Below, piece after piece: positions 1 to 64,000 of a DNA stretch of 64,000 nt (position 1 is the stretch's first letter; every line of letters starts with the position of its first letter). The DNA is from Xanthobacteraceae bacterium 501b (GTDB taxonomy: Bacteria > Pseudomonadota > Alphaproteobacteria > Rhizobiales > Xanthobacteraceae), in contig KB899087.1 in the NCBI GenBank assembly GCA_000378025.1, forward strand, positions 3,658,001 to 3,722,000, given 5' to 3'. A model generated the notes under the pieces. It did no database searches. It saw only the letters and a list, made by a program, of their open reading frames with translations, and was not told where the DNA came from. Position numbers and translations under genes: made by a program.

Positions 1-1
1 G

Positions 2-1153
2 CCATTGATCGGGGCGCTGATGCTGTGGATCACCGACAGCCTGGTGCAGCTCACCGCCAGCGGCGGCGGCGATCTCATTCCCACCGGCGCGGCGGTCGGC
101 CTGCTCGGCGGGCCGCTGCTGCTCTGGCTGCTGCCGCGGCTGCCGGCCTCCGCGCCGCAACCGCCTATGGCCACCGGCCACGCACGGCGCCTGCGCCGGC
201 CCGGCCGGGCCCTGGCCCTGCTGGCGGCCGGGGCGGTGGTGATCGGCGCGCTCGCGCTGCTGGCGGGGCGCGACCTCGATGGCTGGGCGCTCGCCACCGG
301 CCCGCTTCTGGCCGAGCTGGCGGTGTTCCGCATCCCCCGCATCGTCGCGGCGGCGGCGGCGGGTGGGCTGCTTGGGGCGGCAGGGGCGATCATGCAGCGG
401 CTCACCGGCAATCCCCTGGCCGGGCCGGAAGTGCTGGGCGTGAGCGCCGGCGCCGGGGTCGGCCTCGCACTCGCGCTCACCCTCTCGCCCGCGCCAAGCG
501 CCGCCCTGCTGCTCGCCGCCAGCGCCGGCGGGGCGCTCGGGGCCCTCGCTCTGGTGCTGCTGATGGCGGCATGGACCGGTTTCGCGGCGGAACGGCTGCT
601 GCTCGCCGGCATCGCCCTCGGCTGCACCGGGTTCGCGCTGCTCTCCGCCGTCTTCGCCGCCGGCGGGCCCGGCAGCTTCCGGCTGCTGGCCTGGATGTCC
701 GGCTCCACCGACCGGGTCGGCACCCATGAGGCCTGGATGCTCGCGGCCTGCGCGCTGGTGCTGCTGCTGCCCGTCGCCGGTCTCGGCCGCTGGCTGGAGA
801 TCCTGCCGCTCGGCGCGGGGGTGAGCGCCGCGCTCGGCGTGCCGGTCGGCGCCAGCCAGCTCGCCCTCACTCTGTTGGCGGCGCTGATGACCGGGGTGGC
901 GGCGTTCTTCGTCGGCCCGCTGAGCCTCGTCGGCCTGATCGGCCCGCATCTGGCGCGCCTCACCGGCTTCGCCTCGGGGCGGGCCTTCGTCTACGCCTCG
1001 GCGCTGATCGGCGCGGGGGTGCTGCTGCTCGCCGATTGGCTGGCCCGCACGCTGGCCTTTCCCTATCAGCTGCCGACCGGCCTGCTCGCGGCGCTGGTCG
1101 GAGGGCCCTACCTCATCTGGCTTCTGCAACGGGGAGGACGCCGGCATGGCTGA
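2..1153 (+). CDS. fhuB: Fe3+-siderophore ABC transporter permease, FhuB-type double-length (5' end outside window)
   Basis: Inner-membrane permease for ferric hydroxamate-type siderophores. The frame is open to the left edge, so the start is missing. The first 40 or so residues look like the end of one FecCD half (LIPTGAAVGLLGGPLLLWLL). A second complete FecCD half follows, with the family signatures RIPRIVAAA, GNPLAGPEVLGVSAGAGVG and LVGLIGPHLAR. Two consecutive halves in one chain are typical of FhuB rather than of single-domain FecC/FecD proteins. About eight or nine hydrophobic segments are visible after residue 90. The stop overlaps the start of the next gene by 8 bases, which implies translational coupling with the siderophore-interacting protein. 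The matching ATPase and binding protein must lie upstream of the window. The substrate is inferred from family membership only. Confidence 0.85.
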   Translation, partial: PLIGALMLWITDSLVQLTASGGGDLIPTGAAVGLLGGPLLLWLLPRLPASAPQPPMATGHARRLRRPGRALALLAAGAVVIGALALLAGRDLDGWALATGPLLAELAVFRIPRIVAAAAAGGLLGAAGAIMQRLTGNPLAGPEVLGVSAGAGVGLALALTLSPAPSAALLLAASAGGALGALALVLLMAAWTGFAAERLLLAGIALGCTGFALLSAVFAAGGPGSFRLLAWMSGSTDRVGTHEAWMLAACALVLLLPVAGLGRWLEILPLGAGVSAALGVPVGASQLALTLLAALMTGVAAFFVGPLSLVGLIGPHLARLTGFASGRAFVYASALIGAGVLLLADWLARTLAFPYQLPTGLLAALVGGPYLIWLLQRGGRRHG

Positions 1154-2225
1154 CCCATTCACCGCTTTTGCTCACATACCCTGCGCCGCGCCGGCGGAAC
1201 TGCTGGCCCTTCTGTGCGACCGGATGGAACCGGAGGCGACCCGCCACCGCTTGTCCGGCGCCGCCCGGCTGGAGAACTGGTGCGGCGAGGTCGATCTGGC
1301 GGTCGAGGCGCCCGGCCGTCTCTCCCTGCGCGCCCGCAGCGACCGCGAGGACCGGCTGGCGGTGCTGAAGATGCAGCTGGCCGAACATATCCACGCGGCG
1401 GCGGCCGGCACGGTTGCCGCCTTCGCCTGGGAAGGCCATGGCGCGGGCAACCCCTGCCTGCCCTATTTCCGCGAGATGCGGGTCGCCGGAACCCGGCAAC
1501 TGACCCCCCTGATGCGCCGCGTGGTGCTGGCAGGCGACGCCGCGCATTTCGCCGCCGGCGGGCTGCATGTGCGGGTGCTCATTCCCCCGGCCGGCCGTGA
1601 TCCGGTCTGGCCCCATGCCGCGCCGGACGGGCGCACGATCTGGCCCGGCGGCGCGGATGCGCTCACCCCCCGCGTCTACACGGTGCGGGAGGTGGATCTG
1701 GCCCGCGGCGAGATCGCCCTCGACGTGATGCAGCACCCCGGCCTCGCCACGCCGGGGGCGGACTGGTCCCGTCATGCCCGTGCCGGCGATCGGGTCGGCC
1801 TGCTCGGCCCCGGCGGCGCCGGCCTGCCGCCCGCCCGCTGGTACCTGCTGGCGGGCGACGAGACCGCGCTGCCGGCCATCGCCCGCATGGTGGCGACGCT
1901 GCCCGCCGATGTCGAGGCGGTGATCCGGCTGGAAGTGGCGGATCACCGCGAGCAGCAGCCCCTGCCTTCCCTCGCCCGGCTCGACGTGCAATGGCTGCAC
2001 CGCAACGGTGCCGCCCCCGGCACGGGCGATCGGCTGGAACGGGCGGTGCGCGCGCTCGCCTTTCCGCCGGACGCGGAGAACGTTCATGTGTGGGCGGGCT
2101 GCGAGCAGAAGACCGCGCGGGCGCTTCGCCGGCTCATCACCGGCGAGCGCGGCCTCGCCAAACGCCGATGCGCCATCGCCGCCTATTGGCGGCTTGGCCA
2201 TCCGGGTATCGATCTGGCCGATTGA
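1146..2225 (+). CDS. siderophore-interacting protein (FAD-binding ferric-siderophore reductase), N-terminal DUF2218-like region
   Basis: Probably a cytoplasmic flavoprotein that reduces and releases iron from imported ferric siderophores (ViuB/SIP family). The protein has 359 residues. The first ~95 residues resemble the DUF2218 domain often fused to or next to these enzymes. The SIP part follows: LTPLMRRVVLAG opens the FAD-binding barrel, TPRVYTVRE is the flavin-binding RxYT motif, YLLAGDETALPAIARM is the NAD(P)H-domain signature, and AAYWRLG is the conserved C-terminal motif. It overlaps the preceding permease gene by 8 bases, so uptake and reduction are probably translated together. No ferredoxin-like Cys cluster is visible, as expected for the SIP class. 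Confidence 0.88.
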   Translation: MADPFTAFAHIPCAAPAELLALLCDRMEPEATRHRLSGAARLENWCGEVDLAVEAPGRLSLRARSDREDRLAVLKMQLAEHIHAAAAGTVAAFAWEGHGAGNPCLPYFREMRVAGTRQLTPLMRRVVLAGDAAHFAAGGLHVRVLIPPAGRDPVWPHAAPDGRTIWPGGADALTPRVYTVREVDLARGEIALDVMQHPGLATPGADWSRHARAGDRVGLLGPGGAGLPPARWYLLAGDETALPAIARMVATLPADVEAVIRLEVADHREQQPLPSLARLDVQWLHRNGAAPGTGDRLERAVRALAFPPDAENVHVWAGCEQKTARALRRLITGERGLAKRRCAIAAYWRLGHPGIDLAD

Positions 2226-2246
2226 GGCCGCTATAAGCGATCCATC

Positions 2247-3986
2247 ATGCAGCTCATCCGGCCCTTCCTGACCTATTACGCTCCCTATAAGGGGCTGTTT
2301 ATGCTCGATTTTTCCTGCGCGGTGCTGTCCGGCCTGCTGGAGCTGGGCTTCCCGCTGGCGGTGAAGCTGTTCATCGACCACCTGCTGCCGGGGCAGGACT
2401 GGCACCTCATCGTCTGGGCCGCGGTGGGCCTGCTGGTGATCTACCTGCTGAACGCGGCGCTGATGGCCATCGTCACCTATTGGGGCCACATGCTCGGCAT
2501 CAATATCGAGACCGAGATGCGCCGGCGCGCCTTCGACCATGTGCAGAAGCTGTCCTTCTCCTATTTCGACAACAACAAGACCGGCCACCTCGTCGCCCGC
2601 CTGACCAAGGACCTGGAGGAGATCGGCGAGGTCGCCCATCACGGCCCCGAGGACGTGTTCATCGCGGTGATGACCTTCGTCGGCGCCTTCCTGGTGATGC
2701 TGAGCGTGAACGTCCACCTTGCGCTTCTCACCGCCATCATCGTGCCCGCCAGCGCGCTGATCACGACCCGCTACGGGCGGCGGATGACGGCGAATTTCCG
2801 CGCGCTATTCGGCCGGGTGGGTGCCTTCAACGCCCGCATCGAGGAGAATATCGGCGGCATCCGCGTGGTGCAGTCCTTCGCCAATGAGGCGCATGAGAGC
2901 CGGCTGTTCGCGGTGGAGAATGCGCATTACCGCAGCACCAAGCTGGAGGCTTACCGGCTGCTGGCGGCCAATGCCTCGCTGTCCTATCTCGGCATGCGGC
3001 TCACCCAGGTCATCATCATGCTGGCCGGCACCTGGTTCGTGCTGCGCGGCGAACTCAGCAATGGCGGCTTTGTCGGCTTCCTCCTGCTGGTCGGGGTGTT
3101 CTTCCGGCCGCTTGAGAAGATCGCGGCAGTCATGGAAGTCTACCCCAAGGGCATTGCCGGGCTGCGCTCCTATCTCGACTTCCTTGCCACCAAGCCCGAT
3201 GTCGCCGACCGCCCCGGCGCGATCGAGCTGGCGGGCGTCAAGGGCGCCATCCGCTATGAGGGCGTGCGCTTCGCCTATGGCAAGGCCGCGCCGGTGCTGA
3301 ACGGGATCGACCTCGACATTCGCGCCGGCGAGAGCGTTGCCTTTGTCGGCCCATCGGGGGCCGGCAAGACCACGCTGTGCTCGCTGCTGCCGCGCTTCTA
3401 CGACGTCACCGGCGGGGGCATCAGCATAGATGGGCACGATATACGCGATGTGCGCCTCGACTCGCTGCGGCGGAACATCGGCATCGTCCAGCAGGACGTG
3501 TTCCTGTTCGGCGGCACGATCCGCGAGAACATCGCCTATGGCCGGCTCGACGCCAGCGAGGCCGCGATCCTCGAGGCGGCCCGCCGGGCGCAGCTCGACG
3601 GGCTGCTCGCGGAGCTGCCGCTCGGGCTCGACACGGTGATCGGCGAGCGCGGGGTGAAGCTGTCGGGCGGGCAGAAGCAGCGGCTCGCCATCGCCCGCAT
3701 GTTCCTGAAAGACCCGCCCATCCTCATTCTCGACGAGGCGACCTCGGCGCTCGACAGCGAGACCGAATGGGAAATCCAGCGGGCGCTGGCGGCGCTCTCG
3801 GTCGGGCGCACCACGCTGATCATCGCCCACCGGCTCTCCACCATCCGCACCGCCGACCGCATCGTCGTCGTCACCCGCGAAGGCATCGCCGAGCAGGGCA
3901 ATCATGCCGAGCTGGTGGCGCGCGGCGGCATCTATGCCCGCATGGTGCGGACCCAGTTCGCCGAGGCGGACCGCATCCCGGCGTAA
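2247..3986 (+). CDS. ABC transporter, fused permease and ATPase (exporter, MsbA/ABCB type)
   Basis: A half-size ABC exporter of 579 residues that should act as a homodimer in the inner membrane. Residues 1-300 carry six hydrophobic helices, with the usual coupling region around SYFDNNKTGHLVARLTKD. The ATPase domain has Walker A (GPSGAGKTT), a Q-loop (GIVQQDVFLFGGTIRENIAYG), the signature LSGGQKQR, Walker B (ILILDEATSALD) and the H-loop (IIAHRLSTI). It starts 21 bases after the siderophore-reductase gene in the same direction. It could therefore export a siderophore or its breakdown product, but this rests on position only. Lipid or drug export is equally possible for this family. Confidence 0.88.
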   Translation: MQLIRPFLTYYAPYKGLFMLDFSCAVLSGLLELGFPLAVKLFIDHLLPGQDWHLIVWAAVGLLVIYLLNAALMAIVTYWGHMLGINIETEMRRRAFDHVQKLSFSYFDNNKTGHLVARLTKDLEEIGEVAHHGPEDVFIAVMTFVGAFLVMLSVNVHLALLTAIIVPASALITTRYGRRMTANFRALFGRVGAFNARIEENIGGIRVVQSFANEAHESRLFAVENAHYRSTKLEAYRLLAANASLSYLGMRLTQVIIMLAGTWFVLRGELSNGGFVGFLLLVGVFFRPLEKIAAVMEVYPKGIAGLRSYLDFLATKPDVADRPGAIELAGVKGAIRYEGVRFAYGKAAPVLNGIDLDIRAGESVAFVGPSGAGKTTLCSLLPRFYDVTGGGISIDGHDIRDVRLDSLRRNIGIVQQDVFLFGGTIRENIAYGRLDASEAAILEAARRAQLDGLLAELPLGLDTVIGERGVKLSGGQKQRLAIARMFLKDPPILILDEATSALDSETEWEIQRALAALSVGRTTLIIAHRLSTIRTADRIVVVTREGIAEQGNHAELVARGGIYARMVRTQFAEADRIPA

Positions 3987-4033
3987 GGGGGCGGGCCACG
4001 CTCCGGCGGGCCGCATTTTCTTTCGCAACGGCC

Positions 4034-4058
4034 GGAACCTTCCGGCTGCAGAGGTGTT
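4034..4058 (+). promoter_or_regulatory. probable EcfG-type (general stress response) promoter
   Basis: GGAAC at 4034-4038 is followed after 17 bases by GTTT (4056-4059). This is close to the GGAAC-N16/17-CGTT promoter used by EcfG sigma factors in alphaproteobacteria. It lies about 140 bases before the GTG chosen as the start of the hybrid kinase. The -10-like element has T instead of C before GTT. The assignment is by pattern only. Confidence 0.5.
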
Positions 4059-4198
4059 TATGGGCGCCGGGCGAATGCGTCCTGCGCGGAATGAGCGGCG
4101 CGGCGGACGCGCCAGCACGTGACGCGGCGGACAGCACGGCATCTGGCGGGTCGGCGGCACGCAGCCTCGCAGCGTGTTTTCAGGGGAGTGAGGGCAGC

Positions 4199-7323
<3,125 letters not shown>

Positions 7324-7327
<4 letters not shown>

Positions 7328-8208
7328 CGGGCCTCGCCAGCGTGAGCGGCCACACCAGCGTCAGCGAGAAGATCGAGCTCGACCTGCTGGTCGAGGCGAT
7401 CCATCGCCGCTATCACTATGATTTCCGCTCCTATTCGCGTTCTTCGCTGAGCCGCCGGGCCGAGCTGCTGCGCCAGCGCCTGCACTGCGACACGCTCTCG
7501 CATGTGCAGGCCCGCCTGCTGCGCGAGCCCGAGCTGCTGCCGCTCATGATCGAGTGCCTCACCGTGCAGGTGAGCGAAATGTTCCGCGATCCCGCCTATT
7601 TCCGCGCCCTGCGCGAGCAGGTGATCCCGCATCTGCGCACCTTCCCCTCGCTCAAAGTGTGGGTGGCCGGGTGCAGCGCCGGCGAGGAGCTGTATTCGCT
7701 GGCGATCCTGTTCCGCGAGGAAGGGCTGGAAGCGCGCACCCTGTTCTACGCCACCGACACCAACCCGGTGGCGCTGGCCCGGGCCGAGCTCGGCATTTAC
7801 GATCTCGACCGCATCCCCCTGTTCACCGAGAACCACCGCAAGGCCGGCGGGCATTCCTCGCTGTCGGACTACTACACCGCCGCCTATGGCGGCGCGGTGT
7901 TCGACAAGTCGCTGCGCGCGCGCACCGTGTTCGCCGAGCACAGCCTCGCCTCCGACCAGGTGTTTTCCGAGATGCACCTGATCTCCTGCCGCAACGTGCT
8001 GATCTATTTCGATTCGAACCTGCAGGACCGGGCGCTGGGACTGTTCCGGGACTCGCTCACGCGCGGCGGCTTTCTCGGGCTCGGCATGAATGAGAGCCTG
8101 CGCTTTTCCGAGCACGCCGACGCCTTCGCCTCCTTCGCCCCCGATGAGCGCATCTATCGCCGGCTGGCGATGGTGGCGCAGATGGAGACCCGCCATGGCG
8201 TCGCCTGA
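7324..8208 (+). CDS. cheR: CheR-type protein-glutamate methyltransferase
   Basis: SAM-dependent methyltransferase of the CheR family, 294 residues. It has the helical N-terminal domain (YHYDFRSYSRSSLSRRAELLRQRL), then the catalytic domain with SEMFRDPAYFRALR, the SAM-binding KVWVAGCSAGEELYSLAI, ATDTN and the SCRNVLIYF motif. The ATG overlaps the hybrid-kinase stop by four bases (ATGA). Its 3' end overlaps the following kinase gene by 14 bases, so the three form one translationally coupled operon. No chemoreceptor or other chemotaxis gene is near, so it probably modifies a signalling partner in this operon rather than serving flagellar chemotaxis. Confidence 0.88.
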
Positions 8209-10069
8209 GCCGGTGAAGTTCCTCCTGGTCGACGACATCGAAGAGAATCTGCGCGCGCTGGAGGCGCTGCTGCGCCGCGACGGGCTGGCGCTGTACAAGG
8301 CCCGCTCCGGCATCGAGGCGCTGGAGCTGCTGCTGGAGCATGATTTCGCCCTCGCGCTGCTCGACGTGCAGATGCCCGACATGGACGGCTTCGAGCTGGC
8401 CGAGATGATGCGCGGCACCGGGCGCACCCGCCGCGTGCCGATCATCTTCGTCACCGCCGCCGCCACCGATGAAGGCCGCCGCTTCAAGGGCTACGAGGCC
8501 GGCGCGGTCGATTTCATCTACAAGCCGATCGACCCGCTCATCCTGAAGAGCAAGGCGGAGGTGTTCTTCTCCATCGCCCGCCAGCATGAGCAGCTGGCCC
8601 AGCAGAAGGACGCGCTCGCCAAAGCGGCGGCCGAGCTGAGCGGGGCGCTCGACCGGCTGCAGGCCCACACCGACAATTCGCCGCTCGCCATCGTCGAGTT
8701 CGACCCGGACATGCGGCTGCTCGGCTGGTCCAAGGGCGCCGAGCGCATGTTCGGCTGGACCGCGCCGGAGATGATCGGCCATCCGCTCGCCGATCTCGGC
8801 TGGATGCCGGACAGCTGCATCGCCGACATGGTCACGCTGTTCTCCGCCTCGATGGCGGACACCTCGCACCAGCGCGGGCACGACACGGTGCGCTGCCGCG
8901 CCCGCGATGGCAGCATGCTGGACTGCGAATGGTACAGCTCGGTGCTGCGCCGCCCGGACGGCACCCCGGTATCGCTGAGCGTGCAGATCCTCGACATCAC
9001 CGATCGCCGCCGCGCCGAGGAAACGCAGCTTCTGCTCATCGGCGAGCTGAACCACCGGGTAAAGAACACGCTGGCCAGTGTGCAGGCCATCGCCACCCAG
9101 ACCCTGCGCTACACCCGCAATCCCGACCAGTTCTCCGCCACCTTTTCCGGCCGCATCCAGGCGCTGGCGCGCGCCCATGGCATGCTGAGCGACCGCACCT
9201 GGCAGGGCGCCGACCTGATGGACCTGGTGCAGGACCAATTGCGGCTCGGCACCATCGACCCTTCGCGTCTCAAGGCCAGCGGCCCGCGCGTGCAGCTGCA
9301 GCCGCAGCCGGCGCTGCGGCTCGCACTGATCCTGCACGAGCTGGCGACCAACGCGCTGAAATACGGTGCCTTCTCGCAGTCTTCGGGCGAGGTCGCGCTC
9401 GAATGGTCGGTAGAGGGCGAGCAGCTGCGGCTGCGCTGGCAGGAAAGCGGCGGCCCGCCGGTGCAGGCGCCGGTCAAACGCGGCTTCGGCTCCACCCTCA
9501 TCGAGAGCAGCATGAAGTCGGACGGCGGCACGGCCGGCGTGTCCTACCGCAATGACGGCGTGGTGTGGGATCTGGCGATGCGGCTCGACTGCGCACTGGA
9601 GCCGATGGCGGAAATCGCCGGGCGCGCCCCGGTCCAGACGGCGCCCGTTCCGGCGCGCGAGGCGCAGGCGCTCGACGGCTGCCGCATCCTTGTCGTCGAG
9701 GACGAGGCACTCGTCGCGCTCGAACTCATCGCGGTGCTCGAAGATGCCGGCGCCACGGTGTGCGGACCGGCACGCACCGTCGAGGAGGCGCTTGATATGA
9801 TCGAGGCCGACAGCTTCCAGGCCGCCCTACTCGACGGCAATCTGCACGGCAAGCCGGTGGACGTTCTCGCCGCCGCGCTGACCCGGCGCGGGACGCCCTT
9901 CGCCTTCGTCAGCGGCTATGGCCGCGAAAGCCTTCCGGCGGCCTTCGCGCACGCCCCGGTCATCAGCAAGCCCTTCACCCCGCAGCAGCTCGTCGAGGTC
10001 GCTGGCGGGCTGGCGCGGCGCACGGAGAATGTCGTGGCCTTCCCCGCCGCCGCCCAGACGTCGCGCTGA
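8195..10069 (+). CDS. receiver-PAS-HWE histidine kinase with C-terminal receiver
   Basis: Soluble hybrid kinase of 624 residues. A receiver domain comes first (LLVDDIEENLRAL, Asp 57 in LLDVQMPDMDG), then a short coiled coil, a PAS domain (about 150-275) and an HWE/HisKA_2 kinase core with the phospho-acceptor in ELNHRVKNTLASVQ (His 287). The core has the ATPase N-box HELATNALKYG and the WQESGG motif that names the HWE class. A second receiver follows (ILVVEDEALVALEL, Asp 547 in LLDGNLHG). ATG 8195 is chosen because it sits just before the receiver and inside the end of cheR. HWE kinases commonly feed the PhyR-NepR-EcfG stress pathway in this group of bacteria, which agrees with the stress-type promoter upstream. 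Confidence 0.87.
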   Translation: MASPEPVKFLLVDDIEENLRALEALLRRDGLALYKARSGIEALELLLEHDFALALLDVQMPDMDGFELAEMMRGTGRTRRVPIIFVTAAATDEGRRFKGYEAGAVDFIYKPIDPLILKSKAEVFFSIARQHEQLAQQKDALAKAAAELSGALDRLQAHTDNSPLAIVEFDPDMRLLGWSKGAERMFGWTAPEMIGHPLADLGWMPDSCIADMVTLFSASMADTSHQRGHDTVRCRARDGSMLDCEWYSSVLRRPDGTPVSLSVQILDITDRRRAEETQLLLIGELNHRVKNTLASVQAIATQTLRYTRNPDQFSATFSGRIQALARAHGMLSDRTWQGADLMDLVQDQLRLGTIDPSRLKASGPRVQLQPQPALRLALILHELATNALKYGAFSQSSGEVALEWSVEGEQLRLRWQESGGPPVQAPVKRGFGSTLIESSMKSDGGTAGVSYRNDGVVWDLAMRLDCALEPMAEIAGRAPVQTAPVPAREAQALDGCRILVVEDEALVALELIAVLEDAGATVCGPARTVEEALDMIEADSFQAALLDGNLHGKPVDVLAAALTRRGTPFAFVSGYGRESLPAAFAHAPVISKPFTPQQLVEVAGGLARRTENVVAFPAAAQTSR

Positions 10070-10080
10070 GCGGTTGGCCC

Positions 10081-11004
10081 TTAGCCGGCGAACTGCGCCA
10101 GCACGCTTTTGTCGACCTTGCAGATATAGGTGTATTTCGGGTTCACCACCTGGGTGCAGCGCGCCTCGGCGATCTGGCCGAGCAGCATATAGCCCTCCGC
10201 CGCCGGGATGCCGTAGTCGTCCTCCAGCCAGTAGATCATCTCCTGGAAGGCGATCCGCATCGCATCCTCCAGCGGGCGGGCGCAGCCGAGCGTGCAGATA
10301 TGGGTCGGCGTCTCGATGCGGGGATGGGCGAGCCGGGCCGGCGCCTCTTCCAGCGTCACCCGCACGGTGAGCGTGGCGGCGATCTCGATCGCGCCCATGC
10401 CATTGGCCTCGCCATCGCCCTGCAGCGCGTGGCAATCGCCGAGGAAGAGATGGGCGCCGTCATGGTTCACCCGGAACATCACGGTGTTGCCGGGGGTGAT
10501 TTCCTGCACGTCGAGATTGCCGCCATGGGTGCCGTTGTCGACGGTGAGCACGCCGCCATGCACCGGGGCGACGCCGGCGACGCCGATCATCGGGCGCACC
10601 GGCAGCTTCACCTTGTCGCTCCAGTGGACAACGCCGTCCTTCACCTCGACGACATGGGTACGCATGCCGAACTCCTTCTGCCGCACCCAGTCCGGAAACA
10701 TGCCGATGCCCGGCCACAGCGCGGTGAAGCCGAGCGTGTCGAGCTCCATGCCGAGGATTTCCAGCTTCAGCATGTCGCCCGCCTTCGCGCCCTTCACCTC
10801 GATCGGCCCGGTGGCGCCGTTGACGAAGGGCAGCGAGACATCCGCCTCGGTCAGCTGCTGGCCGAGATGGCGGATGGTGCCGTCATTGGCGTTGATGGCG
10901 CACTCCACCACGAAGGTCTCGCCGGGCGAGACGGCGGCGACGAAGGCGTCGTTGGCCGACAGGGCGTATTTGATGTTGCCGGCCTTGCTGACACGCTGGG
11001 TCAT
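10081..11004 (-). CDS. acetamidase/formamidase family protein (first copy)
   Basis: Cytoplasmic amidohydrolase of the FmdA/AmdA family, which releases ammonia from formamide or other short amides. It has 307 residues, near the usual size, with the family segments GPIEVKGAKAGDML, PMIGVAGVAP, GGNLDVQEITPG and LFLGDCHALQGDGE followed by ARPLEDAMR. The start at 11004 has GGAG five bases upstream; an earlier in-frame codon (11022) has none. It is convergent with the HWE kinase, with an 11-base gap. Its start lies 42 bases after the end of the NitT-type permease gene, so it probably closes the transporter operon. It shares the motif order of the second formamidase at 34131 but is clearly divergent from it. 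Which amide is cleaved cannot be seen. Confidence 0.85.
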   Translation of the reverse strand: MTQRVSKAGNIKYALSANDAFVAAVSPGETFVVECAINANDGTIRHLGQQLTEADVSLPFVNGATGPIEVKGAKAGDMLKLEILGMELDTLGFTALWPGIGMFPDWVRQKEFGMRTHVVEVKDGVVHWSDKVKLPVRPMIGVAGVAPVHGGVLTVDNGTHGGNLDVQEITPGNTVMFRVNHDGAHLFLGDCHALQGDGEANGMGAIEIAATLTVRVTLEEAPARLAHPRIETPTHICTLGCARPLEDAMRIAFQEMIYWLEDDYGIPAAEGYMLLGQIAEARCTQVVNPKYTYICKVDKSVLAQFAG

Positions 11005-11046
11005 GGTCACTCCTTTGGGCACTGACGCGGCGGATCGAAGGGCGGT

Positions 11047-11913
11047 TCAGCCGAGGCGGCGCCAGGGCATGAGCAGCCTTTCCACCTTGCCGACGATGAA
11101 GGTGAGGATGAGGGCCAGCGCGATGGTGGCGACCAGCGCGGCGAACACCTTGGGGATGATGTAGAGCGAGCCGGCCTTGAAGATGGCGTGGCCGAGCCCT
11201 TCCGAGGACGACATGAACTCGCCGACGATGGCGCCGATCAGCGCGAAGCCGACGGTGAGCTTGAAGCCGGCGAAGATATCCGTCAGCGAGGCCGGCACCA
11301 CCAGCTTGCGGAAGATCTGGAACTTCGAGGCGCCGAGCGTCCGCATCAAATTGATCTGGTCCGCATCGACCCCGACCGCGCCCTTGTAGGATGTGACCAG
11401 CGCGACGATTACCACGGAGAGCGTCGACATGGCGATCTTCGAGGTCAGGCCGGTGCCGAACCAGATGATGATGATCGGCGCCAGCGCGATGATCGGGATC
11501 GAGCCGAGCGCGATGACGAAGGGCTCGATCACCCGCGAGACGAAGCGCGAATACCACAGCGACAGGCCGATCAGCGTGCCGATGACATTGCCGACCAGGA
11601 AGCCGAGCAGCGTCTCCACCCCGGTGACATAGGTGTCGCGCCACAGGCTGCCATCGCTCGCCATGGTGACGAGAAAGCCGGCAATGGCCGAGGGCGAGCC
11701 GAACATGAACGCCGCCTGCTTGTCGAAGGCGGTCATGTACTCCCAGAAGGCGATGAAGGCCGCCAGCAGCGCGACCTGGCTTGCCAGCACCAGCAGGCCG
11801 GCGCGCAGGCGGGCGCGCCGGTGCGCGGCGAGGCGCCGGGCGGCGGCATCCTGGGCGGCCGCGTCGATGCCAGCGTCGGCGGCGGCGCGGGGCGGGAGGG
11901 GGGAACCGTTCAT
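11047..11913 (-). CDS. NitT/TauT-type ABC transporter permease
   Basis: Inner-membrane permease of the SsuC/TauC/NrtB family, 288 residues. About six hydrophobic segments are visible, as is the EAA-like coupling loop (MRTLGASKFQIFRKLVVPASLTDIFAGFK). The first ~35 residues are an Ala/Arg-rich cytoplasmic tail. It lies 10 bases after the ATPase gene and before the formamidase, in one operon with the binding protein at 12748. The whole set (binding protein, ATPase, permease, hydrolase) suggests import of a nitrogenous compound that the formamidase-family enzyme then cleaves. The solute is not evident from the sequence. Confidence 0.88.
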   Translation of the reverse strand: MNGSPLPPRAAADAGIDAAAQDAAARRLAAHRRARLRAGLLVLASQVALLAAFIAFWEYMTAFDKQAAFMFGSPSAIAGFLVTMASDGSLWRDTYVTGVETLLGFLVGNVIGTLIGLSLWYSRFVSRVIEPFVIALGSIPIIALAPIIIIWFGTGLTSKIAMSTLSVVIVALVTSYKGAVGVDADQINLMRTLGASKFQIFRKLVVPASLTDIFAGFKLTVGFALIGAIVGEFMSSSEGLGHAIFKAGSLYIIPKVFAALVATIALALILTFIVGKVERLLMPWRRLG

Positions 11914-11923
11914 GGCGTTCCTC

Positions 11924-12751
11924 CTAGTTCCGCGTCACGTCGAGATCGGCCCAGATGCGCCTGACGTAATCGACGAAGCCGGCGCTCTCGCGGGCGGCGA
12001 TCATGTCGGTGCGCTCGGTGCCGAGCGCGATGTCGTACACTGCCTTCACCCGGGTCGGGCGCTTGCTCAGCACGATCACCCGGTCGGCGATGGAGACCGC
12101 CTCCTCGATGTCATGGGTGATGAGCAGCACCGAGCGCCGGCTCTCGCGCACCAGCTTGGCGGTGTCGCTCTCGATCAGCAGCTTGGTCTGGAAGTCGAGC
12201 GCGGCGAAGGGCTCATCGAGCAGCAGCACGTCCGGTTCGTTCACCAGCGTGCGGGCGAGCGCCACGCGCTGTCGCATGCCGCCGGACAGCGTTGTGGGGT
12301 AATGGTCGGCAAAGCCGTGCAGGCCGAGCTGGTCGAGCATGACATGGGCACGCTCCTCCGCCTCGGAAAGGCTTACCCCGCGTATCTCCAGCCCCAGCAT
12401 CACGTTGCGCAGCGCCGTGCGCCAGGGCAGCAGCAGGTCCTTCTGCAGCATATAGCCGACGCCGGCGGGCTGGCCCGACATTTCCCGGCCGAACCAGCTG
12501 ACGCGGCCGGAATCGGGGGCGATGAGGCCGCACAGCGTGTTGAGCAGCGTGGTCTTGCCGCAGCCCGAAGGCCCGACAATGGCGACGATCTCGCCCTCGT
12601 TCAGCGTCAGAGAAAGGTCGCCGATGACGGGCACCACCCGCCCGTCGGCATCGAAGCTCTTGGCTACATGCGCGACCACGAGGGGCGGCGCGCCGGCTTG
12701 CACCGGTGCGCGCGCCCCTGCCGCGATGGCGGGGGGAACCACCGCGCTCAC
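11924..12751 (-). CDS. NitT/TauT-type ABC transporter ATP-binding protein
   Basis: ATPase subunit of the SsuB/TauB family, 275 residues, driving the permease at 11047. Walker A is GPSGCGKTT, the Q-loop is YMLQKDLLLPWRTALRN, the signature is LSGGMRQRVALAR, Walker B is VLLLDEPFAALD, and the H-loop is LLITHDIEEAVSIADR. GTG 12751 is chosen because it overlaps the stop of the binding-protein gene as GTGA, a standard coupled arrangement. The frame stays open further upstream, but that part lies inside the preceding gene. Confidence 0.87.
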   Translation of the reverse strand: MSAVVPPAIAAGARAPVQAGAPPLVVAHVAKSFDADGRVVPVIGDLSLTLNEGEIVAIVGPSGCGKTTLLNTLCGLIAPDSGRVSWFGREMSGQPAGVGYMLQKDLLLPWRTALRNVMLGLEIRGVSLSEAEERAHVMLDQLGLHGFADHYPTTLSGGMRQRVALARTLVNEPDVLLLDEPFAALDFQTKLLIESDTAKLVRESRRSVLLITHDIEEAVSIADRVIVLSKRPTRVKAVYDIALGTERTDMIAARESAGFVDYVRRIWADLDVTRN

Positions 12752-13770
12752 CCGAGCTGCTTGACGGCCTTGTCGGCGAAGGAGTTGTCGATGATCTGGT
12801 CGAAGCTCACCGTGCCCTTGATGTTGCCGAGGTAGAGCTGCATGTCCATCAGGTTCTTCCACTGGTCGGGCTTGGTGACGACCGACTGCGCCGGGATGAG
12901 ATATTTCAGCTCGGCGTCGATCGCCTTGTCCACCACCTCGCCCGGCAGATCGGGGAATTCGAGCCGCGCCACCTTCTTGGCGAAGGCCGGGTCGGCATAG
13001 GTCTTGCGCGAGGCTTCCTCGAACGCCGTCACCAGCGCCTGCACCATTTCCGGGTCCTTGGCGATGGTGGTGGGCAGCACCATGATGCCGGTGTTGCAGA
13101 ACGGGCCGATATAGTTCGAAAAGTCGAACACGACCTTGGAGCCCTGCGCCTCGGCGGCGGCGACGCTCGGCTGGTAGGCCACCGCCATGTCGGCCTGGCC
13201 CGCCAGCATGGCGCCTATCTCGGTGCCGGGGCTCACCGGAACGATGGTCACATCGGTGCCGAGCTTCAGCCCGGCCTGCTCGACCATGCGCTTGGTGACG
13301 GAATAATTGGTGTTCGGCTCCGGCGAGGTGACGACCTTCTTGCCCTTCAGGTCCTTCGGGTCGGTGAAGGGCTCCATGGTCTTCGACACGCCGAAATAAT
13401 GCGCCCGCTGCACGACCGTGCCGACGACGACGCCGGGGCCGCCATTCTCGCGCGAGATCTGCGCCATGGTGGCGTCGCCAATGGCGAAATCGGCCGAACC
13501 GCCCAGCACGGCGGCGAAGGTCTGGGTGTCGCCGCCGGCTGCGGAAACCTTCATGTCGAGCCCGTGCTTGGCGAAGATGCCGTCATGCATGCCGACATAG
13601 AGGTTGATGTAACCGAGATTGTGCACCGCCTCGCTGAAATTCACCGTCTTCAACGGCGCCGCCGTGGCTCGGGTGGCGATATAGGGCATGGCGACGAGGC
13701 CGCCGGCCGCGGCCATGGTGGTCTTGAGGAAATTGCGACGATCGACGCCGTTGGGGAAGATGTTCGACAT
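12748..13770 (-). CDS. NitT/TauT-type ABC transporter substrate-binding protein with Tat-like signal
   Basis: Periplasmic solute-binding protein of the NMT1/SsuA class, 340 residues, first gene of the operon that ends with the formamidase. The N-terminus has a twin-arginine signal (DRRNFLKTTMAAAGG, then a hydrophobic stretch ending ATRATAA). The mature part shows the class pattern: INLYVGMHDGIFAKHGLDM, then GGSADFAIGDA, DLKGKKVV and GQADMAVAYQPS. GGAGAG lies upstream of ATG 13770. It is transcribed divergently from the amiC-like gene at 14137, with a 366-base gap. Related proteins bind nitrate, sulfonates, pyrimidines or amides, so the ligand is open. The formamidase downstream favours an amide or formylated amine. 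Confidence 0.86.
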   Translation of the reverse strand: MSNIFPNGVDRRNFLKTTMAAAGGLVAMPYIATRATAAPLKTVNFSEAVHNLGYINLYVGMHDGIFAKHGLDMKVSAAGGDTQTFAAVLGGSADFAIGDATMAQISRENGGPGVVVGTVVQRAHYFGVSKTMEPFTDPKDLKGKKVVTSPEPNTNYSVTKRMVEQAGLKLGTDVTIVPVSPGTEIGAMLAGQADMAVAYQPSVAAAEAQGSKVVFDFSNYIGPFCNTGIMVLPTTIAKDPEMVQALVTAFEEASRKTYADPAFAKKVARLEFPDLPGEVVDKAIDAELKYLIPAQSVVTKPDQWKNLMDMQLYLGNIKGTVSFDQIIDNSFADKAVKQLG

Positions 13771-14136
13771 GTGCGCTCTCCGGTTCCCGAAATAGTCGAG
13801 AGATTGGCACCATGAGAAATCTCCCTCCGTGGCAAGACAAGGTGAAATAGAGCGCAGCTGTCGGTAGGTTTCGGCCGCTGGGCGCACGACATCTTCATAA
13901 TGACGCTTTTGACACCTCGCCTGGGCAATCCTTGACAGCGGCGTGCTCACCACGCCGGCTTGGCGCTGAGGTTTTGCGCGCCCCGAACCGCTTAATGGCA
14001 GAATTGCCAGAATGGCCGCCCGATATATCAGCATCCTGCCCGGCCGCGCGCCGCGCGGACTTGACCTGCCGCCCGCGCGCGCGCCAAAACGGGCCAGCCC
14101 GGCGTTGCCGGGAAAACAGGGCACAGGGCAGGGCCG
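13771..14136. promoter_or_regulatory. divergent promoter region, NitT operon / amiC1
   Basis: 366 bases without a supported gene between two divergent starts. The leftward promoter should serve the binding-protein operon and the rightward one amiC1. A TTGACA at 13932-13937 points rightward, but no good -10 follows at the normal distance. I see no intrinsic terminator or hexaloop pair here, in contrast to the leader at 16030. Confidence 0.45.
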
Positions 14137-15294
14137 GTGACGAGTTTCGGCAGCGCAGAGAACGGTTCCGGCGCCTCCGGCACACCCTGGCGGGTCGGCG
14201 TGCTGTTCTCCCGCAAGGGGCATATGCGCGAGCCGGAAACCGAGCATTTCCGCGGCACCGCGCTCGCCATCGAGGAGATCAACCTCGCCGGCGGCGTGCT
14301 CGGCCGGCCGATCGAGCCGGTGTGCTACGACCCGGAATCCAGCCCCGAGCTGTACCGCCGCTCTGCCGAGCGGCTGCTGACCGAGGACGGCATCAGCACC
14401 ATTTTCGGCTGCTGCACCTCCTCCTGCCGCAAGGCCATCCTCGCCACGGTGGAACGGCGCAACGCGCTGCTCTGGTACCCCTCGCTCTATGAGGGCTTCG
14501 AATATTCGCCGAACGTGATCTACACCGGCGCGGCGCCGAACCAAAACAGCCTGCAGCTCGCCCGCCATCTGCTGTCCCGCTTCGGGCCGCGCTTCTATCT
14601 CGTCGGCTCGGACTACATCTACCCCCGCGAATCCAACCGCATCATGCGCGATCTCGTCTCGCGCGAGGGCGGCGAGGTGGTGGCGGAAACCTATGTGCCG
14701 GAGCAGCCGCACGAGGACCAGATCCGCCGCGTGGTGGAAGATATCCGCCGCCGCGCGCCCTCGGTGGTGTTCTCCACCGTGGTCGGCCAGGGCGCGCATC
14801 TGCTCTACCGGCTGTTCCGCGAGGCGGGGCTGGACCCGCGCACCCTGCCGATCGCCAGCCTCACCATGTCCGAGGGCGAGATCCGCGCCATCGGGCCGGA
14901 ACTGTGCGTCGGCCACATCACCTCGGCGCCCTATTTCTCCACCGTCGACACCCCGGCCAATCGCCGCTTCGTCGCCGCCTACCGCGCCCGCTTCGGCCGG
15001 GACGCGGCGGTAACGATGTATGCGGAGGCCGCCTATTTCCAGATCCACCTGTTCGCCGACGCGCTGAAGCGGGCGAAGTCGCTCGACACCCAGCGCCTGG
15101 TCGACGCCGCGCTCGGCACCGAATATGACGCGCCGCAGGGCCGCATCCGCATCGACCCCGACAACAACCACACCTATCTCCTGCCGCGCATCGGCATGGT
15201 GAACGAGCATGGCGAATTCGACGTGGTGTGGGAGGCCAAGGCGCCGGTGAAGCCCGACCCCTATCTCGTCGACCACATCTATGACCATGCGTGA
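14137..15294 (+). CDS. amiC: AmiC-like cytoplasmic amide sensor (first copy)
   Basis: A 385-residue protein of the branched-chain/urea binding-protein fold without a signal peptide: it starts in a polar stretch and goes straight into WRVGVLFSRKGHM. In the Pseudomonas amidase system, AmiC of this type holds AmiR inactive until a short amide binds. Conserved family segments are GCCTSSCRKAI, NALLWYPSLYEGFEYSPNVIYTGAAPNQ, VGSDYIYPRESNR and DPYLVDHIYDHA. It starts at GTG 14137 and is followed 33 bases later by an AmiR-like gene, which supports the sensor role. The alternative, a transport binding protein, is unlikely without an export signal. Expected ligands are small amides or urea-like compounds. 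Confidence 0.85.
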   Translation: MTSFGSAENGSGASGTPWRVGVLFSRKGHMREPETEHFRGTALAIEEINLAGGVLGRPIEPVCYDPESSPELYRRSAERLLTEDGISTIFGCCTSSCRKAILATVERRNALLWYPSLYEGFEYSPNVIYTGAAPNQNSLQLARHLLSRFGPRFYLVGSDYIYPRESNRIMRDLVSREGGEVVAETYVPEQPHEDQIRRVVEDIRRRAPSVVFSTVVGQGAHLLYRLFREAGLDPRTLPIASLTMSEGEIRAIGPELCVGHITSAPYFSTVDTPANRRFVAAYRARFGRDAAVTMYAEAAYFQIHLFADALKRAKSLDTQRLVDAALGTEYDAPQGRIRIDPDNNHTYLLPRIGMVNEHGEFDVVWEAKAPVKPDPYLVDHIYDHA

Positions 15295-15327
15295 GCCGGC
15301 CCGCCCGACGGCGCGGAGGCGGCCGGC

Positions 15328-15942
15328 ATGAGCGCCTCGCAGCTCATCCAGAACCTGCGCAACACCCGCGTCGCCGTGGTGCATCCGCGTGACCAGGATG
15401 GCGACGACCTGGTGCGCCAGCTCCAGCGCATCGGCTGCCAGGTGCAGGTGGTGTGGCCCCCGCCCTCGCAGCTGCCGCTCCCCCTCGACGCGGTGTTCTT
15501 CCTGCTCGACCGCGACACCAAGAGTTCGATGCCGTGGCGGATGGCGGACCTCGCCATCGCCCATATCGCCATCGTCGACTATGAGAACCCGACCGTGCTG
15601 AAGGCGCTCTTGGATTCCAGCGCCCATGGCGTGCTGGTGCGCCCGATCCGCGCCTCCGGCGTGCTCTCCAGCCTCGTCCTCGCCCTGTCGCAGCGCGGCT
15701 ATGAGGGGCGGCTGCTGGCCAAGATCACCAAGCTGGAAGACACGCTGCGCACCCGCCGCGACGTCGAGAAGGCGACGCGGCTTCTGATGGGCCTGCGCAA
15801 TCTTTCCGAGGACGACGCCTACCAGTTCCTGCGCAAGCAGGCGACCGCCAAGCGGGTGCCGATCGGCACCATCGCCGGCTCGATCATCAATGCCCATGCC
15901 ATGCTGGCGGAGCTCGACCGCGACGGCGAGACGGACAAGTAA
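15328..15942 (+). CDS. amiR: AmiR-like antiterminator with ANTAR domain (first copy)
   Basis: RNA-binding antiterminator of 204 residues. The N-terminal two thirds is a degenerate receiver (VAVVHPRDQDGDDLVRQLQRIGCQVQ, IAIVDYENPTVLKALLDSS) without the acidic phosphorylation pocket, as in AmiR. A coiled-coil helix (about residues 130-150) leads into a C-terminal ANTAR domain (about 150-200: TRLLMGLRNLSEDDAYQFLRK). It lies between amiC1 and an attenuator leader (16030-16130) that precedes the nitrilase/ABC operon, which is its expected RNA target. AmiC-bound AmiR should be inactive and inducer-released AmiR should allow read-through. Confidence 0.87.
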   Translation: MSASQLIQNLRNTRVAVVHPRDQDGDDLVRQLQRIGCQVQVVWPPPSQLPLPLDAVFFLLDRDTKSSMPWRMADLAIAHIAIVDYENPTVLKALLDSSAHGVLVRPIRASGVLSSLVLALSQRGYEGRLLAKITKLEDTLRTRRDVEKATRLLMGLRNLSEDDAYQFLRKQATAKRVPIGTIAGSIINAHAMLAELDRDGETDK

Positions 15943-15949
15943 GCCCTCC

Positions 15950-15966
15950 TGCCTAACTCCTAGGCA
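15950..15966 (+). terminator. hairpin after amiR1
   Basis: TGCCTA (15950-15955) and TAGGCA (15961-15966) form a 6-bp stem with a 5-base loop, eight bases after the amiR1 stop. There is no T-run, so it may only stabilise the 3' end. Confidence 0.35.
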
Positions 15967-16000
15967 AATGTGGCTGTGCCCTTAAGGCGTGCATTGGCGC

Positions 16001-16030
16001 TTGACAGGACCCCGGCGCTGCGCTTCCATA
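16001..16030 (+). promoter_or_regulatory. sigma70-like promoter of the nitrilase/ABC operon
   Basis: TTGACA (16001-16006) and TCCATA (16025-16030) are 18 bases apart. They sit directly before the hairpin-rich leader that ends in the terminator at 16087, so transcription should begin at about 16037. Confidence 0.55.
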
Positions 16031-16052
16031 GGTCCAACGCTTCGTGAGCGTG

Positions 16053-16068
16053 GCGGCAGCGTTGCCGC
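16053..16068 (+). promoter_or_regulatory. ANTAR-target hairpin P1 with hexaloop (leader 1)
   Basis: GCGGC (16053-16057) pairs with GCCGC (16064-16068) around the six-base loop AGCGTT. ANTAR antiterminators are known to bind paired hairpins with hexaloops that carry A at position 1 and G at position 4; both are present here. A possible second hairpin, GGC (16079-16081) with GCC (16088-16090) around TATGCA, overlaps the 5' arm of the terminator, but its loop has T at position 1. Confidence 0.6.
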
Positions 16069-16086
16069 TCAACATCCAGGCTATGC

Positions 16087-16131
16087 AGCCCTCGATGGTG
16101 CCGAAAGGCACTGCCGGGGGCTTTTTGTTTT
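16087..16131 (+). terminator. intrinsic terminator in leader 1 (attenuator)
   Basis: AGCCCTCG (16087-16094) pairs with CGGGGGCT (16115-16122) with one G-U pair. An inner stem GTGCC/GGCAC (16098-16102/16107-16111) closes a GAAA tetraloop, and TTTTTGTTTT follows. It lies between promoter and first gene, so it must be bypassed for expression. That is the expected site of AmiR antitermination. Confidence 0.75.
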
Positions 16132-16172
16132 CACGCCGCGGGCCGCCGCGGCGATCGCAGAGGTGTGCCTTC

Positions 16173-17042
16173 ATGCCGGTCTCCAGCCTTGTCCGCGTCG
16201 CCTGCATCCAGATGGAGCCGCGCTTCGGCGACACCAGCGCCAATGTCGCCCATTCGCTCGACCTCATCGCCCGCGCGGCCGACGACGGCGCCAAGCTGGT
16301 CGTGCTGCCGGAACTCGCCAATACCGGCTACGTGTTCGAGACCCGCGAGGAAGCCTTCGCGCTGGCCGAGACCATTCCCGACGGGCCGACCTGCCTCGCC
16401 TGGGCGAAGATCGCCAATGAGCGCGGCCTGCACATCGTCGCCGGCATCACCGAGCGCGAGGGAACCGCGCTCTACAACAGCGCTGTGGTGATCGGCCCCG
16501 ACGGCCATATGGGCACCTATCGGAAGATGCATCTGTGGGGCAACGAGAACCTGTTCTTCGAGCCCGGCAATAACGGCTTCCCGGTGTTCCAGACCCCGCT
16601 CGGGCGGATCGGCGTCGCCATCTGCTATGATGGCTGGTTCCCCGAGACCTACCGGCTGCAGGCGCTGCAGGGCGCGGACATTGTCTGCGTGCCGACCAAC
16701 TGGGTGCCGATCCCCGGCCAGATGGAAGGCCGCGAGGCGATGGCCAACATCCTCGCCATGGCCGCCGCCCATTCCAACTCGCTCTACATTGCCTGCGCCG
16801 ACCGCATCGGCACCGAGCGTGGCCAGCCCTTCGAGGGCCAGAGCCTCATCCTCAGCTACACCGGCTGGCCCGCCGCCGGCCCGGCGAGCCGCACCGGCGA
16901 GGAGATCGTCTCGGCCGAGATCGACCTCGGCGCCGCCCGCCGCGCCCGCAACTGGAACGACTTCAACCAGGTGCTGCGCGACCGGCGCACCGATGTCTAT
17001 GCCGAGATGCTCGGCTCCGACATTTCCCGGGGCTGGTACTGA
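16173..17042 (+). CDS. nitrilase-superfamily amidohydrolase
   Basis: Carbon-nitrogen hydrolase of 289 residues that hydrolyses an amide or nitrile in the cytoplasm. The catalytic triad is visible: Glu47 in VLPELANTGY, Lys118 in TYRKMHLW and Cys151 in IGVAICYDGWFPE. The upstream frame is open, but that part is the untranslated leader with the terminator, so ATG 16173 (start MPVSSLVRVACIQ) is chosen. It is the first gene behind the attenuator and precedes an ABC transporter for amide-like solutes, giving a capture-and-cleave operon. An aliphatic amidase, nitrilase or N-carbamoyl hydrolase role would all fit the family; the operon favours an amide. Confidence 0.86.
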   Translation: MPVSSLVRVACIQMEPRFGDTSANVAHSLDLIARAADDGAKLVVLPELANTGYVFETREEAFALAETIPDGPTCLAWAKIANERGLHIVAGITEREGTALYNSAVVIGPDGHMGTYRKMHLWGNENLFFEPGNNGFPVFQTPLGRIGVAICYDGWFPETYRLQALQGADIVCVPTNWVPIPGQMEGREAMANILAMAAAHSNSLYIACADRIGTERGQPFEGQSLILSYTGWPAAGPASRTGEEIVSAEIDLGAARRARNWNDFNQVLRDRRTDVYAEMLGSDISRGWY

Positions 17043-17099
17043 CCGGCCCCCGCTCCGCCCTCCACCCCAACAAGAACCGCAACCTTCCGGAGAAAGCCT

Positions 17100-18257
17100 A
17101 TGTCACGTAGCTCCCTGCTGATGGCCGGCGTGTTCGCCGCCGGCCTGCTTGCCGGCCCGGCGCTCGCCGCCGACGACACCATCACCATCGGCATTCCCGT
17201 CGGCCTTTCCGGCGCCAATTCGGTGGTCGCCCCCTCCGTCGTCCAGTCCGCCGAGCTGGCGGTCGAGGAGATCAACGCCAAGGGCGGTATCCTCGGCAAG
17301 AAGGTGGTGCTTGAAGTCGCCGACGACGCCTCCGGCGCGGCCGGCGCGCAGAAGGCCTTCGATTCGCTGATCTTCCAGAAGAAGGTCGACGCGCTGATCT
17401 CGATGGAGACCTCGGCCGCCCGCAATGCCGGCCTGCCGATCGTCAATCGCGGCAAGGTGCCCTACATCTACACCTCGTTCTATGAGGGCCGCTCCTGCAG
17501 CCCGTATATGTTCGTGAACGCTTGGGTGCCCGACCAGCAGGTCGCCCCCATTGTCGACTTCTTCAACAAGGAAGGCGCCAAGACCTATTTCCTGATCGGC
17601 TCGGACTACGCCTTCGGGCGCGGCATGCTGGCCTTCACCAAGGAATATATCGAGAAGACCGGCGGCAAGATCGTCGGCGACGAATACGCCCCGATGGACG
17701 CCACCGACTGGACCGCCATCCTCTCCAAGGTGAAGGCCGCCAACCCCGACGCCATCATCACCTCCACCGCCGGCGGCGCGCCGAACGTGACCCTGACCAA
17801 GCAGCTGCGCGCGGCGGGCATCAAGTCGCTCTATGGCAACCTCGCCGTGGATGAAGGCACCGCCAAGTCGATGGGCCCGGATGCCGAGGGCATCTACATC
17901 GCCGGCTCCTACTTCACCAATATCGACACCCCCGCCAACAAGGCCTTCCTCGCCGCGATGGAGAAGAAGTTCGGCAAGGACCTGAAGACCCCGAACGACC
18001 TCTCCGTGCCGGAATATGAAGCCGTCTACGCCTACAAGGCCGCCGTGGAGAAGGCCGGCACGACCGACGCCGCCAAGGTGATCCCGGCGCTGGCCGAAGT
18101 CGCGGTGGAAGGCCCGCGCGGCACTATCATCATGAACAAGCAGCGCCACGCGCCGCTCACCATGTATCTCGGCCAGGTGAAGGCCGACGGCTCGGTCGGC
18201 ATCATGTCGACCTTCAAGGACGTCGATCCCGGCGAGCAGTGCCCGAAGCTGAAGTGA
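17100..18257 (+). CDS. branched-chain/amide-type ABC transporter substrate-binding protein
   Basis: Periplasmic binding protein of 385 residues. A Sec signal (MSRSSLLMAGVFAAGLLAGP then ALAADD) precedes ITIGIPVGLSGANSV and EINAKGGILGKKV, the standard opening of the LivJ/UrtA/FmdD class. CGGAGAAAG lies before ATG 17100. It is followed by a permease, a fused permease-ATPase and an ATPase gene, which complete a HAAT-type importer. Because the operon starts with a nitrilase-superfamily enzyme behind an AmiR-type attenuator, the ligand is probably a short-chain amide or related compound rather than an amino acid. Confidence 0.87.
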   Translation: MSRSSLLMAGVFAAGLLAGPALAADDTITIGIPVGLSGANSVVAPSVVQSAELAVEEINAKGGILGKKVVLEVADDASGAAGAQKAFDSLIFQKKVDALISMETSAARNAGLPIVNRGKVPYIYTSFYEGRSCSPYMFVNAWVPDQQVAPIVDFFNKEGAKTYFLIGSDYAFGRGMLAFTKEYIEKTGGKIVGDEYAPMDATDWTAILSKVKAANPDAIITSTAGGAPNVTLTKQLRAAGIKSLYGNLAVDEGTAKSMGPDAEGIYIAGSYFTNIDTPANKAFLAAMEKKFGKDLKTPNDLSVPEYEAVYAYKAAVEKAGTTDAAKVIPALAEVAVEGPRGTIIMNKQRHAPLTMYLGQVKADGSVGIMSTFKDVDPGEQCPKLK

Positions 18258-18519
18258 GCCCATCCACGTGAACCACCCGCCTCTCGCCATGCGGACGAGG
18301 CGGGTGCGACGTGCGGGGTGAGGGCCCCCGGCTTCCGTGCCTGGCCCGCCGGGGGCCCTCACCCCCTCCCTCTCCCTGCGGGGGAGAGGTTGCTCGCGGC
18401 ACCGATGGCGCGATCCTTGCGGCCCGCCTTGCGACGTCATCCTGCGGCGCCCGACAAAGCCGGGCTTTGCGGGACGACGTGGCTCTCGACCCAACGTGCC
18501 TCCAACCAAGGACTTTCGC
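18258..18519. repeat. intergenic region with long inverted repeat and short palindromes
   Basis: A perfect 18-bp inverted repeat has arms at 18315-18332 and 18348-18365 (GGGGTGAGGGCCCCCGGC and its complement). A smaller CCTCTCC/GGGAGAGG palindrome follows near 18370-18390, then a degenerate copy of the GTCATCCTG-type repeat (about 18436-18475) seen again at 30227 and 35200. It separates the binding-protein gene from the permease gene of one operon, so it may damp downstream expression or process the mRNA. Confidence 0.65.
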
Positions 18520-19356
18520 ATGATCGGCCAGACGCTGGACATCGTGACCACCGCCGCCATTCTCTATGCGGTGGCGACCGGGCTGCTGCTCGTGTTCGGC
18601 GTCATGAAGATCATCAATTTCGCCCATGGGGGGCTGATGACGCTGGGCGGCTATGCCGCGCTCCTCACCACCCAGGCCGGGCTGAACCCCTGGCTGGCCA
18701 TTCCCGCCGCCGCGCTGTTCGGCGGCGTGGTCGGCATGGCGATCGAACGCTTTGTCGTCCGCCCGCTTTATAACCGCCCGCTCGACGCCATCCTCGCCAC
18801 CTGGGGCCTGTCGATCATTATCGGCCAGCTCATCACCATCGCCTTCGGCCGCGGCGTGCAGTTCGCGGAATCGCCGCTGAATGGCACGCTCGACCTGTTC
18901 GGCGAGAGCTATTCCGCCTACCGCCTCGCTTTGGTTGGCATCGCCGCCGTGCTCGGCATCGCCCTCACCGCCCTGCTCCAGGGCACGCGGCTGGGGCTGG
19001 AGACGCGCGCGGTGATCATGAACGAGGATTTGGCGCGCGGGCTCGGCATCAATAGCGGGCTGGTGCGCTTCCTCACCTTCACCCTCGGCTCGGCGCTGGC
19101 CGGCGTGGCGGGCGCGCTCATCACGCCCTTATCGAGCGTCGATCCTTCCATGGGCGTGCCCTGGCTGGTCAACGCCTTCATGCTGGTGCTGGTGTCAGGC
19201 GCCTCGCTGGTCAGCCTGCTGTTCGCCTGCCTGGTGCTGGGCGGGGCGCAGGTGCTGGTCGCCACCCATTTCAGCCCGGTTCTCGGAGGTCTCACCATCG
19301 CCGTGCTCGCCGCCATCATTCTGCGCATCCGGCCTCAGGGGTTCGCCCGTGACTGA
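18520..19356 (+). CDS. branched-chain/amide-type ABC transporter permease (LivH-like)
   Basis: Inner-membrane permease of 278 residues with eight or so hydrophobic segments. LivH-family signatures are visible: FGVMKIINFAHGGLMTLGGY near the start, RPLYNRPLDAILATWGLS, TRLGLETRAVIMNEDLARGLGIN and a C-terminal RIRPQGFARD. The ATG at 18520 is chosen because the upstream open frame covers the palindromic intergenic repeat. The stop overlaps the start of the fused permease-ATPase gene by eight bases. It should pair with that protein to form the channel. Confidence 0.88.
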   Translation: MIGQTLDIVTTAAILYAVATGLLLVFGVMKIINFAHGGLMTLGGYAALLTTQAGLNPWLAIPAAALFGGVVGMAIERFVVRPLYNRPLDAILATWGLSIIIGQLITIAFGRGVQFAESPLNGTLDLFGESYSAYRLALVGIAAVLGIALTALLQGTRLGLETRAVIMNEDLARGLGINSGLVRFLTFTLGSALAGVAGALITPLSSVDPSMGVPWLVNAFMLVLVSGASLVSLLFACLVLGGAQVLVATHFSPVLGGLTIAVLAAIILRIRPQGFARD

Positions 19357-21178
19357 AGCCCGCCGCCTCTCCCTCATCCTCGCCGTTTCCCTGCTCGCGC
19401 TGGCGGCGATCTTCGCCGGGCCCACTGTGCTCGACACCTATTCCGTGAACGTGCTCACCCGCTCGCTGCTCTATGCGGCGGTGGCGCTCACCGTCGATCT
19501 GCTCTGGGGCTTTCTCGGCATCCTCACCTTCGGCCAGTCGGTATTCTTCGCCTGCGGCGCCTATGCGGCGGGCCTCGTCTTCACCCATATGGATTTTTCC
19601 ACCTCCAACGCGTTTCTCGCGCTGGGGCTGGGCGTCGGCGGCGCGCTGCTGGTCGCCGCCATTGTCGGATGGCTGGCCTTCTGGCACGGCGCCTCGGCGC
19701 TCTATGCCTCTGTCATCACCCTGGTTCTGCCGATCGTGGCGACGCAGCTGCTCTACTCGGGGGGCACCTTCACCGGCTCGTCGAGCGGGCTGTCCGGCTT
19801 CATGAGCTTCGATCTGTCGATGGAGGCGTGGTTCTGGCTCTCCGGCAGCTTCCTCGTCGGCGTGACGACGCTGGCCTATATCTTCGTCAAGAGCGACGCC
19901 GGCCGCCTGCTGGTGGCGGTGCGCGAGAACGAGCAGCGCTGCAAATATCTCGGCCTCGACACGTCGCGGCTGAAGATCCTCGTTTATCTCGCCTGCGCCG
20001 CCATCGCCGCTATCGCCGGCTATATCTATGCCGGCTACGCCATGGTGGTGGCGCCGGAACTCGCCGGCTTCGTCTTCGGCACCGAGCTTGTCATCTGGAC
20101 CGCACTCGGCGGGCGCGGCACGCTGCTGGGCCCGGTGTTCGGCGCGCTGATCGTCGATTATGAGAGCGCCCAGCTCGCCGGCGATTATCCCTTTGTCTGG
20201 CAGCTCATCATCGGCACGCTGTTCGTGCTTGTGATCGTCGCCTTCCCGCGCGGCCTGCTGCCTGTGGTGTTCGACCTGCCCCGCAAGCTGCTCGGCCTCA
20301 TCCGCCCGCGCGTCGCCACGCCCGCCGCCAGCGTGACGCTCTCCACGCTGGATCCCGCCGACACCCAGGGCGTCGAGCCCGGCGAAGGGGCGGCGCTCAG
20401 TGTTGCCGGCGTGGTCAAGCGCTTCGGCAGCCTCACCGTGCTGGAGGGCATCGATTTCGAGGCCCGCGCCGGTGAACTCGTCAGCCTTGTCGGCCCCAAT
20501 GGCGCAGGCAAGACCACGCTGATGCGCTGCATCGCCGATGGCGCCGAGCGCACGGCCGGCAGCATCGCCGTCAATGGCTACGACATCGGCCGCAAGCCGC
20601 CGGAGGCCTGCGTCGCCCTCGGCGTCGGCCGCAAGTTCCAGATGGCGAATGTGTTCGAAACGCTCACCGTCGCGCAATGCCTGCAGATCGCCCGGGTGCG
20701 CCATGCCCGCCCCTCGCTGTGGTGCCGCGCGCAGGAGCTGAAGCTGCCGGAAGCGGCGATGCATGTGCTGGCGACGACCGGGCTCGACAAGCAGCTCTCC
20801 ACCCCGGCGCATCTGCTCTCGCACGGCATGAAGCAGGCGCTGGAACTCTCGATGGTGCTGGCGCTGGAACCGCGCGTGCTGCTGCTGGACGAGCCCACCG
20901 CCGGCCTCACCAAGACCGAGCGGATGCAGATCGGCGCCATATTGATCGACCTCGCGAAGAAGCAGGGCCTGTGCGTGCTGCTGGTCGAGCATGATCTCGA
21001 CTTCGTCCGCGAGATTTCCTCGCGCGTCATCGTGCTGCACCAGGGCCGCATCGTGCTCGACGGCTCGGTGGAAGAAGTGGTCGCGTCCGAGCTGGTAAAG
21101 CAGGTCTATGCCGGTTCCGGCCATGCCGGCATCGACCACGAGACGGCCCCCTCCCCCCGCACGGAGCTGCCGGCATGA
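19349..21178 (+). CDS. fused LivM-type permease and LivG-type ATPase
   Basis: A 609-residue fusion. Residues 1-325 form a LivM/UrtC-like permease (LLWGFLGILTFGQSVFFACG, AVRENEQRCKYLGLDTSRLK, GRGTLLGPVFGALIVDY). Residues 355-600 form an ATPase with Walker A GPNGAGKTT (382-390), the signature LSHGMKQALELSM and Walker B VLLLDEPTAGL. The LSHG signature is shared with urea/amide transporters. In most bacteria these two subunits are separate genes. The start is GTG 19349 inside the preceding gene and the end overlaps the next ATPase start by four bases. A fusion fixes a 1:1 ratio of one permease and one ATPase. Confidence 0.87.
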   Translation: MTEARRLSLILAVSLLALAAIFAGPTVLDTYSVNVLTRSLLYAAVALTVDLLWGFLGILTFGQSVFFACGAYAAGLVFTHMDFSTSNAFLALGLGVGGALLVAAIVGWLAFWHGASALYASVITLVLPIVATQLLYSGGTFTGSSSGLSGFMSFDLSMEAWFWLSGSFLVGVTTLAYIFVKSDAGRLLVAVRENEQRCKYLGLDTSRLKILVYLACAAIAAIAGYIYAGYAMVVAPELAGFVFGTELVIWTALGGRGTLLGPVFGALIVDYESAQLAGDYPFVWQLIIGTLFVLVIVAFPRGLLPVVFDLPRKLLGLIRPRVATPAASVTLSTLDPADTQGVEPGEGAALSVAGVVKRFGSLTVLEGIDFEARAGELVSLVGPNGAGKTTLMRCIADGAERTAGSIAVNGYDIGRKPPEACVALGVGRKFQMANVFETLTVAQCLQIARVRHARPSLWCRAQELKLPEAAMHVLATTGLDKQLSTPAHLLSHGMKQALELSMVLALEPRVLLLDEPTAGLTKTERMQIGAILIDLAKKQGLCVLLVEHDLDFVREISSRVIVLHQGRIVLDGSVEEVVASELVKQVYAGSGHAGIDHETAPSPRTELPA

Positions 21179-21873
21179 GCGTCCTCTCGGTCGACAACCT
21201 TTCCAGCGGCTATGCCGGCGCCGTGGTGCTGCGCGAGGTGAGCCTCGCCATCGCCCCGGGCGAAATCCTCGCCGTGCTCGGCAAGAACGGCATGGGCAAG
21301 TCCACCTTGCTGAAAGCGGTAATGGGCTTCCTGCCGAAAATGACCGGCAGCGTGAGTATTGCTGGCAGCGAGGCGACGCGGCTCTCCCCGCACCGCGTCG
21401 CCCGCCTCGGAGTGGGCTATGTCGCGCAGGAAAAGGCGCTGTTCCAGGATATGAGCGTGGAGGAAAACCTGCGCCTCGCCGTGCGCCGGCCGGATTTCGA
21501 CGCCGCCCTGGCCGAGGTCGAAGCCTCCTTCCCCTTCCTGCTGCAGCGCCTCAAGCAGCGCGCCGGCACGCTGTCCGGCGGCGAGCAGAAAATGCTGCTG
21601 ATGGCCCGCTCGCTGGCAACCGGGGCGAAGCTCCTGCTGGTCGACGAGATCACCGAGGGGCTGCAACCCTCGGTCATCGACCGGCTCGCCGGGGTCATCC
21701 GCAGCGCCCGCGACCGCCACGGCACCACCATGCTGCTGGTCGAGCAGCATCTGCCCTTCGCTTTGGCGGTGGCCGACCGCTGGGCGGTGCTGGACCGCGG
21801 CGAGATCGCCGAGATGGGCACCTCCACCGAGCCGGATTCCCGTGCGAGGGTGCTGAAACATCTGAGTGTATGA
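21175..21873 (+). CDS. branched-chain/amide-type ABC transporter ATPase (LivF/UrtE-like)
   Basis: Second ATPase of the importer, 232 residues. Walker A is GKNGMGKST, the Q-loop region is VGYVAQEKALFQDMSVEENL, the signature is LSGGEQKMLLMAR and Walker B is LLLVDEITEGLQPS. The LivF/UrtE-type DEITEGLQP box distinguishes it from the LivG-like half fused in the preceding gene. It overlaps that gene by four bases (ATGA) and is followed within 11 bases by the DUF1028 gene, so all appear to be co-transcribed from the attenuated promoter at 16001. Confidence 0.88.
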   Translation: MSVLSVDNLSSGYAGAVVLREVSLAIAPGEILAVLGKNGMGKSTLLKAVMGFLPKMTGSVSIAGSEATRLSPHRVARLGVGYVAQEKALFQDMSVEENLRLAVRRPDFDAALAEVEASFPFLLQRLKQRAGTLSGGEQKMLLMARSLATGAKLLLVDEITEGLQPSVIDRLAGVIRSARDRHGTTMLLVEQHLPFALAVADRWAVLDRGEIAEMGTSTEPDSRARVLKHLSV

Positions 21874-21883
21874 GGATAAAGGC

Positions 21884-22615
21884 GTGACCTTCTCCATCGT
21901 CGCCCGCTGCCCTTCCTCCGGCCTTTTGGGCGTGGCGGTGGCCACCGCTGTGCCGGCGGTCGGTTCCATGTGCCCGTTCACCCGGGCGAAGGTCGGTGCC
22001 GCCTCGACCCAGTCCTGGGTCAACCCTTATCTGGCGCTCGGCGTGCTGGAGGCCATCGCCGGCGGGCAAGGCGCCCAAGCGGCCCTCGAAGCGGCGCTGG
22101 CGGAGGATGAGGCGCGCGAACTGCGCCAGATCGGCGTGGTGGATCACGCGGGCGAGGCCAGCGCCTTCACCGGTGCCGACTGCACGCAATGGTGCGGGCA
22201 GGAAATCGGCGATGGCTTCGCCGTGCAGGGCAACATGCTCACCGGGCCCGAGGTGATCGACGCCATGGCGAGCACCTTCCGCGCCAGCGAGGGCCAGAAG
22301 CTCGACGAGCGGCTGATGCGGGCGATGGAGGCCGGGGACGCGGCCGGCGGCGACAGGCGCGGACGGCAATCGGCCAGCCTGCGGGTGCAGGGCGAGGAAG
22401 AGTATTGCGCGCTGGATCTGCGCGTCGACGAGCATCCCCGGCCCGTCACCGAGCTGCGCCGGGTGCTGGAAATCGCCCGGCTGCAACTCGTGCCCTTCGT
22501 CGAGGGCATGCCAAAGCGCGGCGTCAAGGCGGGGCCGGCGCCGGAAGCCGTCACCGCCATGCTGGCGCTCGCCCCGCCGGACCGGCCGGGCGGCGGCGGC
22601 AGTGGGTCGGACTAA
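21884..22615 (+). CDS. DUF1028 family protein
   Basis: Protein of 243 residues recognisable as the DUF1028 family by its opening (TFSIVARCPSSGLLGVAVAT), by AASTQSWVNPYLALGVLE and by VQGNMLTGPEVIDAM. The family has been likened to N-terminal-nucleophile hydrolases, but I cannot name its reaction. GTG 21884 is chosen because GAGGA lies about nine bases upstream and translation would begin directly at the conserved motif; GTG 21866 would overlap the ATPase end. As the last gene of the amide operon it may process the imported compound or a peptide-like derivative. It ends in a Gly/Pro-rich tail. Confidence 0.82.
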   Translation: MTFSIVARCPSSGLLGVAVATAVPAVGSMCPFTRAKVGAASTQSWVNPYLALGVLEAIAGGQGAQAALEAALAEDEARELRQIGVVDHAGEASAFTGADCTQWCGQEIGDGFAVQGNMLTGPEVIDAMASTFRASEGQKLDERLMRAMEAGDAAGGDRRGRQSASLRVQGEEEYCALDLRVDEHPRPVTELRRVLEIARLQLVPFVEGMPKRGVKAGPAPEAVTAMLALAPPDRPGGGGSGSD

Positions 22616-22627
22616 GGGCGCATCCAC

Positions 22628-22656
22628 GAAAAATGGCGGCCCCTTGCGGGACCGCC
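22628..22656 (-). terminator. intrinsic terminator of the small exported protein gene
   Basis: GGCGG...CCGCC arms (22635-22656, nine pairs with one mismatch) are followed on the minus strand by ATTTTT (22629-22634 on the plus strand as AAAAAT). It lies between two convergent genes, and the T-run points to service of the leftward gene at 22693. Confidence 0.65.
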
Positions 22657-22692
22657 ACTCGTTCAACGCATGCCCTCGGAAGAGGGCCGCAC

Positions 22693-23028
22693 TCAGCGGG
22701 TGCTGCGCGCGTTGCCTTCGATCTGGTTGGCGATATAGGGCTCGACGCCCTGGGTGTTCGGGCCATACATGCCGCCGGCACTGCGGCCGTCATACATGTC
22801 GCGACCGTCATACATGGTGGCGGCGTTCCGGCCCTCATAGACGCTGCCCTGATGCGACCAGCCATTATGGCGCGGCGCGGCATAGTTCTGCGTCTGGGCC
22901 TGGTTGGTGCCCGGCGACCAGCCGGAATTGCCGCCGATGACGGGACGGTTGGTATCGGCAAGCGCGGGGCCGACAAACGCAGCCGCGAGAACAGCACCCA
23001 GCATCGGAATGGAAACGGTCTTCTTCAT
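22693..23028 (-). CDS. small exported protein of unknown function
   Basis: A 111-residue protein I do not recognise. The N-terminus is a clear Sec signal (MKKTVSIPMLGAVLAAAFVG then PALAD). The mature part is about 88 residues, polar, rich in Asn, Gly, Tyr and Arg, with a short tandem motif MYDGRDMYDGRSAGGMYG. AGGA lies upstream of ATG 23028; further in-frame codons upstream have no such site. It stands alone with its own terminator. Composition suggests a small periplasmic or envelope protein. Confidence 0.65.
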   Translation of the reverse strand: MKKTVSIPMLGAVLAAAFVGPALADTNRPVIGGNSGWSPGTNQAQTQNYAAPRHNGWSHQGSVYEGRNAATMYDGRDMYDGRSAGGMYGPNTQGVEPYIANQIEGNARSTR

Positions 23029-23291
23029 AATCAACATCCTTTGAACAGAGCGACACTTCGGCACGGTAGTCGGCGCACAAGAGCGTCGCGTCTCTTGATT
23101 CAACTCTCATTCACCTGACCGAAGCACATCTGCGCAGCCGGTGAATCTGCCGGGACAACGTGCGCCCCGCGCCATTGTTTCCGCTCGACGCGCGGTTCTC
23201 GATCGCAATAGCGTGATGCGCCGCACCTCATCTGCGCCGCGGCGCAGCATGCTGGCGGTTTCGAGCCGTGACCGGAAAGAAAGGCGGTAGC

Positions 23292-24818
23292 CTATTCGCC
23301 GCGCGGAAAGCGCTGGCCGTCTTCCAGCACGTTCAGGTCCATATGGTTGCGCATATAGCGCTCGGAGGCCTTTTGCAGCGGCTGGAAATCCCAGGGGTAA
23401 TAGGCACCGTTGCGCAGCGCCTCATAGACCACGTGGCGCCGCGCCTGGCTGGCGCGCACCTCGGCGTCGAAGCGGGCGAGGTCCCAGCGGGCGTTCATCG
23501 CCGCCGTCATGCGCTCCATAACCCCGGCGCAGGCGGGGTCCGCCGCGCGGTTGACCAGTTCCTGCGGGTCCTCGTCAAGGTTGGTGAGGATCGGCGGGTC
23601 GAGATCGCACAGGATGAGCTTCCACGGACCGTCGCGCAGCGCGACCAGCGGCGCGTAGGAACCTTCGGCGGCGTATTCCATCGGCACCGGCGACCGTTCG
23701 CCCTCGCCCTTGGCCGGGCGGACGAGGCTCTCGCCGTCGGTCCAGGGCATCACGCCGCTCAGATCGAGCCCGACCAGCTCGGCCAGCGTCGGCAGCACGT
23801 CGAGGGTCGAGGCCGCACGGTCGATCCGGCCGGCGGGAAGGCCGGGGGCGGCGATCATCAGCGGCACCCGCGCCGAGCCCTCCAGGAAGTTCATCTTGAA
23901 CCACAGGCCGCGCTCGCCAAGCATGTCGCCATGGTCGGAGACGAAGACGATGATCGTGTCGTCACTTAGCCGGCAACGGTCCAGCACGTCGATGAGTTCG
24001 CCGATCTTCTCGTCGAGATAGGAGATGTTGGCGAAATAGGCCCGGCGCGAGCGGCGCACATCCTCGGGTGTCACCCGGCTGGCCGCGTGGTCGCTCGCCA
24101 GCATCAGGCGCTGGGCGTGCGGGTCCTGCTGCGCGAAGGGGATGGGCGGCACTACCGGGTCCAGCGCCGGGCAGTCCTCATAGAGGTCCCAGAAGCGCTT
24201 GCGGGCGACATAGGGGTCGTGCGGGTGGGTGAAGCTCACGGTGAGGCACCAGGGCCGGGAATCGTGCCCGCGCGCGAGATCGTAGAGCTTGCGGGCGGCG
24301 TGATAGGCCACCTCGTCGTCATATTCGAGCTGGTTGGTGATCTCGGCAACCCCTGCGCCCGTCACTGAACCAAGATTGTGATACCACCAGTCGATCCGCT
24401 CGCCCGGCTTGGCGTAGTCCGGCGTCCAGCCGAAATCGGCGGGGTAGATGTCGGTGGTCAGCCGCTCCTCATAGCCGTGCAGCTGGTCTGGCCCGACGAA
24501 ATGCATCTTGCCCGACAGCGCCGTGTGATAGCCGGCGCGGCGCAGATGGTGCGCGAAGGTGGGGATGTCGGAGGTGAATTCGGCGGCATTGTCATAGACC
24601 CGCGTGCGGCTCGGCAACTGGCCGGACATGAAGGACGCCCGCGCCGGCGCGCAGAGCGGGCTCGCCGTATAGGTGTTGGCGAAACGCGCGGAACGGGCCG
24701 CCAGCGCCTTCAGATGCGGCGCGTGGAGAAAATCCGCAGGCCCGTCCGGGAACAGCGTCCCATTCAGCTGGTCGACCATCAGGATGAGGATGTTCGGGCG
24801 GGCAGTCAGGCGGGTCAT
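23292..24818 (-). CDS. betC: choline-sulfatase
   Basis: Type I sulfatase of 508 residues that releases choline and sulfate from choline-O-sulfate, feeding choline to glycine-betaine synthesis. The start has RPNILILMVDQLNG (metal-binding Asp), the formylglycine site is Cys56 in SPLCAPARASF (CxAxR), and the second metal site is VFVSDHGDMLGERGLWFKMN. The C-terminal region with NHMDLNVLED matches choline-sulfatases. It is adjacent to a ChoX-like binding protein and to a divergent LysR gene of the kind found beside betC, which fixes the role. The gap to choX is 90 bases in the same direction. Confidence 0.9.
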   Translation of the reverse strand: MTRLTARPNILILMVDQLNGTLFPDGPADFLHAPHLKALAARSARFANTYTASPLCAPARASFMSGQLPSRTRVYDNAAEFTSDIPTFAHHLRRAGYHTALSGKMHFVGPDQLHGYEERLTTDIYPADFGWTPDYAKPGERIDWWYHNLGSVTGAGVAEITNQLEYDDEVAYHAARKLYDLARGHDSRPWCLTVSFTHPHDPYVARKRFWDLYEDCPALDPVVPPIPFAQQDPHAQRLMLASDHAASRVTPEDVRRSRRAYFANISYLDEKIGELIDVLDRCRLSDDTIIVFVSDHGDMLGERGLWFKMNFLEGSARVPLMIAAPGLPAGRIDRAASTLDVLPTLAELVGLDLSGVMPWTDGESLVRPAKGEGERSPVPMEYAAEGSYAPLVALRDGPWKLILCDLDPPILTNLDEDPQELVNRAADPACAGVMERMTAAMNARWDLARFDAEVRASQARRHVVYEALRNGAYYPWDFQPLQKASERYMRNHMDLNVLEDGQRFPRGE

Positions 24819-24908
24819 GGATATGTTCCACGCGGCAGGCGAGGGGCGAGGGCGAGGCGGGCGCGGGCACGGGCCGGCAGCGGGCGCCGCCGGCCTCCCC
24901 GCCGGGGG

Positions 24909-25853
24909 TCACAGGCCGAGCGAGGCCTTCACCGCCGGCAGGCCGGGCTTGCCGTCAAAGGTGGTCACGCCGTCGAGCCAGGGGCCGAGCGCGGCCGGAT
25001 TGGCCTTGATCCACGCCTTGGCGGCGGCCTCGGGGGTCTGCCCGTCATCGAGGATCTTGCCCATCATGGCGTTCTCGGTCGCCAGGTCGAATTTCAGCTG
25101 CTTGAAAAAGGTCGCCGCGTTCGGGCACTCGGCCGACCAGCCGGTGCGGGCGAGGGTCCGCACGCTCGCGCCGCCGAAATCGGCGCCGAAATAGGCGTCA
25201 CCACCGGAGAGATAGGTGAGGTCGAACGTCTCGTTCATCGGGTGCGGCGCCCAGGCGAGGAAGACGATCCAGTTCTTGCCGTTCTGCGAGCGCTTCACCT
25301 GCGCCAGCATCGCCTGCTCGCCCGATTCAACCACCTTCCAGCCCTTCAGGCCGAAATCATTGGCCTCGATCATCTTCAGCATGTTCTGGTTGGCCGGCGC
25401 GCCGGGCTCGATGCCGTAGATCTTGCTGTCGAACTTGTCGGCGTTGGCGGCCAGGTCCTTGAAGTCCTTCACCCCGGCCTCGGCCACGTAGTTCGGCACG
25501 GCGAGGGTGAACTTGGCGCCTTCGAGATTGGTGGCGAGCACGTCCACCGCCTTCGCCTCGTTCAGCGCATCGATGAACTTCTGCTGCGCCGGCATCCAGT
25601 TGCCGAGGAAGACGTCGACATTGCCGTTCTTCATCGATTCATAGCCGATCGGCACCGAGAGCGTCTTCACGTCCTGGGTGTAGCCGAGGCCGCCGAGCAG
25701 CACGCCGGCGATGGCATTGGTGGACGTGATGTCGGTCCAGCCGGGGTCCGACATGCGGATGGTCTTGCAGGAAGGCGCGTCGGCCGCCGCAGCGGGGCCG
25801 GCCAGGAGGAGCAGCGAAAGGGCCGAAGCGGCCAGCACGGTACGGGTCATCAT
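24909..25853 (-). CDS. choX: choline/betaine ABC transporter substrate-binding protein
   Basis: Periplasmic binding protein of the ChoX/OpuAC class, 314 residues, with a Sec signal (MMTRTVLAASALSLLLLAGP then AAAADAP). Class features are CKTIRMSDPGWTDITSTNAI, VFLGNWMPAQQKF, GIEPGAPANQNML and VFLAWAPHPMN. The Trp/Tyr-rich pattern fits an aromatic cage for quaternary ammonium. Neither a permease nor an ATPase gene follows, so the transporter core must be elsewhere or shared. It is first in the betC operon and divergent from the LysR gene. Confidence 0.86.
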   Translation of the reverse strand: MMTRTVLAASALSLLLLAGPAAAADAPSCKTIRMSDPGWTDITSTNAIAGVLLGGLGYTQDVKTLSVPIGYESMKNGNVDVFLGNWMPAQQKFIDALNEAKAVDVLATNLEGAKFTLAVPNYVAEAGVKDFKDLAANADKFDSKIYGIEPGAPANQNMLKMIEANDFGLKGWKVVESGEQAMLAQVKRSQNGKNWIVFLAWAPHPMNETFDLTYLSGGDAYFGADFGGASVRTLARTGWSAECPNAATFFKQLKFDLATENAMMGKILDDGQTPEAAAKAWIKANPAALGPWLDGVTTFDGKPGLPAVKASLGL

Positions 25854-26002
25854 GAGACACCTCTGGAAGGGGATGAGACGCGCGAAATGTGCAAGGAGCC
25901 GCCTTGTGAGACCGGCCGCTTCCTTGCCTCCCGCACATCAGGCGGTTAAATGCTTTAGGCTGTGAAGCCGGATATTTTCGATGAAAGACATAAGCTGGCT
26001 CT
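25854..26002. promoter_or_regulatory. divergent promoter region choX-betC / LysR
   Basis: 149 bases separate the two divergent starts. The middle is AT-richer than its surroundings (about 25940-26000). This is the expected binding site of the LysR protein; I cannot name an exact box with confidence. Confidence 0.5.
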
Positions 26003-26932
26003 ATGTCTGAACGCGCTCTCGACCTTGGCTGGATCCGCGTGTTCGAGGCGGTCGGGCGGCTCGGCTCGATCACAGGCGCCGCCCGCGCGCTCGGCCTGTC
26101 GCAGCCGGCGGTGAGCTATGTGGTGCGCGAGCTGGAAACCCAGCTCGGCACGCCGCTTCTCGTGCGCGGCCATCGCGGCAGCGCGCTCACCCCGGCGGGC
26201 GAGGTGCTGCACCGCGCCACCCGGGCGGCGGCCGGCGAAATCGACACCGCCGCCCGCGCGGTGCGGCGCCTCAGCCGGCGGCCGGTGGTGCGGCTGTTCA
26301 CCGATTACGGTTTCGCCTCGTTCTGGATGATGCCGCGCGTCGCCGCCTTCCGGCAGGTGCACCCGGAGACCGACGTGCACATCATCGCCTCCGCCGGCGC
26401 CGATCACGGCCTCGACGGGGCGGAGGATGTCGCCGTGCTGTTCGGCGCCCGACGGGACTTTCCGCCCGAGAGCGTGCAACTGGTCGAGGAGCGGATCTGG
26501 CCGGTGTGCAGCCCCGCCTTCGCCGCCCGCCACGGCCTCGGGCAGGACCCGGCGCGCATCGGCAATTTGCCGCTGCTGCATCTGGAAAGCACGCCGCATC
26601 CGCGCTGGTTCGGCTGGAGCGACTGGTTCGCCGCCATGGGGCTGGCGCGCGGGCCGGCGGGCAGCGATCTCAGCCTCAACACCTATGGCCTCGTGGTGCA
26701 GGCGGCGATGGCCGACCAGGGGGTGGCGCTGGGCTGGGCCGGGCTGATCGACGGGGCGCTGGCCGATGGCACGCTGGTGGCGGTCGGCCCGCCGCTGGCG
26801 CGCCGCGAAACCGGCTACTGGCTGGCACCGGGCGTCACCCTGTCCGAGCCGGCACGCGATCTCATCGCCTGGATCCTCGCCGAGGCGCGCGCGGGCTCCA
26901 CAGGCGTGCCCGCGCGTGAAAAAGGTTCTTGA
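26003..26932 (+). CDS. LysR-family regulator of choline-sulfate use
   Basis: Transcription factor of 309 residues. The N-terminal helix-turn-helix is typical (WIRVFEAVGRLGSITGAARALGLSQPAVSYVVRELE), followed by a linker helix and a periplasmic-binding-like effector domain from about residue 95. It is divergent from choX-betC, the usual position of the choline-sulfate utilisation regulator. The effector is probably choline or choline-sulfate, inferred from context. Its stop codon (26930-26932) overlaps the -35 box of the promoter for the second amide operon, so the two transcription units abut directly. Confidence 0.87.
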   Translation: MSERALDLGWIRVFEAVGRLGSITGAARALGLSQPAVSYVVRELETQLGTPLLVRGHRGSALTPAGEVLHRATRAAAGEIDTAARAVRRLSRRPVVRLFTDYGFASFWMMPRVAAFRQVHPETDVHIIASAGADHGLDGAEDVAVLFGARRDFPPESVQLVEERIWPVCSPAFAARHGLGQDPARIGNLPLLHLESTPHPRWFGWSDWFAAMGLARGPAGSDLSLNTYGLVVQAAMADQGVALGWAGLIDGALADGTLVAVGPPLARRETGYWLAPGVTLSEPARDLIAWILAEARAGSTGVPAREKGS

Positions 26933-26958
26933 CAAGAAGGTAACTTCACGCGAGCCTA
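26929..26958 (+). promoter_or_regulatory. sigma70-like promoter of the second amide operon
   Basis: TTGACA at 26929-26934 overlaps the LysR stop codon. A weak -10 (around 26952-26958, AGCCTAA region) follows at 17-18 bases. The attenuator leader begins immediately downstream. Confidence 0.5.
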
Positions 26959-26971
26959 AGAAACGAGCGAC

Positions 26972-26985
26972 GGGCAAAGCTGCCC
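26972..26985 (+). promoter_or_regulatory. ANTAR-target hairpin P1 (leader 2)
   Basis: GGGC (26972-26975) pairs with GCCC (26982-26985) around the six-base loop AAAGCT, with A at position 1 and G at position 4 as in known ANTAR targets. Confidence 0.6.
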
Positions 26986-27043
26986 ATTGTCGCGGCACTT
27001 TCGGACAACATTTCCAACGACGGCGTGTTCACGCTGATGGTTG

Positions 27044-27060
27044 GTGGCAACGACGCCCAC
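27044..27060 (+). promoter_or_regulatory. ANTAR-target hairpin P2 (leader 2), exclusive with terminator
   Basis: GTGGC (27044-27048) pairs with GCC-C-AC (27055-27060, one bulged C) around the hexaloop AACGAC, again A at 1 and G at 4. Its 3' strand is also the 5' arm of the terminator (27053-27064), so the two structures cannot form together. That is the expected antitermination switch. Confidence 0.65.
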
Positions 27061-27091
27061 GGCCTGACGGCCGGCGGGCGTTTTTTGTTTT
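27053..27091 (+). terminator. intrinsic terminator in leader 2 (attenuator)
   Basis: ACGCCC (27053-27058) pairs with GGGCGT (27076-27081). The inner CGGCC/GGCCG arms close a TGAC loop, and TTTTTT-GTTTT follows. The terminator lies between promoter and amiC2, so the whole operon including its own sensor is under read-through control. Confidence 0.78.
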
Positions 27092-27139
27092 GGGCTTCGG
27101 CCCGGGATCGTTTGGGCTCTAGGCCCGGTGGAGCAAGGC

Positions 27140-28288
27140 GTGTCGAAACCCGTCCGCATAGGCGTCATGTTCTCGACCACGGGGCCCTACAGCGTGGTCG
27201 CGCGCTCGATGCTGAACGGCGCCCTACTGGCGGTGGCGGAACGTCCGGCGCCGGGTCTTGCCATCGAGCCTGTCGTGGTCAATCCCGGCGGCGAACTTGG
27301 CCGCTACGCCGCGCTGAGCCGCGACCTGCTGCATGACGGCATCCGCCATGTGGTGGGCTGCTACACCTCGTCCAGCCGCAAGGAAGTGATCCCCTGCTTC
27401 GAGAAGCATGACGGGCTGCTCTGGTACCCCTCGCATTATGAGGGCTTCGAGAGCTCCAACAACGTCATCTACACCGGCGCCTCGCCGAACCAGCATGTGC
27501 TGCCGCTCGTCGACCACGTGCTGGCGACGCTCGGCTCCTCCGCCTTCTGCGTCGGCTCCAATTATATCTGGGCGTGGGAGAACACCCGCATCTTCCGCGA
27601 GGCGATGACGGCGCGCGGCGCCCGCGTATTGGCGGAACGCTATGTACCGGTGGGCGACACCGAGATCGACCAGGTGGTCGAGGCGATCCTGGAGGCGCGG
27701 CCCGCCTTCGTGTTCAACAATCTGATCGGCACCAGCAACTACGCCTTCTTCCGCGCTTTCCGCGCCGCCTGCGCCGCGCGCGGCATCGACCAGCGCAAAA
27801 CCTTCCCGGTGGTCAGCTGCACCCTCTCCGAGCCGGAGCTGGAAGAGATCGGCCAGGAAGCGGTGGACGGGCATCTCTCCTCCTCGGTCTATTTCTCCTC
27901 GCTCGCCTCCCCCGCCAACGCCGCCTTCACCCGCTTCTATGGCGAGACCTTCCCGGACGGCCCCACCAGCTCGGCCGATGCGGAAGCCTCCTATATCGCG
28001 ATGAAGCTGCTGATCTTGTCGCTAGCCGAGGCCGGCACCGACGATGTCGAGGCGGTGAAGGAAGCCGCCACCCGCCAGCACCTGCTCGCCCCGCAGGGCG
28101 AGGTGCGGATCGACCCGCAGACCCTGCACGCCTATCTCACGCCACGAATCGGGATTTCAAATGCGCAGGCCCGCTTCGACATTCTCGTCGAAGCGCCCGG
28201 CCCGGTGCGCCCGGACCCCTATCTCGTCCAGTCCTCGCCGCGCTATGCGGTCGCTGCCCGCAACTCTTCACTGAGAGTGGTAAAGTGA
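27140..28288 (+). CDS. amiC: AmiC-like cytoplasmic amide sensor (second copy)
   Basis: A 382-residue binding-protein-fold sensor without a signal peptide (SKPVRIGVMFSTTGPYS at once). It shares with the first copy GCYTSSSRKE, GLLWYPSHYEGFESSNNVIYTGASPNQ, VGSNYIWAWENTRI and RPDPYLV, but differs over much of its length. GTG 27140 is chosen for the GGAG seven bases upstream; GTG 27128 is an alternative with a weaker site. It is the first gene behind the second attenuator and overlaps amiR2 by one base (TGATG). It probably senses a different amide from the one sensed by the first copy. Confidence 0.84.
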   Translation: MSKPVRIGVMFSTTGPYSVVARSMLNGALLAVAERPAPGLAIEPVVVNPGGELGRYAALSRDLLHDGIRHVVGCYTSSSRKEVIPCFEKHDGLLWYPSHYEGFESSNNVIYTGASPNQHVLPLVDHVLATLGSSAFCVGSNYIWAWENTRIFREAMTARGARVLAERYVPVGDTEIDQVVEAILEARPAFVFNNLIGTSNYAFFRAFRAACAARGIDQRKTFPVVSCTLSEPELEEIGQEAVDGHLSSSVYFSSLASPANAAFTRFYGETFPDGPTSSADAEASYIAMKLLILSLAEAGTDDVEAVKEAATRQHLLAPQGEVRIDPQTLHAYLTPRIGISNAQARFDILVEAPGPVRPDPYLVQSSPRYAVAARNSSLRVVK

Positions 28289-28944
28289 TGGCACCTCGGC
28301 TGCTGCAAAACTTCAATGGCGGGCGGGCGCACATCGTCACGTCCAGCCTCACCGCGGTGGAAGCGCTGGAAAAGACGCTCGGCAAGCTCGGCGTCACGGC
28401 GCTCTATCCCGAGCTGGTGGACGGCCGGGCGCAGATCGACCTCGCCAGCCTGCAGCCCGAGCGCGACATCCTGTTCATCGACGGCGATCTCGACAACCCG
28501 GTGGCGCTCGATATCGACGCCGGCGCGCATCATCCCCCCGTGCCGGTGATCGGCCTGGTCGGGGTGGAAGCGCCGAGCCGGCTGAAGCACCTGATCCAGC
28601 TGGGCGCCTCGGCGTTCCTGCGCAAGCCCGTGCAGGGCGGCGCGGTCTACACCGCGCTGTTCCTCGGCATCAACCAGTTCCTGTTGCGCGGCGACCTTCG
28701 GGCGCGGCTCGACGACATGGATCGCCGCCGGCGTGGCCGCCGCGCGGTGGTGAAGTCCATCATCGCCCGCATGACGGAAGCGGGCGTCGATGACGACGAG
28801 GCCTATGAATGGCTTCGGCGCGAAAGCATGCGCTCGCGGCAGACCCTTGAGGCCTATTGCGAGGCGTTCATGACGGCGAGGGCTGGCCCCCTCGATGAAC
28901 CGATGCAGCTCCGCCCGGCGGAGCCACGCGCGGAAAGAAGATAA
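28288..28944 (+). CDS. amiR: AmiR-like antiterminator with ANTAR domain (second copy)
   Basis: Antiterminator of 218 residues. A receiver-like N-terminus lacks the usual acidic pocket (HIVTSSLTAVEALEKTLGKLG, DILFIDGDLDN, GASAFLRKPVQGGAVY). An Arg-rich helix (LRARLDDMDRRRRGRRAVVKS) and a C-terminal ANTAR domain (IIARMTEAGVDDDEAYEWLRRESMRSR) follow. It should bind the hexaloop hairpins at 26972 and 27044 in its own operon leader, which makes the system autocatalytic. Its first base overlaps the amiC2 stop. It is distinctly diverged from the first AmiR. Confidence 0.85.
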   Translation: MAPRLLQNFNGGRAHIVTSSLTAVEALEKTLGKLGVTALYPELVDGRAQIDLASLQPERDILFIDGDLDNPVALDIDAGAHHPPVPVIGLVGVEAPSRLKHLIQLGASAFLRKPVQGGAVYTALFLGINQFLLRGDLRARLDDMDRRRRGRRAVVKSIIARMTEAGVDDDEAYEWLRRESMRSRQTLEAYCEAFMTARAGPLDEPMQLRPAEPRAERR

Positions 28945-28963
28945 CCTTTCACAGGAGAAGAAA

Positions 28964-30202
28964 ATGAACGGGAAGACCATGCGGGGGCTGCGTGCCGCAG
29001 CCCTCACGGGGACGCTTTTGCTCAGCGTCGCAAATGCCTTCGCCGCCGATCCGATCAAGCTCGGCGTGCTTGAAGACCAGTCCGGCGACTTCGCCGCCGC
29101 GACCATCGGCAAGGTGCACGCCATCCAGCTCGCCGCCGAGGAGATCAACAAGGCCGGCGGCATCGATGGCCGCCCGCTCGAACTGGTGATCTACGACACC
29201 CAGTCCGACAATACCCGCTACCAGGAATTCATGCGCCGCGTGCTGCAGCGCGACAAGGTGGACGCGGTGTTCGCCGGCTTCTCCTCCGCCTCGCGCGAGG
29301 CCTACCGCCCGATCGTCAACCAGTTCGACGGCCTCGCCTTCTACAACAACCAGTATGAAGGCGGCGTCTGCGACGCCAACATGATCGTCACCGGCGCGGT
29401 GCCCGAGCAGCAGTTCTCCACCCTCATCCCGTGGATGATGGAAAAGTACGGCAAGAAGGTCTACACGCTCGCCGCCGACTATAATTTCGGCCAGATCTCG
29501 GCCGAATGGGTGCGCAACATCGTCAAGGAGAATGGCGGCGAAATGGTCGGCGAGGATTTCATCCCGCTCGGCGTGTCGCAGTTCTCGCAGAACATCCAGA
29601 ACATCCAGAAGGCCAAGCCGGACTTCGTGGTGACGCTGCTGGTCGGCACCGCGCAGGCCTCCTATTACGAGCAGGCCGCCTCCGCCAACGTCAACCTGCC
29701 GATGGCTTCTTCCGTGAACGTCGGCCAGGGCTATGAGCACAAGCGCTTCAAGCCGCCATCGCTCAAGGACATGTACGTCACCACCAACTACATCGAAGAG
29801 ATCGACACCCCGGCGTCGAAGGACTTCTTCGCCAAGTTCAAGGCCAAGTTCCCGGACGAGCCCTATGTGAACCAGGAAGCCGAGAACTCCTATCTCGCGG
29901 TCTATCTCTACAAGCAGATGGTGGAGCGGGCGAAGTCGACCAAGCGCGACGACCTGCGCAAGGAGATCGCCAAGGGCGATGTCTGCATGGACGCTCCCGA
30001 GGGCAAGGTATGCCTCGACCCGAAGAGCCAGCACATGTCGCACACCATCTATCTCGCCAAGGTCGGCGAAGATCACTCCATCACCTTCCCGAAGGTGTGG
30101 GAGGGCATCAAGCCGTACTGGCTGGGTGAAGCCGGCTGCGACCTGACCAAGAGCGACCCGAGCGCGCAGTACACGCCCTCCAACCCGCCGCCGAAGAACT
30201 GA
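28964..30202 (+). CDS. urea/amide-type ABC transporter substrate-binding protein (UrtA/FmdD-like)
   Basis: Periplasmic binding protein of 412 residues. The signal peptide (MRGLRAAALTGTLLLSV then ANAFAADP) precedes IKLGVLEDQSGDFAAATIGK, EEINKAGGIDGRPLELV and the urea-class segments FYNNQYEGGVCDANMIVTGAVPEQQ and LAADYNFGQISAEWVR. AGGAGAAG lies before ATG 28964. Proteins of this type bind urea or short amides. The downstream permeases, ATPases and a formamidase reproduce the fmd operon order known from methylotrophs. Confidence 0.88.
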   Translation: MNGKTMRGLRAAALTGTLLLSVANAFAADPIKLGVLEDQSGDFAAATIGKVHAIQLAAEEINKAGGIDGRPLELVIYDTQSDNTRYQEFMRRVLQRDKVDAVFAGFSSASREAYRPIVNQFDGLAFYNNQYEGGVCDANMIVTGAVPEQQFSTLIPWMMEKYGKKVYTLAADYNFGQISAEWVRNIVKENGGEMVGEDFIPLGVSQFSQNIQNIQKAKPDFVVTLLVGTAQASYYEQAASANVNLPMASSVNVGQGYEHKRFKPPSLKDMYVTTNYIEEIDTPASKDFFAKFKAKFPDEPYVNQEAENSYLAVYLYKQMVERAKSTKRDDLRKEIAKGDVCMDAPEGKVCLDPKSQHMSHTIYLAKVGEDHSITFPKVWEGIKPYWLGEAGCDLTKSDPSAQYTPSNPPPKN

Positions 30203-30682
30203 TCGATCCTGACGCTCTCCGCGCCACGTCATCCTGAGGTGCACGGCCGAAGGCCGGGCCTCGAAGGATGGTGAAGCAGAAGACCCTCGGCGGAATAATC
30301 CTTCGAGGCTCGCTTCGCTCGCACCTCAGGATGACGGTCCGACAAAACCCAGGCCGCCATCCCTCCACCCCACCCGGCTGCCGCCTTGTTCCCCTCGGCG
30401 GCACCCGAAGGCATCGCCCCGGCCCGACCCCCCAGCTTGGCCGGGGCGATCGCCTGATCTGCTCACCTGCCGTCCCCTCATCCCCGCGCTTGACCCGGGG
30501 ACCCAGCTGTCCCGCTGGGTAAGGGGCCCCGGGATGCCATGAACGGCGTCATCCTGAGATGCCGGCCGACAGGCCGGCCTCGAAGGAGGCTCACCCGGAC
30601 GACCCTCCCTCACCGCCCGGTTCCCGCGCGGCTCAGGATAAGGTTGTCCCCTCGAAGCGAATGATCAAAGGCCCCACCGCAC
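30203..30682. repeat. 480-base gap with palindromic intergenic repeats
   Basis: No gene is supported here. A large inverted repeat runs from CGTCATCCTGAGGTGC (30227-30242) to its complement (30321-30336), with inner arms GGCCTCGAAGGAT (30258-30270) and ATCCTTCGAGGC (30298-30309). A degenerate second copy begins at 30547 and ends near 30645. Between them, about 30470-30535, lies a GGGGACCCAGCTGTCCCGCTGGG-like palindrome, not quoted in full. The same family is present at 35200. The gap splits the binding-protein gene from its permease genes. Confidence 0.75.
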
Positions 30683-31555
30683 ATGGATGTCGGAACCCTC
30701 GCCTTCTCCGCGCTCTACCAGTTCGGCGACGCCTTCGCCTTTCTGGTTCTGTCCGCCTGCGGCCTCGCCGTCATCTTCGGCATGATGGGCGTGATCAATC
30801 TGGCGCATGGCGAATTCATCATGTGCGGGGCCTATGTCACCGTCTCCGCCGCCCATGCCGGCGTGCCGCTGCCGCTCGCCATCCTCATCGGCGCGCTGGT
30901 CTCGGCCGCCGTGGGCGCGCTGGTGGAGATCCTCATCATCCGCCATCTCTATGACCGGCCGCTCGACACCATCGTCGCCACCTGGGGCCTCAGCCTCATC
31001 TTCACCCAGGGCACGCTGATCGTGCTCGGCTCCACCATGGCCGGCGTCGGCACGCCCTTCGGCAGCTTCACCGTCGGCGATTATTCCTATTCGCTCTATC
31101 GCCTCGTGCTGTGCGGCATGGCGGTAGTGGTCATCGCCGGGCTCTACGCGCTGTTCAACTGGACCCGCTTCGGCGTGATGGCCCGCGCCACCATCCAGGT
31201 GCCGCACATGGCGGCCGCGCTCGGCATCGACACCCGCCTCGTCTACAGCCTCACCTTCGCGCTCGGCGCGGGCCTGGCCGGCCTCGCGGGTGGGCTCTAC
31301 GCCCCGACCATGACGCTGGTGCCGACCATGGGCACCACCTTCATCATGGAAGCCTTCGTCACCGTGGTGGTCGGCGGCGCCGACGTGTTCCTCGGCACCG
31401 CGCCGGCGGCGGCGATTCTCGCCGTGGTCAAGGCGACCATGACCTCCTGGTACGGCCAGTTGGCCGGCCAGATCGGCCTGCTCATGGCCGTCATCATCGT
31501 CATCCGGGTGCTGCCGCGCGGCATCTCTGGCTTCCTCCTGCGCGAGCGGGCCTGA
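30683..31555 (+). CDS. urea/amide-type ABC transporter permease (UrtB/FmdE-like)
   Basis: Inner-membrane permease of 290 residues with about eight hydrophobic segments. Conserved boxes are FGMMGVINLAHGEFIMCGAY, IRHLYDRPLDTIVATWGLSL, FGVMARATIQVPHMAAALGID and VVVGGADVFLGTAPAA. It is the first permease after the repeat-filled gap and is followed 21 bases later by the second permease gene. The repeats may attenuate it relative to the binding protein, a common way to obtain more binding protein than channel. Confidence 0.88.
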   Translation: MDVGTLAFSALYQFGDAFAFLVLSACGLAVIFGMMGVINLAHGEFIMCGAYVTVSAAHAGVPLPLAILIGALVSAAVGALVEILIIRHLYDRPLDTIVATWGLSLIFTQGTLIVLGSTMAGVGTPFGSFTVGDYSYSLYRLVLCGMAVVVIAGLYALFNWTRFGVMARATIQVPHMAAALGIDTRLVYSLTFALGAGLAGLAGGLYAPTMTLVPTMGTTFIMEAFVTVVVGGADVFLGTAPAAAILAVVKATMTSWYGQLAGQIGLLMAVIIVIRVLPRGISGFLLRERA

Positions 31556-31576
31556 TCCCGGACACGGAAAACTGAC

Positions 31577-32641
31577 ATGAACGCGCTTTCACGTTTCTTC
31601 GCCCGCCTCGAAGGCCCGCAGACGCTGGGCCGGGGCCCCGGCTTCTGGATCGGCTTCCTCATTGTGCTGGCCGGCGCCTGCGCCTACCCGCTGTTCTCGG
31701 ACGGCTACACGGTCGGCAACACGGTGTATTTCTTCACCTGGATCTTCATGGCGCTCGGCCTGTCCCTCATCTGGGGCTATGGCGGCGCGCTGAGCTTCGG
31801 CCAGACCGCCTTCTTCGGCATTGCCGGCTATGCCTATGGCATCCTCACCATCAATTTCGGCGCCGCCTATGGCTTCACCTTCATCGCGCTGCTGTTCGCG
31901 GTGGCGATCGCCGCGCTGTTCGCGGCGCTGCTCGGCTATTTCCTGTTCTTCGGCCGCATCTCCGGCGTGTTCCTCGGCATCGTGACGCTGTCAGTGACGC
32001 TGGTGCTGGAGCGATTCATGGCGCAGACCGCCGGCCCGGAATGGAAGATCGGCGCCGCCCGGCTCAACGGCTTCAACGGCATGAGCAACATGCCCCCGCT
32101 CACCGTGCCCTGGCCCGGCGGCGACATCGTGCTGTTCCCCGATGTGCAGCTCTATTACGTCGTGCTCGGCATGCTGGTGCTGGTGTATCTCGGCCTGCGC
32201 ATCCTGGTGAACTCGCCCTTCGGCAATGTGCTCGTCGCCATCCGCGAGAACCCGGAGCGGGCGGAGATGCTGGGCTACGACATCCGCAAATACCAGCTCG
32301 GCACTTTCGTCATCGGCGCCGCGCTCGCCGGGCTGTCGGGCGTGCTCTACACCAGCTGGGGCCAGTATATCACGCCCTCCTCCATGGGCATGACCGCCGC
32401 CGCCCTGCCCATCGTCTGGGTCGCGGTCGGCGGGCGCTCGGACCTCACCACGACGCTGGTCGGCACCATCACCGTGCTCGCCGTGTTCCAGGCGCTCACC
32501 ATCCATGGCAGCCAATATGCGCTTGTGGTGATGGGCATCATGCTGGTGCTCACCGTGCTTCTGGCGCCGCGCGGCCTCATCTACGCGCTGGCCCGGCTCA
32601 TCGCCCGCCCCTTCTCCAAGCGTCAGCCGGGAGACGCCTGA
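31577..32641 (+). CDS. urea/amide-type ABC transporter permease (UrtC/FmdF-like)
   Basis: Second permease, 354 residues, with some nine or ten hydrophobic segments. LivM/UrtC features are SLIWGYGGALSFGQTAFFGIAGYAYG, RISGVFLGIVTLSVTLVLERFMAQT, ENPERAEMLGYDIRKYQLG and VGGRSDLTTTLVG. The stop overlaps the ATPase start as TGATG. Unlike the first transporter (19349), permease and ATPase are separate here. Confidence 0.88.
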   Translation: MNALSRFFARLEGPQTLGRGPGFWIGFLIVLAGACAYPLFSDGYTVGNTVYFFTWIFMALGLSLIWGYGGALSFGQTAFFGIAGYAYGILTINFGAAYGFTFIALLFAVAIAALFAALLGYFLFFGRISGVFLGIVTLSVTLVLERFMAQTAGPEWKIGAARLNGFNGMSNMPPLTVPWPGGDIVLFPDVQLYYVVLGMLVLVYLGLRILVNSPFGNVLVAIRENPERAEMLGYDIRKYQLGTFVIGAALAGLSGVLYTSWGQYITPSSMGMTAAALPIVWVAVGGRSDLTTTLVGTITVLAVFQALTIHGSQYALVVMGIMLVLTVLLAPRGLIYALARLIARPFSKRQPGDA

Positions 32642-33396
32642 TGCCGATGCTCCAGACCCTAGGCCTCAACAAGCGCTTCGGCGGCCTGCACGTCACCAAC
32701 AATGTCGACCTGACGCTTCAGGCCGGCGAGGTGCACTGCCTCATCGGGCCGAACGGCGCCGGCAAGTCGACGCTGTTCCGGCTGATCCTCGGCGAGCACC
32801 TGCCGAGCAGCGGCGCCATCCTGTTTGGCGGCGAGGACATCACCAGCCTCAAGCCGTTCCAGCGCATCCGCCGCGGCATGAGCGTGAAGTTCCAGGTGCC
32901 CGGCATCTTCAAGGCGCTGAGCGTCCGCCAGAACTTGGAGATCGCGATGCAGCACCATTATCCCCCGGCGGTGCTGGGCGAGGAGATCGACAAGCTGCTG
33001 GCATTCCTCAACCTCACCGCCGATTCCACGCGCCTCGCCGGCAATCTCTCGCACGGCCAGAAGCAGTGGCTGGAAATCGGCATGGCGGTCAGCCTCAAGC
33101 CGCGCCTGCTGCTGCTCGACGAGCCGACCGCCGGCATGTCGCCGGAGGAAACCCATGCCACCGGCGAAATGGTCAAGCGGCTCAATGCGCAGGGCATGAC
33201 CGTGCTGGCGGTGGAGCACGACATGGCCTTTGTGCGTCAGGTGGCACAGCAGGTCACGGTGCTGCATCTGGGCAAGGTGTTCGCACAAGGCTCGATCGAC
33301 GAGATCGTCGCCAATGAGGACGTCGCCGCCATCTATCTCGGCCAGACCACGGCACACGAAACCGCTCACGAGCCGGCGGGAGGCCCCCATGCGTAA
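32641..33396 (+). CDS. urea/amide-type ABC transporter ATPase (UrtD-like)
   Basis: ATPase of 251 residues. Walker A is GPNGAGKST, the signature is LSHGQKQWLEIGM (the LSHGQKQWLEIG form is characteristic of UrtD), Walker B is LLLLDEPTAGMSPEE and the H-loop is VLAVEHDMAFV. ATG 32641 overlaps the UrtC-like stop by one base. Its last eight bases overlap the next gene, and the C-terminal tail (TTAHETAHEPAGG) is low-complexity. Confidence 0.88.
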   Translation: MPMLQTLGLNKRFGGLHVTNNVDLTLQAGEVHCLIGPNGAGKSTLFRLILGEHLPSSGAILFGGEDITSLKPFQRIRRGMSVKFQVPGIFKALSVRQNLEIAMQHHYPPAVLGEEIDKLLAFLNLTADSTRLAGNLSHGQKQWLEIGMAVSLKPRLLLLDEPTAGMSPEETHATGEMVKRLNAQGMTVLAVEHDMAFVRQVAQQVTVLHLGKVFAQGSIDEIVANEDVAAIYLGQTTAHETAHEPAGGPHA

Positions 33397-34102
33397 GGAA
33401 GTCATGCTCTCCACCCTTGGCCTGCGCGCCGGCTATGGCGGCAAGCCGGTGCTGCAGGGCCTCGACATCGAGGTGCGCCAGGGCGAGATCGTCGCCGTCA
33501 TCGGCCGCAACGGGGTGGGCAAGTCCACGCTGATGAAGAGCCTGATCGGCCTCGTGCCGGCGATGGAAGGCTCCATCGTCTTCGGCGACAAGCCGGTGGA
33601 ACATCTCTCCGCCTTCAGGCGTGCGCGGCTCGGCATCGGCTATGTCCCGCAGGGCCGCGACGTGTTCCCCCGCCTCACCGTGGGCGAGAACATCGCGGTC
33701 GGCGGCATGCGCACGGGGCGCGTCACCGAGGCCGACCGCGAGCGCGTGCTCGGCTATTTCCCCATCCTGCGCGAGCGCTGGAGCCAGCGCGCCGGCACCC
33801 TGTCCGGCGGCCAGCAGCAGCAGCTCGCCATCGGCCGGGTGCTGGTGGCCAATCCGCAGCTCATCCTGCTCGACGAGCCCTCCGAGGGCATCCAGCCCAA
33901 CATCGTGCAGGACATCGCCCGCATCATGGTTCAGCTCAACGCCGACACCGGCGTCACTGTGGTGCTGGTGGAGCAGAACATCGACATGATCCGGGCGATG
34001 GCCCAGCGCTGCTATGTCATGGACAAGGGCCGCGTCGTCGCCGAACTCACGCGCGAGGGGCTCGCCGATGGCGAGGCCATGCGCCGTCACCTCGCCGTCT
34101 GA
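33389..34102 (+). CDS. urea/amide-type ABC transporter ATPase (UrtE-like)
   Basis: Second ATPase, 237 residues. Walker A is GRNGVGKST, the Q-loop region is GIGYVPQGRDVFPRLTVGENI, the signature is LSGGQQQQLAIGR and Walker B is LILLDEPSEGIQPN, a UrtE hallmark. ATG 33389 has GGGAGG seven bases upstream; an inner ATG at 33404 is possible. It completes the importer and is followed 28 bases later by the formamidase gene. Confidence 0.88.
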   Translation: MRKEVMLSTLGLRAGYGGKPVLQGLDIEVRQGEIVAVIGRNGVGKSTLMKSLIGLVPAMEGSIVFGDKPVEHLSAFRRARLGIGYVPQGRDVFPRLTVGENIAVGGMRTGRVTEADRERVLGYFPILRERWSQRAGTLSGGQQQQLAIGRVLVANPQLILLDEPSEGIQPNIVQDIARIMVQLNADTGVTVVLVEQNIDMIRAMAQRCYVMDKGRVVAELTREGLADGEAMRRHLAV

Positions 34103-34130
34103 ACCAACAGCCGGAACCAAGGAGAACACC

Positions 34131-35123
34131 ATGTCCTGGCTCGCGAACTCCCTCATGGCACGCAAAGGCCTCGCCAAAGGCCAGGCGGGCGCCACCCACT
34201 CCCTCACCGAGGCGGAGCAGGGCAAGTACCATTATGTCTACGGTCCCTATGTCGACCCGGTGCTGCGGGTCGATCCCGGCGCGGTCGTGGCGGCGGAAAC
34301 CCATGACGCCTTCGAGGGCGCGATCAAGAGCGAGAGCGACAACCCGCTGGAGATCCTGAACTTCCCCTATCTCAACCCGCAGAACGGCCCGATCTTCGTC
34401 AACGGCGCGGAAAAGGGCGACACGCTCGCGGTCTACATCAAGAACATCGTGCCGCGCGGCCCGCAGCCGGTGGGTACCACGCTGATCATGCCCGATTTCG
34501 GCGGGCTGGTGCCGACCAAGGACACGGCGATGCTGAACGCGCCGCTGCCGGTCAAGGTGAAGAAGCTGCATGTCGATGCCGAAACCGGCACCAAATGGAG
34601 CGACAAGATCACCCTTCCTTACGTGCCCTTCATCGGCACCATCGGCACCTCGCCGGAGATCGAGGCGATCACCTCGCTGCAGCCGGACTATTACGGCGGC
34701 AACATGGACCTGCCGGATGTCGGCATCGGCGCGGTGATCTATCTGCCGGTGAACATCGCCGGCGGCCTGCTCTATCTCGGCGACTGCCACGCCACCCAGG
34801 GCGATGGCGAACTGTGCGGCGTCGCGTTGGAGCACCCCACCGTCACCACCATCCAGATCGACCTGATCAAGGGCTGGACCATCCACACCCCGCGCCTTGA
34901 GACGGAAGAGTTCATCATGTCCATCGGCTCGACCCGGCCGATGGAGGATGCCACCCGCATGGCCTATCGCGACCTCATCCGGTGGATGGCGTCCGACTAC
35001 GGCTTCGACGAGATCGAGGCCTATATGCTGCTCACGCAATGCGGCCGCGTGCGGCTCGGCAACATGGTGGACCCGAAATACACGATGGGCGCCTCGATCC
35101 TGAAGTCGTACCTCACGGCCTGA
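34131..35123 (+). CDS. fmdA: acetamidase/formamidase family protein (second copy)
   Basis: Cytoplasmic amidohydrolase of 330 residues, probably hydrolysing the amide brought in by the transporter just upstream. Family segments are GPIFVNGAEKGDTLAVYI, YYGGNMDLPDVGIGAVIYLPV and GLLYLGDCHATQGDGELCGVALE, then STRPMEDATR. AAGGAGAA lies right before ATG 34131. The operon order (FmdD-, E-, F-like transporter genes with an amidohydrolase) parallels the formamidase locus of methylotrophs. It is longer than the copy at 10081 and belongs to a different branch, judging by the sequence between the shared motifs. Confidence 0.87.
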   Translation: MSWLANSLMARKGLAKGQAGATHSLTEAEQGKYHYVYGPYVDPVLRVDPGAVVAAETHDAFEGAIKSESDNPLEILNFPYLNPQNGPIFVNGAEKGDTLAVYIKNIVPRGPQPVGTTLIMPDFGGLVPTKDTAMLNAPLPVKVKKLHVDAETGTKWSDKITLPYVPFIGTIGTSPEIEAITSLQPDYYGGNMDLPDVGIGAVIYLPVNIAGGLLYLGDCHATQGDGELCGVALEHPTVTTIQIDLIKGWTIHTPRLETEEFIMSIGSTRPMEDATRMAYRDLIRWMASDYGFDEIEAYMLLTQCGRVRLGNMVDPKYTMGASILKSYLTA

Positions 35124-35199
35124 CCGTACAGATGCCGTCATGCCCGGCCGCAGGGGCGGGCATGACGCTTCCTCACACGCCACTTCTGTTCCAACCCGA

Positions 35200-35305
35200 C
35201 GTCATCCTGAGGTGCCCGGCAAAGCCGGGCCTCGAAGGATGGAGGCTGCGTGCGCCCTGAGCGAACCTCCGTCGAGGCGCGCTGCGCGCGCGCCTCAGGA
35301 TGACG
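35200..35305. repeat. palindromic intergenic repeat (same family as 30227)
   Basis: CGTCATCCTGAGG (35200-35212) is repeated inverted as CCTCAGGATGACG (35293-35305), with internal CGGCAAAGCCGGG and GAGGCGCGCTGCGCGC palindromes. It sits between the formamidase and the double nitrilase. Confidence 0.75.
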
Positions 35306-35335
35306 GCGTCTTCCAAAAGAGCCCGGAGACCTGCC

Positions 35336-37054
35336 ATGACCACGACGCTGAAGGTCGCAACCGTCCAGTTCGAGCCGACCCTGTTCGAGAAGGAGCGCAA
35401 CCTCGCCCGGCTGGAGGCGCTGGTCACTGAAGCTGCGCAGCAGGGTGCCAAGCTCATCGTCACCCCGGAAATGGGCACGACGGGCTATTGCTGGTTCGAC
35501 CGCGCCGAGGTCGCCCCCTTCGTCGAGACGATCCCCGGCCCGACCACCGACCGCTTCGCGGCGCTTGCCCGCGCGCGGGACTGCTACATCGTCATCGGCA
35601 TGCCGGAGGTCGATCCCGCGACCAACCTCTATTACAATTCCGCCGTGCTGATTGGGCCTGAGGGCATCGTCGGCGCCCACCGCAAGACCCACCCCTATAT
35701 CGCCGAGCCGAAATGGTCAGCACCGGGTGATTGCGGGCACAAGGTGTTCGACACGCCGATCGGCCGCATCGCGCTTCTCGTCTGCATGGACATCCATTTC
35801 ATCGAGACCGCGCGCCTTGTCGGGCTCGGCGGTGCCGACATCATCTGCCACATCTCCAACTGGCTGGCCGAGCGCACCCCCGCGCCCTACTGGATCACCC
35901 GCGCGGTGGAGAACAGCTGCTACCTCATCGAATCCAACCGCTGGGGGCTGGAGCGCACGGTGCAGTTCTCCGGCGGCAGCTGCGTCATCGGCCCGGACGG
36001 CGCCATCGAGGCGGTGATCGATACGGGCGACGGCGTTGCCTGCGTCGAGATCGACCTGGAGCGCGCCCGCGCCCGCCGCATGCTCGGCGAACCCGTGTTC
36101 GAGCAGCGCCGGCCGGAACTCTATATGGAGCTGCCGACCACCACCTTCGCCTGGAATCCGCTCGACTTCTTCAGCCTCTACGGCCACCGCCCGCTGCCCA
36201 AGGGAAGGCGCTCGCAGGTCGCCGTGGCGCAGTTCGCCCCCACCGGCGACGCAAACGCCAATCTCGACCGCATCGAGGAGCTGGCCGGGGCGGCGAAGGC
36301 CGACGGGGCCGAACTCGTGGTCTTCCCCGAGCGCGCCGTCACCGGCCTCGATGCCCCCGCCGCCGTGCCGCTGAACGGGGAAGCGGTGGCCCGCCTCATC
36401 GCCATCGCCACCCGCCATGGCCTGCACCTCGCCGCCGGCCTCGCCGAGGACGAGGGCGGCACGCTCTATAACAGCGCCGTGCTGGTGGGACCGCAGGGGG
36501 TGATCGGGCGCTACCGCAAGACCCATCTAGACGCCTCCGACCACAATTGGGCGACGCCGGGCGATGAATGGGGCGTGTTCGACACCAAGTTCGGCCGCAT
36601 CGGCCTGCTCATCGGCCATGACGCCGCCTTCCCGGAAGCGGGGCGCGTGCTGGCGCTGCGCGGCTGCGACCTCATTCTCTGCCCGGCGGCGCTGCGCGGG
36701 GCGCTCACCTCAGCCCATGCCGGCACGGCGATCGCGCAGAACTACCCGATCCCAACCGGCGCCGATCCGCATCACTGGCATTTGATGCGGGCGCGGGCCG
36801 GCGAGAACAATGTCCATCTCGCGTTCGCCAATGTGCTCGACGAGGCCTCTGGCTATGGCGGCAAGAGCGGCGTGTTCGGGCCTGACACCTTCGAGTTCCC
36901 CCGCCGCGAGGCCATTCTCACCGCCGTCGAGGGGGTCGTCGTGGCCGAGATCGACACCACCAATCTCGACACGCCCTACCCCACCAATGTGGTGCGGCGG
37001 AAGGATCTGGTGACGATGCGCCTGCCCCATCACTACCTCCCGCTCATCGGCTAA
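35336..37054 (+). CDS. tandem nitrilase-superfamily protein, second domain lacks catalytic Cys
   Basis: A 572-residue protein with two complete carbon-nitrogen hydrolase domains. The first (about 1-285) has the full triad: Glu45 in VTPEMGTTGY, Lys117 in HRKTHPY and Cys150 in IALLVCMDIHF. The second (about 295-565) keeps Glu332 (VVFPERAVTG) and Lys395 (YRKTHLD), but position 427, where Cys is expected, is Gly in IGLLIGHDAAFPE. The second half should therefore be catalytically dead and may be structural or regulatory; nitrilases act as dimers or larger assemblies, so an internal pseudo-dimer is plausible. It closes the second amide operon after a palindromic repeat. The substrate is unknown; an amide or nitrile is likely. 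Confidence 0.83.
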   Translation: MTTTLKVATVQFEPTLFEKERNLARLEALVTEAAQQGAKLIVTPEMGTTGYCWFDRAEVAPFVETIPGPTTDRFAALARARDCYIVIGMPEVDPATNLYYNSAVLIGPEGIVGAHRKTHPYIAEPKWSAPGDCGHKVFDTPIGRIALLVCMDIHFIETARLVGLGGADIICHISNWLAERTPAPYWITRAVENSCYLIESNRWGLERTVQFSGGSCVIGPDGAIEAVIDTGDGVACVEIDLERARARRMLGEPVFEQRRPELYMELPTTTFAWNPLDFFSLYGHRPLPKGRRSQVAVAQFAPTGDANANLDRIEELAGAAKADGAELVVFPERAVTGLDAPAAVPLNGEAVARLIAIATRHGLHLAAGLAEDEGGTLYNSAVLVGPQGVIGRYRKTHLDASDHNWATPGDEWGVFDTKFGRIGLLIGHDAAFPEAGRVLALRGCDLILCPAALRGALTSAHAGTAIAQNYPIPTGADPHHWHLMRARAGENNVHLAFANVLDEASGYGGKSGVFGPDTFEFPRREAILTAVEGVVVAEIDTTNLDTPYPTNVVRRKDLVTMRLPHHYLPLIG

Positions 37055-37162
37055 GGGCCCGCGCCTCATCCACAAGCCACGCCGCGCGGGCCGGGCGGCG
37101 TGGCCTTCGCGCGCGTGAGTGAATATGGTCTCGCCTTCCCCTCAAGCGATTCCGTGTTCCGC

Positions 37163-39514
37163 ATGACCGATAAAAGCACCCTCGCCGCCGCCATCGCCCG
37201 CCAGATCGCGCAGACGATCGCGCAGGAGATCGGCGCGCGCCCGCAGCAGGCGGAAGCCGCCATCGCCCTGCTCGACGAGGGCGCCACCGTTCCCTTCATC
37301 GCGCGCTACCGCAAGGAGGCGACCGGCGGTCTGGACGACACCCAGCTGCGCCTGCTCGGCGAGCGGCTGATCTACCTGCGCGAGCTGGAAGCCCGGCGCG
37401 CCGCCATTCTCGAATCGATCCGCCAGCAGGAAAAGCTCACCCCGGAGCTGGAAGCCTCGCTCGCCGCTGCCGTCACCAAGGCGGAGCTGGAGGACATCTA
37501 TCTCCCCTTCAAGCCCAAGCGCCGCAACCGGGCGGAAATCGCCCGCGAGCGCGGCCTCGGCCCGCTGGCGGAAGCGATTCTGGCCGAGCGTGCCGCCGTG
37601 CCGGCCGAGCTGGCGGCCGCCTATCTCACGGAAGAAGTGGCGGATGTGAAGGCGGCGCTGGAAGGCGCGCGCGACATCGTCGCCGAGCAGTTCGCACAGA
37701 ATGCCGAGTTGCTGGGCCGGCTGCGCGGGCATCTCCGGCAGAACGCCAATCTCCGCGCCCGCGTGGTCGAGGGCAAGCAGGAGGAAGGCGCCAAGTTCTC
37801 CGACTATTTCGACCATGTCGAGCGCTGGGCCAATGCCCCCAGCCACCGCGCGCTCGCCATGCTGCGCGGGCGCAACGAGGATGTGCTGGCGCTGGAGATC
37901 GAGGTCGACATGGACGACCCCCGCCCGCTGAAGCCGGTGGTGCGGATGATCAACGAGGCCTACGCCATCGGCGACAAGCTGCCCGGCGATGCCTGGCTGA
38001 TGGAGGTCGCCGGCTGGACCTGGCGGGTCAAGCTCTCGCTGCACCTCTCGCTCGATCTGATGACCGAGCTGCGGATGCGCGCGGAGAAGGAGGCGATCGA
38101 CGTCTTCGCCCGTAACCTCAAGGACCTGCTGCTCACCGCCCCGGCCGGCTCGCGCACCACGATGGGGCTCGATCCCGGCATCCGCACCGGCGTCAAGGTG
38201 GCCGTGGTGGACGGCACCGGCAAGCTCGTTGCCACCTCGACCGTCTACCCCTTCCAGCCGAAGAACGATGTGCGCGGCACGCAAGCCGAACTCGCCCGCC
38301 TCATCCGCGCGCATGGCGTCGATCTCATCGCCATCGGCAATGGCACGGGCAGCCGCGAGACCGAGAAGCTGGTGGCGGAGCTGCTGGCCGCCCTCCCCGC
38401 GTCCGAAGCCGGCACCAAGCCGCTCAAGGTGGTGGTGTCGGAAGCCGGCGCCTCGGTCTATTCCGCCTCGGCTCTGGCGGCGGCGGAATTCCCCGGCCTC
38501 GACGTGTCGCTGCGTGGCGCGGTCTCCATCGCCCGCCGGCTGCAGGACCCGCTGGCGGAACTGGTCAAGATCGACCCGAAGTCGATCGGCGTCGGCCAGT
38601 ACCAGCACGATGTCGACCAGTACCACCTCGCCCGCGCGCTCGATGCGGTGGTGGAGGACGCGGTGAACGCGGTCGGCGTCGATCTCAACACCGCCTCCGC
38701 CTCGCTGCTGGCGCGGGTATCGGGGCTCGGCACGGCGCTGGCCGAGGCCGTCGTCGCCCATCGCGACGCCAATGGCCCGTTCGCCAGCCGCAAACAGCTG
38801 AAGGACGTCGCCCGGCTCGGGCCGCGCACCTTCGAGCAATGCGCCGGCTTTTTGCGCATCCGCGACGGCGCTGAGCCGCTCGACGCCTCCGCCGTCCACC
38901 CGGAAGCCTATGGCGTCGCCCGCAAGATCGTGAGCGCCTGTGGGCGCGATCTGCGCAGCCTGATGGGCGACAGTGCCGCGCTGTCCGGGCTCAACCCCGC
39001 CGCCTTCGTCGATGAGCGCTTCGGCCTGCCCACCGTGCGCGACATCATCGCCGAGCTCGACAAGCCCGGCCGCGACCCGCGCCCGGCCTTCAAGACCGCC
39101 ACCTTCGCCGACGGCATCGACGACATGAAGGACCTCAAGCCCGGCATGGAGCTGGAAGGCACCGTCACCAACGTCGCCGCCTTCGGCGCTTTTGTGGATA
39201 TCGGCGTGCATCAGGACGGGCTGGTGCATGTCTCCCAGCTCGCCGACCGTTTCATCAAGGACGCGCATGAGGTGGTGAAGGTCGGCGATGTGGTGAAGGT
39301 GCGGGTGCTGGAAATCGACATCAAGCGCAAGCGCATCTCGCTCTCCATGCGCCGCGACGCCGGGGCCGGCGCGCCCCAGCGTGGCGTGGGCGACAAGCGT
39401 GAGACCCCGCAGCCCCCGCGCACGCCCAACTCCCGTCCACCCGCGCGCGAGCCGCAAAAGGCGCCGCAGGGCGCGCTCGGCGCCGCGCTGATGGACGCGC
39501 TGAAGCGGCGCTGA
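37163..39514 (+). CDS. tex: Tex family RNA-binding transcription accessory protein
   Basis: Tex protein of 783 residues, a conserved nucleic-acid-binding factor thought to act on transcription. The order is an N-terminal helical domain ([22 protein letters not shown]), a YqgF/RNase H-like domain ([33 protein letters not shown]), helix-hairpin-helix motifs ([16 protein letters not shown]-like, [19 protein letters not shown]) and a C-terminal S1 domain ([35 protein letters not shown]). ATG 37163 starts at [12 protein letters not shown]; an open stretch upstream has no family similarity. It stands alone and is convergent with the permease at 39530. Length is normal. Confidence 0.92.
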
Positions 39515-39529
39515 GGCAGGGCGGGACGC

Positions 39530-40783
39530 TCAGGCGCCGATCAGCACGATCCAGCCGGCCGCCATCGCCATGCAGGCGAGGGTGACCGGCACGCCGGCGC
39601 GGGCGAATTCGCTGAAGGAGATCTTCACCCCGCACGCCGCCGCCTGTTCCACCACGATGATGCCGGCGAGGCTGCCGAACACGATCAGGTTGCTGGAAAA
39701 GCCGGTGCCCAGCGCCAGCGCCGCGCCCAGCGCCTCGGCATCCCCGCCGGGGGTAAGAAAGGGGATGAGCAGCATCACGGCGGGGTTATTGCCGACGATA
39801 TTGCTCAGCGCGCCACCCACGAGATAGAGCGCCAGCGGATCGTCGAGGTTCAGCCCGGTGGCGCGCAGCCCGTTCAGCAGTTCCTGCGGCAGGCCGGTGG
39901 CCGCCATCGCCGCATTGACCACGAACAGCCCCATGATCAGCAGCAGCAGGTCGCCATCGACATGGGCGAGCAGGTCGCGCGAGGCGATCTGCCTGTTGAT
40001 CAGCAGCACGCCGGCGGCGCCGAGCGCGATCAGTTCGCGCGGCCAATCGCTGAAGATAAAGGCCGCCACCACGAGGAGCGTCACCAGCCCCGCCTTCGCC
40101 GTCTCCACCCGGTTGAGCGGCACCGGGGGAGGCGCCGCTTCCGGCGCAGCTCCCGGCATCCGCGCGCCCGCGCCCTGCGGCAGTGTCCAGCGGCCGCGAT
40201 AGATCAGCGCCACGATCCCCCACACCAGCGGCAGCGAAGCCAGCGCTGGCAGGCCGGCAATGGCGAGAAACCCGTTGAAGGACAGGCCAAGCTGCTGCGC
40301 GGCGATCATGTTCTGCGGCGAGCCGATCAGCGTGCCGGCCGAGCCGGTATTGGCGGCGAAGCAGAAGGCGAGGAGGAACGGCACCGGGTTGAGCCCGCGC
40401 GCCAGGGTCAGCGACACCAGCAGCGGCGTCATCGCCACCACCACCACGTCATTGGTCAGCAGCGCCGAGAGCCCGCCGCCGACGCCGATCAGAACCGCCA
40501 GCAGCACCGGCGCGCTCACCGGAAGCAGCGCCACCCGCTCGGCGGTCCAGCCATAGAAGCCGGAGACGACGAAGGCCGAGGACACCACCATCAACCCGAA
40601 CAGCATGCCGACGCTGGCATAGTCGATCGACTCCCACGCCGCCTTCGGGCTGATGCCGCCCGCCACCATCACCGCCAGCGCGCCGACAATGGCCGCCCCG
40701 GTGCGGTCCACCTTGAAGCCCGGCAGCTTGCCGAAGCCCATGGCGACATAGACGAGAAGGAAGATGAGAAGGGTCAGGGCCAT
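39530..40783 (-). CDS. SLC13/ArsB-type anion permease
   Basis: Inner-membrane transporter of about 417 residues with ten to twelve hydrophobic segments. Ion-transporter-superfamily features are the two similar halves, each with a re-entrant motif: LTNDVVVVAMTPLLV and NTGSAGTLIGSPQNM in the first, SNIVGNNPAVMLLIPF in the second. The start is placed at ATG 40783; an upstream open frame of 22 residues adds only an Arg-rich stretch. Substrates in this group include arsenite, dicarboxylates and sulfate; none can be chosen from context. Confidence 0.82.
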   Translation of the reverse strand: MALTLLIFLLVYVAMGFGKLPGFKVDRTGAAIVGALAVMVAGGISPKAAWESIDYASVGMLFGLMVVSSAFVVSGFYGWTAERVALLPVSAPVLLAVLIGVGGGLSALLTNDVVVVAMTPLLVSLTLARGLNPVPFLLAFCFAANTGSAGTLIGSPQNMIAAQQLGLSFNGFLAIAGLPALASLPLVWGIVALIYRGRWTLPQGAGARMPGAAPEAAPPPVPLNRVETAKAGLVTLLVVAAFIFSDWPRELIALGAAGVLLINRQIASRDLLAHVDGDLLLLIMGLFVVNAAMAATGLPQELLNGLRATGLNLDDPLALYLVGGALSNIVGNNPAVMLLIPFLTPGGDAEALGAALALGTGFSSNLIVFGSLAGIIVVEQAAACGVKISFSEFARAGVPVTLACMAMAAGWIVLIGA

Positions 40784-40909
40784 GGCGGTCGCGGTTCCCG
40801 GCGCGGCGAAGGGCGCGGATCGCCGGAGGCGGCGATGCTTGAACGCCAACCCTTAGGCAGCGGGGCGCGCGAGGGCAAGACGTTCGGCGCCAGCGCGGGA
40901 CAGCGGCGC

Positions 40910-41983
40910 TCAGAGCTCGCGTGGCGCGTTCGGCGTGATGAGCCGCCGTGCAAAGACAGCCGCCATGACCGGCACCTGCCAGGGCGCCCGCAGGATCCGC
41001 CGCCCGCCTTCGCCGAACAACGCCTGCGCCGCCCGCAGCGTGTAGTGCCAGCGCGGAGACCTGGCGAAGCGCTCCATCTTCCGCAGTTGCGCCGGGTCGG
41101 CCGGCAGTGGGTTGGGCAGGTCGAAACAGGTCTCGGTGACGGTGAGCAGGCGCTGTGCAGACCTTTCCCATCCCGCCTGCTTCACCCGCGCGAGAAAGGC
41201 CGCCGGCACCGTGCCCGCGAAATCATCATGAACCCGCTGGACAAGATCGAGTGCCTTCACCAGCGGGATTTCGGCAATGCCCAGCCACGATCCTCTGGGG
41301 TCGGTGCATTGCTGCAGCGAGCACAGCAACCGTCCCATCGGGTCGAGCTGGCCGATCCGCAGCCCCTCCCAGTCCAGCCATTCCACGCCCTGCGCCGCCT
41401 CATCGTCCGGCAGCAGGGCCTCATAGGGCGCCACGACGCTGTGGTGCAGCTCGATCCGGGCCATCTCGTCGGGATGGAAGAAGCCCGGAAAATGCCGGGG
41501 GCTCACATTCTCGGGGCCCTCCGAGACATAGCCGAGGCCGCGCAGCACCTGCATCGCCGCGCGCTGCGCGCTCTCTTGCGGCAGCCAGACGTCGAGATCC
41601 ATCATCTGCCGCCCGGCGGCGGGCCCTTCCGGCGGCAGCAGCGTCAGCGCGCCCTTGAGCCAGACCGGCTCCAGCCCGGCCGCGTTGAAGGCGGCGCTCA
41701 CCGTCCGCATCTGCCGCCGGAAGCCCTCATTGCGCTCGGCGTTCCAGTCCGCCACCGCCGCCAGCAGCTCGGCCAGTTCCGCATCGACCCGGTCGAGGAG
41801 CCCGTGACGGACGAGCGTGACGTGAAGGGCGGGAATCAGCCGGTGTTTGTCGGCCTGGGCGAGCAGGTCCTGCCAGGGCGGCGTCGCCGGCCAGTCCGCC
41901 AGCAGCGATTCGCGGGTGGAGAAGGGCGAGACGAGGGCGCCGAGCAGGCGCAGGCCTTCAAGGACGGATGGACGGCTCGGCAT
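40910..41983 (-). CDS. nucleotidyltransferase-like protein (NTP_transf_5 type) beside peptide array
   Basis: A 357-residue protein resembling the uncharacterised nucleotidyltransferase family found next to HPr-kinase-like genes. The core has the fold signature GLEPVWLKGALTLLPP followed by MMDLDVWLP (the D-x-D metal-binding pair), then IELHHSVVAPYE and CSLQQCTDP. AAGGGG lies just before ATG 41983. It is divergent from the six-peptide array and the kinase-like gene at 43890, and such gene types are found together in some lasso-peptide and related clusters. I infer that it modifies a peptide or a partner in this system; the nucleotide and target are unknown. Confidence 0.75.
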   Translation of the reverse strand: MPSRPSVLEGLRLLGALVSPFSTRESLLADWPATPPWQDLLAQADKHRLIPALHVTLVRHGLLDRVDAELAELLAAVADWNAERNEGFRRQMRTVSAAFNAAGLEPVWLKGALTLLPPEGPAAGRQMMDLDVWLPQESAQRAAMQVLRGLGYVSEGPENVSPRHFPGFFHPDEMARIELHHSVVAPYEALLPDDEAAQGVEWLDWEGLRIGQLDPMGRLLCSLQQCTDPRGSWLGIAEIPLVKALDLVQRVHDDFAGTVPAAFLARVKQAGWERSAQRLLTVTETCFDLPNPLPADPAQLRKMERFARSPRWHYTLRAAQALFGEGGRRILRAPWQVPVMAAVFARRLITPNAPREL

Positions 41984-42247
41984 GGCGACCCCTTGACCGG
42001 CGCGGGTGGCGCGAAGCCGCCGCCCGGCCTGCGGCATCCCGGCCAACGCTATGTCAGCCCTCCGGGCCGGGCAAGCGCGCGGCAGGCAAATGCCGAAGCC
42101 GCACACGCCGCATTTCACGCTGGTGTCATAGGACCATTGACGGTAAATTGAAACTACCCTCCATTGTATGCGCCGATGGGGAATGCCTCCGGCGAACGTG
42201 CCGGTCCTGCCTTCCCGGCAACCTTGCTCTCACCTGCGAGACCGACC
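41984..42247. promoter_or_regulatory. divergent promoter region, nucleotidyltransferase / peptide array
   Basis: 264 bases between divergent starts. A rightward TTGACG (42137-42142) is followed by an AT-rich stretch and the box TACCCTCCA (42155-42163), which recurs at 42680-42688 before the third peptide. The stretch is AT-rich relative to the neighbourhood, as expected for a promoter. Confidence 0.45.
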
Positions 42248-42406
42248 ATGCCTCCTTCCCTGCCTGAGCCGGAAAAGACACCCGCCACGGATGAGCGCCG
42301 ACGCGCGGCGTTGCGCCGCCTCGGCCGCGGCGCCGCCTATGCGGTGCCGGCCACCTTGGCGCTAATGACGCTGCGCCGCGCCTCGGCGGCTAGCCCGCCC
42401 GGCTGA
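42248..42406 (+). CDS. array peptide 1 (52 residues)
   Basis: First of six small paralogues. The N-terminus is polar and Pro/Glu-rich (MPPSLPEPEKTPATDE). The shared core RRRAALRRLGRGAAYAVPAT leads to LALMTLRRASA. It ends in ASPPG, longer than the other copies after the A-x-A position. The core is basic then hydrophobic, so it could cross or insert in the membrane. The start at 42248 is the only ATG close to the core; its ribosome site is weak. Function is unknown; see the array finding. Confidence 0.65.
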   Translation: MPPSLPEPEKTPATDERRRAALRRLGRGAAYAVPATLALMTLRRASAASPPG

Positions 42407-42468
42407 CCAGACGGGCTGCCGCACGACACCCGGTTCCCGCTCCCTCCTGAAAAGGCTCCAGCCCGCTA

Positions 42469-42654
42469 ATGACCACGCGAGAGAACGCGCCGCCGCAGGG
42501 CGTGCTCCCCGGCAACGGGCCCGCCCCATCCCCCGCCGCGCCCGCCGACGCCCGTCGCCGCGACGCCTTGCGGCGCCTTGGCCGAGGCGCCGCCTGTGCC
42601 CTGCCGGCCACGCTGGCGATGATGACGATGGACCGGGCCGTCGCCCTCAGTTGA
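42469..42654 (+). CDS. array peptide 2 (61 residues)
   Basis: Second paralogue. A Pro/Ala-rich leader (MTTRENAPPQGVLPGNGPAP) precedes the core ARRRDALRRLGRGAACALPAT and LAMMTMDRAVA, ending in LS. In this copy the Tyr of AAYAVPAT is Cys and Val is Leu. The terminal residue is Ser. It lies 62 bases after copy 1 in the same direction. Confidence 0.65.
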   Translation: MTTRENAPPQGVLPGNGPAPSPAAPADARRRDALRRLGRGAACALPATLAMMTMDRAVALS

Positions 42655-42738
42655 CGCGCGGTCGGTGGAGGTGCATTTTTACCCTCCAGTCTTGGCTGCG
42701 CGTATATCCGCCTTGGCTCAACGAGATGAGGGAGCACC

Positions 42739-42915
42739 ATGGCGACTGATCGCGAATCGACGACCGAGCGGGACACTCCCGCCACCCGCCCTGCGCTGGA
42801 AGGGGCTGAGCTGCGTCGGCGCGCGGCACTGGCCAAGCTCGGCCGCGCCGCCGCCTATAGCGTTCCCGCCACGGTGAGCCTTTTGATGATGTCCCGGTCC
42901 GCCCGGGCAAGCTGA
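42739..42915 (+). CDS. array peptide 3 (58 residues)
   Basis: Third paralogue, below the usual 60-residue cut-off. A GGGAG site lies five bases before ATG 42739. The leader is Thr/Glu/Arg-rich (MATDRESTTERDTPATRP), then LRRRAALAKLGRAAAYSVPAT and VSLLMMSRSARA, ending in a single Ser. The good ribosome site supports translation. Confidence 0.7.
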   Translation: MATDRESTTERDTPATRPALEGAELRRRAALAKLGRAAAYSVPATVSLLMMSRSARAS

Positions 42916-42984
42916 TCGCTGCGGCAGCATCGCTGACAACACAATTCTGCCCCGCTTTTCGCCACCCCTTCGGGATAAGCGCGC

Positions 42985-43182
42985 ATGACACACTCTGACG
43001 ACAGCGACTCCGACAACACCCACGCCGGGACGCAGGCCCCGTCCGCACACCCGGCGCCGACCGAGGCCGTCGACAGCCGCCGGCGCGCGGCGCTGGCGAA
43101 GCTCGGTAAGACGGCCGCCTATGCGGTGCCCGCCACGGTCAGCCTGATGGCGATGAGCCGCTCGGCCCGCGCCTGCGTCTGA
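42985..43182 (+). CDS. array peptide 4 (65 residues)
   Basis: Fourth paralogue. An acidic Asp/Ser/His leader (MTHSDDSDSDNTHAGTQAP) precedes SRRRAALAKLGKTAAYAVPA and TVSLMAMSRSARA, ending CV. It is nearly a duplicate of copy 5 in the core: ten base differences over about 98, of which eight are silent by my reading. The upstream sequence (GGGATAAGCGCGC before ATG) also resembles that of copy 5. Confidence 0.7.
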   Translation: MTHSDDSDSDNTHAGTQAPSAHPAPTEAVDSRRRAALAKLGKTAAYAVPATVSLMAMSRSARACV

Positions 43183-43245
43183 CCGGCGGCCCCGGGGACC
43201 CGGCGCCGCCTTCCGCCTCGCCCCACCGCCTCCGGGAAGCCGCGC

Positions 43246-43437
43246 ATGACCATTTCTGACCACGTGGCCGACGATGTGCCGGCCACCGCTACCCTCCCGA
43301 CCTCCCCTGCGCAGCCAGGCGAGGCGATCGACAACCGCCGGCGCGCCGCGCTGGCGAAGCTTGGCAAGACGGCCGTCTACGCGGTGCCGGCCACGGTGAG
43401 CCTGATGGCGATGACCCGTTCCGCCCGCGCCTGTTGA
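43246..43437 (+). CDS. array peptide 5 (63 residues)
   Basis: Fifth paralogue. The leader MTISDHVADDVPATATLPTS precedes NRRRAALAKLGKTAVYAVPA and TVSLMAMTRSARA, ending in a single Cys. It is the closest relative of copy 4, with which it shares the region before the start, so a recent tandem duplication is likely. Confidence 0.7.
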   Translation: MTISDHVADDVPATATLPTSPAQPGEAIDNRRRAALAKLGKTAVYAVPATVSLMAMTRSARAC

Positions 43438-43545
43438 CCCGCTGCACCGGGGGCATGACAGCGGTTCGGATAAGCCCCGCCCCGGGGCACCTTTGAAGAG
43501 GGCGCCGCCCCCCGGGAGGCGACCGCCGATCGGCCGGAGAAATCG

Positions 43546-43701
43546 ATGTCAGCTGAAGAGAACACCCACCTCGTCAGGAAGCCGCCGACCACCGATGAGC
43601 GCCGGCGCGACGCCCTGCGCCGGCTCGGCAAGGCGGCGACCTATGCCGTACCGGCAACACTCAGCCTGATGGCGATCAAACGCGCGGCGGCGGATAGCTA
43701 G
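43546..43701 (+). CDS. array peptide 6 (51 residues)
   Basis: Sixth and last paralogue, too short for common ORF cut-offs. GGAG lies seven bases before ATG 43546. The leader MSAEENTHLVRKPPTTDE precedes RRRDALRRLGKAATYAVPAT and LSLMAIKRAAA, ending DS. It resembles copy 1 in having DERRR before the core and Ser at the end like copies 2 and 3. Confidence 0.68.
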   Translation: MSAEENTHLVRKPPTTDERRRDALRRLGKAATYAVPATLSLMAIKRAAADS

Positions 43702-43815
43702 AGCCCTTTCGCGCGACGCGGCTCCGCTTCGCGTGCAGAAAATGCGTAAAACAAAAACCTGGAGCCTTTTCGAGCGAAGCGGGTCCGGTTCGCGCGACCC
43801 GAAAGCCCCCGGCAC
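43700..43815. repeat. intergenic palindromic repeat before the kinase-like gene
   Basis: Two related blocks (about 43701-43735 and 43762-43800) share GAGCCYTTTCG and CGAAGCGG/CCGCTTCGCG-type palindromes, separated by AAAATGCGTAAAACAAAAACC. It has the look of a dispersed intergenic repeat. It begins at the stop of peptide 6 and may terminate or trim the array transcript. Confidence 0.45.
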
Positions 43816-43889
43816 GCGCCTCTCCGTCCCAGAACCCCGTGCCCCGAGGGCGGAAAGGCCGACCCGTTTCGCATGACCCCGCAGAGCCC

Positions 43890-45209
43890 ATGACCCCGCA
43901 CCGCGTGCCCACCGACGCCGTCAGCGCGACCGATCCCTCGCCCGAGCGGTTCTATTTCCGCGTCGTCGACCAGATTCTGTTCGTCTTCGACGCCGATGAC
44001 GAGATGGCGCATGCGCTGAACGAGGCGGCGGCGCAGCTGTTCCTCAGCCTGCCCCCGCATTTCCAGCCGATCGCCGCTCTTGCCGCCGAGGCCGGGCTGC
44101 CGCTTGAGGCGCCGCTGCGGGAAAGTCTCGCCGCCTGGGAAGAGCTCGGCTGGATCGAGAGCGACGGTGCCGGGCAGGTGCGGTTGCGGAACACGAGGGG
44201 GCCCCGGTCGGACGCGGCGCGCGCGGCCGACCTCGCCCCGGCTGGCGAGGAGAGGCTGGTGGATGGCTACCAGGTCCGGTTGGCCGGCTCCTCCGTCGCG
44301 TTCCGCCTGTTCGTCAGCGGCGGGCCGGAAGGCCCCGGCGGGGCGGCGACGCTGGACGAGCTATCCGCGTTCGACGACCCGTCCGATCCCGATGGCTTCG
44401 CCGCCCGGCTGGCGAGCGGCCGGCGCATGTTCGGCTTCTTCGGCGGCTTTCTCGATCCCACGCCGGAGCGTCATCCCCCCCTCGCCACCATCGACCTCGT
44501 GGCGACGCCGGAGGGTTTCCTGCTGCGCTGCGGCCCGCGCCGCCTGTTCACCGAGAAGGTGGCGGTCGTGGTCGGCAAGGTGCGGCTCTGGCTGCTCGAT
44601 CTCGTCTATCGCGCGCCCCACCCTTCGGTCTTCGTCCACGGCGCGGCGCTCGCCACCACGGCGGGCGCGGTGGTGATGGCCGGCGTATCCGGCGCCGGCA
44701 AGAGCACGCTTTCCGCCTATCTGGTCACGCGCGGCTGGCGCTTCGGCACGGATGATTCGCTCGCCCTCGGCTTTCGGGACGGCGAGGCGGTGGTGCTGCC
44801 GTGCCCCGGCGCGATCAACGTCAAGCCGGGGAGCACCGCCACCCTGCTGCCCTTCCACCCGCAGCTGGCGGCGCTGCCGCTGATCGGCGTGGGCGAGAAG
44901 CGCGGGCGCTATCTGCCGGTGCCGCTCGCGCTCCACATCGGCGCCGAGGGTGGCGAGAACCATGTCCGCTGCTTCATTTTCCCCCGCTTCGCGGCCGGCT
45001 CGCCGACACGGGTGACGGCGCTCTCCCCGGCACAGGCGCTGCTCGAACTGATGGAAGCGGAGTTCGATCTCGCCGAAGAGGCCGGCGCGGCCGAATTCGA
45101 CGCCTTCTTCGACACGCTGGAGCGGATGCCGCGCTACGCCATCGTCTATAGCGACCTCGTCGAGATGGAAGCCGTGCTGCGCCGGCTGGTGGCGGGCGAG
45201 AGCGCCTGA
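43890..45209 (+). CDS. PqqD-like domain fused to HPr-kinase-like ATPase
   Basis: A 439-residue protein. The N-terminal ~95 residues resemble PqqD/RRE peptide-binding domains (ERFYFRVVDQILFVFDADDE, ALNEAAAQLFLSL). A HPr kinase-like domain follows, with Walker A GVSGAGKST (about 265-273) and the downstream acidic pair in FGTDDSLAL. Related kinases in lasso-peptide clusters phosphorylate the C-terminal Ser of the precursor, and RRE domains bind leader peptides. The fusion directly after six small peptides, several ending in Ser, suggests it recognises and phosphorylates them; this is inference. True HprK is unlikely because no HPr/PTS gene is near and the size and N-terminus differ. ATG 43890 is chosen; an upstream GTG (43839) is possible. 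Confidence 0.72.
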   Translation: MTPHRVPTDAVSATDPSPERFYFRVVDQILFVFDADDEMAHALNEAAAQLFLSLPPHFQPIAALAAEAGLPLEAPLRESLAAWEELGWIESDGAGQVRLRNTRGPRSDAARAADLAPAGEERLVDGYQVRLAGSSVAFRLFVSGGPEGPGGAATLDELSAFDDPSDPDGFAARLASGRRMFGFFGGFLDPTPERHPPLATIDLVATPEGFLLRCGPRRLFTEKVAVVVGKVRLWLLDLVYRAPHPSVFVHGAALATTAGAVVMAGVSGAGKSTLSAYLVTRGWRFGTDDSLALGFRDGEAVVLPCPGAINVKPGSTATLLPFHPQLAALPLIGVGEKRGRYLPVPLALHIGAEGGENHVRCFIFPRFAAGSPTRVTALSPAQALLELMEAEFDLAEEAGAAEFDAFFDTLERMPRYAIVYSDLVEMEAVLRRLVAGESA

Positions 45210-45215
45210 GACCCG

Positions 45216-45245
45216 GCCTGCCGGCGCGTCACAGCGCCGGCAGGC
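45216..45245. terminator. hairpin between convergent genes
   Basis: GCCTGCCGGCGC (45216-45227) and its exact complement (45234-45245) form a 12-bp stem with a 6-base loop that contains the stop of the denD-like gene. There is no T-run on either strand; it probably acts as a bidirectional barrier. Confidence 0.55.
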
Positions 45246-46206
45246 GCCCGCCCAGCTCCTCGTCGATATAGGCGTCGAGTATCTCAGCGAAATCCACGTC
45301 GCCGACAAAGCCGAGCGCGCGCGCCCGCGCCGCATCGAAGCGCTGCGGCCAGCTGCCCACCACGCGGGCCACGGTGGCATCGGGCGCGTGGCGGATCAGC
45401 CCGGCCACACGATCGCCCGCCCGTGCCCGCAGCGCCGCGATCTGCTCGCCCACCGTGACCGAGACGCCCGGCATGTTGAGGCTGCGGCGGGCACCGAGCG
45501 GGCCGGTGTCGAGGCTGGCGGCGTGCAGGAGATAGGACACGGCGGCGCGCGGCGAGGCGATCCACACGCGCATCGCCTCCTCCACCGGCAGCACGGCTTC
45601 CTCACCCTTCAGCGGCTCGCGCATGATCGAGGAGAGAAAGCCCGACAGCGCCGCATTCGGCCGGCCGGGGCGCACGCACACGGTGGGCAGGCGCAGCGCC
45701 AGAGCGTCGATAAAGCCGCGCCGGCTGTAATCGGCCAGCAGCAGCTCCACCATCGCCTTCTGCACCCCATAGCTGGAGGAGGGCGCGCAGAGATAGTCGT
45801 CGTCGACCACCTCAGGGCACGGCGCGCCGAACACGGCGAGCGAGGAGGCGAACACCACGCGCGGCCGATAGTCCGGCAGCGCGCGGATCGCCTCCAGCAG
45901 CGCCCGCGTGCCGTCGAGATTGACCCGGTAGCCCTCCTCGAACCGCGCCTCCGCCTCGCCGGAGACGATGGAGGCGAGGTGGAAGATCACCGCCGGCCGC
46001 CCCGCCACCAGCGCCGCGGCGGCACCGGGGGCGGCATAGTCGCCGGCCTGGCACTCCACCGCGAAGGGCTGCGACGCCGGCGTGGGGTCGACCACGTCGT
46101 GCAGCACGGCGGTCGTCACCGCCGCCCCGCCGAGCCCTTCCACCGCCAGGCGGGCGAGCAGCTTGCGGCCGAGCATGCCGGCGGCACCGAGGATCAGGAT
46201 CTTCAT
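45229..46206 (-). CDS. denD: NAD-dependent epimerase/dehydrogenase, D-erythronate dehydrogenase type
   Basis: Short-chain extended dehydrogenase of 325 residues. The NAD-binding motif is GAAGMLGRKL, the catalytic segment has SSYGVQKAMVELLL (Tyr-x3-Lys), and FHLASIVSGEAEARFEEGYRVN matches the D-erythronate dehydrogenase group. GGAGACC lies before ATG 46206. It is last of three genes transcribed leftward with a PdxA2-like and a SAF-domain oxidoreductase, which suggests catabolism of a four-carbon sugar acid. UDP-sugar epimerase is the less likely alternative because no sugar-nucleotide genes are near. Confidence 0.8.
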   Translation of the reverse strand: MKILILGAAGMLGRKLLARLAVEGLGGAAVTTAVLHDVVDPTPASQPFAVECQAGDYAAPGAAAALVAGRPAVIFHLASIVSGEAEARFEEGYRVNLDGTRALLEAIRALPDYRPRVVFASSLAVFGAPCPEVVDDDYLCAPSSSYGVQKAMVELLLADYSRRGFIDALALRLPTVCVRPGRPNAALSGFLSSIMREPLKGEEAVLPVEEAMRVWIASPRAAVSYLLHAASLDTGPLGARRSLNMPGVSVTVGEQIAALRARAGDRVAGLIRHAPDATVARVVGSWPQRFDAARARALGFVGDVDFAEILDAYIDEELGGRLPAL

Positions 46207-46239
46207 CGGCGGGTCTCCGTTCAGGACGCCTCGGTTTTA

Positions 46240-47247
46240 TCAGCCGGCCGGCGCCGCGTCCCGGCGCGCCCGCGCCATGCGGCAGGCGACATCGAACGCC
46301 GCCTGAATGGCGCCCCAGCCGGCCTCGCCCTTGCCATAGCGATCAAAGGCGGTGCCATGGGCGGGGGTGGCGATCGGGATCGGTATGCCGCCATGCACGG
46401 TGACGCCGCGCGAGAAGCCCATCAGCTTCATCGCGATCTGCCCCTGGTCGTGATACATGGTGACGATGGCGTCGAGCTCGTCTTTCTTCAGGAACAGCGT
46501 GTCGGCGGGGAACAGGCCGAGCACCGGCAGCCCCTGCGCCCGCGCCGCCTCCATGGCGGGGGCGATCACGTCGATCTCCTCGCGGCCGAAGCTGCCATTG
46601 TCGCCGGCATGCGGATTGAGCCCGCATAGGGCGATGCGCGGCTCGGCCACGCCCACCCGCACCAGCGTGGAATGGATGAGCCGGATCGCGCCGACGATGC
46701 GCTCCTCGGTCAGCAGCCCCGCCACATCCTTCAGCGGTACATGGCTGGTGACGCGGCTGGTCCACAGCCCGTCCAGCGCGTTCAGTTCGCCATAGGGGCC
46801 GTTGGGCTGCAGCATCTCGGCGAACCAGTGGGTCTCGTCGGGATGGCCGAGCCCGCCCAGATGCAGCGAATGCTTGTTCAGCGGGGCGAAGCACACCGCG
46901 TCGGTCACGCCGGCCGTGGTGTACTCGATGGCGCGGCGCAGCGTGTCCATGGCGTAGCGCCCGCCATTGGCGGTGGAGACGGCGCGCGCGAACGGCGCCT
47001 CGCCCCGGCCGCGATAATCCACCAGCACAGGCACGCCGGGGAACAATTCCGGGCGCTCGGCGTCGCCGGCCAGCGCATAGTCGAAGCGCGCGCCGCAGAT
47101 CCGCATGGCTTCTTCCAGCTCATCGCGGTCGGCGACGATGAGAATGTCGGCGGCCTCGCGGTTCGGGGCATGGGCGAGCAGGCGGACGACGAGTTCGGCG
47201 CCGATGCCGGCAGGGTCGCCGGGCGCGATGGCGATGCGGGGGATCAT
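46240..47247 (-). CDS. pdxA2: PdxA-like 4-phosphate dehydrogenase (PdxA2 type)
   Basis: NAD-dependent decarboxylating dehydrogenase of 335 residues related to 4-hydroxythreonine-4-phosphate dehydrogenase. The start IAIAPGDPAGIGAELVVR, the metal-binding His in HETHWFAEML-like context (DETHWF) and LNPHAGDNGSFGREE, HDQGQIAMKLMGF are conserved. PdxA2 proteins in catabolic operons act on D-threonate or D-erythronate 4-phosphate rather than in B6 synthesis. AGGAGAC precedes ATG 47247. Its place between denD and a GntR-controlled oxidoreductase supports the catabolic role. Confidence 0.82.
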   Translation of the reverse strand: MIPRIAIAPGDPAGIGAELVVRLLAHAPNREAADILIVADRDELEEAMRICGARFDYALAGDAERPELFPGVPVLVDYRGRGEAPFARAVSTANGGRYAMDTLRRAIEYTTAGVTDAVCFAPLNKHSLHLGGLGHPDETHWFAEMLQPNGPYGELNALDGLWTSRVTSHVPLKDVAGLLTEERIVGAIRLIHSTLVRVGVAEPRIALCGLNPHAGDNGSFGREEIDVIAPAMEAARAQGLPVLGLFPADTLFLKKDELDAIVTMYHDQGQIAMKLMGFSRGVTVHGGIPIPIATPAHGTAFDRYGKGEAGWGAIQAAFDVACRMARARRDAAPAG

Positions 47248-47275
47248 GGGTGTCTCCTGGAATGTCGGCAAAGGG

Positions 47276-48688
47276 TCAGGAATGGGCCGGCGCGGTGTGG
47301 GCCGGGCCGAAGAACGCCGAATCCTGCAGGCGGCGCAGCGCCAGCAGTTCGGAGCCCTCCTCCACCGCGATATCGGCCATGGTGATCAGCTGCCCGGCCG
47401 CCACGGGCCGGACGAGGGTGCGGTTGGCGGCGAGGTAGAACGGGGCCGGCGCCTCCGGTGTCAGCGGCGCGCCCGGCACCAGCTCGGCGCTCGTGCCCTC
47501 GATCGTGTGGTGATGCCCGCCCATGGCGAGCACGCCGCCGGCCGGCAGGGGCTGGGTGGCGCGGGCGACGAGGTCGAGATGCGGGCGCGGGTCGATACCG
47601 CCGCTGGAAGCGCCGAGCAGCGCCGCCTCCAGGATCGTGGTCGCCGCCTCGACGCCGAGCAGATGGCGCGGCAGGTACAGCATCGCCGTGGCGCCGGAGC
47701 GCGACACGACATGGCCCTTCTCCGCCAGCATGTCCCAGGTCGCGCGGTCGGTACAGCGCACCACCACGAACACCCCGCCGGCAAAGCTCGGCTCATGCGG
47801 CGCGCGCAGGCAATGGAACACGTCGATCCGCTGTTCACCGGCGAGCAGGCCGCCTTCATGGCGGCCGGCGAGCAGGTCCGGCACCTCGCTGATGCGGGCG
47901 ATCGGGGCGTGCAGCTCCGGCCGGTCCGGCAGGAATCCGGTGGCATTGCCGACGATGAGCAGTTCGCACAGGTCAGGCACGGCGCGCTGCGGCAGCATCG
48001 CGGCGACCTCCGCCCGGGCGGCGACGATCTCGGCGGCCGGGCGGGTGCCGATGGTGAAATGCGCGGCCATGCCGGGGGCGGCGATGGCGCGGCCATTGCT
48101 GGTCAGCTCATCCGTGGCGGCGTCGAACACGAAGTCATATTCGCTCGACTTGCCGGCGGCGACGATCTCGAATCCCAGAATCTGCGCCCAGGTGACGAGG
48201 CCGATCAGCAGGCTCGGCTGGTCGCCATCCACCGGCGTCGCCACCACGCCGCGCGCCGCCGCCATCCGGGCAAGGCCCGGGCCGACCACGCTGTCGAGTT
48301 CCTTGGAGACCACCGCGAGATGCTTGCCCGCCTCAAGGGTCAAACGCGCATGGCGGGCGCCGGCCTCGGGATGGCCGGTCGCTTCCACCACCACCTCGAT
48401 GGCGAGGCCCAGCACGGTGGCGAGATCACCCGCCGCGACGAAATCGCCGGCCGCGAAAGCCGCCTGCGCCTCCTCCGGCGTCGTGCAAACATGAATGCGC
48501 GCCGGGTCGATGCCGACCGAGGCCAGCGCGCGCGCGGCAACCTCCGCCTCGCGGTCGACGGCGACCCGGCAGCGCATCAGCGGCACCCGCAGGCCCTGCG
48601 CGAGAAAACTGCGGCCGAAGCCGCCGGTGCCGACGACGCAGGTCTCGACCGGGCCCCGGTCGGCGGCGAAATAACGATGATAGTTCAT
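47276..48688 (-). CDS. NAD(P)-dependent oxidoreductase with SAF domain
   Basis: A 470-residue protein. The N-terminal ~170 residues are a Rossmann fold of the homoserine-dehydrogenase type (TCVVGTGGFGRSFLAQGL, VEATGHPEAGARHARLTLEAGKH). The end (about 390-460) is a SAF-like domain (YLAANRTLVRPVAAGQLITMADI). The family is found in sugar-acid catabolic operons, but the exact reaction is not settled to my knowledge. It is the first gene of the leftward operon and divergent from the GntR gene, with palindromic operators between them. Confidence 0.78.
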   Translation of the reverse strand: MNYHRYFAADRGPVETCVVGTGGFGRSFLAQGLRVPLMRCRVAVDREAEVAARALASVGIDPARIHVCTTPEEAQAAFAAGDFVAAGDLATVLGLAIEVVVEATGHPEAGARHARLTLEAGKHLAVVSKELDSVVGPGLARMAAARGVVATPVDGDQPSLLIGLVTWAQILGFEIVAAGKSSEYDFVFDAATDELTSNGRAIAAPGMAAHFTIGTRPAAEIVAARAEVAAMLPQRAVPDLCELLIVGNATGFLPDRPELHAPIARISEVPDLLAGRHEGGLLAGEQRIDVFHCLRAPHEPSFAGGVFVVVRCTDRATWDMLAEKGHVVSRSGATAMLYLPRHLLGVEAATTILEAALLGASSGGIDPRPHLDLVARATQPLPAGGVLAMGGHHHTIEGTSAELVPGAPLTPEAPAPFYLAANRTLVRPVAAGQLITMADIAVEEGSELLALRRLQDSAFFGPAHTAPAHS

Positions 48689-48790
48689 GGACTTGCCTTT
48701 GGTGTCGCAGTGCCTCGGTCACGGTTCCACCACGCGGCGGCGCCGGGGGACGACAAGGAAACCGCGCGCCCCGGGCCGTCGAGGCCCGGA

Positions 48791-48798
48791 TGCATGCA
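48791..48798. promoter_or_regulatory. weak TGCATGCA operator-like site
   Basis: An 8-bp palindrome TGCATGCA in GATGCATGCAAGC, matching the core of the two stronger sites at 48895 and 48960. Confidence 0.35.
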
Positions 48799-48894
48799 AG
48801 CGCAGGACGGCGCCCGCAGCAGCGGCGCCTCGCCCTCGGCATTTCCTCGCGTTCCGGCGCCTCTTGCACGGGCCTTCGTGAACTCGTGACACAT

Positions 48895-48906
48895 ATTGCA
48901 TGCAAT
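48895..48906. promoter_or_regulatory. GntR operator, palindrome ATTGCATGCAAT
   Basis: Perfect 12-bp palindrome about 40-50 bases before the GntR start and about 200 bases before the SAF-oxidoreductase start. Repeated as TTGCATGCAA at 48960-48969. Confidence 0.6.
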
Positions 48907-48945
48907 CATACGCAGAAATCAACCCGTCTGGACCGAGATTGCCGA

Positions 48946-49674
48946 ATGTGCCACGATGTTTGCATGCAATACGCGCCCGACGCCGCCACCCCACAGCCAG
49001 TCCCAGAGACCCGCAGCCTGCGCGGGCGCAGCGCCGCCCATGTCGCCGAGCGCATCCGCGAGCGCATCCTGTCCGGCGAATTGCCGCCGGGCGAGCGGCT
49101 GTCCGAGCGTAGCCTGACCGAGGGGCTGGGCGTCACCCGCACGCCGCTGCGCGAGGCGTTCAAGATTCTGGAGGCCGAGGGGCTGCTCGCCATCGTGCCC
49201 AATCGCGGGGCGCAGGTGGTCGAGCTGTCGCCGGCCGATGTCGATATGGCGATGGAACTGCTCGCCGGGCTGGAAAGCGTGGCGGCGGAGCTGGCCTGCG
49301 CGCGCGGCACGGTCCAGCAGTTAGCCGAAGTGGCCCGGCTGCACGCCCGCATGGTCGCCTGCCAGCAGGCGGGGGATCTGGTCGGCTATTTCCGCGTCAA
49401 CCAGGACATCCACCAGCACATTGTCGACTGCGCCGACAATCCCGCGCTGTCGCGGGTCTACCGCACGGAGAGCGCGCGGGTGCGGCTCTATCGCTTCGCC
49501 GGCAACCGGGTGAGCGCGCGCTGGAGCCGCGCTGTCATGGAGCATGAGCAGATTCTCACCGCCCTGCAGCAGCGGCAGGGGCCGCTGCTGCGCGAATTGC
49601 TGCGCGCCCACCACCTCAATGGCTGGCGCGTCACCCGCAAGGTGCTGGAGAACGAAGTCCAGCCGGACCTGTAA
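48946..49674 (+). CDS. GntR-family regulator (FCD type)
   Basis: Regulator of 242 residues. The winged helix is HVAERIRERILSGELPPGERLSERSLTEGLGVTRTPLREAFKILEAEGL; the FCD effector domain (about 100-230) has HARMVACQQAGDLVGYFRVNQDIHQHIV. ATG 48946 and 48964 are both possible. The second operator copy (48960-48969) covers the 48964 ATG, so the protein very likely represses itself. It is divergent from the SAF-oxidoreductase/pdxA2/denD operon and should control it, with a sugar acid or derivative as effector. Confidence 0.83.
   Translation: MCHDVCMQYAPDAATPQPVPETRSLRGRSAAHVAERIRERILSGELPPGERLSERSLTEGLGVTRTPLREAFKILEAEGLLAIVPNRGAQVVELSPADVDMAMELLAGLESVAAELACARGTVQQLAEVARLHARMVACQQAGDLVGYFRVNQDIHQHIVDCADNPALSRVYRTESARVRLYRFAGNRVSARWSRAVMEHEQILTALQQRQGPLLRELLRAHHLNGWRVTRKVLENEVQPDL
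48960..48969. promoter_or_regulatory. second GntR operator TTGCATGCAA, at the start codon
   Basis: 10-bp palindrome overlapping the beginning of the GntR gene; same core as the site at 48895. Confidence 0.55.
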
Positions 49675-49686
49675 GCGCGGCCGCGC

Positions 49687-50469
49687 TCAGCTGCCGGTCC
49701 AGTTCGGCACCGCCTTGGTCTTGGCCAGGAAATTCTCGACGCCCCGGCGGAAATCGGCGCTGCCATAGACTTCCTCGACGATCGCCTCGATATCCGGCAG
49801 CGTGCCCAGCGCCATCAGGCGGATCGTCTCCTTGCTGGCCCGCGTCGTCAGCGGTGCGTTTTCCGCCGCCCGCGTGGTCAGCGCCGCGATCTCGGCGTCC
49901 ATCGCCGCCGGCTCGACGATCTTCAGCAGGAAGCCCTTATCGAGCATTTCCTGCGCGGTGATGATCTCGCCCAGCAGCACCATCCGCTTGGCGATGCCGA
50001 CACTCACCGCCCCGCCGATCCGCGCCATGGAGAGCGCCGAGAGGCAATTGCCCAGCGTGCGGCCGATCGGCGAGCCGAAACGCGCGCCTGGCGTGGCGAG
50101 GCGGAAATCGCAGGCAGAGGCGATGTTGAGCCCGCCGCCCACCGCCCAGCCATCGACCACGGCAAAGGTCGTCACCGGAATGGCGTCCACCGCCGCCATG
50201 CATTCGTCGATGCGGTGCTCATAGGCGATGCCGTCGGCACCGCTGGTGAATGTGGTGAAGCCGGATATGTCGGTGCCGGAGACGAAGGCCTTGCCGCCGA
50301 CGCCGCGAAACACCGCCGCCCGGATCGAGGAATCCGCCGCGATTCGCAGCGCCGCATCGCGCAGGCCGAGCCACATGTCGGTGGTCAGCGCATTGTGCGC
50401 CTCGGGGTTGTTGAAGCGGACGAAGGCGACGTCGCCCTCGCGGTCGAAATTGATGCGCGGGCCGCTCAT
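49687..50469 (-). CDS. enoyl-CoA hydratase/isomerase family protein
   Basis: Crotonase-fold enzyme of 260 residues acting on an acyl-CoA. Motifs are RFNNPEAHNALTTDMW, the oxyanion-hole segment AFVSGTDISGF, and GWAVGGGLNIASACDFRLATPGARFGSPIG. The first base overlaps the stop of the CoA-transferase gene (TGATG), so both are co-translated. The pair activates an acid by CoA transfer and then hydrates, isomerises or cleaves it. Residues normally acting as catalytic Glu pair are not clearly both present (GGLNIAS, SPIGRTLG), so the exact reaction is open. Confidence 0.83.
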   Translation of the reverse strand: MSGPRINFDREGDVAFVRFNNPEAHNALTTDMWLGLRDAALRIAADSSIRAAVFRGVGGKAFVSGTDISGFTTFTSGADGIAYEHRIDECMAAVDAIPVTTFAVVDGWAVGGGLNIASACDFRLATPGARFGSPIGRTLGNCLSALSMARIGGAVSVGIAKRMVLLGEIITAQEMLDKGFLLKIVEPAAMDAEIAALTTRAAENAPLTTRASKETIRLMALGTLPDIEAIVEEVYGSADFRRGVENFLAKTKAVPNWTGS

Positions 50470-51656
50470 CACACGGTCTCCTTCGTGGTCGACGGCTTCA
50501 GCAGCCCCTTCTCCACCAGCTCGCGGCGGATGTCGGCGCCATGCTCGTCCAGCAGCGGCGGCGGCAGGCGGATTTCCTGCGGCGTCGCGCTCATCTTCAC
50601 CGGGAAGCCGAGCGCGCGGAATTCGCCCTCCACCGGGTGCGGCACCATCTGCACCATCTCGCGGGCCACCGCCTGCTCGCTGGCAACCGCCTCGCCATAG
50701 TCGAGGATCGGCGCGGTCGGCACGCCGGCTTGCGTGAGCGCGTCGATCCACTCTTCGCGGGTGCGGGTGAGGAAAGTCGGCGCCAGTTCTTCCATCAGCT
50801 GCAGCCGGTTGGTCACGCGCGCCGCATTGGTGGCAAAGCGCGGGTCGTCCTGCAGTTCCGTGCGACCCAGCACCTTGAGGAAGGTGATCCACAGGCCCTG
50901 ATTGGCGGCGCCGATGACGAACCAGCCATCGGAGGCTTCCACCGCCTGATAGGGCGCCGACATGCGGTTGGCCGAGCCGATCGGGGTGGGGGACTTGCCG
51001 GTGCCCCACAATTCGGTGGTCTCCCAGATCGAGAGCGCCAGCGCCGCCTCGAACAGCGAGGCGTCGATATGCTGGCCCTCGCCGCTGGTCTGCCGGCCGA
51101 TCACCGCGCTGAGAATGGCATAGGCGCTGAACAGGCCGGCGCCGAGATCGGCCACGGCGATGGAATTCTTTGCCGGCTCCATATCCGGGAAACCATTGGA
51201 GCTGAGAATGCCGGACACCGCCTGCGCGATCAAATCGAAGCCGGGCCGCTGCGACCACGGCCCCGTCTGGCCGAAGCCGGAAATGCTGGCATAGACGAGG
51301 CGCGGGTTGATCGCCTTCAAGGTCGGGTAGTCCATGCCGAGCCGGCCGGCGACGCCGGGGCGGGCATTCTCCACCAGCACGTCGGCGGTCTTGACCAGCG
51401 CGTAGAGCACCTCGCGGTCCTCGGGCGACTTCAGGTCCAGCGTGATCGAGCGCTTGTTGCGGTTGAGCGCCAGAAAACCCGGGCTGTCGCTGCCCTTGAG
51501 CCGGAAGCCCATGGAATGGCGGGTGGAGTCACCCGTGCCGGGCGGCTCGATCTTGATGACATCGGCGCCCATATCCGCCAGCAGCATGCAGCAGAAGGGC
51601 CCCGCCATCACCTGCGAGATGTCGAGCACGCGAATGCCTTGCAGGGGCAGCGCCAT
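50469..51656 (-). CDS. CaiB/BaiF family CoA-transferase
   Basis: Family III CoA-transferase of 395 residues. Family signatures are GIRVLDISQVMAGPFCCMLLADMGADVIKIE, NRNKRSITLDLK, VLVENARPGVAGRLGMDY and the catalytic Asp region FPDMEPAKNSIAVADLGAG. It precedes and overlaps the hydratase gene. Upstream, a TCATA-N7-TATGA operator (51819) matches those of the GntR at 51901 and the tctC operon, so the three units appear co-regulated. The acid substrate is unknown. Confidence 0.85.
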   Translation of the reverse strand: MALPLQGIRVLDISQVMAGPFCCMLLADMGADVIKIEPPGTGDSTRHSMGFRLKGSDSPGFLALNRNKRSITLDLKSPEDREVLYALVKTADVLVENARPGVAGRLGMDYPTLKAINPRLVYASISGFGQTGPWSQRPGFDLIAQAVSGILSSNGFPDMEPAKNSIAVADLGAGLFSAYAILSAVIGRQTSGEGQHIDASLFEAALALSIWETTELWGTGKSPTPIGSANRMSAPYQAVEASDGWFVIGAANQGLWITFLKVLGRTELQDDPRFATNAARVTNRLQLMEELAPTFLTRTREEWIDALTQAGVPTAPILDYGEAVASEQAVAREMVQMVPHPVEGEFRALGFPVKMSATPQEIRLPPPLLDEHGADIRRELVEKGLLKPSTTKETV

Positions 51657-51818
51657 CAGAATTTCCTCCCGTTTCGAGTGTTCTCGGCCCGCGCCTTGGC
51701 GGCGCCTGTCGCCGGACGGCCTGCTATTGGGTGCCGCCAGCGCTTCTGGCGGCGGGCAACGGGGCCGGCATCGAGCCCGACCCCACGCCGCGCGCGGCGC
51801 CGGTCCGCAGTGCCGCGT

Positions 51819-51835
51819 TCATATATCCTATATGA
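51819..51835. promoter_or_regulatory. operator TCATATATCCTATATGA
   Basis: A 17-base palindrome (TCATATA-TCC-TATATGA) upstream of the CoA-transferase gene. The same TCATA-N7-TATGA layout recurs at 59235, and a related box lies at 52708. Likely site of the GntR protein encoded at 51901. Confidence 0.6.
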
Positions 51836-51900
51836 TTTACCGGCGCCGCGAGGGCCTGTCAAACCCGCCGCGCCGGAGAGTGCCGCCGTGAAGGCCGGCC

Positions 51901-52686
51901 TCAGCGCCGGCGCGAACGGCCGCGCCGCGTCGGCCCGTCGGGCGTGGGCGGCGTCTGCGCCGCCGTGAGGCGTTCGCGCTCCTCCAGCACCACATTCATC
52001 CGCCCGCGCGAGGCTTCCAGATGCGCCCGCATCGCCCGCTCCGCCGCTACCGGGTCGCGCGCCAGCAGGGCGGATATGATCGCCTCGTGCTCCTGCACCG
52101 CCTTGTCGGTGGCGTTGGTCTTGAACAGGAAGCGGAAGATGTGGAGATGGGCATGCAGCCCCTCCACCGTCTCGGCGATGAAGCGGTTGCCGCTCGCCGC
52201 CGCCACCAGATGGTGCAGCCTGGCGTCGCCCTCGGCGAACTGGGCATAGGCCAGCTCGTTGCCGGTCTGCGCGCTCGACATCTCCCCGGCAAGGCCGGCG
52301 AGGCGCGACAGCGCGGCATCGTCCGCTTTCTGCGCCGCGAACGCCGCCGCCGCCGGCTCGATCAGCAGCCGCAGCTCGAACAGGTCGTGCACTTCCCGCC
52401 GGGTCAGCAGCTCGGCGGCGCGGAAGCCGACATTGGGGATCTTGTAGGCGAGCTTCTGCGCTTCCAGCAGCGTCAGTGCCTCGCGGATCGGGGTCTGGGA
52501 AATGTCCAGCTGCCGCGCCAGCGCCTCGATGCCGATATGCGCGCCGGGAGCGATCTTCATCGTCACCAGCATGGAGAGCAGCTGCTCGTAGGCCAGTTCC
52601 ACCAGCGACTGCGGATAGGCCGGCCGCCGCTCGTCGAGTGTGACCAGCCGCGCGAAGGACAGCGGCTCCTGATTGTTGGCAGCCAT
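51901..52686 (-). CDS. GntR-family regulator (FCD type), local regulator of CoA-transferase and TTT operons
   Basis: Regulator of 261 residues. The winged helix is LVELAYEQLLSMLVTMKIAPGAHIGIEALARQLDISQTPIREALTLLEAQKL; an FCD domain (about 100-225) follows, then an Arg-rich tail (TRRGRSRRR). ATG 52686 is chosen over TTG 52701. AT-rich palindromes match at its own promoter (52708), before the CoA-transferase operon (51819) and before tctC (59235), which suggests one regulon. The effector is probably the acid imported by the TTT system. Confidence 0.83.
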   Translation of the reverse strand: MAANNQEPLSFARLVTLDERRPAYPQSLVELAYEQLLSMLVTMKIAPGAHIGIEALARQLDISQTPIREALTLLEAQKLAYKIPNVGFRAAELLTRREVHDLFELRLLIEPAAAAFAAQKADDAALSRLAGLAGEMSSAQTGNELAYAQFAEGDARLHHLVAAASGNRFIAETVEGLHAHLHIFRFLFKTNATDKAVQEHEAIISALLARDPVAAERAMRAHLEASRGRMNVVLEERERLTAAQTPPTPDGPTRRGRSRRR

Positions 52687-52707
52687 GAGAATCGAACCCA
52701 AACCCCG

Positions 52708-52727
52708 GATGATATAAGATATAGGTT
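52708..52727. promoter_or_regulatory. operator-like box in the GntR promoter
   Basis: On the minus strand the box reads CCTATATCTTATATCAT. Its centre TATATCTTATAT differs by one base from TATATCCTATAT at 51819. It lies about 25 bases before the GntR start, so autoregulation is likely. Confidence 0.5.
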
Positions 52728-52768
52728 TTCATCTTTCCAACCAAGCCGGCCACGCCCTCACGCGGCTG

Positions 52769-52813
52769 CCTCCGGGCGGGCGGCGGGCTCCGTGGGGGCC
52801 GCCCGCCCGGAGG
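52769..52813 (-). terminator. strong hairpin at the end of the dehydrogenase/transporter operon
   Basis: 16-bp perfect arms (52769-52784 and 52798-52813, core TCCGGGCGGGCGGC) with a 13-base loop, five bases after the aldehyde-dehydrogenase stop. No T-run follows. Confidence 0.55.
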
Positions 52814-52817
52814 GCCT

Positions 52818-54329
52818 TCACCAGTTGACCGCGATATACTTGGCCTCGGTGAATTCCAGCAGGCCGTGATGGGCGCCCTCGCGCCCGAGCCCGCTCTGCT
52901 TGACGCCGCCGAACGGGGCGGCCGGATCGGAGACGAGGCCGCGATTGAGCGCCACCATGCCGTAGTCCAGCCGCTCGGCCAGCTGCAGGCCGCGCTTCAT
53001 GTTCTCGGTGTAGACATAGGCGGCGAGGCCATATTCGGTGTCGTTGGCCATCCGCACCGCGTCCTCGACATCGGTGAACTTCACCACCGCCGCCACCGGG
53101 CCGAAGATTTCCTCGCGCAGCAAATCGGCATCGAGCGACACATCGGCCAGCACCGAGGGCGGATAGAAGAAGCCCGCCCCCTCAGGCGTCTTGCCACCGA
53201 GCCGCACGCTGGCGCCCTTGGCCACCGCGTCGTTTACCAGCGTCTCGATCTTGTCGATGGCGGCGCGGTTGATCATCGCGCCGCACTGGCTGGCGGTGTC
53301 GGTGCCGGCGCCCATCTTCAGCGCGCCCATCTTCTCCACCAGCTTCTCAACGAAGGCGGGGTAGATGCCTTCCTGCACATAAAACCGGTTGGCGGCGGTG
53401 CAGGCCTCGCCGGCATTGCGCATCTTGGCGATCATCGCGCCGTCAATGGCGGCGTCGAGATCGGCGTCATCAAGCACCAGGAACGGCGCGTTGCCGCCAA
53501 GTTCCATCGAGCAGTTGATGACATTGTAGGAGGCCTCGCGCAGCAGGATGCGCCCGACCTCGGTGGAGCCGGTGAAGGAGAGCTTGCGGGTGCGCCGGTC
53601 GCGCAGGATGGCGCGGCACACGCCGGCGGGGTCGGAGGTGTTGATGATGTTGACCACGCCCGCCGGCACGCCGGCCTGGCGCAAAATCTCGCCCACCGCC
53701 AGCGCGGTCAGCGGCGTCTCTTCCGCCGGCTTGAGGATGCAGGTGCAGCCCGCCGCCAACGCCGGGGCGATCTTGCGGGTGGCCATCGCGGCGGGGAAGT
53801 TCCACGGCGTGATCAGCAGCGAGACGCCGATCGGCTGATACTGCACCATGATGCGGTTGCCGCCGGCCGGGGCGACGGAGATGTCGCCATTGATGCGCAC
53901 CGCCTCCTCCGCGTACCAGCGGAAGAACTCGGCGGCATAGAGCACCTCGCCGCGCGCGTCCGGCAGCGCCTTGCCGTTCTCCAGCGCGATCAGCTGGGCC
54001 AGCCAGTCGACATTATCGACAATGGCCTGGAAACAGCGCTGCAGGATCACGGCGCGGGCGCGCGGCGGGGTCGCGGCCCAGCCGGCGGCCGCCGCTTCGG
54101 CGGCATTCAGCGCCGCCATGCCGTCGGCGATGGTGGCATCCGCCACCGAGGTCAGCACCCCACCCGTCGCCGGGTCGAGAATGTCGATACGCTGGCCGCC
54201 CGAACCGGGCACCCAGGCCTCACCGACCAGGAGATCGGTCGGCACCGGGAAGGCCGCCGCCTCGAAGCCGGGAACGAGATAGGTGTTGCCGGCCGCCTGG
54301 ACCGTCGCGCCTGAAGTGGTGAGGGTCAT
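52818..54329 (-). CDS. gabD: succinate-semialdehyde dehydrogenase-type aldehyde dehydrogenase
   Basis: NAD(P)-dependent aldehyde dehydrogenase of 503 residues. Motifs are ITPWNFPAAMATRKIAPALAAGCT, LSFTGSTEVGR, the glutamate motif MELGGNAPF and the catalytic Cys in NAGEACTAANR. Length and motifs fit the GabD/SSADH branch. It lies 15 bases after an iron-type alcohol dehydrogenase and downstream of a tripartite tricarboxylate transporter. A route in which a hydroxy acid is imported, oxidised to a semialdehyde and then to a diacid (for example 4-hydroxybutyrate to succinate) would fit. The assignment to SSADH is by similarity only. Confidence 0.83.
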   Translation of the reverse strand: MTLTTSGATVQAAGNTYLVPGFEAAAFPVPTDLLVGEAWVPGSGGQRIDILDPATGGVLTSVADATIADGMAALNAAEAAAAGWAATPPRARAVILQRCFQAIVDNVDWLAQLIALENGKALPDARGEVLYAAEFFRWYAEEAVRINGDISVAPAGGNRIMVQYQPIGVSLLITPWNFPAAMATRKIAPALAAGCTCILKPAEETPLTALAVGEILRQAGVPAGVVNIINTSDPAGVCRAILRDRRTRKLSFTGSTEVGRILLREASYNVINCSMELGGNAPFLVLDDADLDAAIDGAMIAKMRNAGEACTAANRFYVQEGIYPAFVEKLVEKMGALKMGAGTDTASQCGAMINRAAIDKIETLVNDAVAKGASVRLGGKTPEGAGFFYPPSVLADVSLDADLLREEIFGPVAAVVKFTDVEDAVRMANDTEYGLAAYVYTENMKRGLQLAERLDYGMVALNRGLVSDPAAPFGGVKQSGLGREGAHHGLLEFTEAKYIAVNW

Positions 54330-54344
54330 CGCTTATATCCCGTG

Positions 54345-55568
54345 TCAGAGGTCGCGCAGAGCGGCGCGTTCGCCTGAGAAGGCGGCCTGGGTGATGTTCA
54401 GCATGGCGGCAAGGTCGAGCGGGCGCGGGTTGTTCTTCACCAGCCGCTCCGCCTTCAGCGCGCCGGCGGCCACGTCCTGCTGGTGGTCGGCACCAAGGCC
54501 GAGCGCCTCCAGGGAGCGCGGAATGCCGATTTCCGCGAACAGCTTGGCCACCTCGTCGATGAACAGCTGCGAGCGTGCCTCCACGCCCATGCTGGCGTGG
54601 CCGAGGCCGACCACCTCGGCCAGCTCGGCAAAGGCTTCCGGGTTAGCGGAGCGGTTGAACTGCATGACATAGGGCAGCAGCGTTCCCACCCCGTCGCCAT
54701 GCGAGGTGTGGGTGATGTTGCCCACCGGGTATTGCAGCGCATGCGCCGCCGCCGTGCCGGAGGTGCCGAAGGCGCAGCCGGCGGCGAGCGAGGCCAGCAT
54801 CAGCCCCTCGCGCGCCTCGACATCGCTGCCGTCGGTGCAGGCGCGGGCGAGATAGCGGAACACATTCACCACGGCCAGCTTGGCGAAATGGTCGGAAAGC
54901 AGGTTCTTGCCGATGAACACATGCTGCTCGGTCAGCAGCGGCTCGGCCGGGCGGGTCTTGCTGGTGAAGCCTTCCACCGCATGGGCGAGCGCATCGGCGC
55001 CGGAGCAGGCGGTCAGCCCCTTCGGGCAGGTCATGGTCAGCTCGGGGTCGCACACCGCCATGTGCGGAATGATGTAGGGGCTGGCAATGCCGATCTTGGT
55101 GCCACGCCCGCTGTCGAGGATGACGGCGACCGGCGTCACTTCCGAGCCGGTGCCCGCCGTGGTCGGCACGGCGATCAGCGGCAGCACCGGGCCGGGCACG
55201 GCGAACTCGCCATAATAGGCGCTGGCCTCGCCGCCATGGGTGAGCAGCACCGAGACCACCTTGGCCATGTCGATGCAGCTGCCGCCGCCAATGCCGATGA
55301 TGCTGTCCGGCTTGAAATCGCCGATGCCGGCGACGCAGTCCTGGATCGATTCGATCGGCAGGTCGGGGATGGTGCCGTCATAGACCCTCGCCTCGACCCC
55401 ATGGGCGGCGAGGTCCGCCAGCAGGTCGGCGAGCACCGGCAGCTGCGCCAGCCGCGCGTCGGTGCATACCAGCGTGCGGGCGCCGATGCGGGCGGCGGCG
55501 GCGCCGATGACGTGGCGTTGGCCGCTTCCGAAAAGGATGGTGTGGGGCAGGCGCAGGGCTCCGAACAT
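54345..55568 (-). CDS. iron-containing alcohol dehydrogenase
   Basis: Group III alcohol dehydrogenase of about 407 residues. Family motifs are IIGIGGGSCIDMAKVVS, AVPTTAGTGSEVTPVAVI, the metal-binding Asp/His region CSGADALAHAVEG, and HALQYPVGNITHTSHGDGV. ATG 55568 is chosen; GTG 55580 would add four residues. Related enzymes reduce or oxidise 4-hydroxybutyrate, lactaldehyde or maleylacetate. With the SSADH-like enzyme next to it, 4-hydroxybutyrate oxidation is a reasonable guess. Confidence 0.82.
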   Translation of the reverse strand: MFGALRLPHTILFGSGQRHVIGAAAARIGARTLVCTDARLAQLPVLADLLADLAAHGVEARVYDGTIPDLPIESIQDCVAGIGDFKPDSIIGIGGGSCIDMAKVVSVLLTHGGEASAYYGEFAVPGPVLPLIAVPTTAGTGSEVTPVAVILDSGRGTKIGIASPYIIPHMAVCDPELTMTCPKGLTACSGADALAHAVEGFTSKTRPAEPLLTEQHVFIGKNLLSDHFAKLAVVNVFRYLARACTDGSDVEAREGLMLASLAAGCAFGTSGTAAAHALQYPVGNITHTSHGDGVGTLLPYVMQFNRSANPEAFAELAEVVGLGHASMGVEARSQLFIDEVAKLFAEIGIPRSLEALGLGADHQQDVAAGALKAERLVKNNPRPLDLAAMLNITQAAFSGERAALRDL

Positions 55569-55645
55569 GGCGGCTCTCACTGGCTAATGGTTACTTATTA
55601 CCTCTTGAAACATACGCCGGACGGACCGCCGCATCTCTGCGAGGC

Positions 55646-57175
55646 CTAGGGTCGGGAGGTCTGGCCGGCGTCGGTGCTGTCCCCGCGCCGGAACAGCGCG
55701 CCGAACAGCGTCGTGAGCAGCGGCAGCGACAGCAGCAGGATACCGATCCCCATCATGGTGGCGACGAGCGAACCCTCGAAGAACACGCTGAGCGAGCCGC
55801 CGGAGGACAGCATGGACTGGCGGAAGGCGTCCTCCGCCTTGTCGCCCAGCACCACTGCCAGCACGAAGGGTGCGAGCGGGTAGTCGAGCTTCTTGAACAC
55901 ATAGCCGACGAGGCCGAAGGCCAGCGCCACCCAGATGTCGAACATGTGGTTGGAGACGGTATAGGCGCCGATCAGGCAGACGATGGCGATAAGCGGGCCG
56001 ACCACGGTGAAGGGCGCGCGCAGGATCCAGGCGAAGATCGGCACGGTGGCGAGCACCAGCACCACGGCGATGACATTGCCCAGATACATCGAGGCGATGA
56101 GGCCCCAGACGAAGTCCGGCCGGGTGGTGAACAGCATCGGCCCGGGCGAGAGGCCCCAGATCATCAGCCCGCCCATCATCACAGCCGCCGTCGCCGAGCC
56201 CGGCACGCCGAGCGCCAGCATCGGCAGCAGGGCGCAGGAGCCGGCGGAATGGTCGGCCGTCTCGGGGGCGACGATGCCCTCGGGCTCGCCCTTGCCGAAA
56301 TACTTGCCGCGACGGGAGAAGCGGCGGCCGAGCGCATAGCTCATGAAGGAGGCGGCGGTCGGCCCGCCGGGGGTGATGCCCATCCAGCAGCCGATCAGCG
56401 CGCTGCGCAGCAGCGTCACCCAGTAGCGCGGCAGCTCGGCCAGGGTGCGCACGATCACCCGCAGGCTGAGCTTGGCCTTCACCCCGTCGAACTTGTAGCC
56501 CTCGTCGATGGTGAGCAGCAATTCGCCGATGCCGAACAGGCCGATGACGACGATGAGGAAGGAAATGCCGTTGGTGAGCTGGGTGATGCCGAAGGTCAGC
56601 CGCCCCTCGCCCGAGATCGTGTCCATGCCCACCGTACCGACGGCGAGGCCCAGCATGATGCAGACCAGCGTCTTGAAGGGCGAGCCGCCCGCCATGCCGA
56701 TGAAGCTGGCAAAGGCCATGAAATAGACGGCGAAATATTCTGGCGACCCGAACTGCAGCGCGAAATTCGCCACCCAGCCGGACAGCAGCGTGATCACCAC
56801 GACGCCGACCATGGCGCCGAAGCCGGCGGAACCGAAGGCGAGAGTGAGCGCACGCACCGCCTCGCCCTGCTTGGCCATCGGGTGGCCGTCAAATGTGGTG
56901 GCGACGGAGGAAGGCTCGCCGGGAATGTTGAACAGGATGGACGTCGTCGAACCGCCGAACAGCGCGCCCCAATACATCGAGGTGAGCAGGATGATCGCCG
57001 CGATCGGGTCCATGGTGAAGGTCAGCGGCAGCAGCAGCGACACGCCGTTCGGCGCGCCGAGCCCCGGCAGCACGCCGACGACGAGGCCGAGCAGGACGCC
57101 GATCACCATGATCATCACGTGATGCACGGTGAGGGCGACGACGAACCCGTCCATCAATTGCCCGAAATTGCCCAT
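55646..57175 (-). CDS. tctA: tripartite tricarboxylate transporter, large permease TctA
   Basis: Large membrane component of a TTT carboxylate importer, 509 residues, 10-12 hydrophobic segments. Signatures are GVLPGLGAPNGVSLLLPLTF, GALFGGSTTSILFNIPGEPSSVATTFDG and GCWMGITPGGPTAASFMSYALG, ALGVPGSATAAVMMGGL. It follows TctB with a 28-base gap and precedes the alcohol dehydrogenase in the same direction. Substrate class is carboxylic acids; the dehydrogenases downstream suggest a hydroxy acid. Confidence 0.9.
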   Translation of the reverse strand: MGNFGQLMDGFVVALTVHHVMIMVIGVLLGLVVGVLPGLGAPNGVSLLLPLTFTMDPIAAIILLTSMYWGALFGGSTTSILFNIPGEPSSVATTFDGHPMAKQGEAVRALTLAFGSAGFGAMVGVVVITLLSGWVANFALQFGSPEYFAVYFMAFASFIGMAGGSPFKTLVCIMLGLAVGTVGMDTISGEGRLTFGITQLTNGISFLIVVIGLFGIGELLLTIDEGYKFDGVKAKLSLRVIVRTLAELPRYWVTLLRSALIGCWMGITPGGPTAASFMSYALGRRFSRRGKYFGKGEPEGIVAPETADHSAGSCALLPMLALGVPGSATAAVMMGGLMIWGLSPGPMLFTTRPDFVWGLIASMYLGNVIAVVLVLATVPIFAWILRAPFTVVGPLIAIVCLIGAYTVSNHMFDIWVALAFGLVGYVFKKLDYPLAPFVLAVVLGDKAEDAFRQSMLSSGGSLSVFFEGSLVATMMGIGILLLSLPLLTTLFGALFRRGDSTDAGQTSRP

Positions 57176-57203
57176 GGCGCTTCCTCAGTCCGTTCTTGTT
57201 TTT

Positions 57204-57734
57204 TCAGTAGATGCCGAAATATTCGAGGATCGGTCCCTTCAGCAGCGGGACCATGAACAGCTTCTCGAACACGACGAAATTGACCGCGATCACCAGCAGC
57301 GCGGCGGCAAGGCTGGTCAGCGTGCGGAACCCGGCGGAAACACGCATCGTGTAGAAGATGTACAGCCCCATGCCGATATAGAGGCCGAGCCAGGCCGAGA
57401 GCGCCGTCATCGCCACGATCGGCAGCACGAAGGCCACCAGCAGCCGCAGCCGCGTGCCGTCGATGAACGGCTCCTCCGGCACGGCGCCTGCGCCGGCGCC
57501 GGCAGAATGCCCGCCGGCGGGGTGCGCGCCGGCATGTTTCCAGAAGGTCTGCACCAGGGTGGCGAGGCTGCCGATCAGGATCAGGCAGCCAATGCCGAAG
57601 GGGAAATAGCCGGGCTCGGGCCCGCCCGGCCCCCAGCCAATGCCGTTCTCCGTCGAGCCGTAGCAGATCAGTGCGCCGACACTGCCGGTCAGCACTGCCG
57701 TCGCCACTTCCATGGTCTTGCGGGAAATTTCCAT
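57204..57734 (-). CDS. tctB: tripartite tricarboxylate transporter, small subunit TctB
   Basis: Small membrane component, 176 residues with four hydrophobic segments (for example VLTGSVGALICYGS, YFPFGIGCLILIGSLATLVQTF). The segment GWGPGGPEPGYFPFGIG is the family hallmark. A Pro/Gly/Ala-rich linker (HPAGGHSAGAGAGAVPEEP) lies mid-chain. It is separated from tctC by a 192-base gap that contains three tandem hairpin repeats. Confidence 0.88.
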   Translation of the reverse strand: MEISRKTMEVATAVLTGSVGALICYGSTENGIGWGPGGPEPGYFPFGIGCLILIGSLATLVQTFWKHAGAHPAGGHSAGAGAGAVPEEPFIDGTRLRLLVAFVLPIVAMTALSAWLGLYIGMGLYIFYTMRVSAGFRTLTSLAAALLVIAVNFVVFEKLFMVPLLKGPILEYFGIY

Positions 57735-57835
57735 CGCCTACACTCCGCGGGAGCCCGGGGCATCGGCACACGCCGACGCCCCGTCTCGCCCCACCCGGCA
57801 CCGGCCGCAACCGGCGCCTGTCTGGTCCGTCACTC

Positions 57836-57931
57836 GCGCCGGGCATACCCGGCGCATGGCGTCACTGGCGCCGGGCATACCCGGCGCATGGCGTCACTGG
57901 CGCCGGCCCAGGCCGGCGCGTGGCGTCACTG
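57836..57931. repeat. three tandem 32-base palindromic repeats between tctC and tctB
   Basis: Period 32: units begin at 57836, 57868 and 57900. Each contains GCGCCGGG-CATA-CCCGGCGC (third copy diverged to GCGCCGGCC-CA-GGCCGGCGC) followed by GTGGCGTCACT-type spacer ATGGCGTCACTG. The third unit includes the stop codon of tctC. On the tctC mRNA they form three successive stable hairpins. Confidence 0.85.
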
Positions 57932-58963
57932 GCTGGCGGGCAGCAGCCAGTTATTGTCGGCGTAGATCTTCTCGTAGTTCTTGGTCTGCTCGGCGAGGAA
58001 GGTCTTCAGCTCGTCGCCGGCCATGAACTTGGTGATCTGGACGTTGCGGGTCGTGTAGTCCTTGAATTCCGGCGTATCCATCGCCTTCTTCATCAGGTCG
58101 GTGTAGTAGGCCACCGCTTCGGGCGGCACGTCGGCGGCCATCCATACGGTGCGCGGCTGCACGAAGTCCTTCACGTCGATTCCCGCCTCGACGCAGGTCG
58201 GGATGTCGGCCCAGCTCATGCCGTCGGCGACCACGGTCTTGTCGGTGAGGCGGGCGGAGGTGAAGACGCAGAGCGGCTTCTGGTTGCCGGCCTTCCACTG
58301 CTCCAGGCTCTCGCTCGGATTATTGGTGTTGGCCTCGATATGGCCGCCTGCGACCTGGATCGCGGCTTCGCTGCCGGACTTGTAGGGGATATAGGCGAGG
58401 TCGATGCCGGCGGCGCGCTCGACCAGCGTCACCACGGTCTCGTCGGCGTCCTTGGCCTTGGCGCCGGCAACGCGGACCTTGCCGGGGTTTTCCTTCGCCT
58501 TGGCGACGAATTCCTGCGCGGTGTTGATGCCCGAGGCCTTGGGGTTCGACCACAGGATGAACACGTCGAACACCATGGACGCGACAGGCGTCAGGTCCTT
58601 CATGGAGTAGTTCACCTTGGTGCCGAGCGGCAGCACATAGGCGTCCTGGGTGCCGAAATAGACCTTGTAGGGGCTGCCGACATTATCCTCGGCGTAGTTG
58701 AACGCCTCCGAGCCCGAGCCGCCCGGCTTGTTGACGACGATGAGCGGGGTTTCGACCAGCTTGTTCTTGGTCAGCGCCGCCTGCACCACGCGGGTGAAGA
58801 TGTCGGAGCCGCCGCCCGGGCCGGCGGAAACCACCAGCTCGACGGGACGGTTCGGCTTCCATTCCGCCAGCGCCGCCGTGGCGCCGGTGAGGCCGACGGC
58901 GAGCGCCGACGCGGTGAGAACGCTCGCGGTGAGAACACCCTTGCGGAGCGAAGTGATCTGCAT
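57926..58963 (-). CDS. tctC: tripartite tricarboxylate transporter substrate-binding protein TctC
   Basis: Periplasmic binding protein of the TctC/Bug family, 345 residues. A Sec signal (VLTASVLTASALAVGLTG then ATAALAEW) precedes KPNRPVELVVSAGPGGGSDIFTRVVQ, VVNKPGGSG and NPSESLEQWKAGNQKPL. A strong site (GGGAGGAAAC) precedes ATG 58963. It heads the operon tctC-tctB-tctA-ADH-ALDH. A TCATA-N7-TATGA operator lies at 59235 upstream, and a second motif (GCTGGTATGA) at 59534 suggests input from the other GntR. Confidence 0.9.
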   Translation of the reverse strand: MQITSLRKGVLTASVLTASALAVGLTGATAALAEWKPNRPVELVVSAGPGGGSDIFTRVVQAALTKNKLVETPLIVVNKPGGSGSEAFNYAEDNVGSPYKVYFGTQDAYVLPLGTKVNYSMKDLTPVASMVFDVFILWSNPKASGINTAQEFVAKAKENPGKVRVAGAKAKDADETVVTLVERAAGIDLAYIPYKSGSEAAIQVAGGHIEANTNNPSESLEQWKAGNQKPLCVFTSARLTDKTVVADGMSWADIPTCVEAGIDVKDFVQPRTVWMAADVPPEAVAYYTDLMKKAMDTPEFKDYTTRNVQITKFMAGDELKTFLAEQTKNYEKIYADNNWLLPASQ

Positions 58964-59234
58964 GTCGTTTCCTCCCAGTTGCCTGCGGCAGCGCGGCCTC
59001 TCGCCGCCCGCCTCCGGGCAATCATTGCGATGTGACGGGCGCGCCTGTGCCGGCGGCCTTCTTGTTGCTGTTGCCTCGCAGCCGGCGGCGGAGAGGGCCG
59101 CGCCGCGTCGAGGGAAGGATCGGCCGTCCGCACGCGAAGGCGCATGGAACGGGAAGGCGAGCGTTGAGCCAGCCTTGGGCGCGCCGCCGGACGAAGGCCC
59201 GGTCGCGGGGTGGCAAACCCGCCAGCGCACCAAA

Positions 59235-59251
59235 TCATATATCATCTATGA
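59235..59251. promoter_or_regulatory. operator TCATATATCATCTATGA upstream of tctC
   Basis: TCATA-N7-TATGA, the same layout as at 51819 in the CoA-transferase promoter. About 270 bases before the tctC start in a low-GC island. Confidence 0.55.
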
Positions 59252-59533
59252 TATTGTAAGAAGCAAAGATCAAGCATCTTTTGTCTGGCGCCGCAGCTAA
59301 ACGTTCATCTCCTGCGCGGAAGGGCGCCCCTCTGCGGGCACGGCCGGGCGAAGGCACGTCCCGGCGCGCGTCCGGCGCGCCCAGCCCGTGTGCCGGCCCT
59401 TCGCCGCCGCACGCACTCTCGTCGCCGGGGGCGATGTCGCACGCCCACGGCCAGCGCGACGCAGCCGCCGCGACGGTGCGAGCCCCGCCGCGCGCGCGGC
59501 AGGCCTCGCCATCCGGAAGCGATGCTAAGCGTA

Positions 59534-59550
59534 GCTGGTATGATAGGTCA
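59534..59550. promoter_or_regulatory. GntR box GCTGGTATGATAGGTCA
   Basis: Nearly identical to GCTGGTATGAAAGGATCA at 60366-60383, just before the GntR start at 60352 (one substitution and a one-base gap). Likely second target of that regulator, toward tctC. Confidence 0.45.
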
Positions 59551-59635
59551 ATAGGTGGCTAGGGCACCCCGATCAGATTGCCCATCTGATCGGTAAATCG
59601 CCCTCTCATTTTCGGAGAGAGCACGCGCCGCCGGT

Positions 59636-60352
59636 TCACCCGGCCGGGCGGTCGCGGTCCCAATACAGCGCCGCCACCGATTCCAGATGGGCGCGCATTG
59701 CCGTTTCCGCCGCGTCGGGGTCATGCGCGGCGATGGCGTCGTAAATGCGCTCATGGAAGGCGAGCGCCATTTCCTTTGCCTGCGCGACCTTCAGCGTCAC
59801 GCTGCGCTGCTCGGACAGCCATTGCACCACCGCGCGGTGGACGCCGTCGAACAGCGGGTTTTGCGAAACCAGCACGATCTCATAGTGAAAGGCGATGTCG
59901 GAGGCCTCGAACGCCGCCATGTCGCCAAGGTCGCGCCGGTTGCGGGCGAGCGCGTCGCCGATGCGGGCAATGTCGGCCGGGCTGGCCTCGCGCGCGGCAT
60001 GGCGGGTCAGCGCCATTTCCAGATGCAGGCGCGCGTTCTGGAAATGCCGCATGCCGGCGGGGTGGGCGAGATAGGAGCGCACCGAGGCCGACAATTCCTG
60101 GATGAAGTGCTTCGGGTCCGGCCGCACCACCCGCGCCCGCTCGCCATTGGCGATCGACACCAGCCCGGCTTTCTGCAGCGACATCAGCGCCTCGCGGATC
60201 GCCGGCCGCCCGACCTTGAACTGCTCCATCAGCTCGCGCTCGGAGGGCAGCACGTCGCCCTCGCCCAGTGTGCCGTCGAGCATCAGTTGCTGCAGGCGTT
60301 CAGCCACATCCTCATAGATGCGACGGCGGCGGATCGGTTCGATATCGAGCAC
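59636..60352 (-). CDS. GntR-family regulator (FadR/NanR-like, FCD)
   Basis: Regulator of 238 residues. The winged helix is IYEDVAERLQQLMLDGTLGEGDVLPSERELMEQFKVGRPAIREALMSLQKAGL; the FCD domain follows (about 80-225; HYEIVLVSQNPLFDGVH, RAHLESVAALY). The start is GTG 60352 with AGGGGAG upstream. NanR-like members control acid-sugar and carboxylate catabolism. It lies between the tctC regulatory region and the efflux operon, transcribed leftward. A near-repeat of its promoter box at 59534 suggests it also acts on tctC. Confidence 0.82.
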   Translation of the reverse strand: MLDIEPIRRRRIYEDVAERLQQLMLDGTLGEGDVLPSERELMEQFKVGRPAIREALMSLQKAGLVSIANGERARVVRPDPKHFIQELSASVRSYLAHPAGMRHFQNARLHLEMALTRHAAREASPADIARIGDALARNRRDLGDMAAFEASDIAFHYEIVLVSQNPLFDGVHRAVVQWLSEQRSVTLKVAQAKEMALAFHERIYDAIAAHDPDAAETAMRAHLESVAALYWDRDRPAG

Positions 60353-60365
60353 GGCGACTCCCCTG

Positions 60366-60383
60366 GCTGGTATGAAAGGATCA
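60366..60383. promoter_or_regulatory. GntR autoregulatory box GCTGGTATGAAAGGATCA
   Basis: Directly before the start of the GntR gene (60352, minus). Matches the box at 59534. Confidence 0.45.
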
Positions 60384-60427
60384 CCGGCCCGGCCGAACTG
60401 TCAACCGCAAGATGCCCTGCTACGATC

Positions 60428-61294
60428 TTACCGTATCTTTGGCTGCACCACGACCGTGGCGGAGAGGCCCGACACCAGCCGCACGCCGGGCGGCAGCGGG
60501 CCGAGCTTGATCCGCACCGGAATGCGCTGGGCCAGTCGGATCCAGTCGAAATTGGGGTTCACCTGCGCCAGCAGCCCCTCGCCGGGAATGGCGATGGCGC
60601 GGCTCAGCCCCTCGACCACGCCGTCGATCACCACCCCGCCGGCCATCAGCTCCACCCGGGCCGGGTCGCCGTCGCGGATGGCGGGCAGCTTGGTCTCCAT
60701 GAAATAGGCGTAGACATAGAAGGAATGGCTGTCGACCAGCGCCAGCATGCCCTCGCCGACGCGGGCATAGTCGCCGGCATCGACATTGAAATTGGTGATG
60801 TAGCCATCGGTCGGCGCGCGCACGCGGGAGCGGTCGAGATTGATCTGCGCCGTGGCCAGCGCCGCCTGCGCGGCGTCGAGTTCCGCCTGCGCCTCGGCGG
60901 CGGTGGAAGCGGTGAGTTCGACCGTCTGCGCCGCGATCGCGTCGGCATCGGCGCGCTCCAGATTGGCATCGCGCCGGGCGGTGTCGCGGGCATAGTCCAG
61001 CGCCTGCTGCTTCAGCGCGACATCCGCCTGCGCCTGCTGCAAGGCGGCGGTGAAGCGCTTCTGGTCGATGACGAACAGCACGTCGCCCTTCTGCACCAGC
61101 TGGTTGTCGCGCACATTCACCGTGTCGACGAGGCCGGAGACATCGGGCGCGATCTCCACCACCTGCGCCAGCACCCGCGCGTCGCGGGTCCAGGGCGAGA
61201 CGGTGTAGTAGAGCCACAGCCGCCAGCCGACAAAGACCGCCGCCAATGTGGCGAGCAGCGTGACGCCCACGCGCAGCACGGAGCCGATGTTCAT
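60428..61294 (-). CDS. HlyD-family periplasmic adaptor (AaeA/EmrA-like)
   Basis: Membrane-fusion protein of 288 residues, anchored by one N-terminal helix (VGVTLLATLAAVFVGWRLW). The barrel/lipoyl halves have TRDARVLAQVVEIAPDVSGLVDTVNVRDNQLVQKGDVLFVID and RAPTDGYITNFNVDAGDYA, separated by a helical hairpin (about 85-150). Its start overlaps the end of the DUF1656 gene by four bases (ATGA). With the FUSC protein it should form an aromatic-acid or drug efflux pump across both membranes. Confidence 0.86.
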   Translation of the reverse strand: MNIGSVLRVGVTLLATLAAVFVGWRLWLYYTVSPWTRDARVLAQVVEIAPDVSGLVDTVNVRDNQLVQKGDVLFVIDQKRFTAALQQAQADVALKQQALDYARDTARRDANLERADADAIAAQTVELTASTAAEAQAELDAAQAALATAQINLDRSRVRAPTDGYITNFNVDAGDYARVGEGMLALVDSHSFYVYAYFMETKLPAIRDGDPARVELMAGGVVIDGVVEGLSRAIAIPGEGLLAQVNPNFDWIRLAQRIPVRIKLGPLPPGVRLVSGLSATVVVQPKIR

Positions 61295-61524
61295 CGCAGG
61301 ATCTCCCCCAGCGCCGGCAGCAGGAAGATGACCACGCCGAACAGGATGATGTAGAGCGCCGCGTCGAACAGCGGCTTGTGCCAGACAAAACGATAGAACC
61401 CGGCCCGCGCCAGGCCCCGGCGCAGCAGCAGATAGGGCACCAGCGCCACCAGCGCCCACAGCAGAGCGGGCGGAAAATAGATCCCGAACGCCGCCGGGGT
61501 GAGGAATGGCAGGGCGGTGTCCAT
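61291..61524 (-). CDS. DUF1656 small membrane protein
   Basis: A 77-residue protein with two hydrophobic segments (FGIYFPPALLWALVALVPYLLL and ALYIILFGVVIFLLPAL), matching the DUF1656 (AaeX-like) family. It sits between the FUSC and HlyD genes, the usual place. ATG 61524 overlaps the FUSC stop (TGATG). Its role in the pump is unknown. Confidence 0.84.
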   Translation of the reverse strand: MDTALPFLTPAAFGIYFPPALLWALVALVPYLLLRRGLARAGFYRFVWHKPLFDAALYIILFGVVIFLLPALGEILR

Positions 61525-63680
61525 CAATCCTCCCCAAAGGCGTGCAGGAAGAACGCCCGGTCGATGTCGAAACGGTCGGCGATAAAGCGCAGCGACGCCC
61601 CGGCGCGCAGATTCAGCCCCGCCGCCGGCGAGCCGGGCGGCAGATCGCGCCCGGCGTCGCGCCCGGCCAGCGCCGCCGCGCGCGCCTCCGCCGCCGCCGC
61701 GTCGACACGGGCCGGCAGCGCCGGGCCGGCTTCGGGCAACGCCTCCAGCTGCGCGGCGAAGCGGTCGAGGAAGCCGGCAACCAGGGCGCGCGTGCCCTCC
61801 GCCAGATCAGGTGCCGCCAGCAGCCGGTGCAGGCGGCCGAGTTCCAGCGCCGTCGAGGCCGCGCCCAGTGTGCCGCGCAGGAACTCGTCCTCGCCCGGTC
61901 GGTCGAGCGCGAGGCGCGGCAGCAGCTCGGCCAGCCCCCCGACGATCTCGCGCAGGATCACCCGCTCATGGCGCACGCCCCGCGCCGCCTGCGGCAGCCG
62001 CTCGCCCAGCGTCTGCACCCAGAGCCGCCGGCGCGAGCCGCGCGAGGTCACGGGCAAGAGGTTCAGCAGCACCAGCGCCAGACCCATGCCGAACAGGGTC
62101 GACAGCGCCGCGTTGAAGAACCCGGCCTCATCAGGCAGGAACACATTGCCGGTGCCGATCTCGGCGACGAAGAAGCCGCCGAAGGCGATGCCCGGCCAGG
62201 CGAGCTGCGGCGTGCCCGCCATCAGCCCGGCCGGGAACAGCGCCAGCATCAAAAACAGCGCCAGCGCCTCGAAGCCCTCGATGCGCGGCAGCACCAGCAC
62301 CATGGCGAGGAACGCCGCCGCCATGCCGAGCGCGGTCCACAGCAGGAAGGCGAAGCCGAGCGGCCCGGGCCGGTCCTGGTTGACCGAGAAGAACAGCAGC
62401 ACGGCGAGGCCCGAGGCGGCGTTGAAACCGTCGGTCCACTCCGTGGCCGCCCAGAAGCCGCACATCAGCGCCAGGACCAGCCCGGCGCGCAGCCCGGCGA
62501 GCCCCGCTTCCCGCCGCTGCTCGGGGGAAGGCCCCACCGGCTTCAGCGGCGCGCGGGCGAGGCCCCGCGCCGGGCGCAGGCTCGCCGCCTCGCTCACCAT
62601 CACCATGGAGAGCCCGTGCAGCAAATCCCCCGCCCGCCGCAGGATCAGCACCCCATCCGCCAGCGGCACGAAGGGCACGCGCCCGGCCATCGCCTCCAGA
62701 TCGGCCCGTGCGGTGTCGAGCGCGACCCGGGCGGCGAGAAGATCGGACCGCACCCGGCGCGGATCATGAAACGCCGAGGGATCGCCGGCGAGCCGCTCCA
62801 GCCGCGCGGAGACGTCCGCCATCGCCGGGCGCAGCCGGTCCGCCACCACGCCCGCCCCTTCCACCTGGAAATCGTCGAGCCGCACATAGAGCCCGCGCGC
62901 CACCGCCAGCACGCGCAGGAACTCGCGGGTCATGCGGCGCAGCCCCGCGTCGCTGGCGCGCATGTCAGGCGCCTCGAACACGGTGTAGGAGCGCAGCGCA
63001 TCGAACGTCACCACCCCCGCCACCATCTCCCGGCGCAGCGCCGCGAAGGTGGCGGGCGGCGTGCGCGGCTGAAGCGCCACCGCGCCATAATGGCAGAGCC
63101 GGCCGAACAGCGTCGCCAGCTGGCGGCGCAGCACGTCGCCGGCATAGACCGGAAACACCACCACGCTCACCGCCGTGATGCAGGCGATGCCGATGATGAT
63201 CTCCGCCGTGCGGTCAAAGGCGATGTGCCAGGCCCCGGTCGGCGCGAACGCCCCTTCCAGCCCCACCAGCAGCGCGGTGTAGCCGGCGAGCAGGAAGCTG
63301 TAGGCGGCATAGTTGCGCCGCTGCGCCGCCAGGGTGAAACACAGGCCGAGCCAGAGCGCGAGGGAGCCCACCAGCGGCAGCGGCGCCTGCGACCACAGGC
63401 CGAGAATCACCAGCCCCGCCGCCGCCCCGCCCAGCGTGCCGACGACGCGGTAGGCGCCCTTGGCCACGGCGGCGCCGGCGGTCGGCTGCGCCAGCAGATA
63501 GACGGTGAGCGCCGCCCATTGCGGGTCCTGCAGCTCCAGCCAATAGGCGGCGGCAAGCGCCATCACCGCAGCGGCAGCGGTGCGCAGGGAAAAGGCGACA
63601 TTGCGCCAGCCGAAATCGACCGGAACCGCCTTGCGAACGCTCTTCCAGAAGGTCGGGAAAGCGGTGCCGGCCGTGTTCAT
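61524..63680 (-). CDS. FUSC-family inner-membrane efflux protein (AaeB-like)
   Basis: A 718-residue permease with two sets of hydrophobic helices (about 30-180 and 370-500), each followed by a cytoplasmic helical region, as in aromatic-acid exporters. Segments are NVAFSLRTAAAAVMALAAAYWLELQDPQWAALTVYLLAQPT and GFNAASGLAVLLFFSVNQDRPGPLGF. ATG 63680 has GGAG seven bases before it. It is first in the operon FUSC-DUF1656-HlyD. The GntR gene follows 76 bases beyond and may share regulation. Substrate could be a hydroxybenzoate or a toxic acid; not determinable. Confidence 0.85.
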   Translation of the reverse strand: MNTAGTAFPTFWKSVRKAVPVDFGWRNVAFSLRTAAAAVMALAAAYWLELQDPQWAALTVYLLAQPTAGAAVAKGAYRVVGTLGGAAAGLVILGLWSQAPLPLVGSLALWLGLCFTLAAQRRNYAAYSFLLAGYTALLVGLEGAFAPTGAWHIAFDRTAEIIIGIACITAVSVVVFPVYAGDVLRRQLATLFGRLCHYGAVALQPRTPPATFAALRREMVAGVVTFDALRSYTVFEAPDMRASDAGLRRMTREFLRVLAVARGLYVRLDDFQVEGAGVVADRLRPAMADVSARLERLAGDPSAFHDPRRVRSDLLAARVALDTARADLEAMAGRVPFVPLADGVLILRRAGDLLHGLSMVMVSEAASLRPARGLARAPLKPVGPSPEQRREAGLAGLRAGLVLALMCGFWAATEWTDGFNAASGLAVLLFFSVNQDRPGPLGFAFLLWTALGMAAAFLAMVLVLPRIEGFEALALFLMLALFPAGLMAGTPQLAWPGIAFGGFFVAEIGTGNVFLPDEAGFFNAALSTLFGMGLALVLLNLLPVTSRGSRRRLWVQTLGERLPQAARGVRHERVILREIVGGLAELLPRLALDRPGEDEFLRGTLGAASTALELGRLHRLLAAPDLAEGTRALVAGFLDRFAAQLEALPEAGPALPARVDAAAAEARAAALAGRDAGRDLPPGSPAAGLNLRAGASLRFIADRFDIDRAFFLHAFGED

Positions 63681-63776
63681 GGGGCTCCGTGGCGTCGGAA
63701 GAAAAAGCCGGGGCGCCCGGCGCGGGACCTTAGCAACAGCCCGCCCCGCCACGCAATGGCGCGCCCCGGCCGGCCC

Positions 63777-64000
63777 TCACCAGACCAGGGTCGGCGTCGC
63801 CACCGGCGCGCACCAGAGGGCGAACTCCTCCGGCGTCAGCAGGGCCAGCGTCACCGAGAGCCCCGCCATGTCGAGCGAGGTGACGAAGGTGCCGACCAGC
63901 GCCCGCGCCGGCACGATGCCGTGCGGACGCAGGAAGGCGCGGGTCAAATTGTGGGCGAGGTGCAGCTCGATCGGCGGGGTGCCGCCAAAGCCGTTGACGA
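63777..64000 (-). CDS. dihydroxyacetone kinase DhaK-type, C-terminal end (rest outside window)
   Basis: The last 73 residues of a protein running in from the right edge. The segments VNGFGGTPPIELHLAHN, ARALVGTFVTSLDMAGLSVTL and APVATPTLVW match the end of DhaK/Dak1 kinases, including the conserved TSLDMAG. Start and substrate-binding His are outside the window. It could be DhaK of a DhaKL kinase or a related erythrulose/tetrose kinase; the tetronate-type operon nearby makes the latter worth considering. Confidence 0.78.
   Translation of the reverse strand, partial: VNGFGGTPPIELHLAHNLTRAFLRPHGIVPARALVGTFVTSLDMAGLSVTLALLTPEEFALWCAPVATPTLVW

Follow-up and report, generated by a model that had tools for sequence, protein, structure and literature searches.

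In the window (the whole stretch of 64,000 nucleotides that was analysed, from an Ancylobacter genome), six paralogous peptide genes are flanked by a PF14907 nucleotidyltransferase and by a fusion of an RRE (PqqD-like) domain with an HprK-related kinase. Judged from sequence, and with a probability of about 0.6, this locus would be a self-contained peptide-tailoring cassette, that is, a lasso-free relative of the module which makes phosphorylated or phosphoglycosylated lasso peptides, acting on nearly core-less peptides. The genes are located as follows:

40910..42118, minus strand: PF14907 (NTP_transf_5) nucleotidyltransferase (Pfam E 4.4e-26)
42248..42406, plus strand: peptide 1, 52 aa, Ser at core position 34, then PPG
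42469..42654, plus strand: peptide 2, 61 aa, Ser last
42739..42915, plus strand: peptide 3, 58 aa, Ser last
42985..43182, plus strand: peptide 4, 65 aa, Cys at core position 34, then one Val
43246..43437, plus strand: peptide 5, 63 aa, Cys last
43546..43701, plus strand: peptide 6, 51 aa, Ser last
43839..45209, plus strand: RRE (PqqD-like) and HprK-related kinase fusion (TIGR04352, 82.8 bits; profile comparison)

The six peptide ORFs (42248-43701) are co-directional, and the nucleotidyltransferase-like gene that an earlier note on this DNA had seen opposite to them is the PF14907 gene of the minus strand. By comparison with orthologs, the nucleotidyltransferase probably starts at the ATG at 41983 and the fusion at the ATG at 43890. 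A transporter and an epimerase gene border the cassette. The same note had found no lasso cyclase or protease in view, and this stands: Pfam matches for the eight proteins of the cassette and for the gene on either side of it include no cyclase, and no B2 protease was seen in the cassette. No radical SAM enzyme was seen at the locus either.

When aligned, the six window peptides show 13 invariant columns and a mean column identity of 56%. The array with a shared core, noticed earlier from the letters alone, is present, and only the motif had been worded slightly too strictly: YAVPAT is exact in four of the six, with CALPAT and YSVPAT in the other two, and two have Asp or Lys in place of the initial Arg of R-x-A-x-A. 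Core statistics were drawn from 28 of the 29 peptides of the genus, leaving out a copy of A. polymorphus that reads into a nucleotidyltransferase remnant. In these peptides a leader of 15-35 residues precedes a core of 34 residues up to a Ser or Cys, and YxxP is found in 25 of them. Position 34 is a Ser or Cys in 27 of the 28, against a background of 5.9% at positions 5-33; the single exception has an Arg and belongs to A. polymorphus, whose nucleotidyltransferase is decayed. Six peptides do not end in this Ser or Cys, namely the one with Arg and five with 1 or 3 extra residues. In all 28, position 34 is followed by 0-3 residues, which leaves no core for a ring of 7-9 residues and a threaded tail. 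The kinase and the nucleotidyltransferase look built to modify the last Ser or Cys of each peptide, with a phosphate and perhaps a sugar or nucleotide, this residue being the candidate site. Two of the six in the window carry Cys rather than Ser at position 34; paeninodin-type kinases require a C-terminal Ser, and we know of no HprK-type kinase that phosphorylates Cys.

The peptides occur in seven of the 30 genomes of the genus (the window's own included), and a full-length kinase ortholog is found in exactly the same seven, six of which have a full nucleotidyltransferase match. A further peptide match of G276, which lies on a different contig and is interrupted by a stop, was not counted as a cassette. 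The close relative G253 lacks the entire cassette at the corresponding site, and blastn of the gap gave no cassette remnant; in a single-gene tree (SLC13) this genome is nested within the cassette-bearing clade. The co-occurrence in the genus probably goes back to roughly one gain and one loss rather than to 30 independent events. The presence of same-core arrays in seven genomes and the core pN/pS of 0.26-0.48 in the four paralog groups across the genus show that the array is more than chance. These genus-wide values, and the arrays of 3-6 peptides kept in seven species, also oppose the explanation that the array consists of decaying or non-expressed paralogs. The case of A. polymorphus (G077), with its nucleotidyltransferase reduced to fragments and private residues at otherwise strict positions of its peptides, agrees with such decay, which for the array is extremely improbable.

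The fusion ORF scores 82.8 bits against TIGR04352, below the NCBI cut-off of 200, and its N-terminal domain, as a single sequence, 12.9 bits against TIGR04353, where the cut-off is 35. A profile from close relatives alone (A6) retrieved HprK and no RRE structure at E 0.01. By hhalign the N-domain of the genus joins the RRE family profile of the cassettes at 97.5%, and that family profile matches TfuB1 (6.6e-11) and TbiB1 (3e-8), lasso leader-binding proteins of known structure. Of the PqqD-HPr-kinase fusion proposed in the earlier note, the kinase part was recovered directly and the PqqD part, weak when taken alone, became firm through profile comparison. By domain identity the RRE is of the lasso B1 type, with putative leader binding. 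In the kinase part, H250-G265-G268-G270-K271-S272-D288-D289 are invariant in the A6 alignment, at the same spacing as H148-G163-G166-G168-K169-S170-D186-D187 of BsfK, and this His-Lys-Asp-Asp set predicts an HprK-type peptide kinase. The earlier note's comparison with lasso kinases also holds. A model of the fusion (pLDDT 80.6) retrieved PEPCK/HprK folds in Foldseek. BsfK itself is a proven peptide Ser kinase, and its RRE protein speeds phosphorylation, as described in PMC10368454.

In the nucleotidyltransferase, K114-G115, R129, D133 and D135 are invariant across 10 aligned cassette sequences. The top three Foldseek matches of its model (pLDDT 79) are nucleotidyl- or polyadenylyl-transferases with probabilities of 1.00, 0.82 and 1.00, none of the 213 matches being below E 0.001; a PDB sequence search with its profile gave no match up to E 1. 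PsmN has been linked to the hexose on the phosphate of pseudomycoidin (PMC9266682; PMC8498205), and a review leaves it possible that PsmN is a glycosyltransferase or a nucleotidyltransferase (PMC9266682).

From the observed gene anatomy, conservation, linkage, domain identities and catalytic residues, we infer the following mechanism and the modified residue. The N-terminal RRE of the fusion would bind the peptides through the conserved RR-x-AL-x2-LG / YxxP region, and the fused kinase would phosphorylate the Ser (or Cys) at or next to the peptide end, the site being set by its fixed spacing from the bound region. The PF14907 enzyme may then place a nucleotide or a hexose on the phosphate, as reported for PsmN. 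No lasso ring would be formed, the peptide being almost entirely "leader" and its core no longer than a few residues, and the array would supply Ser- and Cys-ended variants to one enzyme pair. PadeK, ThcoK and SyanK phosphorylate a C-terminal Ser (PMC9266682; PMC8498205). YxxP is also present in lasso leaders, but since the BsfA changes Y(-17)A and L(-12)A left phosphorylation unaffected, this match is a weak argument.

The closest known systems are the phosphorylated or phosphoglycosylated lasso peptides paeninodin, BsfA and pseudomycoidin. They share with the cassette the lasso B1-type RRE, the kinase catalytic set and its spacing, the nucleotidyltransferase gene, a Ser at or near the C-terminus and the YxxP of the precursor. 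The cassette differs in the fusion of the RRE to the kinase, in having no B2 protein or cyclase seen within it, in the lack of a ring-forming core, and in the arrangement of its peptides as an array, some of them Cys-ended.

A conventional lasso pathway working in trans, with an unlinked PF13471 (B2-type) protease removing the leader and a distant cyclase closing the ring, was considered because an orphan PF13471 gene exists in all seven cassette-bearing genomes of the genus (E 3.5e-19 or better), as opposed to two of the 23 others (six of 23 at any level). In the window's genome the only such match is located about 1.05 Mb from the cassette, with no recognisable peptide adjoining it; inspection of the neighbouring genes by eye showed no cyclase. 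One of the two cassette-free genomes with a strong match is G253; as this genome falls within the clade of the cassette bearers, the pattern of the genus may be due to common descent. PF13471 matches are found in 22 of the 249 genomes of the order. Ten genomes of the order outside the genus have the full-length fusion (G025, G035, G036, G081, G130, G194, G200, G227, G229 and G245), and only G229 has a PF13471 match. The absence from nine of these ten, next to the possible shared ancestry and to genus peptides without residues for ring and tail past position 34, led to its rejection as the main reading, and it is considered very unlikely.

Outside the genus, one Bosea assembly and one Dechloromonas assembly contain the same three genes with three short-ended peptides each. 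Comparable gene sets are found in distant bacteria, where the customary lasso enzymes do not accompany them. By eye, one Bosea peptide ends in Ser, one in Ser then Ala and one in Tyr; two from Dechloromonas have their final Ser one or two positions before 34, and the third has Cys at 34 and then five residues to another Cys. A first regular-expression scan missed real peptides (e.g., all three of Dechloromonas) and gave 119 false ones in 360.5 kb of reversed control, and was replaced by a profile model. With this model (62 sources), a peptide-family ORF is found within 3 kb of 26 of 30 full-length fusion loci, compared with one match in 305.7 kb away from kinases, and a nucleotidyltransferase match within 6 kb of 27 of the 30, the A. 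polymorphus remnant included. The 30 loci count one locus twice (as L067 and L140) and comprise 29 distinct ones; duplicates of genus loci (L135-L138) and short first-look loci were left out. Sixteen of them belong to the genus or seeded the model, and in the other 14, which form the independent test, a peptide was found at 10 (one cut by a contig end). In a further set of full-length fusions a peptide adjoins four of five. Conservation of the peptides beside the kinase in relatives, the check suggested in the earlier note, is borne out by these counts of 26/30 and 4/5 together with the seven genomes of the genus. Most relatives of the peptides outside the genus carry longer tails, and a C-terminal modification site can therefore not be general.

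At five of the 35 full-length fusions (L071, L074, L189, L191 and L251) no peptide was recognised, also with a looser pattern; in L191 the kinase and nucleotidyltransferase matches lie within a single open frame. These loci, and the glycosyltransferase or sugar transferase near some relatives (L072, L076), speak for the two enzymes acting on something else, a component of protein or polysaccharide nature, with the peptides as regulators or toxin-antitoxin-like accessories. Such a role seems unlikely: the fusion of an RRE with the kinase points to a peptide as the substrate, the fixed 34-residue core and the position of the S/C point to an end that is modified, and the window cassette is flanked by a transporter and an epimerase. 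The kinase, the nucleotidyltransferase and one peptide had no match at E 0.01 among the PADLOC anti-phage defence families.

The main rival to the tailoring cassette sees the peptides as Tat-type (twin-arginine) signal peptides or membrane anchors in their own right, with the RRE as an export chaperone and any modification secondary to export of the tail. They contain an RR motif, a moderately hydrophobic stretch and a putative A-x-A signal-peptidase site, and we take the window peptides to resemble the E. coli TorA signal. Among tailed relatives, RR-x-F-[LIM] is found in 14 of 21 peptides by eye, usually followed by A-x-A (not counting the L079 type or, in L078, a second match of low complexity), and larger Tat-like precursors adjoin HprK-related matches to the kinase part only (e.g., L192, L201, L243, L244 and L254). 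In the arrays, on the contrary, the position of the motif's Phe is mostly Ala and sometimes Thr, nearly every peptide has basic residues at core positions 9 and 12, and cleavage after A-x-A would free only about 1-5 residues. Tat models gave no match for three window peptides at E 10, a result to be read with the fact that the positive control itself fell under the cut-off and that the filters drop most weak matches; TAT_signal_seq and formate_TAT gave weak sub-cut-off matches in two of six other peptides, again with the control below cut-off. This rival is rather improbable, and it may be that the tailoring reading and a Tat-signal-like role both hold.

A wider proposal is made tentatively, as it is more doubtful than the cassette itself: the peptides might form a lasso-free ribosomal class in which the leader is the product, short, Tat-like, nearly core-less and recognised by the RRE-kinase. 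The terminal Ser or Cys would receive a phosphate as cap and after it a sugar or nucleotide, and the resulting phosphoglyco-peptides would stay anchored or be exported. Tailed relatives might then be substrates, so far unrecognised, for many HprK-related kinases of Proteobacteria.

The best-scoring named family for the kinase is TIGR04352 (HprK_rel_A) of the HPr-rel-A neighbourhood, and TIGR04353 (PqqD_rel_X) is a weak match for the N-domain. This neighbourhood shares an HprK-related kinase with a PqqD-type domain, and its usual third gene would be the nucleotidyltransferase, although this is not part of the NCBI names. The cassette differs in the fused RRE-kinase, in peptides nearly without a mature part, and in scores far below the NCBI equivalog cut-offs (82.8/200 and 12.9/35 bits); in some relatives (e.g., L256 and L257) the PqqD-type, HprK and nucleotidyltransferase matches are in separate frames. 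The earlier suggestion of a different class was right about the lasso-free gene set and too strong about the class, since the kinase lies in this neighbourhood, other members of which adjoin broadly similar peptides. PqqD-like and kinase-like proteins are also part of SynChlorMet, another peptide cassette. Its ScmC model (TIGR04249) matches the kinase weakly, at 11.6 bits and far below the cut-off of 125, and no radical SAM enzyme was seen here.

A literature search found no paper on the substrate of RRE-bearing, non-lasso HprK-related kinases. The locus supplies a candidate family of substrates that is small and well defined and has one fixed putative site, so that the substrate question can be tested directly with three genes. 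If the cassette reading is true, a kinase and nucleotidyltransferase tailoring pair would be separated from lasso formation, and a terminal Cys would be added as a possible acceptor.

HprK-related kinases are widespread, with matches in 66 of 385 genomes of the class (E 1e-12) and in 57 of 398 of the phylum (E 1e-15); many cover the kinase domain only, and some are perhaps ordinary HPr kinases. A search of plasmid records gave one match.

The cassette in the window, which belongs to an Ancylobacter genome ("the genus" below), lies between a CitMHS-type transporter gene on one side and an NAD-dependent epimerase gene on the other, and is composed of three elements.

Nucleotidyltransferase (NTase) of family PF14907: first in cassette order, minus strand
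Six short paralogous peptide ORFs of 52, 61, 58, 65, 63 and 51 residues: between NTase and kinase, plus strand
Fusion of a PqqD-like RRE domain with an HprK-type kinase: last in cassette order, plus strand

The genus set comprised 29 peptides from seven genomes, of which 28 were used for statistics. With start codons assigned by rule, the polar N-terminal part varies in length from 15 to 35 residues. The core, counted from one residue ahead of the Arg run to the Ser/Cys, is exactly 34 residues long and free of indels. Its position 34 is Ser in 21 peptides, Cys in 6 and Arg in one (from Ancylobacter polymorphus), counts that are non-independent since the peptides are mutual relatives; the Ser+Cys background at positions 5-33 of the same peptides is 5.9%. 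No residue follows position 34 in 23 out of 28 cases, and one or three residues follow in the other five. Core positions 3, 4, 7, 10, 11, 14, 19 and 21 are invariant in 26/26 peptides with A. polymorphus left out, and the YxxP motif is found in 25 of the 28. The pN/pS of the core within four paralog groups (0.48, 0.36, 0.26 and 0.41) indicates purifying selection on the peptide coding sequence. Between the genome of the window and genome G276, dN and dS were 0.083 and 0.236 for the leader (three equal-length pairs) and 0.069 and 0.268 for the core (four pairs).

The kinase domain matches TIGR04352 with 82.8 bits, and a profile built from the kinases of ten cassettes matches the HprK structures 3tqf and 1jb1. 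The predicted kinase model (pLDDT 80.6) is nearest to PEP carboxykinase, followed by HprK folds. In the alignment of seven closely related kinases, His250, Gly265, Gly268, Gly270, Lys271, Ser272, Asp288 and Asp289 are invariant. Their spacing (15, 3, 2, 1, 1, 16, 1) is identical to that of the residues reported for BsfK (His148-Asp187), a kinase demonstrated to phosphorylate Ser3 in its own lasso precursor and to do so at a much higher rate when its RRE protein is present (PMC10368454). Taken alone, the N-domain in the genus kinases is divergent, with 12.9 bits against TIGR04353 and no RRE structure matched at E 0.01 by a profile of close relatives. Profile comparison links it, with 97.5% probability, to the N-domains from nine further cassettes, and the profile of those nine matches the lasso RREs TfuB1 (6.6e-11) and TbiB1 (3e-8). 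In the predicted fusion model this domain has three strands followed by helices, which is the fold expected of an RRE. The NTase of the window matches PF14907 at 4.4e-26, and scans placed the NTases from four further cassettes in the same family. For the window NTase, the predicted model (pLDDT 79) matches nucleotidyltransferase structures, TM1012 and ANT(2'') among them, with a probability near 1 and at E >0.001.

Among 30 genus genomes, the peptide profile matched in seven (E 0.001 or better), and a full-length kinase (61-100% identity) was found in exactly the same seven; two further genomes gave weak matches to the kinase part only. A near-full NTase match is present in six of these seven, A. 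polymorphus having fragments only. Outside the cassette, NTase matches were partial (G256) or weak ones to other NTase genes, including one in the window's own genome. In genus genome G253, about 250 bases separate the epimerase and transporter genes, without a cassette, and the epimerase end was the only match of this gap in blastn. In a single-gene transporter tree, G253 is sister to the cassette-bearing G250 (support 0.97) within the cassette clade (0.94), and this nested position suggests that the whole cassette was lost. Therefore, the perfect co-occurrence in the genus probably stems from roughly one gain plus one loss.

The two A. polymorphus peptides that were scored have, respectively, 5 and 3 residues absent from the peptides of other genomes; the remaining 26 peptides average 0.85 such residues. 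This single case is suggestive of relaxed constraint on the peptides where the NTase has decayed. In this genome (L065, 8374-8802, and L138) the NTase is fragmentary and the first peptide core stands in one frame with NTase-region sequence, as if joined by a deletion, making it a naturally decaying cassette.

Beyond the genus, a Bosea and a Dechloromonas MAG each encode three peptides that have short ends, the same core and YxxP(A/L)T, located directly ahead of the fusion kinase and then the PF14907 NTase. By hand count in the alignment, the ends in both are looser than in the genus: the Bosea peptides end in Ser, Ser-Ala and Tyr, and in Dechloromonas the final Ser comes one or two positions early in two peptides and the third has Cys34 plus five residues. 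Association was scored with kinase, NTase and peptide profiles on 62 sources (fetched loci and the window), which contained 30 full-length fusions, 29 of them distinct. A peptide-family ORF (>12 bits) lies within 3 kb of 26/30 fusions and an NTase match within 6 kb of 27/30, the A. polymorphus remnant included; at the same threshold, 305.7 kb of sequence lying over 4 kb away from all kinase matches gave one peptide match. Sixteen of the loci belong to the genus or seeded the peptide model. In the other 14, the peptide was found at ten (L072, L078, L141, L184-L188, L190 and L203), the match in L186 being weak and cut by the contig end, and the profile found none within 3 kb at four (L071, L074, L189 and L191). 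Another 20 loci, drawn from a search across the phylum, added five full-length fusions, four with a peptide and one (L251) without. In L191, a single 764-residue open frame from 3987 onward is matched by the kinase profile as well as by the NTase profile, which suggests a fused RRE-kinase-NTase protein. Plasmid pMt-1 of Methylobacterium tardum encodes the peptide, which is missing from the annotation table consulted; a second unannotated ORF (L134, ~3512-3883, minus strand) between NTase and peptide looks PqqD-like by eye.

Most relatives outside Bosea and Dechloromonas have longer tails, in which Gly, Ser or Asn are often abundant. In ten aligned tailed RR-x-FL peptides, Ser is at position 37 in nine and at 33 in that of L190. 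Some Ser/Cys occurs at positions 32-37 in 17/18 tailed peptides, weak evidence given the Ser-rich tails. Tailed peptides of different families in L068 (7902-8174) and L070 (11035-11280) share an RNGHSGC end in otherwise unlike tails. Of the rival explanations, the strongest takes the peptides to be signal peptides of the Tat type that carry little cargo or none. Tailed relatives agree well with the RR-x-F-L consensus. Searches of the peptides with Tat family models gave no decisive result either way. Export and modification are compatible, since modification of a peptide in the cytoplasm may precede its export.

The modification reading draws on lasso systems. According to reviews (PMC9266682; PMC8498205), PadeK, ThcoK and SyanK phosphorylate linear lasso precursors at their C-terminal Ser, such kinases require a His-Lys-Asp-Asp set, and the addition of one or two hexoses to the phosphoserine of pseudomycoidin depends on PsmN, annotated as a nucleotidyltransferase; whether PsmN is itself the hexose transferase is left open there. 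The window encodes the same kinds of protein, here in two genes, and its peptides have Ser/Cys at or adjoining the end. From these parallels we propose that the RRE of the fusion would bind the peptide, the kinase would phosphorylate it near its terminus and the NTase would then cap it, in a pathway without a lasso step. What is shown is the anatomy of the cassette and its homologies; the mechanism is a proposal. According to PMC10368454, lasso precursors of the BsfA group have a YxxPxL motif spanning -17 to -12; the genus peptides share YxxP, with the Leu one place later, and by our own arithmetic their Ser34 lies 15 positions from the Pro, close to the 16 between Pro(-14) and Ser3 in BsfA. 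Little weight should be put on this likeness, because changes of Tyr(-17) and Leu(-12) in BsfA are described there as leaving phosphorylation intact.

The reading with a lasso pathway in trans is disfavoured. On its side, of ten genomes of the order that carry a full-length fusion and are not of the genus, one (G229) has genes of PF13471, the lasso B2-type protease family. Strong PF13471 matches occur in 7/7 cassette genomes and 2/23 other genus genomes (6/23 at any level reported). An orphan lasso-B2-like PF13471 gene is located at 7009-7515 of L218 (G000:C1:2650107-2650457), in the window's own genome.

The modules and chemistry of the cassette have known counterparts, and for this reason it is counted as a variant of known systems. 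In open-literature titles and abstract starts, with subscription papers mostly uncovered, neither a substrate of HPr-rel-A systems (TIGR04352 with TIGR04353) nor lasso-free peptides beside such a kinase were described. Larger Tat-like precursors near HprK-related kinases were observed in L192, L193, L195, L201, L243, L244, L247 and L254, with an [ST]-C-W-x-S-[FY] motif in the mature part at 8/8 of these loci; they may be substrates for HPr-rel-A systems whose parts are unfused. L069 has an HprK-related kinase without RRE and an NTase-like gene (7488-8342 and 10247-11434), with genes nearby that by eye resemble glycosyltransferases. In L079 (5259-6446 and 8934-9333), a gene judged NTase-like by eye is near similar glycosyltransferase-looking genes, also by eye, and the peptide is of a different type, with a KR-x-TLD-x-LAKG motif.
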